From: Granulicatella adiacens ATCC 49175
GTDB lineage: Bacteria > Bacillota > Bacilli > Lactobacillales > Aerococcaceae
Assembly: GCF_025150565.1 (NCBI RefSeq)
Contig: NZ_CP102283.1
Span: forward strand, 558,001-622,000
Direction: 5' to 3'
DNA length: 64,000 nucleotides
Shown: piece by piece, positions 1 through 64,000 of the stretch
Numbering within the stretch: position 1 is the stretch's first letter
Layout of the letters: each line of letters opens with the position of its first letter
Program-made: the position numbers and the translations under genes
The notes under the pieces: generated by a model
Told to the model about the DNA's origin: nothing
The model's database searches: none
The model's input: the letters and a program-made list of their open reading frames with translations, nothing else

Positions 1-615
1 CCAAGTTGTGGACATATTCTTCACTTTTGGGATTTAATTCCAATTTTCTCTTATCTTTATCTTAGAGGATGTTGTCGCTACTGCCATCATAAAATTGGGG
101 GACGTTATTATTTTATTGAAGTATTCGTCTCTTTATTATTTATTTTGGTAGCTCTATTAAAAGGTCCGCTAGATATCTTAGGATTCTTTTTTTGTTCTTT
201 TTTAGTATTAATCGCATTGATGGATATTGATTCCTATGAAGTTGATTTAAGAGTACTTTTATTGCTATTACTTTTTGAAATATTACTTAGTTCTCAGACT
301 TGGGAAGAACGATTATTTTCAATGATAATTGGATTCTTGTTTTATGGGGTTATTAAGAGTTTGGGGCACTTCATTTGGAAAGAAGAAGCTTTTGGAATGG
401 GAGATGTTTATTTTTTAACAACATTAGGAATCATTTTTTCTCCAATCCAGATTACTTTTGTAGGATTGCTTTCTTTTGTATGTGGAGGAGTATTTTGTTG
501 TTTTTTACATTTTTTCTTTAGACTAAAAGAGCGAAGTGATAAAATCCCATTTACACCTTTTATAAGTATGAGTGCCATTATAACTTATTTATTTTCAATT
601 CAATGGATTGGCTAG
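1..615 (+). CDS. comC: Prepilin peptidase, 5' end cut by the window
   Basis: Membrane aspartyl protease (A24 family) that cleaves and usually N-methylates type IV prepilin-like proteins, in Gram-positives those of the competence pseudopilus. The reading frame is open from base 1, so the start lies upstream; 204 residues are visible. The beginning reads PSCGHILHFWDLIPIFSYL followed by CCRYC, the typical cysteine-containing N-terminal domain. The two catalytic aspartate regions are visible as LIALMDIDSYEVD and the GxGD motif in FGMGDVYF. The rest is a series of hydrophobic membrane segments. An in-frame TTG at 145 is not the real start, because conserved family sequence continues upstream of it. 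The symbol follows B. subtilis; streptococci use pilD or cilC. comFA, comFC and coiA elsewhere in the window support a competence role. Confidence 0.88.
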   Translation, partial: PSCGHILHFWDLIPIFSYLYLRGCCRYCHHKIGGRYYFIEVFVSLLFILVALLKGPLDILGFFFCSFLVLIALMDIDSYEVDLRVLLLLLLFEILLSSQTWEERLFSMIIGFLFYGVIKSLGHFIWKEEAFGMGDVYFLTTLGIIFSPIQITFVGLLSFVCGGVFCCFLHFFFRLKERSDKIPFTPFISMSAIITYLFSIQWIG

Positions 616-815
616 TTAAACGTTATTCTCTTTTGAGTTTTAGTTTGATTTTAAGTATAAAAACTATACTAAGACTATTCTATCTGACAAATATAAAAAC
701 AAATAGTGTATCTGTATTGTGAACAAATGTTTTTGTTATGTGGATATATTTTTGGCAGAAAGCTATAAACTTTTGTAAGATAGACGCCGTATAAGAAAGA
801 GAATAGAGGAAATAT

Positions 816-2063
816 ATGAACAACATTGTAGAGAGACTGAGTAAGCTCAGTTTAATTAATCGAATCGTAATTGGAATGGGAATTGGCATTTTTTTAGGAA
901 TTTTTGTTCCTTCTTTAACAGTCGTTGGAATCTTAGGAACTGTCTTTGTAAATGCATTAAAAGCAATTGCGCCTTTGCTAGTATTTTTTATCGTAATGAG
1001 TGCTTTAGCTCAACATAAAGAAGGTCATGAAACAAATATGAAGTCAATCGTTCTTCTCTATTTATTTGGAACTTTTGGAGCTGCTTTAGTTGGAGTAATT
1101 GCAAGCTTTGCATTTCCTATAACAATGACTCTTGCAGAAAGTACGACAGAAGTCACTGCACCGCAAGGAATCGCTGCAGTATTGGAAACTTTAGTTCTTA
1201 AATTAGTAGATAACCCGGTAAATGCATTAGTTTCTGCAAATTATATTGGAATATTATCTTGGGCAGTTCTATTTGGGATGGCATTTAGAAGAGCGGACGA
1301 ACCTATGAAGAATCTTTTAAAGCAAGTATCAGATGCAACTAGTCATGTAGTGAAGTTAGTAATTAGTTTTGCACCTATTGGAATAATGGGGTTAGTATAT
1401 ACAACTGTCTCAGAAAATGGAGTAGGGGTATTTGCGAATTATGGTAGTTTAATATTAGTACTGATTGGAAGCATGTTTTTTGTAGCTTTTGTTATGAATC
1501 CAATCATCGTATTCTTTATGATCAAAGAAAATCCATTTCCGCTTGTTTTACGCTGTTTAAAAGAAAGCGGAGTAACTGCTTTCTTTGTTCGTAGCTCTGC
1601 AGCAAATATTCCAGTAAATATGCAACTCTGTAAAGATTTAGGATTGGACGAAGATAGTTATTCTGTATCAATCCCACTAGTAGCAACGATTAATATGGCG
1701 GGGGCTGCAATTACAATCACAGTATTAACTTTAGCAGCAGTAAATACTTTAGGAATTCAAGTTGATTTTCTAACAGCATTAGTACTTAGTGTGTTATCAA
1801 CAATTGCTGCTTGTGGGGCATCTGGTGTCACAGGTGGATCATTATTATTAATCCCTGTAGCATGTAGTTTATTTGGAATTTCTAATGATATCGCAATGCA
1901 AGTTGTAGGTGTCGGTTTTATTATCGGAGTTCTACAAGATTCTTGCGAGACTGCATTGAATTCTTCTACAGATGTATTATTTACAGCTGCAGCAGAATTT
2001 AGACAATGGAAAAAAGAAGGACGCAACATTCAACTGAATCCTCAGTTAGCAGAATTAGAGTAG
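816..2063 (+). CDS. sstT: Serine/threonine:Na+ symporter SstT
   Basis: Secondary transporter of the dicarboxylate/amino acid:cation symporter family that imports serine and threonine with Na+. The protein has 415 residues, close to the family length. The N-terminal stretch with [18 protein letters not shown] and [19 protein letters not shown], and the later [17 protein letters not shown] and TINMAGAAI segments, are characteristic of SstT; the serine-rich and TINMAGAA regions form the substrate and cation site in this family. The protein is hydrophobic throughout. The ATG at 816 follows an AGAGGAAAT ribosome site. It is a single gene with a strong terminator right after it. Functionally it may use the Na+ gradient made by the oxaloacetate decarboxylase encoded at 30-33 kb; that link is inference. 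Confidence 0.93.
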
Positions 2064-2070
2064 TATATTG

Positions 2071-2110
2071 AAAAACCTCTATTCAACAAATTTGTTGAAT
2101 AGAGGTTTTT
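2071..2110. terminator. Bidirectional terminator, perfect 40-bp palindrome
   Basis: The left half AAAAACCTCTATTCAACAAA is followed at once by its exact reverse complement. Reading either way gives a stem ending in a T run, so it can stop transcripts of both sstT (plus) and gatD (minus), whose 3' ends converge here. The gatD stop codon lies two bases beyond the palindrome. Confidence 0.9.
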
Positions 2111-2111
2111 G

Positions 2112-2771
2112 TTATGCATTTTTTGCATGTCTTCTTTGAGCAGCCGTTTGAATAATTCGATCTGCAAGGTGTTGATTTCTAACGAGAATTGGTCCGTGGA
2201 AATAAGAGCAAAACACGTTTTTGTAGTGACAACCTTCCGCATGATCTTCTTCATTATTTCCAAAACCTTTTACTACTTTTCCAAGAGGTTTCATATTTTT
2301 ACCTAAGTAAGTTCTACCAATATGATTCTCGTATCCTAAATACGTTTCTCCAAATTCTTCGTTAAAGATTTCAACATCACCAATTAAACGATTTGGAAAT
2401 TGACCGTTAGTGCAAACGTCGATAGCACTAATCCCATTGAGACGTTCGCCACTAGCATTTACGTAATAACGGCCTAATAATTGGAAACCACCGCAAATAG
2501 CTACGACAACTCCATCATCTTCAATATACTCGATTAAAGTATCTTTTTTGTTTTGAAGATCTTTTGCAACAACAGTTTGTTCATAATCTTGACCACCGCC
2601 AAACATTACGATATCAAATTCTTCTGGATTGAAGTCTTCTTCTAAGCTGATAAGAGTAGTTTCGACTTCGTATCCTAATTTTTTTGCACGGTGTTGTAAC
2701 ATGAGTAAGTTTCCATTATCACCGTATGTGTTCATTAGGTTTCCGTATAAATGACAGATTCTTAATTTCAT
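2112..2771 (-). CDS. gatD: Lipid II isoglutaminyl synthase, glutaminase subunit GatD
   Basis: Class I glutamine amidotransferase (CobB/CobQ-like) that frees ammonia from glutamine for MurT, which amidates the D-Glu of lipid II to D-isoglutamine. This occurs at the cytoplasmic face of the membrane and affects cross-linking and lysozyme and beta-lactam tolerance. Length is 219 residues, slightly shorter than staphylococcal GatD. The nucleophile is Cys93 in VVVAICGGFQLLG; the catalytic His is probably His193 in YFHGPILVRN. The start codon overlaps the last four bases of murT, the usual coupled murT-gatD arrangement. Confidence 0.93.
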   Translation of the reverse strand: MKLRICHLYGNLMNTYGDNGNLLMLQHRAKKLGYEVETTLISLEEDFNPEEFDIVMFGGGQDYEQTVVAKDLQNKKDTLIEYIEDDGVVVAICGGFQLLGRYYVNASGERLNGISAIDVCTNGQFPNRLIGDVEIFNEEFGETYLGYENHIGRTYLGKNMKPLGKVVKGFGNNEEDHAEGCHYKNVFCSYFHGPILVRNQHLADRIIQTAAQRRHAKNA

Positions 2772-4111
2772 CCGTTCATCCCTTCCTTAAGGTATCCTTC
2801 TTTAGCAAAGTCTTTACGTAAGTCGAGTAGAGCAGTATAAGTTGCTAGTACATTGACTTTCTTCGTTGGCGCTTTGCGAATCCAATCGATTAATTCTGCA
2901 TTTGTTTTAAAGACTTTGATATTTTCAAAACCGGCAACTTCCATACGTACACCGAGGTCTTCCACACGGATACCACTAATGGCTGTATCGACTGCATTCA
3001 AAGCATGTAAGCCTTCGAAATCGCCATCCCAAATCCAACTGACATCTTGACCATCTGCAGGGTTATCATTTAAGAGAACACCTAAACTGAATGGTTCTTT
3101 TTCATAACTTAATAACTGAACGATTTGGTTAAATCCAACTGGGTTTTTAATTAAGTTCAACATCACTTCTTTATCTTCAACGGCAAAGGTTTCTTGACGA
3201 CCGAATACGCGCTGCGCTTTAGAGAAGCCTTCTTGGATTTCTTCCGTAGAAAGGCCAAAGAATTTTGCAGCAGAGTATGCAGCTAAGGCATTATAAATAT
3301 TATATAGTCCAGCAATTGGAATTGAGAAAGTTGTACCGTCAATATCAAATGAAGAACCTGTTAAAGACAATTCATTTAAAGCAGTGACTGCATAATTCAA
3401 TTCAGGACGTTTGAAGTCGCATTTTGGACAATAGTATTTACCAAGGTTGCTATAAGTAATACTCTTATAATGCAAGATAGATTGGCAGTGAGGACAAAGA
3501 ACACCATCTGTATTGTAGTGAGCCATCATTTCACTATCTTCAGTATGATTAAATCCAAAATATAGACGTGGATTAGGTAATTCGTCACTATTAAATATTG
3601 GCGCATCTCCATTTGCAAGAATGGTTGCAGATGGAGCAAAAGCCGCTCCGTCTAACATAAATTGATAAGTTGTATATATCTCACCAAATCGATCCATTTG
3701 GTCGCGAAAAATATTCGTAAACACAAATAGTTTAGGTTCGATATAAGGAGTGATATGCTTAATCGTAGCTTCATCCACCTCTAGAACAGCAATGTTCTTT
3801 TCACCCTTTTTAGGAGAATGATTTAAAAAAGTAGATACAATCCCTTGAGTTAGATTTGCTCCAGTTGGGTTTGTTAAAATATTAGGATATTTTTGTTTTA
3901 AAAGTTGAACGATAAGGGAAGTTGTTAATGTCTTTCCGTTTGTTCCGCTGACGATAATCACATCGTAGTTCTCCGCTAGGGATTTTAAAATTGTAGGATC
4001 AATAGCATGTGCCACTTTTCCTGGCATGCTACTGCCACCTTTTGTAAAAGTTTTAAGAGCCCATCTAGTGAATTTCCCTGCTCCTAAAGCAACTTGTGTT
4101 CTTATATTCAA
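2768..4111 (-). CDS. murT: Lipid II isoglutaminyl synthase, ligase subunit MurT
   Basis: Mur ligase homologue that activates the D-glutamate carboxylate of lipid II with ATP and amidates it with ammonia supplied by GatD. Length is 447 residues. The ATP-binding loop is VSGTNGKTLTTS near residue 60. An inserted four-cysteine ribbon, CPHC and CPKC around residues 207-230, is the zinc-ribbon mark of MurT that MurC-F lack. A C-terminal DUF1727-like region with ISGIRVEDLGVRME follows. It is first of a two-gene operon with gatD (4-base overlap) and has an extended -10 element about 35 bases upstream. Confidence 0.93.
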   Translation of the reverse strand: MNIRTQVALGAGKFTRWALKTFTKGGSSMPGKVAHAIDPTILKSLAENYDVIIVSGTNGKTLTTSLIVQLLKQKYPNILTNPTGANLTQGIVSTFLNHSPKKGEKNIAVLEVDEATIKHITPYIEPKLFVFTNIFRDQMDRFGEIYTTYQFMLDGAAFAPSATILANGDAPIFNSDELPNPRLYFGFNHTEDSEMMAHYNTDGVLCPHCQSILHYKSITYSNLGKYYCPKCDFKRPELNYAVTALNELSLTGSSFDIDGTTFSIPIAGLYNIYNALAAYSAAKFFGLSTEEIQEGFSKAQRVFGRQETFAVEDKEVMLNLIKNPVGFNQIVQLLSYEKEPFSLGVLLNDNPADGQDVSWIWDGDFEGLHALNAVDTAISGIRVEDLGVRMEVAGFENIKVFKTNAELIDWIRKAPTKKVNVLATYTALLDLRKDFAKEGYLKEGMNG

Positions 4112-4143
4112 TTTTGACGATCCTTTCCTATAGATTCTTCACT

Positions 4144-4152
4144 ATTGTAGCA
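4144..4152 (-). promoter_or_regulatory. Extended -10 element for murT-gatD
   Basis: On the minus strand the sequence reads TGCTACAAT, a TGn plus near-consensus -10, 33 bases before the murT start. No good -35 box is seen at the proper distance, as is common with extended -10 promoters. Confidence 0.5.
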
Positions 4153-4305
4153 TACTTTAATCAAAAGTGGTTTAAAAAAACTTTTTAAATACTATGCAAA
4201 TTTATTAAGGGTAATGTGCTTATAAGAAACGGTTTTTCTTTGCACAAACGTAGCAGTTTATCGTAAGATATTAAAGGTATAGTTTATCAATTGGAGGAAT
4301 AGAAA

Positions 4306-4884
4306 GTGGCACAATTATTTTTTAAATATGGTGCAATGAATAGTGGTAAATCCATTGAAATTTTAAAGGTTGCTCATAATTATGAGGAACAGAACAAGCC
4401 CGTTTTATTATTTACGAGTGCAATAGATGATCGTGATCAAGTTGGCTATGTTTCTAGCCGTATCGGTGTTCGTCGTGAAGCAATTCCCATTTTTGAAGAG
4501 ACACCTATTTACGAAATTGTCGAAGGGCAAGCTGTAAAACCATATTGTATTTTGATTGATGAATCTCAATTCTTATCAAAACATCACATTCTTGAACTCG
4601 CTCGAATTGTTGACGAATTAAATATTCCAGTAATGGCATTTGGACTTAAGAATGATTTTCAAAACGAATTATTTGAAGGTTCTAAATACTTATTACTTTA
4701 TGCTGATAAAATCGAAGAAATAAAAACGATTTGTTGGTATTGTCATAAAAAAGCAAGTATGAATATGCGTGTAGTGGATGGTGTACCAGTGTATACGGGA
4801 GAACAAATCCAAATTGGGGGTAATGATGCTTATTATCCAGTTTGTCGTTATCACTATAACCATCCTGGTGAAGAACGCTTATAA
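4306..4884 (+). CDS. tdk: Thymidine kinase
   Basis: Phosphorylates thymidine with ATP in the pyrimidine salvage pathway. Length is 192 residues, normal for the type II (TK1-like) family. The P-loop is [10 protein letters not shown] near the N terminus, the DESQFL motif carries the DxxQ/E metal region, and the structural zinc site is visible as CWYC and CRYHY. The start codon is GTG at 4306, preceded by TTGGAGGAATAG; no in-frame ATG precedes the P-loop at the right distance. The order tdk-prfA-prmC-tsaC-glyA-upp-atp is common in Firmicutes and supports the call. Confidence 0.95.
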
Positions 4885-4905
4885 GAGAAGAAAAAGGAGA
4901 AAAGT

Positions 4906-5985
4906 ATGTTCGATCAATTAGATAGTTTTATTATTCGGTACGATGAACTTTCAGAGCTATTAAGTGACCCGGAAGTTATTGGCGATACAAAACGCTTCAT
5001 GGAACTAACAAAAGAAGAAGCGAATTTACGCCCAAAAGTAGAAACCTTTAAACGTTATCAACAAGTTGTTGAAGAAATTAGCGACACAGAGGAAATGCTT
5101 GGTGAAAGCTTAGATGCCGAAATGGCAGAAATGGCGAAAGAAGAACTAAGCTCCCTCAAAAAAGAAAAAGTAGAATTAGAAGATAAAATCAAATTTTTAC
5201 TTTTACCAGAAGACCCAAATGATGGTAAAAACATCATCATGGAAATTCGCGGAGCTGCTGGTGGAGACGAAGCCGCGTTATTCGCTGGTGACTTACTAAC
5301 GATGTATCAAAAATATGCAGAGTCACAAGGCTGGCGTGTAGAAGTGATGGATGCCAACGTTACAGGTATCGGTGGATATAAAGAAGTTATTTTAATGATT
5401 ACAGGGGATAATGTATTCTCTAAATTAAAATATGAATCTGGTGCGCACCGTGTACAACGTGTTCCGTCAACTGAATCTCAAGGACGTGTGCATACTTCAA
5501 CAGCAACAGTCGTTGTAATGCCTGAAGCAGAAGAAGTAGAAATTGAATTAGAAGATAAAGATATTCGTGTGGATATTTACCATGCATCAGGTGCCGGCGG
5601 ACAGCACGTTAATAAAACTGCATCTGCCGTACGTTTAACTCACTTGCCAACAGGAATTGTTGTTGCAATGCAAGATGAACGTTCGCAACTGAAGAACCGT
5701 GAGAAAGCAATGAAAGTATTACGTGCGCGTGTATACGACAAGATTTCTCAAGAAGCCCAATCTGAATATGATGCAAACCGTAAGTCTGCAGTTGGTACTG
5801 GGGACCGTTCAGAACGTATTCGTACGTACAACTTCCCACAAAACCGTGTTACAGACCACCGTATTGGTTTAACACTTCAAAAGTTAGACCAAGTGTTAGC
5901 TGGAAAAATTGATGAAATTGTCGACGCTTTAATTCTTTATGATCACACAGAAAAATTGGAGCAATTAAATAATGGAAACAACTAA
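4906..5985 (+). CDS. prfA: Peptide chain release factor 1
   Basis: Terminates translation at UAA and UAG. Length is 359 residues. The peptidyl-tRNA hydrolysis motif GGQ is seen in [16 protein letters not shown], and the codon-recognition tripeptide region reads VPSTESQGR, so PST takes the place of the E. coli PAT. It follows tdk by 21 bases and overlaps prmC, the methylase that modifies the GGQ glutamine, by 14 bases, so the two are probably translated together. Confidence 0.96.
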
Positions 5986-6844
5986 TCCAACGAACCAAGA
6001 AGTCCTCATAAGGGCTTCTTGTTTTTTAGAAGAGAAACAACCGAATATAGGGCGCAAAGAATGCCAGCACCTAGTTAGAGAATTAATGCTATTTAAGAAT
6101 CATTGGACGTTGTCGCAATTTCTTTTGAATTTACGACAAGAAGCTAAGGTGACTTTCGAGGACTTGGAACCTGAGTTGTTGCGCTTAAGTAAGTTTGAAC
6201 CATTGCAGCAAATTACAGGAGTTGCTGAGTTTCTAGGGGAAGAATTTATCGTTACTAAGGATACCTTAATTCCTCGTCCTGAAACGGAAGAGCTTGTATT
6301 AAAGGTCCAGTCGTTTTTAGAACAGTGTCCAGTTGGGAATGTCCTAGAAATTGGCGTCGGAACGGGATGTATTATTTTAAGTCTTGAAAGACTGGTTGGG
6401 CGACATCATTATAAGGGGTGCGATATTTCAGAGGAAGCACTCATTGTTGCTCAAAAGAATCGAGATAAGTTCAATCTTCAAACTGAATTGTTTTACAGTG
6501 ATGTATATAGCAACGTACCTCGTGAACAGTTTGAATGTATTATTAGTAATCCACCGTATATTGCATTTTCAGAAGAAGCATTAATGGATGAATCAGTGCG
6601 ACTTTATGAGCCAATTCAGGCATTGTTTGCAGAAAATGAAGGCCTTGCGATTTACGAAAAGATTGCCAACCGATTAGAAGAATTTTTAACAGATAGTGGG
6701 CATGCCTTTTTCGAGATTGGATTTAACCAAGGGGCAAGTGTACAACGAATTTTTAGTGAAGCTTGTCCAAATCGAAAAGTAAGCATCCAAAAAGATATTG
6801 CAGGATTAGATCGAATGATTATTGTGAGTGGAAAGGAGGCGTAG
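5972..6844 (+). CDS. prmC: Release factor glutamine methyltransferase PrmC
   Basis: Transfers a methyl group from S-adenosylmethionine to the glutamine of the GGQ motif of RF1 and RF2. Length is 290 residues. It has a helical N-terminal substrate domain, then a Rossmann methyltransferase domain with the SAM-binding [11 protein letters not shown] loop and the NPPY catalytic motif in [10 protein letters not shown]. Its start lies inside the end of prfA, and its stop is two bases before the next start codon. prfB, the other substrate gene, is also in this window at about 40.3 kb. Confidence 0.95.
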
Positions 6845-6846
6845 TA

Positions 6847-7857
6847 ATGGAAACACAAATTTTTACAAAAGAAAACTTAGATATTGCAGCTAAAGCTTTA
6901 CAACAGGGAGAAATTGTTTCTTTTCCAACGGAAACGGTATATGGATTAGGAGCAATCGCAACAAGTCAAGAAGCTGTTTTAAAGGTGTTTGAAGCCAAAG
7001 GACGTCCAAGTGATAATCCACTGATTGTTCATATTAGTGATATCCAGCAGATGACTTCTACTGTAGAAGAAGTCCCTGAAATTGCGCTAACCTTAGCGAA
7101 GGCTTTTTGGCCGGGGCCACTGACGATGATTCTAAAGGCAAAACCAGGAATTTACGCTCCAGCCTTATCCGCTGGGCTGCCAACGGTGTCATTTCGTATG
7201 CCGAATCATCCATTGACATTAGAATTAATCACAAAAGTGGGTATTCCTCTCGTGGGACCAAGTGCGAACCTATCGACGAAGCCAAGTCCAACAAAAGTAC
7301 AACATGTATTTGAAGATATGAATGGTCGTATTCGTGGAATTGTGGATGGAGGCTCCTCCACTGTCGGTGTAGAGTCAACGGTAATTGACTTAACGAACGA
7401 AGAGGGACCTGTTATCTTAAGACCGGGCGTGATAACAAAAGAGCAGATTGAATCGGTTATTGGGCCTATTCAATCTTCTGTTACCACAAAAACTGGAGAG
7501 CGTGAAATACCCAAATCTCCAGGGATGAAATATCGTCATTACGCCCCCAAAACACCAGTGTTGGTTGTAGAAGGGGCAGTAGAGTCCTTTACAAAAGCTA
7601 TCCAAGAAGCTCAGAATAATGGGAAGACAGTCGGTATTATGGCTCAAAATGCAATTGTAGATGCGGTTGAAAGTAGGGTGAAAGGTATTTACAAGATGGG
7701 TACGAGCGTGGATGATATGAATCGCTCGTTATTTGATGCACTTCGAACATTAGATCATTTGGAGTTAGATATAATTTTAGCTCAGGGCGCGCCAGAAGAG
7801 GGCGTTGGAATCGCGTATATGAACCGTTTGAAAAAAGCGGCATCCACTGTCCTTTAG
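6847..7857 (+). CDS. tsaC: L-threonylcarbamoyladenylate synthase (TsaC/Sua5 type)
   Basis: Makes threonylcarbamoyl-AMP from threonine, bicarbonate and ATP, the first step of t6A37 modification of ANN-decoding tRNAs. Length from the ATG at 6847 is 336 residues: a YrdC domain with FPTETVYGLGA and KGRPSDNPL, then a C-terminal Sua5 domain of about 120 residues, so this is the long Sua5 type. The frame is open further upstream into prmC, but the AAGGAGGCG site at the end of prmC fits the ATG at 6847. tsaB and tsaD, which finish the modification, are at 50.6-53.4 kb; tsaE is not in the window. Confidence 0.93.
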   Translation: METQIFTKENLDIAAKALQQGEIVSFPTETVYGLGAIATSQEAVLKVFEAKGRPSDNPLIVHISDIQQMTSTVEEVPEIALTLAKAFWPGPLTMILKAKPGIYAPALSAGLPTVSFRMPNHPLTLELITKVGIPLVGPSANLSTKPSPTKVQHVFEDMNGRIRGIVDGGSSTVGVESTVIDLTNEEGPVILRPGVITKEQIESVIGPIQSSVTTKTGEREIPKSPGMKYRHYAPKTPVLVVEGAVESFTKAIQEAQNNGKTVGIMAQNAIVDAVESRVKGIYKMGTSVDDMNRSLFDALRTLDHLELDIILAQGAPEEGVGIAYMNRLKKAASTVL

Positions 7858-7892
7858 GAAAACTCATAGCTTTTCTACAAAAAGTGATAATG

Positions 7893-7901
7893 TGATAGAA
7901 T
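7893..7901 (+). promoter_or_regulatory. Possible extended -10 for glyA
   Basis: TGATAGAAT lies 30 bases before the glyA start and has the TGn extension. No convincing -35 box is seen, so this is only a candidate. Confidence 0.35.
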
Positions 7902-7931
7902 AGGAAGGTAAGAATAGAAAGGGGTAGTTGA

Positions 7932-9164
7932 ATGAGTCAATTTACAGAAGATAAAATCATCTTTGAGACGATTGAAAAAGAACTTCATCGTCAGCAACAG
8001 GGGATTGAATTGATTGCATCAGAAAACTTCGTATCAGAAGGAGTTTTACGTGCACAAGGAAGTATTCTAACGAATAAGTATGCAGAAGGGTATCCAGGGC
8101 GTCGTTACTATGGCGGATGTGAGTACGTGGATGTCATCGAACAACTAGCGATTGATCGTGTAAAAGAATTATTCGGTGCTGAATATGCTAATGTTCAACC
8201 TCACTCGGGTTCTCAAGCAAATATGGCTGCATATCGTGCTTTAGTAAAGAAGGGCGATAAGATTTTAGGGATGGACTTAAACCATGGTGGTCACTTGACT
8301 CACGGAATGGGAGTAAACTTCTCTGGACAAGATTATCATTTTGTTTCTTATGGAGTAAATCAAGAAACTGAAACAATCGATTATGATGAATTAGAACGTA
8401 TTGCTAAAGAAGAAAAACCACAATTAATTGTAGCTGGAGCTTCAGCGTACCCACGAGAAATTGACTTCAAACGCATTGGCGAAATTGCTAAGGAAGTTGG
8501 AGCTTATTTTATGGTGGATATGGCACATATTGCTGGTTTAGTCGCTAAAGGAGCCCATCAAAGTCCAGTACCTTATGCTGACGTAGTAACATCAACAACA
8601 CATAAAACATTGCGTGGACCACGTGGTGGCTTAATTTTAGCAAAAGAAGAATTTGGCAAGAAACTAAATAGCGCCATCTTCCCTGGAATCCAAGGTGGAC
8701 CGTTAGAACACGTGATTGCTGGTAAAGCAGTTGCTTTCCATGAAGCTCTTCAACCAGCATTTGGTGAGTATATCGAGCAAGTCGTGAATAATGCTAAAGC
8801 AATGGCCCAAGTGTTTGAAGGAACAGTGATTCGTGCGATTTCAGGTGGTACTGATAACCATCTATTACTCCTCGATATTAAAGAAACTGGATTAAACGGT
8901 AAAGAAGCGCAAGAATTACTTGACACTGTTGGAATTACAGTGAATAAAAATACCATTCCATTTGATACATTACCACCTGTTAAAACAAGTGGGATTCGTG
9001 TCGGAACGGCAGCTATTACTACTCGTGGCTTTGATGAAGTTGCTGCGAAGAAAGTAGCAGAGTTAATCCTTACAACATTAACAAATCCTGAAAATAAAGA
9101 AGTGTTAAATAGTGTCCGTCAAGAAGTGAAACAATTGACTGAAACTTTCAAACTATATGCATAA
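7932..9164 (+). CDS. glyA: Serine hydroxymethyltransferase
   Basis: PLP enzyme that converts serine and tetrahydrofolate into glycine and methylene-tetrahydrofolate, the main one-carbon source. Length is 410 residues. Conserved blocks are [12 protein letters not shown], the [15 protein letters not shown] region, and the PLP lysine in [14 protein letters not shown]. The ATG at 7932 follows an AAAGGGGTAG ribosome site. It lies between tsaC and upp as in many Bacilli. Confidence 0.97.
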
Positions 9165-9294
9165 ACAACTTGATGTAAAAGTTTGTTACTTTTTATGAAA
9201 ATAATTAAAAGTTTTCAAACTGATACTAGAAATTTACTAGTTTTTTAGGTAAAATAACAGAAGTGACACTAATGTATTGGAAGGAGAATGACAA

Positions 9295-9930
9295 ATGGGA
9301 AAATTTCACGTACTTAATCATCCGTTAATTCAACATAAATTAACAATGATTCGTCAAAAAGATTGTGGAACAAAAGTATTCCGCGAAGTTGTAAACGAAA
9401 TTTCAATGCTAATGGCTTATGAGGTTTCTAGAGATTTACCTCTTGAAGATGTAGAAATCGAAACTCCTCTTGTTAAAACAACATTAAAAACATTAGCTGG
9501 TAAAAAAGTAGCAATTATTCCAATCCTTCGTGCTGGTTTAGGGATGGTAGATGGAATTTTAGAATTGATTCCAGCTGCTAAAATTGGTCACGTTGGTATG
9601 TATCGCGATCATGATACTTTGCAACCTGTAGAATATTTCGTGAAATTGCCTTCAGATATTTCTGAAAGACAGTTGTTTGTCGTAGATCCAATGCTAGCTA
9701 CAGGGGGAAGTGCTGTTGCAGCAATTGATGCATTACTTAAACGTGGTGCACAGCCTAACTCTATTAAGTTTTGTTGCTTAGTAGCTGCCCCAGAAGGAGT
9801 AGAAACCTTACGTAGCGCACATCCTGAAATCGACATTTATGCAGCAGCATTAGATGAACGATTAAATGAGCATGGATACATTCTTCCAGGATTAGGGGAT
9901 GCTGGAGATCGTTTATTCGGAACCAAATAA
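9295..9930 (+). CDS. upp: Uracil phosphoribosyltransferase
   Basis: Makes UMP from uracil and PRPP for pyrimidine salvage. Length is 211 residues. The start [17 protein letters not shown] and the PRPP loop [11 protein letters not shown] are typical, and the C-terminal uracil-binding region [13 protein letters not shown] is intact. A strong AAGGAGAATG ribosome site precedes the ATG. A weak possible hairpin with a T run at about 9223-9246 lies upstream. The atp operon follows after a 138-base gap that contains a long inverted repeat. Confidence 0.96.
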
Positions 9931-9973
9931 TTAATTAATGTAGTCAACGCTTTTGCGATAGACTATTGCCAAC

Positions 9974-10035
9974 GAATCTGACAATAATCACCGTACTGAG
10001 CGAATGCCTCAATGTATGGAGATGTTGTCAGATTC
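9974..10035. repeat. Inverted repeat in the upp-atpB gap
   Basis: GAATCTGACAA at 9974-9984 is exactly repeated in inverse at 10025-10035. The 40-base interval contains a second partial pairing, ACTGAG with CTCAATGT. The structure ends 16 bases before the strong atpB ribosome site. No long T run follows, so it is more like a leader structure or processing site than a terminator. Confidence 0.6.
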
Positions 10036-10068
10036 TTTATTTGGTGAAAAGGAGGGGAAATAAGATTC

Positions 10069-10782
10069 ATGGAAGCAACACCAAAAGTGATTGAGATTTT
10101 TGGAGTGTCGTTTTCAGTTCCGATTTTGATTTCGTGTGGGGTTAGTGTTATACTCATTGCGCTATTTACAATATTATCGGCCAGGAAAGTGTCCATGAAG
10201 CCAGGAAAGCTACAAAATGCTTTAGAGGCTTTAATGGAATTTACAAAAGGAATTGTTAATAACGCAGTAGATGAGAAAACGGGACAAACATATTATTTAT
10301 ATATTTTTTCACTGTTTTCTTTTGTGTTAGTCGCCAATATGGTGGGCCTCATTTTCTATATCCATTATGAGGATCATAGTTATTTTGCAAGCCCTACTGC
10401 CAGCCCAATCGTATGTTTGGCATTGGCGTTGATGACTACATTAATCGCACATTATTCTGGCGTACAGAAGATGGGACTCAAAGGATATATTCAACATTCT
10501 TATTTAAGTCCAATGTCGTTTATGCTCCCAATTAAGTTAATTGAAGAGTTTACGAATACAATTACACTGGCTTTTCGTCTTTACGGAAATATATATGCTG
10601 GTGAAGTGTTATTAGGCTTAATCGTGATGTTCTCATCAGCAGCCGGATTAATAACGTATATTCTTGCCATTCCGTTAGGTGTAATTTGGCAAGGTTTTTC
10701 AGTTGTGATTGGAGCTATTCAAGCGTATGTATTTTGTACGTTAACGATGGTATATATCTCACATAAAGTAATGAAACATTAA
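10069..10782 (+). CDS. atpB: F1Fo ATP synthase subunit a
   Basis: Fo stator subunit that, with the c ring, forms the ion half-channels. Length is 237 residues with about five or six membrane segments. The conserved arginine region is EEFTNTITLAFRLYGNIYAGEV, the arginine that faces the c-ring glutamate. The ATG at 10069 follows GGAGGGGAAATAAG. It is the first gene of atpBEFHAGDC; no atpI-like gene precedes it here. Confidence 0.96.
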   Translation: MEATPKVIEIFGVSFSVPILISCGVSVILIALFTILSARKVSMKPGKLQNALEALMEFTKGIVNNAVDEKTGQTYYLYIFSLFSFVLVANMVGLIFYIHYEDHSYFASPTASPIVCLALALMTTLIAHYSGVQKMGLKGYIQHSYLSPMSFMLPIKLIEEFTNTITLAFRLYGNIYAGEVLLGLIVMFSSAAGLITYILAIPLGVIWQGFSVVIGAIQAYVFCTLTMVYISHKVMKH

Positions 10783-11022
<240 letters not shown>

Positions 11023-11063
11023 ATTCAAATGAAGGGATTATTGTCGAAAAGGAGGGGTGAGCG

Positions 11064-11570
11064 ATGTTTGAAGTAATGTTGTCAGGTAATACCAGTACCG
11101 TTTTAGGTGATACTTTGGTCGTGCTAGTTTCTATGACATTATTACTTTTCCTAGTAAAATATTTTGCTTGGGATAAAGTAAATGCAATGTTAGAGTCTCG
11201 TAGGGATAAAATCTCTAAAGATTTAGATGAAGCTGCAGAAAAGAAAAAAGCAGCGGAAGAAATTCAAGCGAATGCGAATGAAATTATTCATAAAGCAGAA
11301 CTGAAGGGGAGCGATATTTTAAATAACGCTCGTGAAGCAGCATCAAAAACGCAAGATGAAATGATTAAAGAAGGTAAAGAAGTAGTCTCTCGTATGAAAG
11401 CAGAAGGGCAACGGGAAGTTGATTCAATGAAGCAACGTGCCATTGCTCAAGTACAAGATGAGATTGTGGACTTATCTATTCAACTTGCAAGTCAAATTCT
11501 TGAAAAAGAAGTGACAAAAGAAAGACATCAAGAAGTGATTGAGTCCTTCATTAAGGGGTTGGAAGGATAA
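11064..11570 (+). CDS. atpF: F1Fo ATP synthase subunit b
   Basis: Peripheral stalk subunit. Length is 168 residues: one N-terminal membrane helix (about residues 14-33) and then a long charged coiled coil rich in Ala, Glu and Lys (DEAAEKKKAAEEIQANANE). The ATG at 11064 follows AAAGGAGGGGTGAGCG. The stop overlaps the atpH start by one base (TAATG). Confidence 0.96.
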   Translation: MFEVMLSGNTSTVLGDTLVVLVSMTLLLFLVKYFAWDKVNAMLESRRDKISKDLDEAAEKKKAAEEIQANANEIIHKAELKGSDILNNAREAASKTQDEMIKEGKEVVSRMKAEGQREVDSMKQRAIAQVQDEIVDLSIQLASQILEKEVTKERHQEVIESFIKGLEG

Positions 11571-12112
11571 TGGTAAAATATCATAAAGATATCGTTAAAG
11601 AAGCCAGCCATTTTTATGCAAAGGCAAAATATGAAGGTCACTTAGATCAAGTAACAAATGAAATTCAAGCAATTTTAGATGGAATTCAAAATACATCTAC
11701 TTTTAGACAGCTGATGCATTTGGAACATGTTTCGTATGATAAAAAATTGGCAGTTCTAGAATCAACATTTGGTCACTTATCTAGTGAAACGCAGGAGTAC
11801 TTAGCGACTTTTCCGTCAGAAGATGGTTCTATGAATATCGTAGAAGCACTAGAAGCGTTTCTTGAACTTTATAACGCAAATAAATTAGAAATTGTTTCTG
11901 CAATTCCTTTAACGGATGAGCAAATTGAACGTATTGCTATTGCTTTTCAAAATAAAACAGAAAAAGAATACGATTCTTGGGTAAATACAGTTGATCCTTC
12001 TGTTATAGGCGGTGTTCAATTGAAAACCAAAGAATTTCTTTTAGATGGAACAATTTCAAATAAATTAAAACAATTCAAAGAAAAAGTTAGCCAAACTGGA
12101 TTGAAGAGGTGA
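11570..12112 (+). CDS. atpH: F1Fo ATP synthase subunit delta
   Basis: Links the b-subunit stalk to the top of F1. Length is 180 residues. Sequence conservation is low as usual for the family, but the position, length and C-terminal DPSVIGGVQLKTKEFLLDGT motif (G-G-hydrophobic, D-G-T/S) identify it. It begins inside the atpF stop codon and is followed by atpA after ten bases. Confidence 0.94.
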   Translation: MVKYHKDIVKEASHFYAKAKYEGHLDQVTNEIQAILDGIQNTSTFRQLMHLEHVSYDKKLAVLESTFGHLSSETQEYLATFPSEDGSMNIVEALEAFLELYNANKLEIVSAIPLTDEQIERIAIAFQNKTEKEYDSWVNTVDPSVIGGVQLKTKEFLLDGTISNKLKQFKEKVSQTGLKR

Positions 12113-12122
12113 GATGGCATAA

Positions 12123-13631
12123 ATGGAAATGAGTAATATTACAGCGAGAATTCGTGACCAAATCTCTTCTTTTGAAACGAAAGAACAAATCGAAGAAATC
12201 GGAGAGGTTTCTTTCATTGGTGACGGAATTGCTCGTGTCATCGGCCTTACAAACGTAATGGCTGGAGAATTAGTAGAATTTGAAAATGGCGCTTATGGTA
12301 TGGCACAAAACTTGGAAAAACAAGATGTGGGTGTCATCATTTTTGGTTCTTATGAGAACATTCATGAAGGAGAGCCTGTAAAACGTACAGGCCGTATTTT
12401 GGATGTTCCTGTTGGAGATGCGCTTATCGGGCGTGTTGTGGATGCGTTAGGTCGTCCAATTGACGGACTTGGTGCTATCGAAACAACAAAAAAACGTCCA
12501 GTAGAAAATGAAGCACCTGGCGTTATGCAACGTCAAAGTGTAAAACAATCATTACCTACAGGATTAAAAGTAGTCGATGCCTTAGTGCCAATCGGTAAAG
12601 GGCAACGTGAGTTAATCATTGGTGACCGTAAAACTGGTAAAACGAGCATTGCAGTGGATACGATTTTGAACCAAAAAGGTAAAAATACATTATGTATTTA
12701 TGTTGCAATTGGACAAAAGGAATCTACTGTTAAAGCCCTCGTTGAAACATTAAAACGTTATGGAGCCATGGAATATACAACCGTTGTATCTGCCAGCGCT
12801 TCTCAACCAGCGCCAATGCTTTATATTGCACCATATGCAGGTACTGCAATGGGTGAAGAGTGGATGTATCAAGGTCGCGACGTGTTAATTGTGTATGATG
12901 ATTTATCTAAACAAGCGGCCGCTTACCGTGAAATTTCCCTATTACTTCGTCGTCCACCAGGTCGTGAAGCATACCCAGGGGATGTATTCTACTTACACTC
13001 ACGTCTACTAGAACGTGCAGCGAAATTAAGTGATGAATTAGGAGCAGGGTCATTAACAGCCTTACCAATCATCGAAACACAAGCCGGAGATATTTCTGCA
13101 TATATCCCAACAAACGTAATCTCTATTACAGATGGACAAATCTTCTTAGAAAGTGACTTGTTCTACTCTGGGGTACGTCCTGGTTTATCTGCCGGATTAT
13201 CTGTATCGCGTGTTGGGGGTTCTGCCCAAATTAAAGCGATGAAGAAAGTTTCTGGTACATTACGTATCGACTTAGCAAGTTACCGTGAGTTAGAAGCCTT
13301 CACACAATTTGGCTCTGACTTAGACGCGGCAACTCAACAAAAATTAAATCGTGGTAAACGTACAGTTGAAGTCTTGAAACAAGATGTTCACCAACCATTA
13401 CCAATCGAATATCAAGTATCGGTTTTATTTGCTTTAACACATGGTTTATTAGATGCGATTCCAATCGATCGTATTAAATCATTTGAAAAAGCGTTATATC
13501 AACATTTAGAAAGCGAACATAGAGATTTATTGAATGAAATCCGCGATCAACATGTGATTTCGGATGAAGAGAAATTCTACAAAGTGATTGAGAGTTTCAA
13601 ACAAATTCATTTATTTGAACGTGTTCAATAA
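12123..13631 (+). CDS. atpA: F1Fo ATP synthase subunit alpha
   Basis: Noncatalytic nucleotide-binding subunit of F1. Length is 502 residues. The Walker A loop is [11 protein letters not shown] and the conserved signature [18 protein letters not shown] is present as [19 protein letters not shown] second in-frame ATG lies six bases after the first; GAGGTGAG at 12107-12114 is at a better distance from the ATG at 12123. Confidence 0.97.
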
Positions 13632-13655
13632 GCGTAGAAAGGAGAGGTGACCTGA

Positions 13656-14588
13656 ATGACGGCTTCCTTAAATGATTTAAAGAAGAGAATTGTTTCAACA
13701 AAGAAAACAAGTCAAATCACTAGCGCCATGCAGATGGTCTCTGCAGCAAAATTAGCCAAATCAGAGCAAGCAGTGCGTCACTATCAAGACTACGCTCAAA
13801 AAATCCGTGAAGTTGTAACTCACTTACTATACGCAAATCACAATAGAGAAGAGATTGTCGATGAAACGTCAGAGGATGGAGAAGTAGTTACTTCTTTTAT
13901 CGACTATCACGATTTATTAATTGAACGTCCAGTTAAAAAGACTGGATATTTAGTGATTTCATCTGATCAAGGACTTGCTGGGAGTTACAACTCTTCCATT
14001 TTCCAATCAACAAGAGAAATGTTAGAGTTAGACCACCAATCAAAGGATGAATATGTCATCTTAACCATTGGGGATGCTGCAAGTCGCTTCTTCAAAAAAA
14101 TGGGAGTGGATGTACGTCTTGAAATTAATGATGTATCAGATATTCCAACCTTTGAAGAAGTAAGAAAGATTGTGTCAAGTGCGGTCCAAATGTTCCGTGA
14201 CGGTGAATTTGATGAATTTTACGTTTGCTATAATCACCATGTAAATGCACTTTTATCAAACTATCGTGTTGAAAAAATGTTACCAATTATCGACTTGGAT
14301 GAAGATGAAGCAAAAGAGTACGAATTGGATTATATTTTCGAACCAAATAAGGAAATAATTATGGACATCTTGCTTCCACAATATGCGGAATCGCTTATTT
14401 ACGGAGCCATTATCGATGCTAAATCTGCAGAGCATGCCTCTCGTATGACTGCGATGAGAAGTGCTACCGATAATGCCAAGGATTTAATCAGTAACTTAAC
14501 GCAAGATTTGAACCAGAGACGACAAGCGCAAATTACACAAGAAATTACAGAAATTGTCGGTGGAGCAGCCGCTCTGGAAGAACATTAG
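13656..14588 (+). CDS. atpG: F1Fo ATP synthase subunit gamma
   Basis: Rotary shaft of F1. Length is 310 residues, a little longer than the typical 285-290 because of an acidic stretch (NREEIVDETSEDGEVVTSF) near residues 66-84. The N-terminal helix LKKRIVSTKKTSQITSAMQMVSAAKL and the C-terminal ITQEITEIVGGAAALE segment form the conserved coiled-coil shaft. It follows atpA by 24 bases with a strong GGAGAGGTGA site. Confidence 0.96.
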   Translation: MTASLNDLKKRIVSTKKTSQITSAMQMVSAAKLAKSEQAVRHYQDYAQKIREVVTHLLYANHNREEIVDETSEDGEVVTSFIDYHDLLIERPVKKTGYLVISSDQGLAGSYNSSIFQSTREMLELDHQSKDEYVILTIGDAASRFFKKMGVDVRLEINDVSDIPTFEEVRKIVSSAVQMFRDGEFDEFYVCYNHHVNALLSNYRVEKMLPIIDLDEDEAKEYELDYIFEPNKEIIMDILLPQYAESLIYGAIIDAKSAEHASRMTAMRSATDNAKDLISNLTQDLNQRRQAQITQEITEIVGGAAALEEH

Positions 14589-14596
14589 GATTTTAG

Positions 14597-16036
<1,440 letters not shown>

Positions 16037-16038
16037 AG

Positions 16039-16464
16039 ATGGCTGAACATGAATTACTGGTCGTTGTCACAACACCAGAAGGAAAAGTGTATAACCATCG
16101 TTCCTATTCTGTGAGTGCCGATGCAGTCGATGGCGGAATCACCATACTACCGCATCATGCTCCAATCATGCTTCCTTTAAAAATCGGGGCACTTCGAGTG
16201 AAACGATTCTTAGAGGATTCGCCAACTGATTATATTGCAATCGGTGGTGGAGTTATGGAAGTGCGGGATAATGTCGTAACGATTATTGCCAACGTGGCTG
16301 AACGTGCAAGAGACATTGATGTGACACGTGCCGAACATGCAAAAGATAAAGCTGAAAAAGTTTTAAGCGATACAAGTCGTTCAAAAAGCGATATGGATCG
16401 TGCAAAAATTGCTTTAAGTAAAGCAATCAATCGTATTGGTGTTTATAAGCATAGAAGAAAGTAA
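16039..16464 (+). CDS. atpC: F1Fo ATP synthase subunit epsilon
   Basis: Regulatory and coupling subunit of F1, 141 residues. It has an N-terminal beta-sandwich with GGITILPHHAPIMLPL and a C-terminal helical hairpin rich in Ala, Lys and Asp (AEHAKDKAEKVLSDT), which in other species can inhibit ATP hydrolysis. It is the last gene of the operon and is followed immediately by a terminator. Confidence 0.96.
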   Translation: MAEHELLVVVTTPEGKVYNHRSYSVSADAVDGGITILPHHAPIMLPLKIGALRVKRFLEDSPTDYIAIGGGVMEVRDNVVTIIANVAERARDIDVTRAEHAKDKAEKVLSDTSRSKSDMDRAKIALSKAINRIGVYKHRRK

Positions 16465-16493
16465 AAGAGAGGATGCGTGCATCCTCTCTTTTA
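16463..16493 (+). terminator. Terminator of the atp operon
   Basis: AAAAGAGAGGATGC is followed after two bases by GCATCCTCTCTTTT, a stem of at least ten G+C-containing pairs with flanking A and T runs. It overlaps the end of atpC. Confidence 0.92.
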
Positions 16494-16503
16494 TTGTTCA
16501 GAC

Positions 16504-16536
16504 AAAAAAACTAGCAGATATTTCTGCTAGTTTTTA
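16504..16536. terminator. Second terminator between convergent atpC and the thioredoxin-like gene
   Basis: AAAAACTAGCAGA, three loop bases, then TCTGCTAGTTTTT. It is symmetric with A and T runs, so it can end the minus-strand cluster that finishes at 16540 as well as atp read-through. Confidence 0.88.
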
Positions 16537-16539
16537 ATT

Positions 16540-17031
16540 TTATAAAATTTCTTTGATGTAGGATTCGATTTCTTCTTGGGGAAGAACACCGGCTGACTTC
16601 TTAACGATCTTTCCATTTTTATCCGTGAAGATTAGGGTCGGAATTTCTGTAATTTCGTGATATTTTTGGAAGCTTGAATCAACATCTGAGTAATAATTGA
16701 GCGAAAGAGAATGTTCTTTCAAGTATTTTTTCCCATTCTCAATCGGTTCTTTTTGACTAATCATCGCAACGCCAACGAATTCTACTTTATCTCCATATTT
16801 CTCTTTTAAAGTATTTAAGATAGGAAGTTCTTGTTGACAGTCTGGACACCAACTTGCCCAAGCATAATAGACTGTTGGTTTTCCAGTGAAGTCTTTTTCT
16901 GTTAATTTCTTTCCGCTTTCGTCTTGAAATACGACGTTTGCGTTAGCAGTATTACTGTTATCTGGTAAAAAATAGAAGATAGCTAGTCCTGCAACCATTA
17001 ATGCTGCAAGTGCTAATAAAAGTTTTTTCAT
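16540..17031 (-). CDS. Membrane-anchored thioredoxin-like (TlpA/ResA-type) protein
   Basis: Probable extracytoplasmic thiol-disulfide protein, 163 residues. An N-terminal signal-anchor MKKLLLALAALMVAGLAIF is followed by a short linker and a redoxin domain. The active site is CPDC in WASWCPDCQQELP, and the cis-Pro region is EITEIPTLIFTD. It is the last gene of a minus-strand cluster of oxidative-stress-like genes. A role as a peroxidase reductant or in disulfide exchange is inference; the partner is not known. Confidence 0.85.
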   Translation of the reverse strand: MKKLLLALAALMVAGLAIFYFLPDNSNTANANVVFQDESGKKLTEKDFTGKPTVYYAWASWCPDCQQELPILNTLKEKYGDKVEFVGVAMISQKEPIENGKKYLKEHSLSLNYYSDVDSSFQKYHEITEIPTLIFTDKNGKIVKKSAGVLPQEEIESYIKEIL

Positions 17032-17050
17032 AAAATCCTCTTTCTAATCC

Positions 17051-17476
17051 TTATTCGTGTATGTCAAACACGTATTTATGTCCTTGAGTAAGGCTATGGT
17101 AGAAACCTTTCCCTTCGTATAAGTGGAATACTTGTACGCTAGCAATGTCTTCTTCGTTAGGGTAAACATCTTTAACGAATGGATTATCTTTTAGTACTTC
17201 TTCAAGACGTTCACGCCCGATTTCTTTCACAACACCTTCAATACGAATTACTTGGATTAAGTAGTCTTCGCTCTTCATAGCAGTAATAGCAACTTTCGGA
17301 TTTTGTTTTAATTGTTTGTAGAAGTTTGTTTTTGGACTTGTCATAAAGAACACACCTTTTTCGTTTGCAACACCGATATGAATATGGCGTGCATGAGGTT
17401 GGTTGTTCTCGTCTGCAGTCGCAACAACAGCTACATTCATTTCTTCTAAAATACGTAAAATTTCATTGACTTCCAT
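17051..17476 (-). CDS. Pyridoxamine 5'-phosphate oxidase-like flavin protein
   Basis: Small split-barrel protein of the PNPOx-like family, 141 residues, expected to bind FMN or F420-like cofactors. Family marks are VAVVATADENNQPHARHIHIG (beta strands of the barrel) and the later FFMTSPKTNFYKQLKQNPKVAI. The substrate is unknown; most members of this size are general stress or reductase proteins and not PdxH. It lies between the thioredoxin-like gene and glutathione peroxidase on the same strand. Confidence 0.85.
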   Translation of the reverse strand: MEVNEILRILEEMNVAVVATADENNQPHARHIHIGVANEKGVFFMTSPKTNFYKQLKQNPKVAITAMKSEDYLIQVIRIEGVVKEIGRERLEEVLKDNPFVKDVYPNEEDIASVQVFHLYEGKGFYHSLTQGHKYVFDIHE

Positions 17477-17522
17477 AGTGCTTTCTCCTTACCGTTTTCT
17501 TTTTATTCTATCATATATTTGA

Positions 17523-17999
17523 TTATGAAAGAAGACTTGCGATTTCGTCTCGAATTTGTTCAGGCGTTGTAGTAGGAGCAAATCGTTTTAAAATCGTTCC
17601 ATCTTTAGCTACGAGGAATTTTGTAAAGTTCCATTTAACCTTTTCGCCTAGGAGGCCTTTAGTCTCTTCTTTTAATAGGGCAAATAATGGATGTGTTTCT
17701 GGACCATTTACCTTAACCTTACCAAACATTGGGAAAGTCGTATTGTAAGTTAATTGGCAATTGGCCGCAGCTTGTTCAGCAGTTAATGGTTCTTGACCAG
17801 CAAATTGATTGCATGGGAATCCAAGAACAGAGAAGCCTTTCACGTTAAATTCCGAATAGAGCTTTTCCAGTCCTTCAAACTGGGGAGCAAGTCCACATCC
17901 ACTAGCGGTATTGACAATTAGCAATAATTGACCTTTAAATTCTTCAAGAGTAGTTGATGCACCGTCAATAGTTGGAACTTCGATTTCATAAATTGACAT
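17523..17999 (-). CDS. Glutathione peroxidase family thiol peroxidase
   Basis: Reduces hydroperoxides; bacterial Cys-type members generally use thioredoxin. Length is 158 residues. The peroxidatic Cys is in VNTASGCGLAPQFEGLEKL, the Gln and Trp of the catalytic triad lie in GFPCNQFAGQEP and VKWNFTKFLV, and the second cysteine in FPCNQF is conserved. The minus-strand order HAD phosphatase, Gpx, PNPOx-like, thioredoxin-like suggests a loose redox operon. Confidence 0.93.
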   Translation of the reverse strand: MSIYEIEVPTIDGASTTLEEFKGQLLLIVNTASGCGLAPQFEGLEKLYSEFNVKGFSVLGFPCNQFAGQEPLTAEQAAANCQLTYNTTFPMFGKVKVNGPETHPLFALLKEETKGLLGEKVKWNFTKFLVAKDGTILKRFAPTTTPEQIRDEIASLLS

Positions 18000-18015
18000 T
18001 CGTCTTCCTTCTTTC

Positions 18016-18783
18016 TTATATAAGTCCGTAGTGTTTTAAACCATTTACAATCCCATTATTGGTATTATCTGTTGTAATAAATTCAGCAATTTCTTTTAAA
18101 ATAGGGAGGGCATTGCCCATGGCTACAGGATGAGATACTGCTTGGAGCATCTCGATATCGTTTGGCCCATCTCCGAATGCATAAGTTTTGGCGTCTTCTT
18201 GGTTTAAGTGTTCTAAAAAGCGTTTGATGCCTTCTGCTTTAGAATTTCCTTTTGAAATCACGTCGACTGAGTACGGTGTATTTCGAAGGAAATCAAGATT
18301 TGGGAAAGCTACTTTATATTTTTCTTCGGCTGGTGGAAGAGAAATAAAGAGCATCATGTTAATTGGATTTTCTTTATAGAAATCTGGATTAAGTACTGGC
18401 GGGTTAGAGTGGATAAATCCATAAGCATCTTTAGCACCTGGAGAGGATGCTACTAAATAGAACTGTTTATCATTGTATGCAGTAAGGCCATATCCATCTT
18501 CTTTTACCATTTGATGAAATTTTTCAACTGTTTCAGTTGGAATCTCTGAAGAATAAACACGCTCTCCTTGATAAATAACGACTTGACCATTCATAAATAT
18601 TCCTGAGTGGATGTTTGCACTCTCCATAATATCGCGAGTTTCAGCAGGAGAGCGTCCTGTTGCGATAAAGGGTTCATACCCATTTTCTTTCAATGCTTGA
18701 ATAGCTTTTTTCGTTGATTCGTCTACTTTTGACTCCCCATTTAGTAGCGTCCCATCCAAATCAAAAAATACAAAACCTTTCAT
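18016..18783 (-). CDS. Cof-type HAD-IIB phosphatase
   Basis: Cytoplasmic haloacid-dehalogenase hydrolase, 255 residues, likely acting on sugar phosphates or flavin/PLP phosphates; the substrate cannot be read from sequence. Motif I with the nucleophile is FFDLDGTLLNG, motif II is FIATGRSP, and motif IV is TYAFGDGPNDIEMLQ. The C2 cap lies between. It is first in the minus-strand cluster and has an extended -10 box 31 bases upstream. Confidence 0.9.
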   Translation of the reverse strand: MKGFVFFDLDGTLLNGESKVDESTKKAIQALKENGYEPFIATGRSPAETRDIMESANIHSGIFMNGQVVIYQGERVYSSEIPTETVEKFHQMVKEDGYGLTAYNDKQFYLVASSPGAKDAYGFIHSNPPVLNPDFYKENPINMMLFISLPPAEEKYKVAFPNLDFLRNTPYSVDVISKGNSKAEGIKRFLEHLNQEDAKTYAFGDGPNDIEMLQAVSHPVAMGNALPILKEIAEFITTDNTNNGIVNGLKHYGLI

Positions 18784-18814
18784 TATGTCACTCCATTTCG
18801 TTAAGTCTTATTCT

Positions 18815-18823
18815 AGTATACCA
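18815..18823 (-). promoter_or_regulatory. Extended -10 element for the minus-strand HAD-gpx cluster
   Basis: The minus strand reads TGGTATACT, a TGn extension plus TATACT, about 30 bases before the HAD gene start. Confidence 0.5.
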
Positions 18824-18948
18824 TGTTTTTAGCTATTTTAATCATAGTTAGTGCAATAGAGTTTAGAGGACTAATTTAAATGAAACAGTGGAATTATCGT
18901 GATTTTTGTGTTAAAATTGAAAAGAATTTTAGTTAAGGAGGGAATCCT

Positions 18949-19182
18949 TTGTACAATTTGATTTTATCACTGATGGTAGTGGTATGCGTATTATTAATTA
19001 TTGTAGTGGCTATGCAGCCTTCTAAGACAAATGCGGCAAGTTCTTTAACAGGTGGAGCAGAGCAATTATTTGGAAAACAAAAAGCACGTGGCTTTGAGGC
19101 GTTCTTAATTCGTGTTACTGTTGTTTTAGGAACAATCTTCATGCTGTTGGCTTTTGCTTTAGCATACATTTCATCAAAATAG
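18949..19182 (+). CDS. secG: Preprotein translocase subunit SecG
   Basis: Accessory membrane subunit of the SecYEG channel, 77 residues with two membrane helices and a short polar loop (LTGGAEQLFGKQKARG), the conserved SecG feature. The start is TTG at 18949, six bases after AAGGAGGG; no suitable ATG exists. secG-esterase-rnr-smpB is a conserved Bacilli order. Confidence 0.94.
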   Translation: MYNLILSLMVVVCVLLIIVVAMQPSKTNAASSLTGGAEQLFGKQKARGFEAFLIRVTVVLGTIFMLLAFALAYISSK

Positions 19183-19190
19183 TAATTTTA

Positions 19191-19229
19191 AGTACAATTG
19201 TTCGGACATCCAACCAATTGTACTTTTTT
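19191..19229 (+). terminator. Terminator between secG and the esterase gene
   Basis: AGTACAATTG and its exact inverse CAATTGTACT are separated by 14 bases and followed by TTTTTT. It probably limits, and need not abolish, read-through from secG. Confidence 0.8.
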
Positions 19230-19255
19230 ATTTGACAGATTAGAGGAGTTTTATT

Positions 19256-19984
19256 ATGGAAGCATTATGGTTAAGAAAAGAAGGTAATACAAGAGCGGTG
19301 ATTTTATTTCATGCTTATACTGGGACACCGGCAGATGTGAGAATGCTTGCGCAGTTTCTACATCGTCATGATTATGCAGTCTATGTTCCCGTATTTTCTG
19401 GCCATGGAACTCCTTATGTCGATGATATTCTTAATAATTCTCCTAGTAAATGGTATGAAGATGCTAAAAAAGCGATCGAATTTGTTAAAAATTCGGGGTT
19501 TAATACGATTGCATCTTTTGGTCTATCTATGGGAGGAATTATGGCTACAAAGGCCGCAACGGAGCAACTGGTAGATTATGCTGGGACTTTTTGCTCACCG
19601 ATTTCTGTAAGAAATCCGCAACTTCCTGGGCTGTTAAAAGGTTTTATGATGTATGCTCAAGCTTCTTATTTAAAACTAAATCGTCCTTTTGATAGTATCG
19701 AGATGAAGTTGAAAGCCCAAAAGCAATTAGATGAACTACAAATCTTTTCAAGTGAAGTAGCATCTAATTTAGATAAAGTAACAGGAAGTTTTTATATTGC
19801 ACAAGGGGAACAAGATACACTTGTAAATCCTGAAGCCTCTTTAGAATTAAAAGAAGCTTTGGTGAATGCTCAAGTGGAATTACATTGGTATGAAGAAGCG
19901 GGGCACGTGATTACGGTTAGTCCTGTTAGAAAGGAATTCCAAGAGACTGTTCTCTCTTTTCTAAATCAACAAGAATGGAGGTAA
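19256..19984 (+). CDS. Alpha/beta-hydrolase carboxylesterase (Est30-like)
   Basis: Cytoplasmic esterase of 242 residues resembling Geobacillus Est30. The oxyanion region is FHAYTGTPADVRML, the nucleophile elbow is FGLSMGGI (GxSxG), the acidic residue is Asp in QGEQDTLVN, and the catalytic His is in EEAGHVITV. The physiological substrate is unknown. It is placed four bases before rnr, as in many Bacilli, which suggests co-transcription with RNA quality-control genes. Confidence 0.92.
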   Translation: MEALWLRKEGNTRAVILFHAYTGTPADVRMLAQFLHRHDYAVYVPVFSGHGTPYVDDILNNSPSKWYEDAKKAIEFVKNSGFNTIASFGLSMGGIMATKAATEQLVDYAGTFCSPISVRNPQLPGLLKGFMMYAQASYLKLNRPFDSIEMKLKAQKQLDELQIFSSEVASNLDKVTGSFYIAQGEQDTLVNPEASLELKEALVNAQVELHWYEEAGHVITVSPVRKEFQETVLSFLNQQEWR

Positions 19985-19988
19985 AGAA

Positions 19989-22283
19989 ATGAGACAATCA
20001 TTAGAAGAAATCTTAATGGTTTTCTTTATGGAACATGAATCCGAAAGTTTTTTTGTTCAAGAAATTAGTGAGCATTTCGGATTTACTGGTTCAAAGGACT
20101 TTAAGATTTTAGTGAAACAATTAGCTGACCTCGAAGATTCTGGAAAAATTGTATTAACACGACAAGGTAAATTTGGATTCAATCAAAAAAATCGTACGTT
20201 AGAAGGAACATTCCGATTAAACGATAAAGGATTTGGTTTTGTCACAGTTGAAGAAGGAAAACCAGATATTTTTATCCCAAGAACGGATGTCCATGGCGCT
20301 ATGGATGGAGACACAGTTGCGATTCGTATCGTACAAGAAGAAAATCCTTATAACGATAAAGCCGCAAGCGGAACAATCGTGAAAATCATAGAACGCGCTG
20401 TGAAGCAAGTGGTGGGGATTTATACACGTTATCCATCGAAGATTATGATGCAAACAGGCTATTGTGGCGAAATTGCATTAAAAGATTCTAAATTAAAGAA
20501 AACGAAATGTTATGTAACTAGAAAGGGATTAAACCCAGTTGACGGAACCGTCGTGATTGCTGAAGTTGACAGTTATGAAACAGAGCGTCACGAACTCGTC
20601 TTGAAGGCGCATATCGTCAAAGAAATCGGCTATAAAGACGCTGTCGGCATGGATATTTTAATGATTTTACATCAATTAAAAATTCCAACAGTATTCCCAG
20701 ACTCTGTTATAGAGGAAGCCAACCGTGTGAGTGATGTGATCTCACCGGAAGAACTTGAAGGGCGTGTGGATTTACGCCAAGAATTAACCGTGACAATTGA
20801 CGGAGCAGATGCCAAAGACTTAGATGATGCGGTAGCTCTAGTCAAACGCGAAGATGGAACCTTTGTCTTAACGGTATCCATCGCCGACGTTTCTTATTAT
20901 GTAACGGAAAATTCTGAAATGGATAAGGAAGCATTCGAACGCGGAACAAGTGTGTATTTAACAGACCGTGTGGTTCCAATGTTACCGCAACGATTATCAA
21001 ACGGAATCTGCTCGCTACATCCATATGAAGAGCGATTAACGTTAACTGCACGCATGGAAATTGACCGTAGCGGAACAATTTATCAGCACGAGATTTTCCC
21101 AAGTGTGATTCAATCGAACGAGCGATTAACTTATGATGAAGTGAATGTATTATTCAATACGAATGAAGCTTCCGAAAAAATCACTCCAGAGATTGAAGAA
21201 ATGCTCTGGAATATGAAAGAATTACATACGATTCTTGAGCGTAGACGTATGGAACGTGGAGCGATTGACTTTGATACACAAGAAGCAAAAATTCTTGTGG
21301 ACGAAAAAGGTGCCCCAACTGAAATTGTACTACGTGAACGTGGCGTAGCAGAGCGACTCATTGAGTCCTTTATGCTGGCTGCTAACGAAACAGTGGCTCG
21401 TCACTATGAACAATTGAAGGTTCCGTTTATCTATCGTATTCACGAAAATCCAGATAGCGAAAAACTCCAACGCTTCTTAGAGTTTATTACCGCATTTGGT
21501 ATTACGATTAAAGGGAAGAACGATTCGATTACACCGAAGAAGTTGCAAAAAGCTTTGAATGAAGTACGCGGTGAGCCGTATGAAGCGGTGGTATCAACGA
21601 TGATGCTCCGTTCAATGAAGCAAGCTAAATACGATATCACGCCAACGGGACACTATGGACTTGCGGCTGAGGATTATACGCACTTCACTTCGCCCATCCG
21701 TCGTTATCCAGACTTAATCGTTCATCGTATGATTCGTCATTACGGAAAACATCCAGGTCATTTATCGAAGAAAGAAGAAATGCTTCTAGAAGATAAGTTG
21801 CAACAAATTGCAGACCAATCGTCTCGTATGGAGCGACTTGCAGTACAGGCGGAACGCGATGTGAACGCATTGAAGAAAGCCGAATACATGCAAGATAAGG
21901 TTGGAGAGGAATTCGATGGTATCGTAAGCTCGGTGACAAAATTCGGAATGTTTGTGGAGTTAGCGAATACCGTAGAAGGATTAATTCATATTTCTCACTT
22001 GAAACAAGACTACTTTAACTTTATTGAAAGCCATATGATTTTACTTGGCGAACGTACGGGTGTAAGTTACCGTATTGGGGATCGTGTTCGTGTGAAATGT
22101 GTGAAAGTAGATGTGGAAGCTAGAGAAGTCGATTTCCTACTCGTAGAAGATGCAAAATTGGCTAAAACTGAACGACCAAGAAAAGGCGAACGCTTTGATG
22201 ATAAGTCTTCTAAAAAGAGAAAAAAATCAAAAGGACGTCAACGTTTTAAAAAAGCCATTAAAACGAAAAAGAAAAGACGCTAG
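19989..22283 (+). CDS. rnr: Ribonuclease R
   Basis: 3'-5' exoribonuclease for structured RNA, and partner of SmpB-tmRNA in decay of nonstop mRNA. Length is 764 residues. From the N terminus: a winged-helix-like region, OB/cold-shock domains (GTFRLNDKGFGFVTVEEGKPDIFIP cannot all be quoted as one motif; see GFGFVTVEE near residue 80), the RNB domain with metal-binding aspartates in DGADAKDLDDAVAL, a C-terminal S1 domain (GIVSSVTKFGMFVEL), and a lysine-rich tail. It is 11 bases upstream of smpB. Confidence 0.96.
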   Translation: MRQSLEEILMVFFMEHESESFFVQEISEHFGFTGSKDFKILVKQLADLEDSGKIVLTRQGKFGFNQKNRTLEGTFRLNDKGFGFVTVEEGKPDIFIPRTDVHGAMDGDTVAIRIVQEENPYNDKAASGTIVKIIERAVKQVVGIYTRYPSKIMMQTGYCGEIALKDSKLKKTKCYVTRKGLNPVDGTVVIAEVDSYETERHELVLKAHIVKEIGYKDAVGMDILMILHQLKIPTVFPDSVIEEANRVSDVISPEELEGRVDLRQELTVTIDGADAKDLDDAVALVKREDGTFVLTVSIADVSYYVTENSEMDKEAFERGTSVYLTDRVVPMLPQRLSNGICSLHPYEERLTLTARMEIDRSGTIYQHEIFPSVIQSNERLTYDEVNVLFNTNEASEKITPEIEEMLWNMKELHTILERRRMERGAIDFDTQEAKILVDEKGAPTEIVLRERGVAERLIESFMLAANETVARHYEQLKVPFIYRIHENPDSEKLQRFLEFITAFGITIKGKNDSITPKKLQKALNEVRGEPYEAVVSTMMLRSMKQAKYDITPTGHYGLAAEDYTHFTSPIRRYPDLIVHRMIRHYGKHPGHLSKKEEMLLEDKLQQIADQSSRMERLAVQAERDVNALKKAEYMQDKVGEEFDGIVSSVTKFGMFVELANTVEGLIHISHLKQDYFNFIESHMILLGERTGVSYRIGDRVRVKCVKVDVEAREVDFLLVEDAKLAKTERPRKGERFDDKSSKKRKKSKGRQRFKKAIKTKKKRR

Positions 22284-22294
22284 GAGGTTCGTGA

Positions 22295-22759
22295 ATGCCT
22301 AAAGGAACGAACGATAAAGTGCTCGCACAAAATCGAAAAGCAAGTCATGACTATACAATTCTTGAAACGATTGAAGCTGGGATGGTCTTAACCGGAACAG
22401 AAATCAAATCAGTTCGTCAAGCGCGTATCAATTTAAAAGATGGATATGTGAGCTTGAAGCAAGGAGAAGCTTTTCTTGTAGGGGTTCATATTAGTCCGTT
22501 TGAACAAGGGACGCTTTTCAATCATGACCCATTAAGAACTAGAAAATTATTGCTTCATAAAAAGCAAATCAATTATTTATTGGAGCAAGTAAAGCAAGCC
22601 GGCAACACAGTAGTGCCACTGAAGGTTTACATTAAAAATGGCGTTGCGAAGTTATTAATCGGAGTTGCGAAAGGGAAGAAAAATTACGATAAACGTGATG
22701 CCTTAAAGCAAAAGGATATGAAACGCGAAATCGACCGTGCAATGAAAGAAAGATATTAA
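22295..22759 (+). CDS. smpB: SsrA-binding protein SmpB
   Basis: Binds tmRNA and brings it to stalled ribosomes for trans-translation. Length is 154 residues. Typical blocks are [19 protein letters not shown], the [14 protein letters not shown] segment, and the basic C-terminal tail [15 protein letters not shown] that enters the mRNA channel. The ATG at 22295 follows CTAGGAGGTTCGTGA. The tmRNA gene is not found after it; a terminator comes at once. Confidence 0.96.
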
Positions 22760-22763
22760 ATGA

Positions 22764-22793
22764 GAAAAAGCTGGACGTTTGTCCAGCTTTTTT
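22764..22793 (+). terminator. Terminator after smpB
   Basis: AAAAAGCTGGAC, loop GTTT, GTCCAGCTTTTTT: a six- to seven-pair G+C stem with A and T runs. It ends the secG-rnr-smpB group. Confidence 0.9.
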
Positions 22794-22842
22794 AGTTTTA
22801 AGAAAATCTAAAATTAATAGATCTGTTTATTTTGTAGATTTA

Positions 22843-22864
22843 TTTCATATTGGTTTCATATTGG
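22843..22864 (+). promoter_or_regulatory. Tandem 11-bp direct repeat upstream of the vex-like operon
   Basis: TTTCATATTGG occurs twice with no gap, so the copies are spaced one helical turn (11 bases) apart. This is the layout of OmpR/PhoB-type response regulator sites. It lies 43 bases before the likely start of the first permease, whose operon ends with an OmpR-type regulator. Confidence 0.5.
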
Positions 22865-22906
22865 GAATGCAAAATGAAATCACGGATAAGGAAAGGAAGT
22901 GAGCAA

Positions 22907-24193
22907 ATGGATTGGAAGAAACGCGCTGGAGCATACTTAATCAGAAAGAAAATTCGGACAGGAATTTTGTTTTTCATTATGGTACTAATTTCTTCAGCAG
23001 TATTAGCAGTTCTTTCGATGCAAGAAAGTACTGGGAAGGTTGAAGAGAAACTCCTTAGTCTTTCAAATTCAGGCTTTCAAGTTGAATCAATCTTAAATGA
23101 TGGGGGGATACAAAAGAAGCAATTAACTCAAATTGAGAAAACAGATGGAGTTAAAGATGTTCAATATGAATATGATGCGGTAGGGCAATTGCAAGATGCT
23201 AAAGCTGTTCAAAGAGAACAATCTGTTCAACTAGATCAAGGAAATCTCGGTGAGCTAGTGGGTGTTCGAGGCGTTAGTGATAGCAATAATGAAATGAATT
23301 TTGCCAGTGGAGCATTAAATATTCAAAGTGGGAGAGCATTAACAAAAGAAGATCGAAATAAAGTTCTTATTCATGAAGAGTTAGCGAAAGAGAACAACTG
23401 GACGGTTGGCTCTAAAATCAAAATGAAACTGTTTAAGAATGGAGAAGAAGGTGGAGGCTCTTATGATGAAATCACTGTTGAAGTCGTTGGGATTTTCAAC
23501 GGAAAATTATCAGAGCAATCTACAGGCCTCACAAGTGATTTAACTGAAAATCGTATGTATATGGATTATAAAACGAGTCAGTTATTAGCAGGTAATAAGG
23601 AGTCGAACGAAGTTGTGCATAGAGCTATTTATACTGTAAAGAATCCTTCTCAACTAGACTCTGTGATTAAAGAAGTAAAAAAACTTTCACTAAATTGGGA
23701 AACTTTACAATTATCCAAAAATGAACAAGTTTTTGAACAAGTATCAGGTCCAATTTCAAATTTTAAATCATTAATGATGTTATTAACGGGATCTGTGTTC
23801 GCATTAGCAGTCATTATATTATTCTTAATTTTATTATTCACCTTACGTGAAAGAATCCATGAATTTGGAATATTATTATCTCTTGGTATTTCAAGAGGAA
23901 AAATTATTAGTCAAATTTTACTGGAGCTGTTTACGATTGCTTCAGGAAGTTATTTAATCGCATTATTCTTTGGTGAGTTTGTGGCAAATCAATTTTACTC
24001 AGGATTGATTTCATCGGATGATATACCTGCTCAGGTCAAGTCATTATTTGAATCCAGTTTACCGCAGCTTACGCTAATGGAAGGTGTTAAAACATTAGTC
24101 ATCGTCATTGTCATTATTGTATTAGCAGTACTATTTAGTACAGCTGTAATCTTAATGAAAAAACCAAAGAAAATATTAAGTCAAATGAATTAA
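22907..24193 (+). CDS. vex1: Vex1-like ABC transporter permease (MacB/FtsX type)
   Basis: Membrane component of an ABC exporter, 428 residues. One N-terminal membrane helix (about 18-38), a large extracytoplasmic domain of MacB type with SGRALTKEDRNKVLIHEELA, and three C-terminal helices with the FtsX-like RIHEFGILLSLGISRGKI loop. The open frame extends upstream to a TTG at 22850, but GGAAAGGAAGTGAG lies just before the ATG at 22907 and the family begins here. It belongs to a five-gene set matching pneumococcal vex1-vex2-vex3-vncR-vncS in order, types and lengths; the names rest on that match, the substrate is unknown. Confidence 0.8.
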   Translation: MDWKKRAGAYLIRKKIRTGILFFIMVLISSAVLAVLSMQESTGKVEEKLLSLSNSGFQVESILNDGGIQKKQLTQIEKTDGVKDVQYEYDAVGQLQDAKAVQREQSVQLDQGNLGELVGVRGVSDSNNEMNFASGALNIQSGRALTKEDRNKVLIHEELAKENNWTVGSKIKMKLFKNGEEGGGSYDEITVEVVGIFNGKLSEQSTGLTSDLTENRMYMDYKTSQLLAGNKESNEVVHRAIYTVKNPSQLDSVIKEVKKLSLNWETLQLSKNEQVFEQVSGPISNFKSLMMLLTGSVFALAVIILFLILLFTLRERIHEFGILLSLGISRGKIISQILLELFTIASGSYLIALFFGEFVANQFYSGLISSDDIPAQVKSLFESSLPQLTLMEGVKTLVIVIVIIVLAVLFSTAVILMKKPKKILSQMN

Positions 24194-24205
24194 AGGAGTG
24201 GTCTT

Positions 24206-24853
24206 ATGTCAGTGTTATCATTAGAAAATATTTACTATCGTTATGAGAATGCACAAAAATATGTTTTAAAAGATTTAAATGCACAGTTTGAGGAAGGAAA
24301 ATTTATTGCTGTTGTAGGTAAATCGGGTGCTGGGAAATCAACATTCTTATCTTTATTAGCAGGATTGGATAGTCCAACAAAGGGAAAAGTGCTATTTAAA
24401 GGAGAAGATATTGCAAAAGGTTCATACAGCGATCATCGTAGAGATCATATTTGCTTAGTTTTCCAAAACTACAATTTGATTGATTACTTAACACCGCTTG
24501 AAAATGTCAAACTTGTAAACGAAAAAGCGGATAAAGAAATTCTTCTAAAATTAGGATTAGGAGAAGAATTGATTCATAGAAATGTATTGAAACTATCAGG
24601 TGGACAGCAACAACGTGTAGCTATTGCTAGAGCTTTAGTATCCAAAGCGCCAATCATTTTAGCAGATGAGCCAACAGGAAACTTAGATGAAGGAACAGCT
24701 GCTGAAATTATTGATATTTTAAAAATGGCTGCCCATGAAAGCGGAAAGTGTGTAGTTGTGGTGACTCATAGTCCGCAAGTAGCCGACGCTTGTGACGAAG
24801 TTCTTACACTTGAAGAAGGACAATTAAAAAAATCAAAAGGAAAGAAGGGGTGA
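24206..24853 (+). CDS. vex2: Vex2-like ABC transporter ATPase
   Basis: ATP-binding subunit, 215 residues, of the MacB/LolD-like group that drives mechanotransmission-type permeases. Walker A is GKSGAGKST (about 38-46), the Q loop is VFQNYNLIDYLTP, the signature is LSGGQQQR, and Walker B is IILADEPTGNLDEG. It lies between two unlike permeases, 12 bases after the first and 5 before the second, so a heterodimeric permease with one ATPase is likely. Pneumococcal Vex2 has the same place and similar size. Confidence 0.88.
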   Translation: MSVLSLENIYYRYENAQKYVLKDLNAQFEEGKFIAVVGKSGAGKSTFLSLLAGLDSPTKGKVLFKGEDIAKGSYSDHRRDHICLVFQNYNLIDYLTPLENVKLVNEKADKEILLKLGLGEELIHRNVLKLSGGQQQRVAIARALVSKAPIILADEPTGNLDEGTAAEIIDILKMAAHESGKCVVVVTHSPQVADACDEVLTLEEGQLKKSKGKKG

Positions 24854-24858
24854 GATAA

Positions 24859-26235
24859 ATGAGAATTATTCAAAATGCTTGGGCATACGTGACTAGAAAG
24901 AAATTTAAATCGTTCATAATTTTCTTTATCTTATTCAGTATGGCAACTGTTGCTTTAAGTAGTTTATCTGTAAAACATGCGACAGACACAGCTGCAAAAG
25001 AAACCTTTAAATCGATTAATTCGTCTTTTTCAATGCAAATTGACCGTCGTCACAATCAAGGAACTGCTCGTGGTGGGGGGAACTTGAAGGGGAAAGATAT
25101 CAAAGCCATTGAAGGGATTGAAGGTGTTCAAAAAGCTATTAAACGAATGGAAGTTGTAGCGGACTTAGTTGATCAAGAATTAATCCCAGCTCAAGGTGTT
25201 AAATTGGATGCCAACCGTGTGAAACGTTTTGGAAAAGCTGCGATGGTAACGGGAATTAATGATTCAAGTATGGATGAACGTTTTGCAGCTCAAACATTCA
25301 CATTAACATCTGGAAGACACATTACAGATTCAGATACGAACGTAGCAATGGTTCATGAAGACTTTGCTAAGAAAAACAATTTAAAAGTTGGAGACAAGAT
25401 TAAATTAAAATCCAATATTTATGATGCGGATAATGAAAAGAAAGCAAACAACGAAACTGAAGTAACAATTGTCGGAACGTTTAGTGGGAAAAATAAAGGA
25501 AGAGTAACTGCTCCTCAAGAATTATACGAAAATACAATTTTAACAGACTTAAAAACAAGTCGTTTAATGTATGGATTTAGTGAAGAAGATGGCACTTATT
25601 TAGATGCAACTTTCCTAGTTTCAGGAGAATATGACATCGATAAGGTAATGGAACAAGCTAAAAAATTAGGGATTAACTGGAAAGCTTATACATTAGTGAA
25701 AAGTAGCCAAAACTATCCAACTTTACAAAAATCAATTAACCTTGTGTATGGTCTAACGAATAAATTATTCATCGGAAGTCTAATTTTCTCTGCGATTATT
25801 TTAGTGTTAATCTTGTTCTTGTGGACAAACAGCCGTCGTAAGGAAATCGGAATTCGATTAGCATTAGGAATGACAAAGAAAACAATTATTACACAAATGC
25901 TATGTGAAGTAGGAATGGTAAGTATCGCAAGTTTTGGGGCGGCCTTTTTAGCAGGGGGACCTGTCAGTGAATGGGTTGGAAAATTAATTTTAGGACAAGT
26001 GAATAGTAGTTTAGGAACTCAACTTGCCAACGAAGCAAAATCAGCTAACTTAGGTGGAGGTGCTGCAGTAGATGGATTTAATAAGACTCTAACGGAACTA
26101 TCAGTAACAGTTTCAAATATGGACAAAGGAATCGTTATTGGACTTGGGTTAGTGGTTATTGTCATTGCGGTATTGCTTGCGAGCGCATTGATTTTACAAA
26201 AATCACCGAAGAGCTTGTTACAGGATACGGAATAA
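24859..26235 (+). CDS. vex3: Vex3-like ABC transporter permease (MacB/FtsX type)
   Basis: Second permease, 458 residues. N-terminal membrane helix (about 17-37), extracytoplasmic domain containing TLTSGRHITDSDTNVAMVHE, and three C-terminal helices with the RRKEIGIRLALGMTKKTII loop typical of FtsX-like permeases. Its periplasmic-type domain is different from that of the first permease apart from this shared pattern. It is separated from the response regulator by about 50 bases that carry a -10 box. Confidence 0.82.
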   Translation: MRIIQNAWAYVTRKKFKSFIIFFILFSMATVALSSLSVKHATDTAAKETFKSINSSFSMQIDRRHNQGTARGGGNLKGKDIKAIEGIEGVQKAIKRMEVVADLVDQELIPAQGVKLDANRVKRFGKAAMVTGINDSSMDERFAAQTFTLTSGRHITDSDTNVAMVHEDFAKKNNLKVGDKIKLKSNIYDADNEKKANNETEVTIVGTFSGKNKGRVTAPQELYENTILTDLKTSRLMYGFSEEDGTYLDATFLVSGEYDIDKVMEQAKKLGINWKAYTLVKSSQNYPTLQKSINLVYGLTNKLFIGSLIFSAIILVLILFLWTNSRRKEIGIRLALGMTKKTIITQMLCEVGMVSIASFGAAFLAGGPVSEWVGKLILGQVNSSLGTQLANEAKSANLGGGAAVDGFNKTLTELSVTVSNMDKGIVIGLGLVVIVIAVLLASALILQKSPKSLLQDTE

Positions 26236-26258
26236 AGGTAGTTTACAATAGTAAAGAT

Positions 26259-26267
26259 TGTTATAAT
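26259..26267 (+). promoter_or_regulatory. Extended -10 for the response regulator and kinase genes
   Basis: TGTTATAAT is a perfect TGn-TATAAT element 20 bases before the TTG start of the regulator gene. It suggests that the two-component genes can be transcribed apart from the transporter genes. Confidence 0.55.
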
Positions 26268-26286
26268 AGAAAGAGAGGTGATGTTT

Positions 26287-26943
26287 TTGAATTTATTAAT
26301 TGTTGAAGATGAAGAGGCTATTCGAGAAGGTGTTCGAGAATTTTTAAGTGAACAAGGATTTACAGTCTTTGAAGCTTGTGATGGTGTCGAAGCTCTCGAA
26401 GTATTTAACCGAGAATCCGTTGATTTGATTCTATTAGATATTATGATGCCCCGAAAGAATGGGTTTGAAGTATTAGAAGAAGTTCGACAGAAAAGTAATG
26501 TCCCAATATTGATGTTAACAGCCTTACAAGATGAGGAGACTCAAGTAAAAAGCTTTGAATTACTTGTGGATGGATATATTCAAAAACCATTTTCTCTAAT
26601 GGTCCTTTATAAGAGGATTGAGGCTTTGCTAAAAAGACATTATGGAGAAGTAGAAACCTGGAGTTATCAGGATACAAGTGTTAATTTTACGCGATTTGAA
26701 GCGTATGTAAATAATCAATTAGTAGAAGTGACTGCTAAAGAGCTGTCGATTCTAAAACTGCTTGTGAAGCATGAGGGACAAGCTTTGAGCCGTTCACAAA
26801 TTTTAGATCATGTTTGGTCTAACCATGAAGATCCACCATTTGATCGAGTCGTGGATGTTTATATTAAACAGCTACGTAAAAAGCTAAAATTAGATTGTAT
26901 TGTTACTATTAAAAATGTTGGATATAAATTGGAGTTAAAATGA
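26287..26943 (+). CDS. vncR: VncR-like OmpR-family response regulator
   Basis: DNA-binding response regulator of 218 residues from the TTG at 26287. Receiver domain with acidic pocket LIVEDEEAI, phosphoacceptor Asp51 in LILLDIMMP, and Lys in YIQKPFS; C-terminal winged helix with LTAKELSILKLLVKHEGQALSR and VVDVYIKQLRKKL. GTG at 26278 and ATG at 26281 are in frame, but the AGAGAGGTGAT ribosome site lies on top of them and fits the TTG, which also gives the normal start MNLLIVEDE. Overlaps the kinase gene by four bases. Pneumococcal VncR is the same length. Confidence 0.88.
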   Translation: MNLLIVEDEEAIREGVREFLSEQGFTVFEACDGVEALEVFNRESVDLILLDIMMPRKNGFEVLEEVRQKSNVPILMLTALQDEETQVKSFELLVDGYIQKPFSLMVLYKRIEALLKRHYGEVETWSYQDTSVNFTRFEAYVNNQLVEVTAKELSILKLLVKHEGQALSRSQILDHVWSNHEDPPFDRVVDVYIKQLRKKLKLDCIVTIKNVGYKLELK

Positions 26944-28259
26944 GAAGATTAAAATTATTTCCAAAAATTTTCATTTATACTTTTAGTATATTAATATCAC
27001 TCGTTGCGGTTGCTCATTTATTCTTATATTTTGCTTTCCCGCATTTTTACATGCAAGAACGGCAGCAAGAACTGAGTAGAAAAGCGGATGTTCTTGTACA
27101 GAGTCTTTCTCAAGTGGATGAAAAGGGAGCTGCTTCAGCATTACAAGTGTATGCCAATAATGAAGGTATAACAGCGTATTTGAAGCATGAAAGCACTGGA
27201 GAAAGTGTAACTTTAGGAGCAAAATTACCAATAGATGAGAACAGCAATCAACATTCTGTGATTATCGAAGACCGTGAAGTCACGACTAAGGATGGGAAAA
27301 AATTATTTATTCAAGTGGTGTCAACGACGGAAATGGTCAAACAAGCCACGCGAGTCACTTTCCATTATTTACCATTGTCTTTAGCCATCTCGATATTTAC
27401 GGCAGTAATTTTCTCTTATATTTACGCAAGAAAACTATCAAGACCTCTGATGAGAATGTCTCGAGTCACAGAGAAAATGATGAATTTAGAAAGAGATGCA
27501 GCCTTTTTAGAACCAAGTTCAGATGAGATTGGACAGATGGAAGTGCAAATTAATGATTTGTATCAACATTTATTGTCGGTAATTGATGAACTAGAAGAAA
27601 AGAATCAAAAAATGATTCGCTTAGAAAAAACAAAAGTGGATTTTCTTCGTAGTGCCTCGCATGAGTTGAAAACACCACTTGCTAGTTTAAGAATTATGCT
27701 AGAAAACATGAGCCTTAATGTAGGAAAATACAAAGATCGAGATAAATATCTAGTAGCATCCCTTGGCAAAGTGGACCAGTTATCTGTATTAGTTCAAGAA
27801 ATATTGGAGCTTTCAAAATTACAAGAAAGCACAATGGAAAAGCAATCGATTCAACTAGAAAAAATGATTCCTATTTGGAACAAAGAATTTAAAATTTTAG
27901 CACAAGAAAGAAATTTAATTATTGAAACGGATCTAGAATCTTCAACAATAGAAATGAACCAAATGGCCTTCCAAAAGGTTTGGAATAATTTGATGATTAA
28001 TGCGATTCGTTACTCAAATGAAGGAGGTGTTATCAAAGTTTCTGCTAAAAATGGTATCTTAAAAATAGAGAATCCTTGTCAACCTCTGACGGAGGAAGAA
28101 ATAGAGATGGCATATTCATTACTACCATCGACAAGTAATAAAGGAAGTGGTAATGGGGTAGGATTATACATTGTCCATCAATTATTAAAACAAGAAGAAA
28201 TTAAACATCGCTTTTATGCAATCAAAACAGGAATGTGTTTTGAAATAGAAACAGAATAA
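26940..28259 (+). CDS. vncS: VncS-like sensor histidine kinase
   Basis: Membrane sensor kinase, 439 residues. Two membrane helices (about 10-32 and 143-163) enclose an extracytoplasmic sensor domain of about 110 residues; then a HAMP-like linker, the phosphoacceptor His241 in SASHELKTPLASLR, an N box in MINAIRYSNEGG (Asn-Ala-x-x-Tyr) and a G box in GSGNGVGLYIVHQLL. The ATGA overlap with the regulator gene implies coupling. The signal is unknown; in pneumococcus VncS has been linked to vancomycin and lactoferrin responses, but this cannot be carried over from sequence. Confidence 0.88.
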   Translation: MRRLKLFPKIFIYTFSILISLVAVAHLFLYFAFPHFYMQERQQELSRKADVLVQSLSQVDEKGAASALQVYANNEGITAYLKHESTGESVTLGAKLPIDENSNQHSVIIEDREVTTKDGKKLFIQVVSTTEMVKQATRVTFHYLPLSLAISIFTAVIFSYIYARKLSRPLMRMSRVTEKMMNLERDAAFLEPSSDEIGQMEVQINDLYQHLLSVIDELEEKNQKMIRLEKTKVDFLRSASHELKTPLASLRIMLENMSLNVGKYKDRDKYLVASLGKVDQLSVLVQEILELSKLQESTMEKQSIQLEKMIPIWNKEFKILAQERNLIIETDLESSTIEMNQMAFQKVWNNLMINAIRYSNEGGVIKVSAKNGILKIENPCQPLTEEEIEMAYSLLPSTSNKGSGNGVGLYIVHQLLKQEEIKHRFYAIKTGMCFEIETE

Positions 28260-28296
28260 AAGCTGTATGGAAGGAGTGTTGTTTATTGAATTGATG

Positions 28297-28339
28297 AAAA
28301 AGCTGGATTATCTCTTTTAGGAGATAATCCAGCTTTTTT
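28297..28339 (+). terminator. Terminator of the vex-vnc-like operon
   Basis: GCTGGATTATCTC (28302-28314) pairs exactly with GAGATAATCCAGC (28321-28333) around a six-base loop, flanked by five A and six T. A 13-codon open frame with a ribosome site runs through the left arm and stops exactly in the loop (see findings). Confidence 0.93.
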
Positions 28340-28385
28340 GTAATGGATCAGTAATGTTAAAAATAAGTAAATTAGAAAATAATAT

Positions 28386-28424
28386 CACAAAAACGCTTAC
28401 ATTTAAAGCGTTTTCGTGTATAAT
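28386..28424 (+). promoter_or_regulatory. pckA promoter with an embedded inverted-repeat operator
   Basis: CACAAAAACGCTT (28386-28398) and AAGCGTTTTCGTG (28406-28418) form an inverted repeat with one mismatch. A -10 box TATAAT lies at 28419-28424 and a fair -35, CTTACA, at 28396-28401, with a 17-base spacer, so the repeat covers the promoter. Each arm also resembles a catabolite-responsive element (TGTAAGCGTTTT on the minus strand). A repressor acting here is inferred; CcpA is the first candidate. Confidence 0.65.
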
Positions 28425-28459
28425 AAAGATATCAATAAAAAGATAGGAAGGTTGATATT

Positions 28460-30109
28460 ATGGCAACAATTGATCGTTTCGCTACAGACACTATACGCAA
28501 GAGCAATCCGCATCTTTCGCAATTGAAGGCAACTATTGAACCAGCTTTTTATTCGAACAATGCGACTGAAATTCCGACTCTGGCAGAGGCGTATGAATTA
28601 GCGTCACATGCACCCAATACAACTGTATTAGATGCATTCGTAGCAAATGCGAAGGATTTAGGATTACCCGAGGATGCGCATATTCTTTCGGTAGTGGATG
28701 GGAGTGTCGTTGGACGTACGGCAAAAGCTCGTCGAATTTTAGGGAATAATCCGTCAGAAGATGCAAAGATTATTCCAATTATTCGCGACGAAATTTATAA
28801 CAGCGCTTTTAAACCTTTTATTAAAGGAACGGCTATTGTAGGTCTTGATGAAGACTTTATGGTAAAAGCGCACATCACGATGCCTAAAGAACATATTAAT
28901 AACTTATATTCTTGGTTATTGAACTTCCAAATTTTCAATGACCAATATAAGAGACGTTATGATGCATCGAAACAATATGATGAAAATGACATTTTTATTT
29001 TCTTTGATCCTACATGGAGACATCCTGACTACCCAGATGGATTAGCGTTCTTTGATACGAAACATAATTGTGCTGCAATTTTAGGAATGAGTTATTTTGG
29101 GGAAATCAAAAAGGGAACATTGACACTTGCTTGGGCAACTGCCGCTCGTAACAACTACGTTTCTTGTCACGGCGGATTGAAGATTTTCCGTAAAGAAGGC
29201 GAATCTTACGTTGCAAGCTTCTTTGGATTATCTGGATCAGGGAAGTCTACATTAACACACGCAAAACATGATAATAAATATGATATTGAAGTATTACACG
29301 ACGATGCATTTGTAATTTCGGTAGAAGATGGTTCATCTGTAGCTTTGGAACCTTCTTACTTCGACAAAACAAATGACTATCCAGCAGGTCACAGAGAACA
29401 AGATTACTTCGTAACGGTTCAAAACTGCGGTGTGACTCTGGATGAAAACGGCCGTAAAGTATTAGTAACAGAAGATATTCGGAATGGTAACGGGCGAACA
29501 ATTAAATCTCGTTATTCAACCCCGAACCGCGTCGATAAGATTCAAGAACCAATTCAATCTATTTTCTGGATTATGAAAGATGATGCACTTCCACCATTAG
29601 TGAAAATCACAGACCCACGTTTAGCATCTATTTTAGGATGTACTTTAATGACAAAACGTTCAACAGCTGAAAATACAGGGGCTGGAGCAAACTTAGATGC
29701 GCTCGTTATCGAACCATACGCAAACCCATTCCGTGTATATCCATTAGTAGAAGACTACGAAAAATTCAAAGCTTTATTTGATAAAGGAGTAGATTGCTAC
29801 ATTATCAATACAGGGGATTTCTTAGGTAAGAAAGTGACGAAAGAAGTGTCTCTTGGTGTAATTGAAACAGTTGTTGATGGTAAAGCAAAATTTGATTTGT
29901 TTGGCGGCCTTCCAGGAATGGAATACTTACCAGTAGAAGGCTATGAAGTGCCTGAAATGAACGGAGACTACGCTGAATTGATTCGTGATCGTATGCAATT
30001 CCGTTTGGATTACTTGAAAGCATTTAATGATGCAAATCCAGAACATCAAATTCCAACAGATGCTCTTGAAAGCATCAAGACAATCGAACGCTTTATCGAC
30101 GTATTATAG
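28460..30109 (+). CDS. pckA: Phosphoenolpyruvate carboxykinase (ATP)
   Basis: Interconverts oxaloacetate plus ATP with PEP, CO2 and ADP. Length is 549 residues. The kinase-1a loop is FFGLSGSGKSTLTHAKH, the kinase-2 region has VLHDDAFVI, and the substrate-binding stretch is SCHGGLKIF with preceding GEIKKGTLTLAWA. The ATG at 28460 follows GATAGGAAGGTTG. It is 18 bases upstream of the oxaloacetate decarboxylase alpha gene with no terminator between, so it likely forms one operon with oadAGDB. In this setting it may work toward oxaloacetate and ATP, not gluconeogenesis; that is inference. Confidence 0.95.
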   Translation: MATIDRFATDTIRKSNPHLSQLKATIEPAFYSNNATEIPTLAEAYELASHAPNTTVLDAFVANAKDLGLPEDAHILSVVDGSVVGRTAKARRILGNNPSEDAKIIPIIRDEIYNSAFKPFIKGTAIVGLDEDFMVKAHITMPKEHINNLYSWLLNFQIFNDQYKRRYDASKQYDENDIFIFFDPTWRHPDYPDGLAFFDTKHNCAAILGMSYFGEIKKGTLTLAWATAARNNYVSCHGGLKIFRKEGESYVASFFGLSGSGKSTLTHAKHDNKYDIEVLHDDAFVISVEDGSSVALEPSYFDKTNDYPAGHREQDYFVTVQNCGVTLDENGRKVLVTEDIRNGNGRTIKSRYSTPNRVDKIQEPIQSIFWIMKDDALPPLVKITDPRLASILGCTLMTKRSTAENTGAGANLDALVIEPYANPFRVYPLVEDYEKFKALFDKGVDCYIINTGDFLGKKVTKEVSLGVIETVVDGKAKFDLFGGLPGMEYLPVEGYEVPEMNGDYAELIRDRMQFRLDYLKAFNDANPEHQIPTDALESIKTIERFIDVL

Positions 30110-30127
30110 TGGAAGGAGTGTTCGGTG

Positions 30128-31519
30128 ATGACTCGAAAAATAGGAATTACAGATACAATCTTACGGGATGCTCATCAATCGTTGATGGCAACCCGTATGC
30201 GAATTGAAGATATGCTCCCTGTTTTAGATCAATTAGACGAAGCAGGATTTGCCTCTTTAGAATGTTGGGGTGGAGCAACGTTTGACGCCTGTATTCGTTT
30301 CTTAGACGAAGACCCATGGGACAGACTTCGCACCTTGAAAAAACATTTAAAGAAAACACCGCTTCAAATGCTGTTACGCGGACAAAATATTTTGGGATAT
30401 CGTCACTATGCCGATGATGTTGTAGAAAAATTTGTCGAAAAATCAGCAGAAAATGGGATTGATATTTTCAGGATTTTCGATGCGTTAAACGACGTTCGTA
30501 ACTTGGAAGCTTCACTAAATGCCGTGAAGAAGACAGGTAAAGAAGCGCAAATGACAATCTGTTACACGATTAGTGATGCGCATACGATTGACTATTACAA
30601 AGAACTAGCAGCTAAAATGCAAGAAATGGGTGCGGATTCTATCTGTGTGAAAGACATGGCTGGAATTTTAACACCAGCTCGTGGGATTGAGCTTGTTCGT
30701 GCATTAAAAGAAGTGATTACTGTTCCAATCGTTGTACACACTCACTGCACAAGTGGTATTGCGCAACTCACTTATCAAGCAGTCATTGAAGCTGGTGCGG
30801 ACCGTATCGACACAGCTCTTTCACCACTCAGTGAAGGAACTAGTCAACCGCCTACGGAATCGTTAGCGATTGCGCTTCGTGAACTTGGCTATGACATCTC
30901 CGTTGATTTGGCAAAATTAGAACCAATTGCAGACCACTTCCGAGTAATTAAAGATAAATACATTAAAGATGGAACATTAAATCCAAAAATGTTAACACCA
31001 GATCCACGTGCGCTTTTATATCAGGTTCCTGGTGGGATGTTATCGAATATGTATTCTCAATTAACTCAAGCAGGTGCAACGGATAAATACGAAGAAGTAT
31101 TAAAAGAAGTGCCAAAAGTAAGAGCAGACCTTGGATATCCACCACTCGTAACTCCAATGAGCCAAATGGTGGGAACTCAAGCAACGATGAATGTTCTTAC
31201 TGGCAAACGCTATAAAGTGGTTTCAAACGAAGTGAAAGCATACTTACTTGGTTCATATGGACAATCACCAGTGCCAATTCAAGAAAGCTTCAGAAGATCA
31301 ATCATTGGGGATCAAGAAGTTATCACGGATCGACCAGCCAATCATTTGCCACCTGAATTCGAAACACTCAAAGCAGAACTTGGAGATTTAGCAAGAAGTG
31401 ACGAAGACGTCTTAACTTACGCACTTTTCCCTAAAGTCGGCAAAGAATTCTTGCTTAAGAAAAATGGACAATGGCAAAAACCATCTGAAATCGTGAAGAT
31501 TTTTGCGACTGTAAAGTGA
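30128..31519 (+). CDS. oadA: Oxaloacetate decarboxylase alpha chain (carboxyltransferase)
   Basis: Transfers the carboxyl group from oxaloacetate to biotin on the carrier protein. Length is 463 residues from the ATG at 30128 (a GTG lies one codon upstream). The fold is a DRE-TIM barrel: DTILRDAHQSLMATR with the metal Asp, the MLLRGQN motif seen in oxaloacetate- and pyruvate-type enzymes, the carboxylated-lysine region CVKDMAG, and the VHTHCTSG metal histidines. The C terminus lacks a biotinyl domain, which is encoded separately two genes later. It is 18 bases after pckA and 10 bases before oadG. Confidence 0.93.
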   Translation: MTRKIGITDTILRDAHQSLMATRMRIEDMLPVLDQLDEAGFASLECWGGATFDACIRFLDEDPWDRLRTLKKHLKKTPLQMLLRGQNILGYRHYADDVVEKFVEKSAENGIDIFRIFDALNDVRNLEASLNAVKKTGKEAQMTICYTISDAHTIDYYKELAAKMQEMGADSICVKDMAGILTPARGIELVRALKEVITVPIVVHTHCTSGIAQLTYQAVIEAGADRIDTALSPLSEGTSQPPTESLAIALRELGYDISVDLAKLEPIADHFRVIKDKYIKDGTLNPKMLTPDPRALLYQVPGGMLSNMYSQLTQAGATDKYEEVLKEVPKVRADLGYPPLVTPMSQMVGTQATMNVLTGKRYKVVSNEVKAYLLGSYGQSPVPIQESFRRSIIGDQEVITDRPANHLPPEFETLKAELGDLARSDEDVLTYALFPKVGKEFLLKKNGQWQKPSEIVKIFATVK

Positions 31520-31529
31520 GGAGAGAGTT

Positions 31530-31847
31530 ATGCAACTAAGTTTATTAGAAATCTTATGGATCACAATCGTTTCAATGGGAATTGTGTTTGTGATGTTGAC
31601 GATTCTAATGTTCCTCATGCAAGGAAGCTCTAAAGTTATCCAAATCCTGGAAGCAAAGAGTCATACAACAGTTGGAGTTGTGGGGAAACCAGTTGAGGTG
31701 AAACCTGAGGCTCCAACAAATGATGGAACACTATTTGAAACGAATAAACTTGCTAGAGTAGCCGCATTAGTAGCTTTAACACAAGCAAGTGCGGATGTAC
31801 CAGACAAGCACTTTGAAATTGTATCGATTGAAAAGAAGGTGGACTAA
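31530..31847 (+). CDS. oadG: Oxaloacetate decarboxylase gamma-type small membrane subunit
   Basis: Probable assembly subunit, 105 residues. One N-terminal membrane helix (LEILWITIVSMGIVFVMLTILMF region, about residues 6-28) is followed by a variable linker and a conserved-looking end, ARVAALVALTQASADVPDKHF, similar to OadG/MmdD-type subunits. Recognition rests on topology, size and place between the alpha and carrier genes. Its stop codon adjoins the start of the carrier gene directly. Confidence 0.8.
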   Translation: MQLSLLEILWITIVSMGIVFVMLTILMFLMQGSSKVIQILEAKSHTTVGVVGKPVEVKPEAPTNDGTLFETNKLARVAALVALTQASADVPDKHFEIVSIEKKVD

Positions 31848-32216
31848 ATGAAAAAATATGAAGTAGAAGTAAATGGCGAAACATTTATCGTCTCACTAAA
31901 AGAAATTTCAAATGAAGAAGCAAAGCAGAAATTAGCAGCAGCTCCAGCACCTAATGCGCCAGTGGAAGAAAAGAAACCTACACAGGATCCTGCTCCAACA
32001 GGGGACGGTGAAGTGGTTCCAGCTCCAATGGCAGGGATTGTATTATCGGTCAATAAAAATATCGGTGATGCAGTGAAAAAAGGAGATGTACTCGTGATTT
32101 TAGAAGCCATGAAGATGGAAAATGAAATCCTTGCTCCTTGTGACGGTGTTGTGAAAGCAATTCATGTATCAAGTAATGAATCTGTCGAATCGAACCAACC
32201 ACTCTTAACGATTTAG
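31848..32216 (+). CDS. oadD: Biotin carboxyl carrier subunit of oxaloacetate decarboxylase
   Basis: Carries the carboxyl group between the carboxyltransferase and the membrane decarboxylase. Length is 122 residues: a short N-terminal domain, an Ala/Pro linker (AAPAPNAPVE through DPAPTG, about residues 31-52), and a biotinyl domain with EAMKMENE, in which Lys89 is biotinylated. Separate carrier genes are known in the oad clusters of lactic acid bacteria and in glutaconyl- and methylmalonyl-CoA decarboxylases. Confidence 0.92.
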   Translation: MKKYEVEVNGETFIVSLKEISNEEAKQKLAAAPAPNAPVEEKKPTQDPAPTGDGEVVPAPMAGIVLSVNKNIGDAVKKGDVLVILEAMKMENEILAPCDGVVKAIHVSSNESVESNQPLLTI

Positions 32217-32229
32217 GAGGCGATGGTTT

Positions 32230-33357
32230 ATGGAAGTCATTCAACAGTTGATTGAAACGAGTGGGCTCTATAATTTAACAATTCAAAATATCATTATGTT
32301 AATTATCGCCTGTGTGTTTCTATATCTAGGGATTAAACGAGGGTATGAACCATACTTAATGGTTCCGATTGCGTTCGGGATGCTCCTTGTAAACTTACCG
32401 TTAGCAGGATTAATGGATGCTCCTACTGAAAATGGACCTGGTGGACTCTTGTATTACTTATATCAAGGAACGAACCTTGGGATTTATCCACCGTTGATTT
32501 TCCTTTGCTTAGGAGCTTCGACAGACTTCGGCCCGCTACTAGCTAATCCGAAAACTATCTTGCTTGGTGGGGCAGCTCAATTCGGTATTTTCGTCGCATT
32601 CTTCCTTTCAGTAATGTGGGGAATGACACCGCAAGAAGCCGCTTCAGTAGGAATCATCGGGGGTGCGGATGGACCCACCGCCTTGTTCTTAACAACAAGA
32701 CTTGCACCGCACTTATTACCAGCAATCGCCCTAGCAGCGTACTCATATATGGCGCTTGTGCCAATCATTCAACCGCCAATTATTCGTGCGCTTACAACGA
32801 AGAAAGAACGTCTAGTGAAGATGACAGAAAACCGTAAAGTCAGTGAAACGGAAAAAATTCTTTTCCCAATCATCGTTACGATTTTCGTCAGCTTATTAGT
32901 ACCAAGTGCAACACCTTTAGTAGGATGCTTAATGCTCGGTAACTTAATTAAAGAAATTAAGGTAGTTCCAAACATTACAAAAGTTCTACAAAATGCGATG
33001 ATGTACGGTGTTACTATTATTTTAGGATTAACCGTTGGAGCAAAAGCAACAGGGGAATTATTCTTATCCGTATCAACTCTTAAAATTACTTTATTAGGGT
33101 TAATCGCTTTTGCTGGAGGAACAGCAGCGGGGGTTCTAATGGGTAAATTGATGTACAAATTATCAGGCGGTAAGATTAATCCAATGATCGGTGCTGCAGG
33201 GGTATCTGCCGTACCAATGGCCGCTCGTGTTGTACAAAAAGAAGGACAAAGAGAAGACCCAAGTAACTACTTATTAATGCACGCAATGGGACCAAACGTA
33301 GCCGGAGTTATCGGTAGTGCGATTGCGGCAGGGGTATTACTCGCATTCTTCTCATAA
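32230..33357 (+). CDS. oadB: Oxaloacetate decarboxylase beta chain, Na+-pumping membrane subunit
   Basis: Decarboxylates carboxybiotin and couples this to Na+ export. Length is 375 residues with many membrane segments. The two family regions with Na+-site residues are present: IIGGADGPTALF (Asp of region IIIa) and GPNVAGVIGSAIAAG (Asn and Ser of region VIII). OadB, MmdB and GcdB are alike, so the substrate is set by the alpha chain, which here looks oxaloacetate-specific. It closes the operon and is followed by a terminator. Confidence 0.94.
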   Translation: MEVIQQLIETSGLYNLTIQNIIMLIIACVFLYLGIKRGYEPYLMVPIAFGMLLVNLPLAGLMDAPTENGPGGLLYYLYQGTNLGIYPPLIFLCLGASTDFGPLLANPKTILLGGAAQFGIFVAFFLSVMWGMTPQEAASVGIIGGADGPTALFLTTRLAPHLLPAIALAAYSYMALVPIIQPPIIRALTTKKERLVKMTENRKVSETEKILFPIIVTIFVSLLVPSATPLVGCLMLGNLIKEIKVVPNITKVLQNAMMYGVTIILGLTVGAKATGELFLSVSTLKITLLGLIAFAGGTAAGVLMGKLMYKLSGGKINPMIGAAGVSAVPMAARVVQKEGQREDPSNYLLMHAMGPNVAGVIGSAIAAGVLLAFFS

Positions 33358-33376
33358 TAGAAGCACTCCTTTCAAA

Positions 33377-33414
33377 CAAAAAACAGAAGAAGAGAAATCT
33401 TCTTCTGTTTTTTT
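33377..33414 (+). terminator. Terminator of the pckA-oad operon
   Basis: AAAAAACAGAAGAAGA, loop GAAA, TCTTCTTCTGTTTTTTT: a ten-pair stem with long A and T runs. It may also act on the minus strand. Confidence 0.92.
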
Positions 33415-33440
33415 GCGTAGTTTGGAATGAGGTGGTGAAG

Positions 33441-34799
33441 ATGGAAGAGACAGTTGGGCGAATCCAGGCAGTGTTTCAATCGATGCTAGAAGAGCGTAAA
33501 GTTTCTCCTAATGCAGTGCTAGATGTGGGGATTACTATCAAAAATAGGCAGAAGCAGTGCCGATTTTGTGGGAATACCGATTCGTTGGAATTTGCGAAAG
33601 GACCTTGCATCAATTGTACAAAAGGTGAATGTTGGTATTGCTTGAAGTGCATCGCAATGGGAAAGGTAAAGGAGTGTAGTGTCATAATTGCGACACCTGA
33701 AGAAGAGCAGCCTTTTCTAAAAAGAGAAGAAGCCTTAGCGCACTATAAACATACATTGAGCACAAAACAGGAACAGCTATCTTTGGAATGCTTGAAAGTT
33801 GTAAAGCAAACTGGTTTTCGTGAGCACCTACTTTGGGCAGTGACAGGTTCAGGGAAAACGGAGATGATTTTTTCGAGCATCGAATGGATGTTACAACAAG
33901 GAAAGAGAGTCGCTATTGCCGCACCAAGAATTGATGTATGTGTGGAGTTGGCGCCTCGTTTGAAGGAAGCTTTCCCAGCAGTTGAACAAAACGTCTTGCA
34001 CTCGCAGTCGGATGAAGGGTATAAGAGAGTGGCGCTTACGATTGCAACGACGCACCAGATGCTCAGGTTCTACCGCGCATTTGATTTAGTGGTGATTGAT
34101 GAGACGGACTCATTCCCATACCGGGATAATGAATTACTGATTCGTGCAGTCCATCGAGCGGTGAAAGAGGATGGCTGTTTGCTGTATTTAACAGCAACAC
34201 CTTCCCAGACGCTAGAAAAAAGAATCAAACGGAAAGAACTGTCGGTATCTTTGTTACCAGAGCGATATCACAAGAAACCACTAGTAGTACCAACGATGAG
34301 TTTTATCGGAGATTTAGACAAAAGATTGAAAAAGAAGAAAGTGCCAAAATCTGTTCAGCGGTTTATAGAGGAACATGTTAAAGCAGGCAAACGGTTTTTG
34401 TTATTTGTACCACGAATTATACTCCTTGTTCCGATTGAAATAGTTCTCAGACGACAGTTTCCAAATGCAAAATTCGAGACGGTTAGTTCTAAAGAACCGT
34501 ATCGGCAAGAGAGAATTGCGCAGATGAGATCAGGAGAGCTCGATTTTCTTGTGACAACAACCATTTTAGAGCGAGGAGTGACTTTTTCAGGAGTCGATGT
34601 TTGTGTCGTCAATGCCCACGAAGAGGAATTCTCAAGAGAGGTATTGGTGCAGATCGCAGGACGCGTTGGACGGACCGCAGAATGCCCGACAGGAGAAGTT
34701 GTGTATTTTCATAATGGGAAAACAAAGGCGATGGTTCAGGCGGTCTGGGAAATCAAAGACTTAAATCAACAAGCGCTTCTTGGGAGGGAGTCCAAATGA
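33441..34799 (+). CDS. comFA: Competence DNA-uptake helicase ComFA
   Basis: Membrane-associated DEAD-box-like ATPase that helps pull single-stranded DNA through the ComEC channel during transformation. Length is 452 residues from the ATG at 33441; the AATGAGGTGGTG ribosome site covers the in-frame GTG codons upstream. An N-terminal zinc finger is rich in Cys (CRFC, CINC, CWYCLKC), Walker A is VTGSGKTEM, the DEAD-like motif is DETD in VVIDETDSF, and motif III is LTATPS. It overlaps comFC by four bases. Confidence 0.93.
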   Translation: MEETVGRIQAVFQSMLEERKVSPNAVLDVGITIKNRQKQCRFCGNTDSLEFAKGPCINCTKGECWYCLKCIAMGKVKECSVIIATPEEEQPFLKREEALAHYKHTLSTKQEQLSLECLKVVKQTGFREHLLWAVTGSGKTEMIFSSIEWMLQQGKRVAIAAPRIDVCVELAPRLKEAFPAVEQNVLHSQSDEGYKRVALTIATTHQMLRFYRAFDLVVIDETDSFPYRDNELLIRAVHRAVKEDGCLLYLTATPSQTLEKRIKRKELSVSLLPERYHKKPLVVPTMSFIGDLDKRLKKKKVPKSVQRFIEEHVKAGKRFLLFVPRIILLVPIEIVLRRQFPNAKFETVSSKEPYRQERIAQMRSGELDFLVTTTILERGVTFSGVDVCVVNAHEEEFSREVLVQIAGRVGRTAECPTGEVVYFHNGKTKAMVQAVWEIKDLNQQALLGRESK

Positions 34800-35476
34800 A
34801 ATGTTTATGGTGCGGAGAAGAAGTTGATCGAGCTCAGCCAATACTCTCGTTTTTACTGGGTGCAAACCGAAAGTGTATTTGCGTCCATTGTGAAAAGCCT
34901 TTTATGGAATTAAAAAAACATCCAACTTGCCTAGAGTGCGGACGACTGATGACGAAAGTGGAAGTTTGCCCGGATTGTCAAAAATGGCATCAAGTAAAAG
35001 AAGCAGTTCTTTTAAAGAACACTGCCTTATATGCTTATGACGAGGCAGGGCGAAAGTTTATGGAGTTGTTCAAATTTGTAGGAGATACAAGAGTGACGGT
35101 GTTGGTTATAAAAGAGTTAAGGCAAGAGTTGCTTAAGTATCAAAAGAATGGTTTCGTTCTTTGTCCATTACCTTCGTCCAAAGCAAGTCTAATGAAGAGA
35201 GAGTTCGAGACGATTCCGTATATACTGGAACAGTGTCATGTTTCTACCGTTTCGCTTTTAGAACATATAGGCAGTGGAAAGAAGCAATCGGAGAAAACAA
35301 GGCAAGAACGCTTGCAGTTGAAGCAACCCTTCAAAATAAAAGAGAGTGTGGTGATTCCAAAGAAAGTTTTACTAGTGGATGATGTTTATACAACAGGTGC
35401 AACAATCCATCTTGCCGCAAGAACGTTGAGGGAAATGGGTGTTGAAGAAGTGGAATCTCTGACATTATTTAGATAA
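34796..35476 (+). CDS. comFC: Competence protein ComFC, phosphoribosyltransferase-like
   Basis: Partner of ComFA in DNA uptake. Length is 226 residues. An N-terminal four-cysteine zinc site (CLWCGEE, CVHCEK, CLECGR, CPDCQ) precedes a type I phosphoribosyltransferase domain with the PRPP loop VLLVDDVYTTGATI. The enzymatic substrate, if any, is not established. Four-base overlap with comFA marks the usual late-competence operon; no clear ComX/SigH-type box is seen upstream. Confidence 0.93.
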   Translation: MKCLWCGEEVDRAQPILSFLLGANRKCICVHCEKPFMELKKHPTCLECGRLMTKVEVCPDCQKWHQVKEAVLLKNTALYAYDEAGRKFMELFKFVGDTRVTVLVIKELRQELLKYQKNGFVLCPLPSSKASLMKREFETIPYILEQCHVSTVSLLEHIGSGKKQSEKTRQERLQLKQPFKIKESVVIPKKVLLVDDVYTTGATIHLAARTLREMGVEEVESLTLFR

Positions 35477-35494
35477 AAAGTGTATCATAAATGT

Positions 35495-35518
35495 TTTTGT
35501 ATCATTAATGATACAAAA
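35495..35518. repeat. Perfect 24-bp palindrome after comFC
   Basis: TTTTGTATCATTAATGATACAAAA equals its own reverse complement. A further GTATCAT lies at 35482-35488, so the motif appears three times within 40 bases. It may be a terminator for comFC or a protein-binding site. Confidence 0.7.
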
Positions 35519-35528
35519 GCATTCATTA

Positions 35529-35562
35529 AACTAGCCCAAGCAGTAATCAGCTTGGGCTAGTT
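35529..35562. terminator. Hairpin between convergent comFC and gldA
   Basis: AACTAGCCCAAGC pairs with GCTTGGGCTAGTT across an eight-base loop, a strong 13-pair stem. Flanking T runs are short, so termination strength is uncertain. It lies 14 bases past the end of the minus-strand gldA. Confidence 0.65.
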
Positions 35563-35575
35563 GACTTAGTTAATT

Positions 35576-36670
35576 TTAGAATCTTGTAGTGACATATTGG
35601 TCAAGAGCGAGCAGAGCATTTGCGACATCTTCGGCGGTATAGTCAACGGCCATTTGGTGGATGGTTTCACCTTCTTGTGTTGCAAGGGTTCCAATCTTGA
35701 GTAAGTCTTCATAAGGAACAGAATCCAATTTCACTTCTTTAAGCGTAGTTGGTAATCCGAGTGCTTTGTAGAAAGTAATGTATTTATCAAGTTCTTCTTT
35801 TGGACGATTTTCTAATACCAGTTGTGTTAATGTACCATAGGCGACTTTTTCACCGTGAGTAAGAGAATGAATGTCTCCATGAATTGCAGTGAATCCGTTA
35901 TGGATGGCATGAGCAGCTGCTAGACCAGCAGATTCAAAACCGATACCGCTGAGAAGTGTGTTGGCTTCGACAACGGCTTCTAAAGCTGGAGTAACTACTT
36001 TTGCGTTTGCCGCTGCTACAGCTTGTAGACCATTTTCGAATAAAGTACTTTCGCAAACACGAGCGATGGCTTCTGCTGCAAGAGTTGGCACTTGACCGAC
36101 CATTGTGCCTCCTTGGGCTTCAATAACCGCACGAGCCTCCACCCAAGTTGCAAGCGCGTCAGCAATACCTGAGATTAATAATCGAACAGGAGAGTTAGCA
36201 ATGACTTTTGTATCCACTAAAACTAATTCAGGATTTTTCTTATAGAAACGATAGCGTTCGAACACGCCTTCAGCTGAATAAATAACAGACAGAGCTGAAG
36301 TTGGAGCGTCTGTCGAAGCAATCGTTGGTAAAATTGCTACTGGACAATTCGAATCATCCGCAATCGCTTTAGCTGTATCGATAGATTTACCACCACCTAA
36401 GCCGATGACAACATTCAAGTGATGTTCCTTCACGACTTCAGCAACGCGGTGAACTTCATCATTGGTTGCTTCACCATGGAAGATTTCACGATGAACAAAC
36501 GCACCTTCTTTAAGGAGATTTTCTTCTAGTTCTTTACCGACTAAATCATAAACAATAGGGTCGCAAAGAAGAAGATGTCGATCACCAAGGGACAAAACAT
36601 GAGAAAGTCCAGTTTTAAGAACATCTTTCCCTTGAACATAACGAGACGGACTAGCAAATACTTTTTCCAT
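35576..36670 (-). CDS. gldA: Glycerol dehydrogenase family protein
   Basis: Fe/Zn-dependent polyol dehydrogenase that oxidises glycerol to dihydroxyacetone with NAD+. Length is 364 residues from the second Met; on the minus strand AAAGGAG is at the right distance from this ATG and too near to the one at 36676. The NAD-binding motif is IGLGGGKSIDTAKA, with PTIASTDAP following, and metal ligands are in ISGIADALATW and the histidines of AAHAIHNGF and DIHSLTHGEKV. No glycerol kinase or dihydroxyacetone kinase genes are nearby. Substrate specificity among GldA-like enzymes is not fixed by sequence alone. Confidence 0.88.
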   Translation of the reverse strand: MEKVFASPSRYVQGKDVLKTGLSHVLSLGDRHLLLCDPIVYDLVGKELEENLLKEGAFVHREIFHGEATNDEVHRVAEVVKEHHLNVVIGLGGGKSIDTAKAIADDSNCPVAILPTIASTDAPTSALSVIYSAEGVFERYRFYKKNPELVLVDTKVIANSPVRLLISGIADALATWVEARAVIEAQGGTMVGQVPTLAAEAIARVCESTLFENGLQAVAAANAKVVTPALEAVVEANTLLSGIGFESAGLAAAHAIHNGFTAIHGDIHSLTHGEKVAYGTLTQLVLENRPKEELDKYITFYKALGLPTTLKEVKLDSVPYEDLLKIGTLATQEGETIHQMAVDYTAEDVANALLALDQYVTTRF

Positions 36671-36713
36671 AATCATAACTCCTTTATAGTTTGTTTATAA
36701 TTTCACTATACAA

Positions 36714-36727
36714 TTAAAACGGTTTCT
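36714..36727 (-). promoter_or_regulatory. Candidate cre site upstream of gldA
   Basis: The minus strand reads AGAAACCGTTTTAA, matching 12 of 14 positions of TGWAANCGNTNWCA, 44 bases before the gldA start. Carbon catabolite control of gldA would fit, but this is only a motif match. Confidence 0.4.
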
Positions 36728-36919
36728 TTTGATGAAATTTTTATGTTGTTTTGTTAAAGTATTTGAGATTCAATGTATTTAACGGGGTCGAAAAAGGAAA
36801 ATAATAATAGAGAATTTATAAAATGAAGAAGAAACTATTTAGGTAATGGAAACGAAAAAGGTAAAGAAAAGTTCGCAAAAATAAAGACTTTCCTTACTAA
36901 TTCTTAATGAAAGAGAGCT

Positions 36920-36957
36920 TGAAAACGGTTGTAAAAACAAGGATCATGCTTTATAAT
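36920..36957 (+). promoter_or_regulatory. hpf promoter with overlapping cre-like site
   Basis: -35 TTGTAA at 36929-36934, spacer of exactly 17 bases, -10 TATAAT at 36952-36957. A cre-like sequence TGAAAACGGTTGTA (12 of 14) at 36920-36933 covers the -35. The 36677-37048 gap otherwise holds the gldA promoter region and the structured hpf leader. Confidence 0.65.
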
Positions 36958-36980
36958 AAAACTATAGAAATCAAACGAAG

Positions 36981-37032
36981 CAATTCCTAAGAGTGGTCCT
37001 TAGGGTATTTCTTCAAATCTGGTTTTCCAGAT
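36981..37032 (+). promoter_or_regulatory. Structured leader of hpf
   Basis: Two hairpins lie between the promoter and the ribosome site: CCTAAG paired with CTTAGG (about 36987-37005, extendable by GAAG with CTTC), and ATCTGG-TTTT-CCAGAT at 37017-37032, which ends four bases before the AAAGGGGAG ribosome site. The second could affect translation start. Confidence 0.5.
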
Positions 37033-37048
37033 GAAAGGGGAGAGTATT

Positions 37049-37591
37049 ATGTTTAAATATAATATCCGTGGAGAAAATATTGAGGTCACAGAAGCGATTC
37101 GTCAATACGCAGAAAAGAAAATTAGCAAACTTGAAAAGTATTTTACTGACGTAGCTAATGCGACTGCTTACGTTAACTTAAAAGTCTACACTGAAAAGAC
37201 TGCAAAAGTTGAAGTAACAATTCCACTTCCTTATTTAGTTCTACGTGCTGAGGAAACTTCAATTGATTTATATGGAAGCATTGACTTAGTAGTAGACAAA
37301 CTGGAAAGACAAGTTCGTAAACATAAAACAAAAATCAATCGTAAATCTCGTGAAAAAGGTTTCGATATTGTGTTACCAACACTTCCTGAAGCTCCGGAAG
37401 AAGAGGAAACAGGATTAGAAATCGTTCGTACAAAACGAATTGATTTAAAACCAATGGATAGCGAAGAAGCTGTTCTTCAAATGAACATGTTAGGACATAA
37501 CTTCTTTATCTATCAAGATGCTGAAACGAACGAAACAAACATTGTTTACCGTCGTAAAGATGGAAAATATGGTTTGATTGAAACAAATTAA
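37049..37591 (+). CDS. hpf: Ribosome hibernation promoting factor, long form
   Basis: Dimerises 70S ribosomes into inactive 100S particles in stationary phase. Length is 180 residues from the ATG at 37049, chosen because GGGGAG is correctly spaced there and MFKYNIRGENIEVTEAIR is the usual start. N-terminal S30AE domain (about 1-100), a linker with EEEETG, and the C-terminal dimerisation domain with KPMDSEEAVLQMNMLGHNFF. It is transcribed alone and is upstream of secA as in many Firmicutes. Confidence 0.95.
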   Translation: MFKYNIRGENIEVTEAIRQYAEKKISKLEKYFTDVANATAYVNLKVYTEKTAKVEVTIPLPYLVLRAEETSIDLYGSIDLVVDKLERQVRKHKTKINRKSREKGFDIVLPTLPEAPEEEETGLEIVRTKRIDLKPMDSEEAVLQMNMLGHNFFIYQDAETNETNIVYRRKDGKYGLIETN

Positions 37592-37602
37592 TAAAAAAAT
37601 CG

Positions 37603-37631
37603 GGTGACTTTGAAAAAGTCACCTTTTTTTG
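37603..37631 (+). terminator. Terminator after hpf
   Basis: GGTGACTT and AAGTCACC form an eight-pair stem, preceded by A7 and followed by T7. Confidence 0.9.
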
Positions 37632-37779
37632 CTTTCTTAATTAGCTAAACAATGGTAAAATGAATAAGATGCAATAGGTCTAGTTACCAATTTGTAGGAC
37701 TTTATTAGTTTTAAAATATTCATCATCTACATACTTTAAGATAAGGACGATTGATGAAGATAAAAAAGGAGTTAATTAA

Positions 37780-40224
37780 ATGGCAAATTTTTTGAGACAG
37801 TTAGTTGAAAATGATAAGCGCGAATTACGTCGTTTAGGGAAATTAGCGGATAAAGTAATTGCGTTAGAATCTCAAATGGCTGCATTAGAAGATGCTGATT
37901 TTCCAGTAAAAACTGAAGAATTTAAAGAGAGATATGCTAAAGGGGAAAGTTTAGATGCTCTTCTTCCTGAAGCATTCGCGTTAGTACGTGAAGGAGCTAA
38001 ACGTGTATTAGGCTTATTCCCATATAAAGTTCAAATCATGGGAGGAATTACACTTCATGATGGGAACATTGCGGAAATGCGTACTGGTGAAGGTAAAACT
38101 TTAACAGCGACAATGCCTGTATATTTAAACGCATTATCAGGAGACGGAGTTCACGTAGTTACAGTTAACGAATACTTAGCAAGTCGTGACGCTCGCGAAA
38201 TGGGTGAGTTATATAACTTCCTAGGCTTGACTGTAGGGTTAAACTTAACAGGAATGTCTTCAGAAGAAAAACGTGCAGCTTATGCTAGTGATATCACTTA
38301 TAGCACAAACAGTGAATTAGGATTTGACTACTTACGTGACAACATGGTGGTTTACAAATCACAAATGGTACAACGTCCATTGAACTACGCAGTTGTCGAT
38401 GAAACAGACTCAATCTTAATCGACGAAGCGCGTACGCCATTGATCATTTCAGGACAAGCTGAAAAATCAACAGTATTATACCAACGTGCAGATATGTTTG
38501 TTAAAGGCTTAAAAGAGGAAGAAGATTACACAATCGACTTAACTTCTAAAACAATCTCATTAACAGACGAAGGGATTAACAAAGCGGAACAAACATTCCG
38601 CCTACCAAACCTTTACGATGTTGATAATGCAGCACTTGTGCACCATATCGACCAAGCTTTACGTGCAAACTACATTATGTTACGCGACATCGACTATGTA
38701 GTGGATGAAGGTAAAGTTAAAATCGTTGATGGATTTACTGGACGTATCATGGAAGGTCGTCGTTACTCAGATGGTCTTCACCAAGCGATTGAAGCTAAAG
38801 AAGGCGTAGAAGTTGAAAACGAATCTAAGACAATGGCGACAATCACTTACCAAAACTACTTCCGTATGTATCGTAAATTGTCAGGAATGACAGGGACTGC
38901 CAAGACTGAAGAAGAAGAATTCAGAGAAATTTACAACATGAACGTTGTAGCTATTCCGACAAATCGACCAATTCAACGTGTTGACGGACAAGATTTAATT
39001 TATCCATCTCTACGTAGTAAATTTAAAGCGGTTGTTAACGATATTAAACAACGTCACGAAGTTGGACAACCGATCCTTGTAGGGACTGTTGCGGTTGAAA
39101 CAAGTGAATTGATTTCGAACTTACTACGCGAAGAAGGAATTCCTCATGAAGTACTAAACGCGAAAAACCACTTTAAAGAAGCAGAAATTATCATGTCAGC
39201 AGGTCAACGTGGCGCTGTAACAATCGCGACAAACATGGCCGGACGTGGTACTGACATTAAGCTTGGTAAAGGCGTGAAAGAACTAGGTGGACTTTGCGTA
39301 ATCGGAACAGAACGTCACGAAAGCCGTCGTATCGATAACCAATTACGTGGACGTAGTGGACGTCAAGGGGACCCAGGTGCAACACAATTCTACCTTTCAT
39401 TAGAAGATGATTTAATGAAACGTTTCGGTGGAGAAAAGATGCAAGCTATCTGGGAACGTCTAAACTTAACAGATGAAGAAGATGATAACTTCATCCAAAG
39501 TAAGATGTTAACCAAACAAGTGGAGTCGTCACAAAAACGTGTTGAAGGAAACAACTACGATACACGTAAAAGTGTCCTAGAGTACGATGAGGTTATGCGT
39601 GAACAACGTGAAATCATCTACTCTCAACGTTTACAAATTATCAATGAAGAGAAATCACTTGAAAATGTAACTAAAGGAATGATTCGTCGTACTATCCACC
39701 GTGTAGTGGAAAGCCATACTTTAGCGGATCAAAAAGAATGGAACTTAGAGGGAATTGTGGACTTTGCTCACAACTCAATCTGTGCTCCAGATGAACTTTC
39801 AATTAGCGATTTAGAAGGCAAAACAGCTGCTGAAATCGAAGAACTCTTATATGAAAAAGCAATGGAAATCTACAAAGAAAAACAAGAGCAATTGAATGGC
39901 GACAATCAAATGCTTGAGTTCGAAAAAGTAGTTATCTTACGTGTGGTTGACCGTAAGTGGACAGATCACATCGATGATATGGACCAATTACGTCAAAGTG
40001 TTGGTTTACGTGGATATGCACAAATCGATCCATTAACGGAGTACCAAACTGAAGGATACGAACGATTCCAACAAATGATTGCTGAAATCGATTATGACGT
40101 AACGCGTATCTTGATGAAATCTCAAATTCGTCAAAACTTACAACGTGAACAAGTTCAAGGAGTTCGTAGTGTAGTGGCTACAGGTCACGACAGAACTTCT
40201 GATGACGATTCAGAAAAAGCTTAA
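37780..40224 (+). CDS. secA: Protein translocase ATPase SecA
   Basis: Motor that drives unfolded preproteins through SecYEG. Length is 814 residues. Walker A is MRTGEGKTL, the DEAD-like box is [16 protein letters not shown], and the C-terminal helicase motifs include [13 protein letters not shown] and [13 protein letters not shown]. The far C terminus ([18 protein letters not shown]) lacks the cysteine-rich zinc motif that binds SecB in many bacteria. The ATG at 37780 follows AAAAAGGAG. secG is at 18.9 kb. Confidence 0.97.
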
Positions 40225-40236
40225 TAAATAAGGGAG

Positions 40237-40266
40237 ACGGCGAAGCATTTCGCCGTTTTCTTTTAG
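40237..40266 (+). terminator. Terminator between secA and prfB
   Basis: ACGGCGAA and TTCGCCGT form an eight-pair G+C-rich stem with a four-base loop, followed by a T-rich tract. prfB begins 12 bases later, so some read-through into prfB is possible. Confidence 0.75.
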
Positions 40267-40278
40267 AAAGAGGTCAAT

Positions 40279-41404
40279 ATGGAAATTAGTGAAATTAGAA
40301 ATGCACTTGAAGCCATGAATGAGCAAATTATCAGCTATAGGAGGTCTCTTTGACTTAGATCGCCTAGAAGAAGATATCGCAGCTTACGAGCAGGAAATGT
40401 CTGAACCATCTTTTTGGGATGATAGCGAAAAAGCGAATCAAGTCATTCAAAAGAATAATGAATTAAAGTCGATTTATGATACTTTCCATAAAATGGAATT
40501 AGCTCATGAAGAAACAAGTTTATTATTTGAAATGTATAAAGAAGAGCCAGATGAAGAAGTGCATGCGGAAATCGTTGAGGCGATTCAGTCTCTTGAAAAA
40601 GACTTACAACGGTACGAATTAAGTATGTTACTGAACGGTCCACATGATAAGAACAGTGCTATCCTAGAAATTCACCCAGGAGCTGGGGGGACAGAATCGC
40701 AAGACTGGGGAAGTATGCTTCTTCGTATGTATATGCGATGGGCTGAAAAGCATGGCTACAGAGTCGAAACAGTGGACTACCAAGACGGGGATGAAGCTGG
40801 GATTAAATCTGTTACCTTATCGATTGAAGGGTTGAATGCATATGGGTACTTACGCTCTGAAAAAGGAGTACATAGACTCGTTCGTATTTCACCGTTTGAT
40901 GCAGCTGGGAAACGTCATACATCCTTCTGTTCGGTAGACGTCGTTCCGCAAATGGATGGAGATATTGATATTGAAATTAATCCAGATGACTTAAAAGTAG
41001 ATGTGTATCGTGCCAGCGGTGCCGGTGGACAACATATTAATAAGACGTCTTCTGCGGTACGTATTACACATATTCCAACTGGAATCGTGACGCAGAGTCA
41101 GGCGCAACGGTCTCAATTTAAAAATAGAGACCAAGCGATGGCGATGTTGAAGGCGAAATTATTCCAATTAGAAGAAGAGAAGAAGGCGGCAGAATTGGCA
41201 GCTATTCGTGGTGAGCAAAAAGATATCGCCTGGGGTTCTCAAATTCGAAATTATGTCTTCCACCCCTATTCAATGGTAAAAGACTTACGTTCTGGATATG
41301 AGACAGGAAATATTGGTGCGGTGATGGATGGAGACTTAGATTCGTTCATGGATGCGTACTTAAAATGGACTCTAGAAGGTACTAAGGCTGGAGAAGAAGC
41401 ATAG
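40279..41404 (+). CDS. prfB: Peptide chain release factor 2, with programmed +1 frameshift
   Basis: Terminates translation at UGA and UAA. The first frame starts at ATG 40279 and reads 24 codons up to an in-frame TGA at 40351-40353; the +1 frame then continues from GAC at 40352 to 41404, giving 374 residues. The slippery CTT-TGA-C, with AGGAGG at 40339-40344 just before it, is the classic autoregulatory site of RF2. The SPF recognition tripeptide is in VRISPFDAAGKR and the GGQ motif in GAGGQHINKTSSAV. An ATG at 40319 gives an open single frame but omits the conserved N terminus. Confidence 0.95.
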
Positions 41405-41410
41405 AGATGG

Positions 41411-41437
41411 ACACCTAGTGAATGCTAGGTGTTTTTA
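41411..41437 (+). terminator. Terminator after prfB
   Basis: ACACCTAG, loop TGAATG, CTAGGTGT, then TTTTT. Confidence 0.88.
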
Positions 41438-41509
41438 TCTTGTGAGGGTGACTATTTTAAGTTCATTTTAATTAGGTGGGGTATTATGGGATGAAACTTC
41501 CTAGATAGT

Positions 41510-41715
41510 TTGATGGGCTTCGGTGCCTATCAAGAAATTCAACCCTATTTGTGCATTGAGTAAGGCACAGTGGTTTATTGACTTTCTTTTCATCACTCGT
41601 GACTCAAGAAAGCCTAATAAACTGTGTGGAAATCGTTCTATTAGGAACGATTTGGAGTTAGATAGAGCAGAATAACCTCACACTGTGAGGTTATTCCTGG
41701 CTTCTGTCTCTCTCC
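41510..41715. other. Noncoding run of four hairpins between prfB and ftsE
   Basis: No gene is seen between 41437 and 41950. Four hairpins follow closely: H1 41510-41533 (TTGATGGGC with GCCTATCAA), H2 41566-41626 (CACAG...TTTATT with AATAAACTGTG, and inner CTTTCTT with AAGAAAG), H3 41630-41653 (AAATCGTTC with GAACGATTT), H4 41654-41715 (GGAG...AGA outer stem and a perfect 12-pair GAATAACCTCAC stem at 41670-41696). The last ends one base before the repeat element at 41717. It does not match tmRNA, RNase P, SRP or T-box signatures. It may be a structured RNA or nested small repeats. Confidence 0.6.
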
Positions 41716-41716
41716 C

Positions 41717-41849
41717 TCGTATCCTGAGTAGTTGAACTCGGGCTCACAGAGCCGACGTCCATTTCAACAAACATCCGCACGACTTGTTCCAAGTCCCTTG
41801 CGGTGTTTGTTTCCAATGATTCGGCTCTGAGCGTTCGCCCTCGTATCCT
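41717..41849 (-). repeat. Structured repeat element, copy B
   Basis: On the minus strand it begins and ends with AGGATACGA and has GAGTTCAACTAC two bases before the second copy. The core reads ACCGCAAG, a hairpin GACTTG-GAA-CAAGTC, then GTGCGGAT. AACAAACA pairs with TGTTTGTT around the core, and AGAGCCGA with TCGGCTCT outside. Copy A at 46709 has the same layout with different helix sequences. It is not coding. Confidence 0.8.
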
Positions 41850-41897
41850 TAATTTAATATTTCTGTAATCTTATGTGAAGGTGTTGTAATATTAGGG

Positions 41898-41906
41898 TGC
41901 TATAAT
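41898..41906 (+). promoter_or_regulatory. Extended -10 for ftsEX
   Basis: TGCTATAAT is a perfect TGn-TATAAT element 44 bases before the ftsE start; the -35 region is poor. Confidence 0.55.
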
Positions 41907-41950
41907 AGTGAAGATTAAAAAAATCGTAGGATTAGAAAGCTGGTGAGTTT

Positions 41951-42637
41951 ATGATTGAAATGATGAATGTAACTAAGAAATATAATAAAGGTATCACTGC
42001 TATTAATAATTTATCCATTCAAATTAAAGATGGAGAATTCGTTTATGTAGTAGGACCTTCTGGTGCAGGGAAATCAACTTTCATTAAAATGATGTATCGT
42101 GAAGAAAAAGCGACAAAGGGTAGAATTCGTGTGGGAAAATATGATTTGATGAAGATTAAAGATCGTCAAATTCCATTCTTACGCCGTTATGTTGGTGTCG
42201 TATTCCAAGATTTTAAACTTTTACAAAATAAAACAGTTTATGAAAATGTGGCTTATGCGATGGAAGTAATTGAAAAATCTCCTCGTGAAATTAAGCGCCG
42301 CGTCGATGAAGTGTTAGAATTAGTAAATTTAAAACACCGTATGAATAACTTCCCAAATGAATTATCTGGTGGGGAACAACAACGTGTAGCGATTGCTCGA
42401 GCAATTGTGAATACTCCGGGAATTTTAATTGCCGATGAGCCTACAGGAAACCTAGATCCGGATACATCTATGGAAATTATGGATATTTTAGAAAGAATTA
42501 ATGAACAAGGAACTACCATTGTGATGGCGACTCATAATAGTCAAATTGTAAACGAGAAAAAACATCGTGTTTTAGCCATTGAAAGTGGACAAATTGTTCG
42601 TGACCAAGAACAGGGGGAATACGGATATGAAGATTAG
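41951..42637 (+). CDS. ftsE: Cell division ATP-binding protein FtsE
   Basis: ATPase of the FtsEX complex, which in Gram-positives activates peptidoglycan hydrolases at the septum or side wall (PcsB- or CwlO-like partners). Length is 228 residues. Walker A is GPSGAGKSTFIK, the signature LSGGEQQR, and Walker B GILIADEPTGNLDPD. The start MIEMMNVTKKYNKG is normal. It overlaps ftsX by 11 bases. No hydrolase gene is adjacent. Confidence 0.96.
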   Translation: MIEMMNVTKKYNKGITAINNLSIQIKDGEFVYVVGPSGAGKSTFIKMMYREEKATKGRIRVGKYDLMKIKDRQIPFLRRYVGVVFQDFKLLQNKTVYENVAYAMEVIEKSPREIKRRVDEVLELVNLKHRMNNFPNELSGGEQQRVAIARAIVNTPGILIADEPTGNLDPDTSMEIMDILERINEQGTTIVMATHNSQIVNEKKHRVLAIESGQIVRDQEQGEYGYED

Positions 42638-43514
42638 AACGATGGGTCGTCATATACGTGACGCCTTCAAGAGTCTTTTCAGAAACGGATTAATGACGTT
42701 TGGTTCGGTTTCTGCGGTATCAATGATTCTTTTAATCGTTGGTGTGTTTGTTTCACTACTATTTAATGTGAACAAAATTGGATCAGATATTGAAAATGAC
42801 GTTAATGTTCGTGTATATATTGATTTGGCAGCAGATCAGGAAAAGACAGATCAATTAGAAGCGAAAATTAAAGAATTGGCGGATGTAGAATCTGTAACAT
42901 TCCGTTCAAAAGATGAAGAATTAGAAGATGTAACAAAGAGCTTTGCTGAAGAATTTTCATTGTTTAAAAATGATGGAAATCCACTTCGTAATGCTTTTGA
43001 CGTAAAAGCAAAAGAACCTCAAAAAACAAGCGCAGTTGCTAAAGCTATCGAAGGAATGGATTACGTAGCTCGTGTTCGTTATGGTGAGGCTCGTGCGGAT
43101 AATTTATTCCGAATTATTGCTACAGCTCGAAATATCGGTGCTGTCATTATTGTGGGGCTATTAGCGTTAGCAATGTTCTTAATTTCTAACACGATTCGCT
43201 CAACAATTTACTCAAGAAGAACTGAAATTGAGATTATGCGCTTAGTAGGAGCTACAAAGGCGTATATTCGCTGGCCTTTCTTCTTAGAAGGTGGGATGAT
43301 TGGATTACTTGGTTCTATTATTCCAATTGGATTAGTGTGGTCAATCTATCTATGGATTTATAAAGGTGGATCAGACTTCTTCTCTGGTTCAAGTTTTAGC
43401 TTACTTGATCCTAATCCATTCTTAATTTATGTCTCATTGGCCATGGCTGCTATCGGTATCACTATCGGAGCTTTTGGGTCTATTCTTTCAATGAGAAGAT
43501 TCCTAAAGAAATAA
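42627..43514 (+). CDS. ftsX: Cell division protein FtsX
   Basis: Membrane partner of FtsE, 295 residues from the ATG at 42627, which has CAGGGGGAAT upstream; longer in-frame reading into ftsE is not the real start. One N-terminal membrane helix with MTFGSVSAVSMILLIVGVF, an extracellular loop of about 110 residues (residues 45-160), and three C-terminal helices with the conserved RRTEIEIMRLVGATKAYIRWPF loop. Confidence 0.96.
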   Translation: MKIRTMGRHIRDAFKSLFRNGLMTFGSVSAVSMILLIVGVFVSLLFNVNKIGSDIENDVNVRVYIDLAADQEKTDQLEAKIKELADVESVTFRSKDEELEDVTKSFAEEFSLFKNDGNPLRNAFDVKAKEPQKTSAVAKAIEGMDYVARVRYGEARADNLFRIIATARNIGAVIIVGLLALAMFLISNTIRSTIYSRRTEIEIMRLVGATKAYIRWPFFLEGGMIGLLGSIIPIGLVWSIYLWIYKGGSDFFSGSSFSLLDPNPFLIYVSLAMAAIGITIGAFGSILSMRRFLKK

Positions 43515-43524
43515 ATCTTAAACT

Positions 43525-43553
43525 AAAGGTGAGCAGAGATGCTCATCTTTTTT
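43525..43553 (+). terminator. Terminator after ftsX
   Basis: AAAGGTGAGCA, loop GAGA, TGCTCATCTTTTTT with one G-T pair. Confidence 0.9.
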
Positions 43554-43621
43554 ATTTTTAATATGCATAATAGTTATAACGAGTTCAAAGAAACTGATAT
43601 ATATAAATAACGCATTTTGCA

Positions 43622-43651
43622 TTGACTCTAAGATAGCTTATCGTATATAGT
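43622..43651 (+). promoter_or_regulatory. Promoter of the met T-box leader
   Basis: -35 TTGACT at 43622-43627 and -10 TATATA (16-base spacer) or TATAGT at 43646-43651 (18-base spacer), just before the leader RNA. Confidence 0.6.
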
Positions 43652-43656
43652 AATTT

Positions 43657-43922
43657 CATCAGATAAAACAATGCAATGAACAGATAAGTAAATAGAGAAG
43701 AATGTGAAAGAGAATCCGGATGGTGAGAAAGGATACAGGGCACTTTATTGAAAATGGTCTGGGAGCAACAAAGGTGATCAAGCTTTTGCGTCTTGTACTC
43801 GATAAAGTACAAAAGTATCTTGCTAATGCAATGTACTTTTTAAGCAGTGAACTGTGAGGTTCATTGGAACTAGAGTGGTAACGCGAAACTTCGCCTCTAA
43901 AATAGGGGAGAAGCTTTTTTTA
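43657..43922 (+). promoter_or_regulatory. T-box riboswitch (probably methionine) for metQNI
   Basis: The T-box sequence AGAGTGGTAACGCG is at 43872-43885, followed by a terminator: CTTCGCCTC with GGGGAGAAG and a T run (43889-43922). Stem I marks are GATAAGTA and GGATGGTGAGA. A likely specifier codon ATG is at 43754-43756 in TTGAAAATGGTCTGG. Uncharged tRNA-Met would stabilise the antiterminator and turn on the transporter. The open frame at 43854-44045 is an artefact of this RNA. Confidence 0.9.
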
Positions 43923-44022
43923 TGGCCCAAAACCAAATCAATCATGCATCCATCTGGTGGAAATCCCGACGCGCGCATGTGGGTTTCCAAAATGAATTAT
44001 GGAATAATAAGGAGAGAAAAAT

Positions 44023-44880
44023 ATGAAATTATCAAAAATCTTTAAAACAGCAACTTTAGGACTTGTAGCTACAGCATTAGTAGCATGCGGAAACAATAAT
44101 TCTCAATCAGGAGAGTCAAAAACAACAACAGCAGAAAAATCAGAAGATAAAAAAATTACGGTAGTTGCTTCACCAGCACCTCATGCTGAAATTTTAGAAG
44201 CTGCAAAACCGATTTTAGCAAAAGAAGGTTATGAATTAGAAATTAATATCGTTAACGACTATGTGACTCCAAATAATATTGTTTATGGTGGAGATGCTGA
44301 TGCAAACTACTTCCAACATACCCCATATCTTGAAAAATTCAACAAAGAACACGGTCAAGACTTAGTATCAGTTGGGAATGTACACATTGAACCAATGGCG
44401 ATTTATTCTAAAAAATACAAATCATTACAAGAATTACCAGAAAATGCTGTAGTTTATGCTTCAACGAATCCTGCTGAAGTAGGACGTTTCTTAAGCTTCT
44501 TTACAAAAGCTGGTTTAATTAAATTAAAAGAGGGTGTTAACCCAGTTACTGCAGGACTAAGTGATATTGCGGAAAATCCAAAAAATATCCAAATTAAAAC
44601 TGAAATTGCTCCTGAATTGCTAGTTTCTACTTATGAAGCAAATGAAGGGGATGCAGTGATTATTAACTCAAACTTTGCGATTGATGCAAAACTTTCACCA
44701 GTTAAAGACTCAATTGCTTTAGAAGATCAAAGTTCTCCATATGCGAACTTAATTGCAGTAAAACCATCAGAAAAAGATAATGCAAAAATTAAAGCATTAA
44801 TTAAAGTGTTACAAAGTGAAGAAATCCGTAAATTTATTAGTGAGAAATATACAGATGGTTCTGTAGTTCCTGCGAAATAA
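44023..44880 (+). CDS. metQ: Methionine-binding lipoprotein MetQ
   Basis: Substrate-binding lipoprotein of the MetNIQ uptake ABC transporter. Length is 285 residues. The signal peptide ends in a lipobox, ALVACG, with the lipidated Cys at about residue 22, then a Ser/Thr/Gly-rich linker. The NLPA family pattern follows: VVASPAPHAEILE, GGDADANYFQHTPYLE, NPAEVGRFLSFF. First structural gene behind the Met-type T-box; a hairpin terminator separates it from metN. Confidence 0.95.
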   Translation: MKLSKIFKTATLGLVATALVACGNNNSQSGESKTTTAEKSEDKKITVVASPAPHAEILEAAKPILAKEGYELEINIVNDYVTPNNIVYGGDADANYFQHTPYLEKFNKEHGQDLVSVGNVHIEPMAIYSKKYKSLQELPENAVVYASTNPAEVGRFLSFFTKAGLIKLKEGVNPVTAGLSDIAENPKNIQIKTEIAPELLVSTYEANEGDAVIINSNFAIDAKLSPVKDSIALEDQSSPYANLIAVKPSEKDNAKIKALIKVLQSEEIRKFISEKYTDGSVVPAK

Positions 44881-44907
44881 TGTGATATACTATTAAACAG
44901 AAACAAG

Positions 44908-44957
44908 AGGAGTGGAAAGCCGTTAAGGGATGTGCCTTGGACTTTCCACTCTTTTTT
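44908..44957 (+). terminator. Intercistronic terminator between metQ and metN
   Basis: GAGTGGAAAG (44910-44919) pairs exactly with CTTTCCACTC (44942-44951), followed by TTTTTT. AGG with CCT can pair inside the loop. It would give more metQ than metN-metI transcript. Confidence 0.85.
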
Positions 44958-44978
44958 AACAGTTGAAGGAGTGAAGAG

Positions 44979-46004
44979 ATGATTAAAGTGGAACACGTGT
45001 CGAAAACTTATAAAGCAAAACAAGGCACGGTTGAGGCAGTCAAAGATGTCTCTTTAGAAATTAGCCGAGGAGAAATTTTTGGGATTATTGGTTTTTCAGG
45101 TGCTGGTAAAAGTACACTTATCCGTTTGTTGAATGGGTTAGAATCAGTTACAAGTGGACAAATTTCTATTAATGGAAAAGACATTACTAAATTAAAACGA
45201 AAAGCTCTTTTAAAAGAACGCCAAAAAATTGCGATGATTTTCCAACATTTTAACCTACTTTGGTCTAGAACCGTGGAAGAAAATATTGCTTTTTCTCTAG
45301 AAATTGCAGGCGTTGCTAAAGATGCCCGTAATCGAAAAGTCAAAGAATTGATTGAATTAGTGGGATTAAGTGGGCGTGAAAAAGCTTATCCTTCAGAATT
45401 ATCCGGGGGACAAAAGCAACGTGTGGGAATCGCTCGTGCACTTGCAAATGATCCGGAAGTATTACTTTGTGATGAAGCAACGAGTGCTTTGGATCCTAAA
45501 ACAACCAAAGATATTCTTAAATTGCTAGTAGAAATCAATGAGAGATTAGGTTTGACAATTGTGTTGATTACACACGAAATGCATGTTGTTCGTCAAATTT
45601 GTCATCGTGTAGCCGTGATGGAAGAAGGTCGAGTGGTTGAGAGTGGGGAGGTTATTGAAGTCTTCAAGAATCCTAAACAACCTATTACAAAACAATTCGT
45701 TGGGGAAGAACGAGTGGAAGATGAAATGGAAGAAGTATTTAGTCACTTAGCGACTTCTCTTCGTCCTGGTGTAGTCGTGCGTATTCAATATTTAGGAGAT
45801 CGAACAGGAGATGCTGTTCTATCCGAGGCGATTCGAAAACTTGATGCGACAGTATCAATTTTACAAGCAAAAGTGAATATAACCCAAAAAGGTGTGCTGG
45901 GTAGTATGATTATTCTAATTGAAGAAAACGAAGAAAAAGCAGAAGCAGTTATTCAATACCTTCAAAAAGCAGAAATTATTGTGGAGGTGTTAGAGAATGT
46001 TTAA
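44979..46004 (+). CDS. metN: Methionine ABC transporter ATPase MetN
   Basis: ATPase of the methionine importer, 341 residues. Walker A is GFSGAGKSTLIR, signature LSGGQKQR, Walker B VLLCDEATSALDPK. The C-terminal NIL domain (about residues 265-341) is present; in MetN it binds methionine and inhibits transport. It overlaps metI by eight bases. Confidence 0.96.
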   Translation: MIKVEHVSKTYKAKQGTVEAVKDVSLEISRGEIFGIIGFSGAGKSTLIRLLNGLESVTSGQISINGKDITKLKRKALLKERQKIAMIFQHFNLLWSRTVEENIAFSLEIAGVAKDARNRKVKELIELVGLSGREKAYPSELSGGQKQRVGIARALANDPEVLLCDEATSALDPKTTKDILKLLVEINERLGLTIVLITHEMHVVRQICHRVAVMEEGRVVESGEVIEVFKNPKQPITKQFVGEERVEDEMEEVFSHLATSLRPGVVVRIQYLGDRTGDAVLSEAIRKLDATVSILQAKVNITQKGVLGSMIILIEENEEKAEAVIQYLQKAEIIVEVLENV

Positions 46005-46710
46005 TGTATTTTTAGCTCAAACGAGTATAGAAGAATTGTTTCAACAAATGTTTTCTTTTGAAAACGTGAATTGGAATGAAGTGATCAAGGCGACTAATGA
46101 AACATTATATATGACCTTTATTCCAACTTTTTATGTTTTTGTCATTGGTTTGCTACTAGGTATTTTGCTATTTTTAACGGGAAAAGGACGTAGTCTCCAA
46201 AATAAGTTTGTTCATTTTATTTTAGGAGGCATTATCAATGTGTTCCGCTCTATTCCGTTTATTATCTTATTAACCTTGCTGATGCCATTTACAAAGGCGA
46301 TTATGACCACCATTATTGGTCCAAAAGGGGCAATTCCAACCTTAGTGATTAGTGCAGCTCCATTCTATGCTCGACTAGTCGATATTGCTTTAAATGAAAT
46401 TCCTTCTGGAGTGATTGAAGCAGCTGAGTCGATGGGGGCGAATACTCGTCAAATTATCACAAAGGTTTTAATTCCAGAATCTTTACCAGCTCTTGTCTCA
46501 GGAATTACGGTAACCGCCATTGCACTTGTAGGTTCTACTGCTGTAGCCGGTGCAATCGGAGCAGGTGGATTAGGAAACCTTGCTTATATGATTGGATTTA
46601 CTAGAAACAAACAAGATATCATTTTTGTAGCAACAGTAGCTATCCTTGTTTTAGTATTCATCATTCAAATTATTGGAGATTTAACCGTCAAAGCAATAGA
46701 TAAACGATAG
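45997..46710 (+). CDS. metI: Methionine ABC transporter permease MetI
   Basis: Permease subunit, 237 residues with five or so membrane helices. The EAA-type loop that contacts MetN is AAESMGANTRQIITKVLIPESLP. The ATG at 45997 lies inside metN. Its stop codon TAG is formed partly by the first bases of the structured repeat element that begins at 46709. Confidence 0.95.
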   Translation: MFNVFLAQTSIEELFQQMFSFENVNWNEVIKATNETLYMTFIPTFYVFVIGLLLGILLFLTGKGRSLQNKFVHFILGGIINVFRSIPFIILLTLLMPFTKAIMTTIIGPKGAIPTLVISAAPFYARLVDIALNEIPSGVIEAAESMGANTRQIITKVLIPESLPALVSGITVTAIALVGSTAVAGAIGAGGLGNLAYMIGFTRNKQDIIFVATVAILVLVFIIQIIGDLTVKAIDKR

Positions 46711-46837
46711 GATACGAGCCATCGCGCCCAGAAATGGAATGTTGGACCGGAATACCGTAAGCGGCTGAGACAGCCGTGCGGATATTTCGGGAAACGCACG
46801 CCATTTCTGCGATGGCGAGTTCAACTACAGGATACGA
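46709..46837 (+). repeat. Structured repeat element, copy A
   Basis: It begins and ends with AGGATACGA, with GAGTTCAACTAC just before the second. Outer stem GCCATCGC (46718-46725) plus AGAAATGG (46730-46737) pairs with CCATTTCT (46801-46808) plus GCGATGGC (46809-46816). The core ACCGTAAG is followed by CGGCTG-AGA-CAGCCG and TGCGGAT. Copy B at 41717-41849 is its homologue in the other orientation. The element abuts metI directly. Confidence 0.82.
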
Positions 46838-46906
46838 TGAAAAGTGCCAAGAAATGGCTCATAACTCTCTGCAGTATCTGTCTTTATTTGCCTAAATAAA
46901 TTATGT

Positions 46907-46943
46907 AAAATAGCAATAGACTCTATGTCTATTGCTATTTTTT
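46907..46943 (+). terminator. Terminator before the MazG-like gene
   Basis: AAAATAGCAATAGAC, loop TCTAT, GTCTATTGCTATTTT plus two T: a perfect 15-pair stem. It would stop met transcripts after the repeat element. Confidence 0.92.
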
Positions 46944-46956
46944 GGAGCGTGAGAAG

Positions 46957-47298
46957 ATGTCAAAACTAACAATTAAAAAGTATCAAGAATACTTAGAAAA
47001 TGTATATAAGAATAGAAACAATGATCAAGGACTTTTTATTAAATTAGTGGAAGAAATTGGTGAAGTTGCTGAACAAATTAGCATCCGAGACGGAAGAAAA
47101 GATGGAGATAAAGAAGCTGTGATCGAAGAATTAGGGAAAGAACTGGCAGACGTAATTCATTATACGATTGCTATTGCAGGAGTAAACGGAATTGATTTAG
47201 AGAAAGTCATCTTAGAAAAAGACTTAAGTGCGGCTATTAAATACCAGCATTCAACGAACTTGATGGAGTACATAGAGCAAACAGCAAAAAACGACTAG
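46957..47298 (+). CDS. MazG-like nucleotide pyrophosphohydrolase
   Basis: Small all-alpha NTP-PPase of 113 residues from the ATG at 46957; GGAG lies nine bases before it, and the in-frame TTG upstream falls in the ribosome site. The metal-binding EExxE pattern is seen in KLVEEIGEVAEQI and the downstream ExxD in ELGKELADVIHYT. Likely removes noncanonical or excess nucleotides; substrate unknown. It is alone between a terminator and the proS T-box. Confidence 0.88.
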   Translation: MSKLTIKKYQEYLENVYKNRNNDQGLFIKLVEEIGEVAEQISIRDGRKDGDKEAVIEELGKELADVIHYTIAIAGVNGIDLEKVILEKDLSAAIKYQHSTNLMEYIEQTAKND

Positions 47299-47316
47299 TT
47301 TACAGCAAGAAAACAC

Positions 47317-47345
47317 TTGCTTTACGAGTGTGTTTAGAGTAGGAT
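47317..47345 (+). promoter_or_regulatory. Promoter of the proS T-box leader
   Basis: -35 TTGCTT at 47317-47322, exactly 17 bases, -10 TAGGAT at 47340-47345. Confidence 0.5.
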
Positions 47346-47351
47346 AGGACT

Positions 47352-47558
47352 TGGAAAAGTAAGTGAAATGATGGGTACAGAAAGTTCTGATTGCTGAGAA
47401 AGAACCCCCGCTCTTTAACTGAACCTACCAAACGAAGTGATTATGAAAATAATCCGGTGAAATCATCGTTATCAATGTTAAAGAGACATTTACAAAGTAA
47501 GTGTAATTAAGGTGGTACCGCGAGTCATTCGTCCTTTTTAGGGGAGTGGCTTTTTTTA
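47352..47558 (+). promoter_or_regulatory. T-box riboswitch (proline) for proS
   Basis: The T-box AAGGTGGTACCGCG ends at 47522; AGTCATT and AGTGGCT then form the terminator stem with T7. Upstream stem I marks are AAAAGTAAG and GATTGCTGAGA. The probable specifier is CCT at 47424-47426 in CTGAACCTACC, a proline codon, which agrees with the downstream gene. Confidence 0.92.
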
Positions 47559-47588
47559 TTTCACAAAAAATGAAAAGGAGCTAAGCAG

Positions 47589-49037
47589 ATGGCAGAAAAA
47601 ACAAACTTACAAAGAGAAGATTTTTCTAAATGGTATATTCAAACCATTCAAAAAGCAGATTTAATGGACTATTCACCAGTGCGTGGATGTATGATTTTCA
47701 AACCAGACGGATATGAAATCTGGGAACATATTCAAGAGGAATTTAACCGTCGTTTTAAAGAAGAAGGCATTCGTAATGCATACTTCCCAATGTTAATTCC
47801 AGAAAGCTTCTTCACAAAAGAAGCAGACCATATTGAAGGATTCGCGCCTGAATTACCATGGGTGACAGAAGCAGCTGGCGAAAAATTAGAAGAACGTTTA
47901 GCACTACGTCCAACAAGTGAAACAATGATTGGAACAGCTTTTTCAAACTGGATTAATTCATACCGTGATCTTCCATATGAAATTAACCAATGGGCAAATG
48001 TATTCCGTTGGGAAAAGAAAACTTTACCATTCTTACGTACTTCAGAATTCTTATGGCAAGAAGGACATACAGCGCATGCAGATGAAGAAGATGCACGTCG
48101 CAGAACAATGAAGATGTTAGAGGTTTATAAAGAAGTTGTAGAAGGCGTATTAGCAGTGCCAGTTTACGAAGGTCAAAAAACTCCGTCAGAGCGTTTCGCA
48201 GGGGCAGTAGACACTTACTCCATCGAAGCAATGATGAAAGACGGTAAAGCTGTTCAAGCGGGAACTTCTCACTATATGGGAACAAAATTCGCTGAAGCGT
48301 TTGACATCAAATATTTAACAAAAGAAAATGAACATGTATACGCCCATACAACTTCATGGGGAGTATCTACTCGTTTAATCGGTTCATTAATTATGACTCA
48401 TGGGGACGAAAAAGGGTTAGTATTACCTCCAAAAGTGGCTCCAACACAAGTAGTCTTAATTCCTGTTGGACCATGGAAGAAAAATCCAGCCATCTTAGAA
48501 AAATTAGAAGAGCTTCAAAAAGAATTGAAAGCTGCTGGATTACGTGTGAAAATCGATGACACTGACAACTCACCAGGATTCAAATTCAATGAGTGGGAAT
48601 TACGTGGTGTCCCAATGCGTATCGAATGCGGACCTCGCGACTTAGAAAATAATCAAGTGATGACAAAAATGCGTGACTTAGATGAAAAAGTAGCAGTTGG
48701 ATTCGACGTTTTAGTAGATACCATTTTATCTGAATTAGATAAAATGCAAGTTCGTATGTTAGAAACTGCTCGTGCGATGCGTGCTTCTAATGAATATACA
48801 AACATTGATACTTTAGATGAGTTGAAAGCTCACATCGAAGCAAAACGCGAAGCTGGCGAAGTACCTGGTTGGGTATTAGTTGGTTGGGACGGAACAGAAG
48901 AAAGTGAAGCGAAAATCAAAGAAGAAACAGGCTTCACAACTCGTAACATTCCATTTAACGCTCCAGTGAAAAAAGAGAAATGTATCGTTACTGGCAAACC
49001 GGCTGTGCATACAGTTTGGATTGCACGTGCATATTAA
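47589..49037 (+). CDS. proS: Prolyl-tRNA synthetase, short archaeal/eukaryotic-like type
   Basis: Charges tRNA-Pro. Length is 482 residues, far shorter than the usual bacterial ProS (about 570) because there is no editing insertion between motifs 2 and 3. The sequence is of the archaeal/eukaryotic class: SKWYIQTIQKADLMDYSPVRG, motif 2 in NVFRWEKKTLPFLRTSEFLWQEGH, and the C-terminal domain ending in HTVWIARAY. It has a proline T-box upstream. Such genes occur sporadically in bacteria, presumably by transfer. Confidence 0.94.
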   Translation: MAEKTNLQREDFSKWYIQTIQKADLMDYSPVRGCMIFKPDGYEIWEHIQEEFNRRFKEEGIRNAYFPMLIPESFFTKEADHIEGFAPELPWVTEAAGEKLEERLALRPTSETMIGTAFSNWINSYRDLPYEINQWANVFRWEKKTLPFLRTSEFLWQEGHTAHADEEDARRRTMKMLEVYKEVVEGVLAVPVYEGQKTPSERFAGAVDTYSIEAMMKDGKAVQAGTSHYMGTKFAEAFDIKYLTKENEHVYAHTTSWGVSTRLIGSLIMTHGDEKGLVLPPKVAPTQVVLIPVGPWKKNPAILEKLEELQKELKAAGLRVKIDDTDNSPGFKFNEWELRGVPMRIECGPRDLENNQVMTKMRDLDEKVAVGFDVLVDTILSELDKMQVRMLETARAMRASNEYTNIDTLDELKAHIEAKREAGEVPGWVLVGWDGTEESEAKIKEETGFTTRNIPFNAPVKKEKCIVTGKPAVHTVWIARAY

Positions 49038-49072
49038 TAGGAATGAATTTTAGTTGGTAGGGGGACCAGATT

Positions 49073-50557
49073 ATGAAAATGAATAAAGCGATTCAGGAGT
49101 TTGTAAATAGTGCGATTGAATCAGGGTATGTATCAAAAGAGGATCGTAGCTATTTATTAAATCGCGTGCTTTATTTAGTGGGAGAAGAATCTTTTGAGGC
49201 TTGTAAAGAAATCGATCAACCATCTCTATTAGAAGCAATGGCGAACGTGGTGGAGGCATCTGTTGAAGCAGGGAGGATTGCAGATGACGCTGAAGAACGC
49301 GACTGGCTTGAACAAGAGCTAATGAACCTTGTGATTCCAAAACCTTCAGAATTGAACCGTCTATTCTGGAATAAATACGAAGAAGGACCTAAAGTAGCGA
49401 CAGACGCGTTTTATAAAATGGCGCTCGATTTGAACTTAATTAAGGTCAATGATATCGCTAAAAATATTTCTTTTAACGGAGAAACAGAGTATGGCGATTT
49501 AGAAATCACGATTAATTTATCAAAACCAGAAAAAACGAAAGAAGAAATTATCAAAGCAGCGCAATCGAAGGATTTCAATTATCCTGCCAACCGTTTATGC
49601 TTTGAAAACGTAGGCTACCATGGTCGTATCAATTGGCCAGGTCGTGCCAACCACCGTATTGTTGGAATGGAACTTGGTGGAGAGTCTTGGGGCTACCATT
49701 ATTCTCCATATGCTTATTATTCAGAGCATGCCATCTTCTTGTCTGAAAATCTAGAGCCAATGAAAGTGGATGAGGGAGCCTTTAGCAGACTTCTTGAAAT
49801 CGTGACACAATTCCCTCATTATTTTGTAGGGTCAAATGCAGGGCTTCCAATTGTTGGAGGATCGATTTTAAGTCATAACCACTATCAAGGGGGACGTTAC
49901 GTATTCCCAATGAACCTTGCTAAAGTCTTGGAAACTGGAATTTCTAAGAAGTTTGATACCGTTAAAATCGAACGTCTATACTGGCCACTTTCTGCGCTTC
50001 GTCTTCGCGGAAATAATCGTGAGGAAGTATTTGAAGTAGCAGTTGATATCTTAAAAGCATGGGAAGACTACGAAAACAAAGACCTTGAAATCTTACGTGA
50101 ATCAAACGGCGAACCGCATAATGCGATTACTCCAATCGTGCGCCGTCAAGGAGATGCGTATGAGTTTGATTTAGTATTACGTAACAACCGTACGACAGAG
50201 GAGTTTCCAGATGGAATTTTCCATCCACATGCGGATGTACAACATATTAAGAAAGAAAATATTGGTTTAATTGAAGTGATGGGGCTTGCGATTTTGCCGC
50301 CACGTCTTGAACGCGAGCTTCGCGAAGTGAGAGACTATCTTGTTGGAGAAGCACCTCTTGAAGCAGTCGCAACCATTCACCAAGAATGGGCAAAAGAATT
50401 GAAAGCACAAGAACCAACGAAAGAAACTGTAGACGCATTTTTACAAAAAGCGGTGAGTGCAAAATTCTGCCGTGTGTTAGAATATGCAGGCGTCTTTAAA
50501 CAAACAAAAGAAGGCCAAGAAGCATTTAGCGCCTTCATGCATGAATTTACGAAATAG
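49073..50557 (+). CDS. galT: UDP-glucose--hexose-1-phosphate uridylyltransferase, class II
   Basis: Second enzyme of the Leloir pathway: galactose-1-P plus UDP-glucose gives UDP-galactose plus glucose-1-P. Length is 494 residues, as in the Gram-positive class II family. The active-site histidine stretch is GGSILSHNHYQGGRY, and EFPDGIFHPHADVQHIKKE is also characteristic. galK, galE and galM are not nearby, unusual for this gene. It follows proS by 35 bases, so it may be read from the proline T-box transcript. Confidence 0.93.
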   Translation: MKMNKAIQEFVNSAIESGYVSKEDRSYLLNRVLYLVGEESFEACKEIDQPSLLEAMANVVEASVEAGRIADDAEERDWLEQELMNLVIPKPSELNRLFWNKYEEGPKVATDAFYKMALDLNLIKVNDIAKNISFNGETEYGDLEITINLSKPEKTKEEIIKAAQSKDFNYPANRLCFENVGYHGRINWPGRANHRIVGMELGGESWGYHYSPYAYYSEHAIFLSENLEPMKVDEGAFSRLLEIVTQFPHYFVGSNAGLPIVGGSILSHNHYQGGRYVFPMNLAKVLETGISKKFDTVKIERLYWPLSALRLRGNNREEVFEVAVDILKAWEDYENKDLEILRESNGEPHNAITPIVRRQGDAYEFDLVLRNNRTTEEFPDGIFHPHADVQHIKKENIGLIEVMGLAILPPRLERELREVRDYLVGEAPLEAVATIHQEWAKELKAQEPTKETVDAFLQKAVSAKFCRVLEYAGVFKQTKEGQEAFSAFMHEFTK

Positions 50558-50575
50558 TTAGAAAGGAAGTGCCGT

Positions 50576-51307
50576 ATGACAATCCTCGCACTAGATACAT
50601 CGAATAAGACATTATCGGTCGCTGTAGAACTGACAAACGGTACCATGATTGAACAAACGATTGAGAACACGTTGCAACATAGTGTTCTCCTTGTGCCAAC
50701 CATTGAAGCCGTTTTTGAAGAAGCCGGCATTACAGCAAAAGATTTAACGAAGGTTATTGTTGCTGAAGGACCCGGTTCTTATACGGGACTTCGAATTGGC
50801 GTTACTATTGCTAAAACACTCGCAAAGAGTCTGGGGATTCCACTTGTTGGCGTCTCCAGTCTCGACGTCTTTTTACCGAACCTTGCTTCTAAAGTGGAAG
50901 TAGGAAAAATCGTTGTACCGTTTTTTGATGCTAGACGTCGAAATATTTTCGCGGTAGGCTATCAAAAGACTGAAGAAGGGTTTAAAAAGGTGATTCCAGA
51001 GCAACATATTTCATGGGATGATTTCTTGAAAGTGTTGCCGGAATTTGCAATGGGAGTAACTTTTGTAGGGCAATTACAATCGATTACAAAAGATGCAATC
51101 GTAGAAAAAGGAGCGAGTGAGGCGAAGTGGCTTGAAGGGCCTGACGCTATTCCTCACGCAACATCGCTCATTGAATTAGGAAGAAATAAGGAAGCTGTTG
51201 ATGCGGACGTATTTGTCCCAATGTACTTGAAACTGGCAGAAGCTGAAGAGAATTGGCAAGCTGAGCATCCTTTAGAAAAGGGGTCAGTGTATGTGGAACG
51301 AGTTTAA
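50576..51307 (+). CDS. tsaB: t6A modification protein TsaB
   Basis: Inactive ASKHA homologue of TsaD that scaffolds the TsaBDE complex for tRNA t6A37 synthesis. Length is 243 residues. The start MTILALDTSNKTLSVAV and the GPGSYTGLRIGVTIAK block are characteristic. It overlaps the following GNAT gene by 17 bases; tsaD is the third gene. Confidence 0.94.
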   Translation: MTILALDTSNKTLSVAVELTNGTMIEQTIENTLQHSVLLVPTIEAVFEEAGITAKDLTKVIVAEGPGSYTGLRIGVTIAKTLAKSLGIPLVGVSSLDVFLPNLASKVEVGKIVVPFFDARRRNIFAVGYQKTEEGFKKVIPEQHISWDDFLKVLPEFAMGVTFVGQLQSITKDAIVEKGASEAKWLEGPDAIPHATSLIELGRNKEAVDADVFVPMYLKLAEAEENWQAEHPLEKGSVYVERV

Positions 51308-52373
51308 AGAACGCTTCATTCAGTGGTTTGAAAAAATCAAAGTACTGTTTCTAGACGGGTCGCAACAGAAAGAACCGATTCGCAATCAATTTGAAAATTT
51401 TGAAAAAAGAGTCATTCTTGGAAATGGGGCGCAAGCCAAAATTCGAATTGGAATTCCAGAAGATGCCGCTCGTATTTTTGAAGTGGAAGAGGCAGCTTAT
51501 AACGGAGAGTCGCCATGGGCAAAAGATATTCTTGAAAAAGATGTTGCCTATAATCCTGATGCCATTTATATCGTACTGGAAGTGGAAAAGGATATTGTTG
51601 GCTTTATCGGTGCAAGAACGACAGAGAGTACGGATTTACATATTACAAATGTAGCTGTACTACACGATTATCGTTTTTTAAATGTAGCTACATTATTGTT
51701 AAAAGCAATTGAAAAAATTGCAAGAGCCCTTGATAAAAAAGAAATTACTTTAGAAGCTCGAGTATCGAATACCAAAGCAATTCGTTTATATAGAAAGAAT
51801 GGTTATAGCGTTATGGGAACGAAGGAAAATTATTATACTCCTGAAAATGAGGATGCTGTAGAAATGCTCTATACATTACCACCAAAAACGCCATCTTCCT
51901 TCCATTCGTCAGAGTACTCTTTTACAAGACTTCAACCAGCTGATTTAGCGATGGCTGAAGCATTAGTTGAGTTAGTACAAGAAAATTACGAGCATCCCAA
52001 TCATTGGAGCGTCGAGAGTTTCCTTGCAGATTTGGAGAATCCAGCAAACACGTATTACGGAGTATGGATGCAACGCCAATTAGTAGGATTCCTTGGAGTC
52101 CAAGCAGTTCTTGATGAAGCAACGATAACGAATATCGTAATTGCTAAAGACTATCAAGGTAAAGGGCTCGCACAACGTTTATGGCAAATGGCCTTATATG
52201 ACTTGAAACAAAGAGATGTGAAAGTTGTCTTTTTAGAAGTACGTGAAAGCAACAAGCGTGCTCAATATTTATATGAAATTCTTGGATTCGAAGCCTTCCA
52301 TACGAGAAGAGATTATTATAGTGATCCAGTAGAAGATGCGATTGAATATCGCTTAGAAATTGAACAAAGATAG
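51291..52373 (+). CDS. Double-domain GNAT acetyltransferase, RimI-like
   Basis: Protein of 360 residues with two tandem GNAT domains. The first (about 47-190) has [20 protein letters not shown] and [18 protein letters not shown]; the second (about 205-355) has [19 protein letters not shown] and [19 protein letters not shown], close to RimI. The acetyl-CoA motif Q/RxxGxA/G is intact only in the second (YQGKGLA); the first has YRFLNVA. An amphipathic stretch of about 45 residues comes first. Its place between tsaB and tsaD is where rimI usually lies, so N-terminal acetylation of ribosomal protein S18 is the likely role of the second domain. It appears to be a fusion. Confidence 0.85.
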
Positions 52374-52383
52374 GAGGAACAAT

Positions 52384-53403
52384 ATGAAAGAAACATTGAT
52401 TCTAGCAATTGAAAGTAGTTGTGATGAGACAAGTGCAGCCGTGATTCAAAACGGAAATACCATCCTTTCAAATATTGTTGCCTCTCAAATTAAAAGTCAT
52501 ATGCGTTTTGGAGGGGTTGTGCCAGAGATTGCCAGCCGCCATCACGTCGAACAAATTACGCAGGTTATCGACGAAGCTCTTGCTAAAGCAGGCAAAACTT
52601 TGGATGATATGGATGCTATTGCGGTGACATACGGTCCAGGACTTGTGGGAGCACTTCTCATTGGGATTTCTGCAGCGAAAGCCTTGGCATTAGCGAGTGG
52701 AAAACCACTGATTGCAGTGAACCACATGGCAGGGCATATTTATGCTAATCAACTTGTAGAACCTCTTCAGTTTCCTTTAATGGCACTTGTGGTCAGCGGA
52801 GGGCATACAGAATTGGTGTATATGCCAGAAGATGGAAAGTTCCAAATTATCGGTGAAACAAGAGATGATGCGGCAGGAGAAGCGTATGATAAGATTGGTC
52901 GTATTTTGAACTTGCCCTATCCTGGTGGAAAGAAAATGGATGAATTAGCTCATCTAGGAACGGACACTTACGACTTTCCACGTGCGATGATTCATGAAGA
53001 CCATTTTGATTTCAGTTTTAGTGGATTAAAATCAGCGGTCATCAATCGTGTTCATAACGCCAAACAAAAAGGCGAAGAGATTGTCCCCGAAGATTTAGCT
53101 GCTAGTTTCCAAGCCAGTGTCGTAGAAGTTTTAGTCGAAAAAACAAGACGTGCGCTTAAAGCTTATCCTGTAAAACAATTCGTGTTAGCAGGAGGAGTGG
53201 CTGCCAATAAAGGGCTTCGTACAGCGATGACACAGATGATGGAAGAGCACTATCCAACAGTCACATTCTCCATCCCGCCATTGTCACTTTGTGGAGATAA
53301 TGCGGCGATGATTGGTGCTGCAGCCTTTACTAAATACATGCAAAAAGACTTTGCGAAAATGGATTTGAATGCTGTTCCAGGGCTAGAATTAGGGGAAGAA
53401 TAA
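52384..53403 (+). CDS. tsaD: tRNA threonylcarbamoyltransferase TsaD
   Basis: Transfers threonylcarbamoyl from its AMP ester to A37 of tRNA. Length is 339 residues from the ATG at 52384, ten bases after the previous stop and preceded by AGGAGGAAC; the open frame extends into the GNAT gene but lacks family sequence there. [15 protein letters not shown] opens the ASKHA fold; metal ligands are the histidines in [10 protein letters not shown] and [10 protein letters not shown], and the nucleotide region includes VVSGGHTEL and [11 protein letters not shown]. Confidence 0.95.
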
Positions 53404-53408
53404 AACTA

Positions 53409-53437
53409 TTGCAAATTCAATTTGAGCATGGTATTAT
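53409..53437 (+). promoter_or_regulatory. Promoter of rpmE2
   Basis: -35 TTGCAA at 53409-53414, 17-base spacer, -10 TATTAT at 53432-53437. The leader contains a small hairpin, CTGGATTA with TAATTCAG, ending next to the ribosome site GCAGGAGG. Confidence 0.6.
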
Positions 53438-53510
53438 ATTCGTGTTGCATTATGCATGCGAAAATAAATAACTCTGGATTAGCAAATAATTCAGGGCAGG
53501 AGGAATAGAA

Positions 53511-53756
53511 ATGAAACAAGGAATTCACCCAGATTATCATCCAGTAGTGTTCATGGATACAACTACAGGATTCAAATTCTTATCAGGTTCAACAAAGACT
53601 TCAAGTGAAACTGTTGTATGGGAAGACGGTAACGAATACCCATTACTACGTGTGGAAATCACTTCTGATTCTCACCCATTCTACACAGGTCGTCAAAAAT
53701 TCACTCAAGCAGACGGACGTGTGGATCGTTTCAACAAAAAATACGGTCTCAAATAA
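53511..53756 (+). CDS. rpmE2: Ribosomal protein L31 type B
   Basis: Large-subunit ribosomal protein, 81 residues. The start [20 protein letters not shown] and end with [10 protein letters not shown] are of the type B form, which lacks the zinc-binding CxxC pair. Many bacteria use this form under zinc limitation, and in Lactobacillales it is often the only L31. Single gene with own promoter and terminator. Confidence 0.96.
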
Positions 53757-53765
53757 GAACTTTAC

Positions 53766-53794
53766 AAACTCTCTCACTTCGAGAGAGTTTTTTT
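53766..53794 (+). terminator. Terminator after rpmE2
   Basis: AAACTCTCTC, loop ACTTC, GAGAGAGTTT plus TTTT. Confidence 0.92.
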
Positions 53795-53852
53795 GTGCGT
53801 TCAAAAGTTCCGCCAAGGGCGGCGATTATGGTGTTAGCAGGGATGGTGCTTG

Positions 53853-54170
53853 AAAGAGAATTCTTATTATCAGCCATTGTTTATTGAAACAAAATAGCGG
53901 GATACCGGAGAAAGTCTTGAAGTCTTTCTCCTTCAAAGCCTCAAACAAGCCGTAATGGATAAAATCCATAACGGCTTTTAATTCGCATTCGATATGCTTC
54001 CCCGCTATGGTTTCAATAAATGTCTGATAAGCGAATTCTCTTTTAATTTTTTCGTGCAGTACCCTAATCGCCTTCTTGGTGCAAAACTCTACTCGAGGAG
54101 AGAGTTTATAAAGTTCCATTCTCGATAAAGGAACAAAGGAGAAGGGATGAGGTTTGTGCATTTTATGAGG
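53853..54170. repeat. Hairpin-rich tandem repeat, copy 1
   Basis: The 192-base core 53853-54044 is a long imperfect hairpin: GAGAATTC at one end and GAATTCTC at the other, then TTATCAG with CTGATAA, TTTATTGAAAC with GTTTCAATAAA, and ATAGCGGG with CCCGCTAT. Inside are three smaller hairpins, GAGAAAG with CTTTCTC, AAGCCGT-ATGGAT with ATCCAT-ACGGCTT, and a short one. About 126 more bases complete the 318-base unit. No gene lies between 53795 and 54600. Confidence 0.82.
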
Positions 54171-54455
54171 AAAGAGCATTCTTATTATCAGTCATTGTTT
54201 ATTGAAACAAAATAGTGGGATACCAGAGAAAGTCTTGAAGTCTTTCTCCTTCGAAGCGTCAAACAAGCCGTAATGGATAAATCCATAACGGCTTTTAATT
54301 CGCATTCGATATGCTTCCCCGCTATGGTTTCAATAAATGTCTGATAAGCGAATTCTCTTTTTAGTTTTCTGGTGCAATACCATAATCGCCTATTGGGTTG
54401 AAAATTCTACTCAAGTAGAGAGGTTGTAAGTTCTATTCGTGACAAAGTGCAAGAT
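54171..54455. repeat. Hairpin-rich tandem repeat, copy 2
   Basis: Begins exactly where copy 1 ends and repeats the 192-base core (54171-54362) with few changes; the outer 90 bases are more diverged. Changes mostly keep pairing, such as a G-T pair in AATAGTGGG with CCCGCTAT and a one-base deletion in the loop of the ATGGAT hairpin. That deletion shifts the frame of the open reading frame that crosses copy 1, which argues against coding. Confidence 0.82.
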
Positions 54456-54463
54456 GATTAATA

Positions 54464-54519
54464 AAAAAGCAAAATGTAACATATAAGTTACGTAACTTAT
54501 ATGTTACATTTTGCTTTTT
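54464..54519. terminator. Perfect 56-bp palindrome, probable bidirectional terminator
   Basis: Each half is 28 bases and the two are exact reverse complements with no spacer; the centre reads AAGTTACGTAACTT and the ends are AAAAAGC and GCTTTTT. The symmetric A and T ends fit a bidirectional terminator, but the length of the perfect pairing is unusual. Confidence 0.75.
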
Positions 54520-54562
54520 GAAGTAGAAGAGGAAATTAACAGAACGGTTAATTTGAGGCATA

Positions 54563-54594
54563 AAAAAACAGCCTTGCGAGAAGCAAAGCTGTTT
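54563..54594 (-). terminator. Terminator of the DUF368 gene
   Basis: On the minus strand AAACAGC-TTTGC, loop TTCTC, GCAAG-GCTGTTT is followed by a T run. It starts seven bases after the stop codon. Confidence 0.88.
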
Positions 54595-54600
54595 GAAATG

Positions 54601-55458
54601 TTATTTATAAGTGTCTTCAAGTTTCGCCATAAATGCACCTAACCATGTTCCAAATCCTAACATAACAACGCAGGCAAGGTATTGAACGATGTCAAATCCA
54701 GCGTAGTTTGTTGGGATGATCATTACAGTTGAAGCAAGCACGATTCCGAAAATGAAGTGGAATAATTGTGGATAAGCTTTCTTAAAGATGTAGTGTACAA
54801 GTTTTGAGAAGAGAGCTAATGTTACAAGTCCACCTAATGCGATTGGAAGAATCACACTCATATCTAATGTTTTGAAACCATCTGACATTTGTTTGTACAT
54901 CCCCATATATACGATGAAGTTTGATGGGCTAAGTCCAGGAACGATAATTCCAAGAGCGATTAATCCACCGGCAATCATCCAAGTGAAGAAGTTAGCTTCA
55001 ACGCTACCGCCAATTGCATTTTCACCTAAGTAAAGGAGTAAGCATCCACCGACAAATGAAGCAATCAGAATGATAATATCGCGTGTTGAGCGACCTTCTT
55101 TTCCAGCTTCTTTCCAAAGAGCAGGGATTGTTCCTACGATACATCCGATAAAGAACCACAGGATGATTGTTTCAAAGTTTCCAAGTAAGTAACTTACGCC
55201 AAATGATAAGATAACGATACCTGCAAGAGCACCGATTCCGACTGGTAAGAAGAATAATACGTTCTTCTTGAAGTCTTTTGTCACGTTTGCGAGGAAAGCA
55301 ATCATGCGTTCATAAAGTCCAAAGATGGCCGCAAGTGCACCACCGCTGACACCAGGGAGGATAAATCCTGAACCGATGAACATTCCTTTGAAGAATCGTA
55401 AAAACCAGTCGTTTTTCTTTTGTTTATCTAATTGATGTTGCGTTGATCTTTGTTCCAT
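54601..55458 (-). CDS. DUF368 family polytopic membrane protein
   Basis: Membrane protein of 285 residues from the Met at 55458, which has TTGGAGGTATT upstream; the longer open frame has no ribosome site. Typical DUF368 segments are GMFIGSGFILPGVSGGALAAI near the N terminus and its repeat-like counterpart ALGIIVPGLSPSNFIVYMGMY, each with a PG motif in a membrane helix, which suggests an inverted-repeat transporter fold. Recent work links DUF368 and DedA families to undecaprenyl-phosphate recycling; I recall this as general knowledge, and it is not shown by the sequence here. Confidence 0.88.
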   Translation of the reverse strand: MEQRSTQHQLDKQKKNDWFLRFFKGMFIGSGFILPGVSGGALAAIFGLYERMIAFLANVTKDFKKNVLFFLPVGIGALAGIVILSFGVSYLLGNFETIILWFFIGCIVGTIPALWKEAGKEGRSTRDIIILIASFVGGCLLLYLGENAIGGSVEANFFTWMIAGGLIALGIIVPGLSPSNFIVYMGMYKQMSDGFKTLDMSVILPIALGGLVTLALFSKLVHYIFKKAYPQLFHFIFGIVLASTVMIIPTNYAGFDIVQYLACVVMLGFGTWLGAFMAKLEDTYK

Positions 55459-55488
55459 AATACCTCCAAAAAAATTACTATGTCTTCT

Positions 55489-55516
55489 ATTATACTGCAA
55501 TTTGATGGATGAGCAA
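55489..55516 (-). promoter_or_regulatory. Promoter of the DUF368 gene
   Basis: Minus strand: -35 TTGCTC (55516-55511), 16-base spacer, -10 TATAAT (55494-55489), 31 bases before the start codon. Confidence 0.6.
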
Positions 55517-55572
55517 GTATTGTTAAGCTTCTTTTAGAAAACTTACCATTCATTGCGCAGGTATTTATTTTT

Positions 55573-55581
55573 TGTTATACT
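55573..55581 (+). promoter_or_regulatory. Extended -10 for degV
   Basis: TGTTATACT, TGn plus a five-of-six -10, lies 72 bases before the degV start. Confidence 0.45.
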
Positions 55582-55653
55582 TGGGTGTAGGAGTTTTGAA
55601 GTTTTTTTGACTTTAAAGTTCACTTAATTTCAAATGTGAAAGGAGTTGGATAG

Positions 55654-56529
55654 ATGAAAATTGCTGTCGTTACAGATAGTACAGCTTATTTAACGAAAGA
55701 AGAATTAGCCGAGCTAAATGTATATGTGATGCCGTTGTCTGTTATTTTTGGACAAGAGACGTATCGTGAAGATATAGATATTTCATCTGAAGAATTTTAT
55801 GCAAAAGTAAAATCTTCTTCAATCTTTCCAACGAGTACACAACCACCAGTAGGAGAAACTTACGAATTATTCCGCGAACTTGCAAAAGATTATGATGCTA
55901 TTATTCCTATTACTATTTCTAGCGGAATTAGTGGGACTTATCAAACTTGTGTGGCTGTGGCCGATGACATGAAAGATGAAGTGCCGATTTATCCAATTGA
56001 TTCAGGGATTAGTTGTGCACCTCAAGCAAGAGCTGTAAAATTAGCAGCGGTAATGGCAAAATCTGGAGAGTATTCTCCTTCAGAAATTGTAGAAACTGTT
56101 CAACGATTAGTTGATCGTACGACAGCCTACTTTATCGTTGATGATTTAAGCAATTTACAACGCGGTGGACGTTTATCTGCAGGGGCTGCATTAGTGGGTT
56201 CTATGTTGAAAATTAAGCCAATCTTGACATTTGTCGATAAAAAAATTGTTCCATTTGAAAAGATTCGCACGCAACAAAAAGCGATGAAACGTATCGAACA
56301 ATTATTTGCAGATGAAACAGGAACAACAGACGGAGATGGCTATGAATTAGTCATTATTCATGCAAATGCTCCAGAAGCTGGTGAAGCGTGGAGACAAAAA
56401 ATGCAAGAACAATATCCTAAATTACGAACATCATTGGCCTATTTTGGTCCAGTTGTTGGAACTCACCTTGGTGAAGGGGCTTTAGGCTTCTCATGGGATA
56501 TCGTACAAGAAAAGAATTTAGAAAAATAA
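55654..56529 (+). CDS. degV: DegV family fatty-acid-binding protein
   Basis: Cytoplasmic EDD-fold protein, 291 residues, that in other Firmicutes (FakB) presents fatty acids to the kinase FakA for incorporation into phospholipid. The start MKIAVVTDSTAYLTKEEL, the TSTQPPVGE motif, and the ISSGISGTYQ and SAGAALVGSMLKIKPIL segments are typical. FakA is not in the window. The oleate hydratase two genes downstream also acts on fatty acids. Confidence 0.92.
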   Translation: MKIAVVTDSTAYLTKEELAELNVYVMPLSVIFGQETYREDIDISSEEFYAKVKSSSIFPTSTQPPVGETYELFRELAKDYDAIIPITISSGISGTYQTCVAVADDMKDEVPIYPIDSGISCAPQARAVKLAAVMAKSGEYSPSEIVETVQRLVDRTTAYFIVDDLSNLQRGGRLSAGAALVGSMLKIKPILTFVDKKIVPFEKIRTQQKAMKRIEQLFADETGTTDGDGYELVIIHANAPEAGEAWRQKMQEQYPKLRTSLAYFGPVVGTHLGEGALGFSWDIVQEKNLEK

Positions 56530-56555
56530 AGAGTGGGGAAACCCGCTCTTTTCTT
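56528..56555 (+). terminator. Terminator between degV and the TetR gene
   Basis: AAAGAGTGGG, loop GAAA, CCCGCTCTTT then TTC; short stem with one G-T pair. Confidence 0.7.
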
Positions 56556-56575
56556 CATGAAACAGAGGGATACAA

Positions 56576-57118
56576 ATGACACTTGTTGTGAAAAAGATGT
56601 TAGCCAATACGCTAAAAGAACTAATGAATGAACGGCCATTGACGAAAATTACAGTACAAGATTTAACGAAGAAGTGCGGTATTAGTCGTCAAACGTTTTA
56701 TAATCATTTTCATGATATTTATGAATTAGTAGAATGGATTTATTTAAATGAGGCGCATATTACGCTTGGAGAAAATATTTCTTATGAGAATTGGCAAGAT
56801 GCCCTGGAGGCACTGTTTCAATATATGGATGATAATCGCAACTTTGTTCTTAACACGTATCGCTCTGTTAGTAAAGAAAATGTCGAGCGGCTCTTGCAAC
56901 GTGAAGTTGAACGGTTCTTGACGGATTTGATTTTTAATGAAATTAATGTCAGTGGCGAAGAAGCAGAGCAAGTACAATTCTCGATTGAGTTTTATACGTA
57001 TGCACTTGTTGGGGTAGGGCTTGATTGGATTAGCCGTCAAATGCCTGGTACGGCTAAAGAACTTGTTGAAAAAATCGAGCAGGTCATGATTGGAACGATT
57101 GTGGCTCGCGTTTCTTAA
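56576..57118 (+). CDS. TetR/AcrR family transcriptional regulator
   Basis: Probable repressor, 180 residues. The N-terminal helix-turn-helix reads ITVQDLTKKCGISRQTFYNHFHDIYEL (residues about 23-49; recognition helix SRQTFYNHF), followed by a ligand and dimer domain of the DhaS-like TetR subgroup. The ligand is unknown. Because oleate hydratase follows and a 23-bp perfect palindrome lies between, it may control that gene, possibly in response to unsaturated fatty acids; this is inference. Confidence 0.87.
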   Translation: MTLVVKKMLANTLKELMNERPLTKITVQDLTKKCGISRQTFYNHFHDIYELVEWIYLNEAHITLGENISYENWQDALEALFQYMDDNRNFVLNTYRSVSKENVERLLQREVERFLTDLIFNEINVSGEEAEQVQFSIEFYTYALVGVGLDWISRQMPGTAKELVEKIEQVMIGTIVARVS

Positions 57119-57140
57119 TAAATTACTTTACAATTTTATC

Positions 57141-57174
57141 TCAATGTCCAAACTTTGGACATTGGGATTTTTTT
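57141..57174 (+). terminator. Terminator of the TetR gene and possible TetR operator
   Basis: CAATGTCCAAA and TTTGGACATTG are exact inverses around a single C, followed by GGGATTTTTTT. The same 23-bp palindrome overlaps a weak -35 (TTGGAC, 57155-57160) that is 17 bases from TATGGT (57178-57183). Confidence 0.75.
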
Positions 57175-57258
57175 GTCTATGGTACTTTTGATAAAACGGG
57201 AGTAGAGTAATGCATGTAAAGAATAAAACCTGATTTTCAGGAACTAGGAGGAATTACT

Positions 57259-59031
57259 ATGTATCATTCAAACGGAAATTACGAAGCATTTGCCCGCCCT
57301 AAAAAACCACAAGGAGTTGACCAAAAATCAGCTTACTTAGTTGGTTCAGGACTTGCATCTTTATCAGCCGCTGCTTTCTTAGTCAGAGATGGCCAAATGA
57401 AAGGAGAAAACATTCATATTTTAGAAGAACTTCCACTTGCAGGAGGAAGCTTGGACGGAATCTTAAATCCAACGCGCGGATTCATTATTCGTGGGGGACG
57501 TGAAATGGAAGACCACTTCGAATGTTTATGGGATTTATTCAGATCTATTCCCTCACTAGAAGTCGAAGATGCCTCAGTACTAGATGAGTTCTACTGGCTT
57601 AATAAAGAGGACCCTAACTATTCTAAATGTCGTGTGATTGAAAATAAAGGGCAACGCATTCCAGATGATGGACAATTCACATTAAGCGATAAGTCAAGTG
57701 AAGAAATGGTGAAATTATATTTGATGTCTGAATCTGAATTGCAAGGGTTAAAAATTACCGATGTATTCAGCGAAGAGTTCTTCGAATCAAACTTCTGGAC
57801 TTATTGGGCTAGTATGTTTGCTTTTGAAAAATGGCATTCAGCCATTGAAATGCGCCGTTACATTTTACGTTTCATTCACCATATCGACGGTCTACCTGAC
57901 TTATCTGCATTGAAATTTACGAAATACAACCAATATGAATCACTTGTTTTACCGCTCGTGAACTATTTGAAAAAACACAATGTTCAATTCGAATACGATA
58001 CAGTTGTTAAAAATGTGATTGTTGAACATGATGGAAGTGACATGATTGCCAAAGAACTTGTGTTAGAAGTAGGTGGCGTTTTAGAAACACGTAATTTAAC
58101 AGAAAACGACTTAGTATTTGTGACAAATGGTAGTATTACTGCTGCGACAACATATGGGGATAACAATACTCCAGCACCAATCTCAAAAGAATTAGGCGGA
58201 GCATGGAGCTTATGGAAAAACTTAGCGAAACAAGATGAACGCTTCGGACATCCTGAAGTATTCTGTGAAAACTTGCCAGACCAAAGCTGGTTCGTTTCAG
58301 CTACAACAACTGTAAAAGACAAACGAATCGCGCAGTATATTCAAAAAATCTCAAAACGTGATCCTTATGCTGGAAAAGTGGTGACAGGAGGAATCGTAAC
58401 CGTTCGTGACTCAAACTGGATGATGAGCTACACATTAAACCGTCAACCACACTTTAAAGCACAAAGTAAAGATGAATTAGTCGTTTGGATTTATGGTTTA
58501 TATTCAGGAATCAAAGGAAACTATGTGGAAAAACCAATCGAAGAATGTACAGGGATTGAAATTGCCGAAGAATGGTTATATCACATGGGTGTCCCAGAAG
58601 AATTAATTCATGAATTTGCTAGCGAAGGATGCAACACAGTGCCTTGCTACATGCCTTATATCACAAGCTACTTCATGGCTCGTAAAGATGGCGACCGTCC
58701 GCTCGTTGTTCCAAATGGCTCTAAAAATATTGCCTTCATTGGTAACTTCGCTGAAACTCCTCGCGATACAGTGTTCACAACAGAATATTCTGTTCGTACA
58801 GCGATGGAAGCAGTGTATACATTGCTTGATGTCGATCGTGGGGTACCAGAAGTGTTCGCTTCAGCTTACGATTTACGAGTTCTTACAAAATCAACAAGCC
58901 GCTTGATGGATGGTAAGAAATTAGCTGATGTAAAAGTGCCATTCTTAGTGAAATTATTTGAAAAACGTGCTGCTAAGAAAATTAAAGGTACGATGATTGA
59001 AGAACTTCTCAAAGACGCAAACTTAATCTAA
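57259..59031 (+). CDS. ohyA: Oleate hydratase
   Basis: FAD-binding enzyme that adds water to the cis-9 double bond of oleic and linoleic acid to give 10-hydroxy fatty acids, a way of detoxifying host unsaturated fatty acids. Length is 590 residues, normal for the family. The dinucleotide motif is [18 protein letters not shown] near residue 27; [17 protein letters not shown] and the later [16 protein letters not shown] segments are characteristic. The ATG at 57259 follows CTAGGAGGAATTA. Strong terminator behind it. Confidence 0.95.
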
Positions 59032-59037
59032 TGAGTG

Positions 59038-59069
59038 AAACCTCTCTAAGTCTCTTAGAGAGGTTTTTT
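59038..59069 (+). terminator. Terminator after the oleate hydratase gene
   Basis: AAACCTCTCTAAG, loop TCT, CTTAGAGAGGTTT then TTT; a perfect 13-pair stem. Confidence 0.93.
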
Positions 59070-59094
59070 CGTATCTGTTGTTGAGGTGATAGAT

Positions 59095-60192
59095 ATGAAT
59101 ATCGTTAGAACCAAAACAGGAGAGTTGATTCATGCCACACAAATTAAAGAAGATGAAGCCTATTTTTGCCCGGAATGCGGAGAAGAGGTAACAAAGAAGA
59201 TTTCTAGAAATGGAGTCGTGTTCTTTGCGCATATTCCAAAGAAACACAGGCAGGAGGAAACTCAGGCACATCAAGAAGGAAAACACCTACTACTAGAGAG
59301 TTTGAAGAGTCATGGCTTTCATGCTGAGTTAGAGCCGTATGTGTCGTCTATTGAACAGATTCCAGATATCGTCGTTACAGAAGGCAAGAATGCTTGGTGC
59401 ATTGAGTATCAATGTAGCGTAATTTCTCCTGAGGATATCGTAGAGCGGACGAAACATTTAAATGAAATTGGAATGTCAGTTCAGTGGATTTTAGGGGAGA
59501 ATTATGAGAGTCAGCATAAATTGACAGATACCTTTAGCTTTCTAATGAAATATCACCCGCAATTAGGGAATTATTTAATTTTCTTTGTGAAGGGGGAGAT
59601 GATTTTTCATACGCGAATTAAGATAAAACCTCGATCTCAGCAAATGACTTATCAAATAGTACGGGTACCGCTCTTATCGTTCTCATGGAAAAAGTGGAAG
59701 AAGCTTGTCGAAGATTCTGTTCCTGTAAAAGCACACTTAAAACCGAATAGAGAGATGAAATGGACGTCAAGGGACACAATGCTTTTTAAGAAATTAGCGT
59801 CTCCACTCACGAGGGCATTTCTCGTAAAGTTATACCGATGCCGTCAAACCATAGAAGAACTTCCCGATTCTTTCTTAACGTTCCCGATTTATACGGAGAC
59901 GTTTAAGGTGCCTAATCTTGTGTGGAAGGGATATGCGTGGATATTGTTGGAACAAATGGCTTTTGGTGGAGATGTCGAAATGATGGGTTTTATTGAAAGA
60001 GTGAAAGAAATCTTGCGACCATTCTTGCGCCCGGTCTCAAATCCAGAAAGTCAGATGGAGGCTTGCATTTGGGAGTTCATAGACGAGCTATTAGCTGATA
60101 AAAAAATAAAAATTTCGTATCCAAAATCAAAAATGAACCGTTTGCAAAAAGATGGTAATTTTGGTAAAATATTCATGAGTGTAGAGGGATGA
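59095..60192 (+). CDS. coiA: Competence protein CoiA
   Basis: Nuclease-like protein needed for recombination of incoming DNA during transformation in streptococci. Length is 365 residues from the ATG at 59095; the in-frame GTG at 59086 lies in the GAGGTGAT ribosome site. An N-terminal zinc-ribbon-like segment AYFCPECGEEV and FFAHIPKKH is followed by a restriction-endonuclease-like core with IPDIVV and CIEYQCS (Asp and ExQ of a PD-(D/E)xK-type site). pepF, which often follows coiA, is not here. Confidence 0.87.
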   Translation: MNIVRTKTGELIHATQIKEDEAYFCPECGEEVTKKISRNGVVFFAHIPKKHRQEETQAHQEGKHLLLESLKSHGFHAELEPYVSSIEQIPDIVVTEGKNAWCIEYQCSVISPEDIVERTKHLNEIGMSVQWILGENYESQHKLTDTFSFLMKYHPQLGNYLIFFVKGEMIFHTRIKIKPRSQQMTYQIVRVPLLSFSWKKWKKLVEDSVPVKAHLKPNREMKWTSRDTMLFKKLASPLTRAFLVKLYRCRQTIEELPDSFLTFPIYTETFKVPNLVWKGYAWILLEQMAFGGDVEMMGFIERVKEILRPFLRPVSNPESQMEACIWEFIDELLADKKIKISYPKSKMNRLQKDGNFGKIFMSVEG

Positions 60193-60284
60193 AGAGGCAA
60201 ATAGAGATAATTATGGTAACTGTATATCCAATTATTTAATCCTTTCAACTATACTTGCAAAAGGCATCTATAGGCATAATTATT

Positions 60285-60359
60285 TGATGAAGATTTGTCA
60301 TCATCCTCCTATCTGGGGCTATGGAAAAACCATGGCCCCTTCCTAGTTTGCTAGGGGAA
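60285..60359 (+). promoter_or_regulatory. Structured leader upstream of udp-deoC
   Basis: Three hairpins in series: TGATGA with TCATCA (60285-60303), GGGGCTATGG-AAAAA-CCATGGCCCC (60315-60339, one G-T pair), and CCTAG-TTTG-CTAGG (60342-60355). There is no clear T run. The RNA ends 22 bases before the GGAAGGAAG ribosome site. I do not recognise a known riboswitch. Confidence 0.55.
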
Positions 60360-60396
60360 TATTGAGGCACAAATGGTGCAGGGAAGGAAGGTATTC

Positions 60397-61206
60397 ATGA
60401 AATATTCAGAAGAGGGATTACAATATCATATCCATACACGTAAAGGGGATGTAGGTCGCTATGTGATTTTGCCAGGGGATCCGAAACGCTGTGCTAAAAT
60501 TGCGGAACACTTTGAAAATGCGCAGTTAGTAGCGGACAACCGTGAATATGTTACATATACAGGATACTTAGACGGAGAAAAAGTAAGTGTGACGTCAACA
60601 GGAATCGGTGGACCGTCAGCTGCAATTGCGCTTGAAGAATTAGTACGAAGTGGTGCCGATACTTTTGTCCGTGTTGGAACATGTGGCGGAATTGATATAG
60701 ACGTTAAAGGTGGCGATATCGTGATTGCGACAGGTGCAATTCGTACAGAAGGAACAACACGTGAGTACGCGCCAATTGAATTCCCAGCTATTGCAAATTA
60801 TGATGTCGTAACAGCGCTAATTAATGCGGGTAAAGGCTTAGGATACACAACACATGCAGGGGTTGTGCAATGTAAAGATTCATTCTACGGACAACACGAA
60901 CCACAAGTGATGCCGGTCAGCTTTGACTTGCAAAACAAGTGGGAAGCTTGGAAGCGTCTTGGCGTGAAGGCTTCTGAAATGGAATCAGCAGCGTTATTCG
61001 TTGTGGCGAGCCACTTAGGCGTTCGCGTTGGATCTACTTTCTTAGTAGTGGGGAACCAAGAACGGGAAGCATCAGGGTTATCAAATCCAATCGTACATGA
61101 TACAGAAGCAGCCATTAAAGTCGCGGTTGAAGCACTTCGTAATTTAATTAAAGAAGACCGTGCAAAATATGAAAGAGGGATTATATGGAAATCAAAGAAA
61201 TATTGA
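60397..61206 (+). CDS. udp: Uridine phosphorylase
   Basis: Cleaves uridine with phosphate to uracil and ribose-1-phosphate. Length is 269 residues from the ATG at 60397, preceded by GGGAAGGAAG. It is of the PNP/UDP family: [33 protein letters not shown], and the ESAALFVVA motif (in [11 protein letters not shown]). It could also accept deoxyuridine or thymidine, which fits the overlapping deoC. upp and tdk elsewhere in the window complete a salvage set. Confidence 0.9.
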
Positions 61207-61856
61207 AAACAGTTGACCATACATTACTATTGCCCGCATCTACTTGGAGTGAAATCAAAGAGATTTTAGATGATGCGATGAAATACGAAACTGCTTCAGC
61301 ATGTATTCCAGCTTCTTTTGTCAAACGTGCGAGCGAATATGTGAATGGAAAATTAGCTATCTGTACCGTTATCGGATTCCCGAACGGCTATAGCACAACA
61401 GCAACCAAAGTCTTCGAGACAAAAGATGCTATCCAAAATGGAGCTAGCGAAATCGACATGGTCATTAATATTGGTGACGTGAAAGATGGACGCTTTGATG
61501 CTGTAGAAGATGAAATTCGTCAAATTCATGAAGCATGTGGCGGTCATATCTTAAAAGTGATTATCGAAACAGCACTTCTTACAGAAGACGAAATCATCAA
61601 GATGTGCGAAGCCGTAACAAAAGCGGGTGCGGAATTCATTAAGACTTCAACAGGATTCTCAACTGCGGGTGCGACATTTGAACATGTGGCGCTAATGAAG
61701 AAACACGTTGGAGAAGGTGTTCTTGTAAAGGCCGCTGGCGGGATTTCTAGCATTGAAGATGCCGAAAAATTCATCGAATTAGGAGCAAGTCGTCTTGGAA
61801 CAAGCCGGATTGTGAAAATCGTGAAGAATCAATCGGTTGAAGAGGGCACATATTAG
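61185..61856 (+). CDS. deoC: Deoxyribose-phosphate aldolase
   Basis: Splits 2-deoxyribose-5-phosphate into glyceraldehyde-3-phosphate and acetaldehyde. Length is 223 residues. The Schiff-base lysine is in [25 protein letters not shown] opens the barrel and [12 protein letters not shown] closes it. It overlaps udp by 22 bases, so the two are coupled for nucleoside breakdown. Its terminator overlaps the next promoter. Confidence 0.95.
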
Positions 61857-61884
61857 TCCGAAAAAACCAGATAAAATCTAACTT

Positions 61885-61922
61885 TCCCAAGTGTCGTCAA
61901 CCTTGACGGTGCTTGGGATTTT
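61885..61922 (+). terminator. Terminator after deoC
   Basis: TCCCAAG with CTTGGGA as outer stem and CGTCAA with TTGACG as inner stem, then TTTTG. The inner right arm is also the -35 of the following promoter. Confidence 0.8.
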
Positions 61923-61931
61923 GTGTATAAT
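61903..61931 (+). promoter_or_regulatory. rpoB promoter
   Basis: -35 TTGACG at 61903-61908, exactly 17 bases, -10 TATAAT at 61926-61931. This is the best promoter in the window, 234 bases before the rpoB start. Confidence 0.85.
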
Positions 61932-62009
61932 AATATAACGCAATAAGTGTGGATTTTAATCGGTGTGAGGGTTGAAATATTGTCCAATTCCTTACAAATA
62001 AAGGCTTAA

Positions 62010-62068
62010 AACAAAAGAATTTGCATTTTTCACAAATGACCGCAAACAATTCTTTTGGTTTTTTTTTG
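62010..62068 (+). promoter_or_regulatory. Attenuator-like terminator in the rpoB leader
   Basis: CAAAAGAATT (62012-62021) pairs exactly with AATTCTTTTG (62048-62057), TGC with GCA inside, and a run of T follows. It lies about 80 bases after the transcription start and 97 before the rpoB start. Conserved rpoB leader RNAs are known in Lactobacillales (the Lacto-rpoB motif); whether this is one needs a covariance search. Confidence 0.7.
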
Positions 62069-62164
62069 TTTAAAAATCGACCGAAATCTTCATTTGTTAC
62101 GAACTTTTAATAAATGTCATCATATTGTAACATTTATCAATACTAATTATTAGGGGTGGAAGAG

Positions 62165-64000
62165 TTGGCACATCATGATGTGAAATACGGTAGACACCGT
62201 GTGCGTAGAAGTTATGCACGAATCAGTGAAGTATTAGAATTACCTAATCTGATTGAAATCCAAACAGATTCTTACCAATGGTTCTTGGATGAAGGAATCC
62301 GTGAAATGTTCAAGGATATTTCGCCTATTGAAGACCATACAGGTAATTTATCATTGGAGTTCTTAGATTATGAATTACATGCTCCAAAATATAATTTACA
62401 AGAAGCTAGAAATCACGACGCAAATTACGCGGCTCCAATTTACGTAAAAATGCGTTTAGTGAACAAAGAAACTGGTGAAGTGAAAGACCAAGAAGTATTC
62501 TTTGGTGACTTCCCATTAATGACAGAGATGGGTACATTTATCATTAATGGTGCTGAACGTGTAATTGTATCTCAATTAGTTCGTTCACCAGGTGCTTATT
62601 TCCATGACAGACCTGACAAAAACGGTAAGCAATTATATGGTTCAACATTAATTCCAAACCGTGGTGCATGGTTAGAGTATGAAACAGACTCAAAAGACAT
62701 TTCTTATGTGCGTATCGACCGTACTCGTAAAATTCCATTAACGGTATTAGTTCGTGCGTTAGGTTTCGGTTCAGATGAGCTTATCCAAGAAATCTTCGGA
62801 GATAGCGAAACATTACGTTTAACTCTAGATAAAGATGTTCATAAACGTATGGATGAATCTCGTACAGAAGAAGCCCTAAAAGACATTTATGACCGTCTAC
62901 GTCCAGGTGAACCAAAAACAGCTGAAAGTTCGCGTAACTTATTAACAGCTCGTTTCTTTGACCCACGCCGCTATGATTTAGCAGCAGTTGGACGCTACAA
63001 AGTCAATAAAAAATTAAACCTAAAAAATCGTTTATTACACCAAACAATTGCTGAGAACTTAGTAGATCCTGAAACAGGAGAAATCGTTGTTGAAAAAGGA
63101 ACGGTTCTTGAACGTGATGTAATGGAAAAAGTGGTAGAAGTCCTTGAAAAAGGTGCGAACCTATTCACTTTACATCCATCAGAAGACGGTGTTATTAAAG
63201 AGCCAGTAATAATCCAAACAGTAGAAGTTTATTCACCAGCTGACCCAGAACGCGTGATTAAAGTCATCGGTAACGGAAACGTGACGGAAGACGTGAAACA
63301 CGTGACTGCAAGCGACATTATCGCTACAATCAGCTACTTCTTAAACCTTTACGAAGGAATCGGAACAACAGACGACATCGACCACTTAGGAAACCGTCGT
63401 ATCCGTTCAGTAGGGGAATTATTACAAAACCAATTCCGTATTGGTTTATCTCGTATGGAACGTGTGGTTCGCGAACGTATGTCAATTCAAGACACTGCGA
63501 CAGTGACACCACAACAATTAGTCAATATCCGTCCAGTCGTTGCGGCAATTAAAGAGTTCTTCGGATCTTCTCAATTGTCACAATTCATGGACCAAACAAA
63601 CCCATTAGGAGAGTTAACACACAAACGCCGTCTATCAGCGTTAGGACCTGGTGGTTTGACTCGTGACCGTGCTGGATATGAAGTTCGTGACGTTCACTAT
63701 TCTCACTATGGTCGTATGTGTCCTATCGAAACTCCTGAAGGACCAAACATCGGGTTGATCAACAGCTTATCAACCTATGCGAAGATCAATAAATATGGTT
63801 TCATCGAAACTCCATACCGTCGTGTAGACTGGAACACTCATAAAGTTACAGATAAAATTGACTACTTAACAGCTGACGAAGAAGATAGCTTCGTAGTAGC
63901 GCAAGCAAACTCTCCATTAAATGAAGATGGAAGCTTCGTGAATGATGTTGTTATGGCGCGTTACGTATCTGAAAACTTAGAAGTGCCAGTAGAACGCGTT
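62165..64000 (+). CDS. rpoB: RNA polymerase beta subunit, 3' end cut by the window
   Basis: Beta subunit of RNA polymerase. 612 codons are visible and the frame is open to the end. The start is TTG at 62165, preceded by AGGGGTGG; it gives [20 protein letters not shown], close to the usual RpoB start. [21 protein letters not shown] and the rifampicin region (about 62-64 kb, with [21 protein letters not shown] split as [13 protein letters not shown] and [16 protein letters not shown]) are wild-type in appearance. It has its own promoter and attenuator-like leader; rplL is not upstream. Confidence 0.97.

Follow-up and report, generated by a model that had tools for sequence, protein, structure and literature searches.

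Two homologous elements of about 130 bp, lying on opposite strands of a stretch of Granulicatella adiacens ATCC 49175 DNA, raise the question of whether they belong to a family of mobile structured repeats or are copies of a noncoding RNA. The window analyzed here is the whole of that stretch, 64,000 nucleotides in length. A first-pass annotation had described both elements from the letters alone and had left the two options side by side. Our analysis favors the first, and we assign a probability of roughly 0.75 to the reading that they belong to a structure-conserved, non-autonomous family of the Lactobacillales that is mobile or once was, and that includes the EFAR repeat as a divergent branch.

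The sequences, coordinates, shared ends and common core of the two elements were all confirmed. The intervals first given for them do hold the described sequence, but their outer limits had to be revised: the second AGGATACGA of each is not the 3' end of the element, but belongs to a further, truncated unit, of which it forms the first 9 nt. It is read as the start of a truncated copy because tandem arrays elsewhere in the genome display this layout directly. The spacer before the truncated unit measures 2-4 nt. The two sites are made up as follows.

41849 to 41730, minus strand: copy 1, a complete unit of 120 nt, between prfB and the ftsE promoter
41726 to 41729, minus strand: spacer ACTC, separating copy 1 from the truncated unit
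41725 to 41717, minus strand: AGGATACGA, the start (5' end) of a truncated second unit, assigned by comparison with tandem arrays
46708 to 46710, plus strand: TAG stop of the upstream ABC-transporter permease gene (45997-46710)
46709 to 46826, plus strand: copy 2, a complete unit of 118 nt
46829 to 46837, plus strand: AGGATACGA, separated from copy 2 by spacer AC; start (5' end) of a truncated second unit

Each unit is a single long hairpin of about 113-122 nt (about 119 nt for both window copies), composed of P0, opposed GA/GA, P1 (8 bp), a GTTC-type bulge, P2 (8 bp), CACT/AGTG, a GGA/GA loop, P3 and an apical hairpin. Complete units, as delimited by tandem arrays in the same genome, start with AGGATRYGAG and end with GARYTCAACT. 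The helices of copy 2, where the opposed GA/GA lies on the outer side of P1, are placed as follows.

46718 to 46725, plus strand: 5' arm of P1, GCCATCGC, pairing with 46809-46816 (GCGATGGC)
46730 to 46737, plus strand: 5' arm of P2, AGAAATGG, pairing with 46801-46808 (CCATTTCT)
46747 to 46754, plus strand: 5' arm of P3, CCGGAATA, pairing with 46783-46790 (TATTTCGG)
46762 to 46776, plus strand: apical hairpin CGGCTG-AGA-CAGCCG

The corresponding parts of copy 1 are AGAGCCGA/TCGGCTCT for P2, AACAAACA/TGTTTGTT for P3 and GACTTG-GAA-CAAGTC for the apical hairpin. All three helices that had been proposed to covary between the two copies indeed do so, and the covariation extends to the family as a whole. 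More specifically, compensatory double changes were found at 25 of 37 predicted pairs in an alignment of 21 units from the same genome, and at 34 of 36 pairs in 33 diverse units from about a dozen genera. Paired cells in this 33-unit alignment amount to 87.6%, compared with 59.8 ± 1.0% after shuffling and only 34-42% once the structure has been slid 1-3 columns out of place. The covariation score is 0.71, against 0.21 (shuffled) and 0.09-0.18 (slid), a very strong signal for a small bacterial repeat.

Conservation is highest outside the helices. Mean identity reaches 80% in unpaired columns (apical region excluded) versus 61% in helix columns. The least variable parts are two loops, GGA/GA and ACG, together with the opposed GA/GA that separates P0 from P1 and the GNTN bulge of four bases that separates P1 from P2. 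The fold thus looks like one that is read through its loops, with the sequence of the helices left free. G.T pairs are rare (3.5% of standard pairs), and their excess over A.C mismatches (168:73) was obtained on an alignment that itself favors G.T; for these reasons, RNA cannot be distinguished from single-stranded DNA as the folded molecule.

Further copies, as expected of a repeat family, are plentiful. With copy 1 as blastn query, 17 places came up in the 1.965-Mb genome, and a covariance model built from 21 units detected 28 units there (E-values from 7e-32 to 8e-9), far beyond chance. Among relatives, 18 of 60 genomes carry the family; an order-wide search of the Lactobacillales found it in 77 of 395 genomes, representing 29 of 80 genera from several families. 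Hosts identified by a pattern scan and then confirmed by the family model include Trichococcus palustris, Vagococcus fluvialis, Atopococcus tabaci, Aerococcus agrisoli, Jeotgalibaca caeni, Fundicoccus ignavus, Desemzia incerta and Carnobacterium jeotgali. The highest numbers per genome are 79 (G182), 38 (G135) and 37 (G123). A draw across the class Bacilli gave matches in only 3 of 399 genomes, all of them Lactobacillales, and the family seems to be confined to this order. No Rfam covariance model matched it, so the comparison with Rfam that the first-pass annotation had proposed yields no named family. Apparently, this is a large family that has not been described so far.

A spread beyond the Lactobacillales was considered and rejected, as pattern matches in other phyla fail the family model with one exception. 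This exception lies on a 6.6-kb contig of a Sporosarcina metagenome-assembled genome, where contamination may be involved. Carriage by phages or plasmids was likewise not supported. With the form found in genome G165 as the only query, phage records gave no match, although more divergent forms could escape such a search, and a plasmid collection gave a single one, at 70% identity in a 592-kb record of Aerococcus tenax.

The position of the units relative to genes is equally distinctive. At copy 2, the permease stop consists of a T from the gene and of AG, the first two bases of the unit. Across 98 arrays from many genera, a sense open reading frame of at least 80 codons stops within 200 nt of the array 5' end in 79 cases, and in 50 of these 79 the stop falls between -4 and +7 nt of that end. 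The most frequent position is -2, at which the gene contributes the T of the stop and the element its AG or AA. Antisense frames ending within 200 nt of the 3' end show nothing comparable (0 of 50), and none stops closer than 45 nt. Because reading frames were called mechanically, an individual case can be in error, and cases may not all be independent, since arrays that share a genome or occupy orthologous sites are among them. Even so, the asymmetry between sense and antisense is very large. Within the genus of the window, units are placed at the native stop codon and in many cases provide it; the same placement occurs in Vagococcus, Aerococcus and some other lineages. Copy 1 of the window is an exception, being antisense, with no codirectional gene or stop codon ahead of it. 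The target is sharp and testable: a stop codon, in sense orientation. Neither the abutment of stop codons nor the tandem arrays had been described in the first-pass annotation.

Orthologous sites without a unit were found at several of these genes, whose names (pepC, pta, metI, infB) were read from translated C-termini and not from annotations. The pepC gene ends GCG-TAA in G002, GCC-TAA in G001 and GCT-TAA in G004, all empty, and GCC-T/AG in the genome of the window, the slash marking the junction with the element. Similarly, metI ends CGC-TGA in G006 and CGA-T/AG in the window's genome, and pta ends with TAA in G001 and G006 and with AAC-T/AG in the window's genome. This CGC-TGA of G006 is the empty orthologous counterpart, at the same codon, of the permease stop at copy 2. 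At infB, the native stop in G001 and G006 (AAATAG) is already in agreement with the start of the unit (ATAGTG). Since filled and empty orthologs end at the same codon, the units were inserted at the native stop, supplying a new one.

Dispersed copies in other genomes are nearly identical to one another. G165 carries twelve full-length copies of 171-173 bp that share 95-100% identity. In G017, related sequences occupy 39 places, and many of these are close to identical; both cases point to recent spread. Together with the empty sites, these copies indicate, at the level of sequence comparison, that the family is mobile, and it is probably either mobile now or was so formerly. The first-pass annotation had held that a lack of further copies and of covariation in related genomes would refute the idea of a mobile structured repeat. 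This did not happen: more copies, empty sites, near-identical dispersed copies, occurrence in related genera and covariation were all found.

The tandem arrays suggest how the units may accumulate. In the genome of the window, complete units follow one another with spacers of 2-6 nt. These spacers resemble the flank just upstream of the array, with 61% identity compared with 44 ± 1.8% when flanks are exchanged among arrays, and exact matches between spacer and upstream flank number 29 versus 6.6 expected (maximum of 16 in 2000 shuffles). Furthermore, a truncated next unit stands at the end of 57 of 134 arrays. The pattern is compatible with arrays that gain units at their 5' junction, each time duplicating a short sequence, and that then decay on the 3' side. 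The support for a target-site duplication is only statistical. A tandem duplication of flank plus unit would give a similar pattern.

From these observations we infer a mechanism in which a trans-acting enzyme would recognize the strand in its folded, single-stranded form by way of the conserved internal loops and insert it at the 3' ends of genes. Insertion would be tolerated there because the protein remains unchanged and termination is kept. Later units would join the array at its 5' junction, each duplicating 2-6 nt of the flank, while older units on the 3' side decay. The inserted array would presumably be transcribed as a structured 3' UTR of the upstream gene, and for annotators of RNA-seq data the family represents a missing class of 3' UTR. 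It is also conceivable, but a long shot, that translation termination itself directs where a unit goes in, for instance on an mRNA or nascent transcript with a ribosome-exposed stop; the unit would then be an RNA-level stop-targeting element, and EFAR, the present family and possibly BOX would form one order-wide class.

No mobilizing enzyme was identified among the two kinds checked in copy-rich genomes. The Y1 transposase (PF01797) is absent from G000, G024, G165 and G182, and the reverse transcriptase (PF00078) from G000, G014, G024, G123 and G375. With no Y1 transposase in those four copy-rich genomes, the units do not qualify as repeats mobilized by IS200/IS605 or RAYT elements. Past activity of either enzyme followed by its loss is not excluded. 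G165 and G017 showed no autonomous element carrying the same ends. An attC-like integron site, considered because the units stand behind stop codons, was set aside on sequence grounds only, the motifs at the ends varying within the family. Pairs of copy-rich and copy-free sister genomes, together with the covariance model supplied here, offer a route to the mobilizer of repeats of the BOX, EFAR and ERIC type.

Among other explanations, the one that survives best is a 3'-UTR RNA element useful to the host, such as an mRNA stabilizer, an exonuclease block or a protein-binding site, which is kept by selection and spreads by duplication and gene conversion without transposition of its own. The sense, stop-abutting placement (50/79 versus 0/50), the covariation and the conservation of the loops all agree with it, and several orthologous genes keep the element in both G000 and G002. 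However, the distribution is patchy, ranging within one genus from 79 copies in G182 to none in G049 and G056; many copies are truncated or disrupted, different species carry the element at different genes, and near-identical copies are dispersed. We therefore regard this explanation as unlikely, without dismissing it.

Less credit still can be given to the idea that only the DNA hairpin matters, as in ERIC- or REP-like elements linked to replication or cruciforms, where pairing would be maintained by mutation or gene conversion and the loops would not be read. The low share of G.T pairs would suit it, and at one orthologous site the block from P3 to the apical hairpin differs as a unit between G000 and G002, as block conversion would produce. 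Against this stand the unpaired internal-loop positions, which are the most conserved of all, the strict sense orientation of stop-abutting copies and the covariation of the outer helices P1 and P2, although their arms are not contiguous. The noncoding-RNA option of the first-pass annotation, copies of a free-standing gene, could draw on the strong structure and covariation but is very improbable, because the beginning of most arrays lies within or directly behind the upstream stop codon, units follow in tandem, no constant promoter or terminator accompanies them in the genus of the window, and copy number varies strongly between related genomes.

The preferred reading, a mobile or formerly mobile repeat family, invites comparison with known systems. 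ERIC (or IRU) of the enterobacteria is an imperfect palindrome of about 127 bp in transcribed intergenic regions whose mobilizer is unknown; its hosts belong to a different phylum, and we know of no stop-codon register for it. It has been classed as a MITE (PMC10969869). With regard to MITE criteria, the ends of the present units pair (P0), and there is no clean target-site duplication around single copies. BOX of Streptococcus pneumoniae is a long hairpin of similar size and plan, in which, as in our family, a 2x2 loop separates the terminal helix from an adjoining helix of 8 bp, but it is assembled from boxA-B-C modules, unlike our units. Homology is not supported: the family model without filters reached at best 5.6 bits, and not over the BOX. 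For 36 pneumococcal BOX copies, the stop codon of the gene upstream lies within the element, with no evident truncation of the protein (PMC3049150), so the supply of a stop codon is not unique to our family. What is new is the extent of the family and its stop-codon habit; the kind of element is already known.

A form closer to EFAR occurs in other genera, where units of about 170 bp carry a terminator of their own and are inserted within terminator stem-loops. In G165 and G017, the hairpin is followed by a spacer of about 25 nt and a terminator hairpin. The flanks are inverted repeats of each other (aaatgacg...cgtcattt at locus L110; aagagaaaag...cttttctctt at locus L115), which places the copy inside a former terminator stem-loop. 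EFAR, too, is inserted in a stem-loop whose arms remain at both ends. This arrangement is seen in G165, G017 and E. faecalis, and not in copies from the window's own genus.

The filtered family-model search gave no match in G295, which we take to be E. faecalis from its species-specific ddl primer sequence. De novo repeat finding in a 400-kb sample of E. faecalis recovered a repeat in which a spacer joins a long hairpin to a terminator hairpin, again flanked by inverted repeats (AAAAACAGGA...TCCTGTTTTT). Published Efa-1/EFAR of Enterococcus faecalis measures 163 bp, is present in 65 copies and forms two adjacent stem-loops (PMC2267715), and the de novo repeat, judged by its sequence, fits this element. 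Against shuffled sequences, it aligns with intermediates from other genera (L139 and L119) at z = 11 and 8, and with the unfiltered family model it scores a weak 18.9 bits, over its entire length and in place. EFAR and Vagococcus units have P1, the GTTT bulge and P2 in common, with AGCTCC/GGAGCT identical, and P2b is longer in EFAR. Homology of the long stem-loop in sequence and structure is supported, although for the window copies it is indirect, by way of the intermediates.

Both EFAR and the family are located at gene ends, and EFAR shares with the G165/G017 form the second, terminator stem-loop and the insertion into terminator stem-loops. The window copies consist of the long hairpin only; lacking the second stem-loop and the terminator target, they are not EFAR proper. 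EFAR splits terminators, whereas copies in the window's genus abut stop codons and form tandem arrays. Where the first-pass annotation had named EFAR as comparable in kind, it now appears to be a probable divergent relative and more than an analogue; as far as alignments can tell, both very probably belong to one superfamily, in which EFAR forms a divergent branch. EFAR, known from one species, would thereby become part of an order-wide superfamily, of which the elements in the window represent the stop-codon-abutting branch.

The genome that carries the first, EFAR-like family also carries a second repeat family, made up of hairpins. Their tips read TCACAGTG(T/C)GA, and they are contained in a longer repeat, GACAGAAG...AGTCAATAAACC. 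This repeat comes after, breaks into or takes the place of first-family parts, lying within a first-family unit at L024:1362-1496 and, in genome G002, within a first-family relic at the pta locus; further loci carrying it are L013, L014, L024, L297 and L272. Features in the window:

41678-41688, minus strand, and around 41520-41716, second-family repeat, hairpins with these tips
43667-43901, plus strand, T-box leader
47338-47539, plus strand, T-box leader

Scored against the gathering score, the T-box leader upstream of the prolyl-tRNA synthetase gene lies above it, and that upstream of the lipoprotein/ABC (metQ-like) operon, at whose end copy 2 of the first family is located, slightly under it.

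The sole first-family match beyond Lactobacillales, with a high score of 106 bits, lies on a 6.6-kb contig titled Sporosarcina psychrophila MAG (L225, 2447-2565, plus strand) and represents either contamination or horizontal transfer. Three identical matches in genome G158 (C1 821180, 894303 and 967426; loci L127, L135 and L142), spaced exactly 73,123 bp apart with identical flanks, stem either from tandem duplication of a large segment or from an error in the assembly of that genome.

Some 173-bp elements of genome G165 (C1 2486783-2487007 and 574861-575150) contain extra insertions of ~52-53 nt and ~73 nt at fixed positions, after query bases 32 and 78. These insertions point to modular variants of the element, of the kind that have been described for EFAR.
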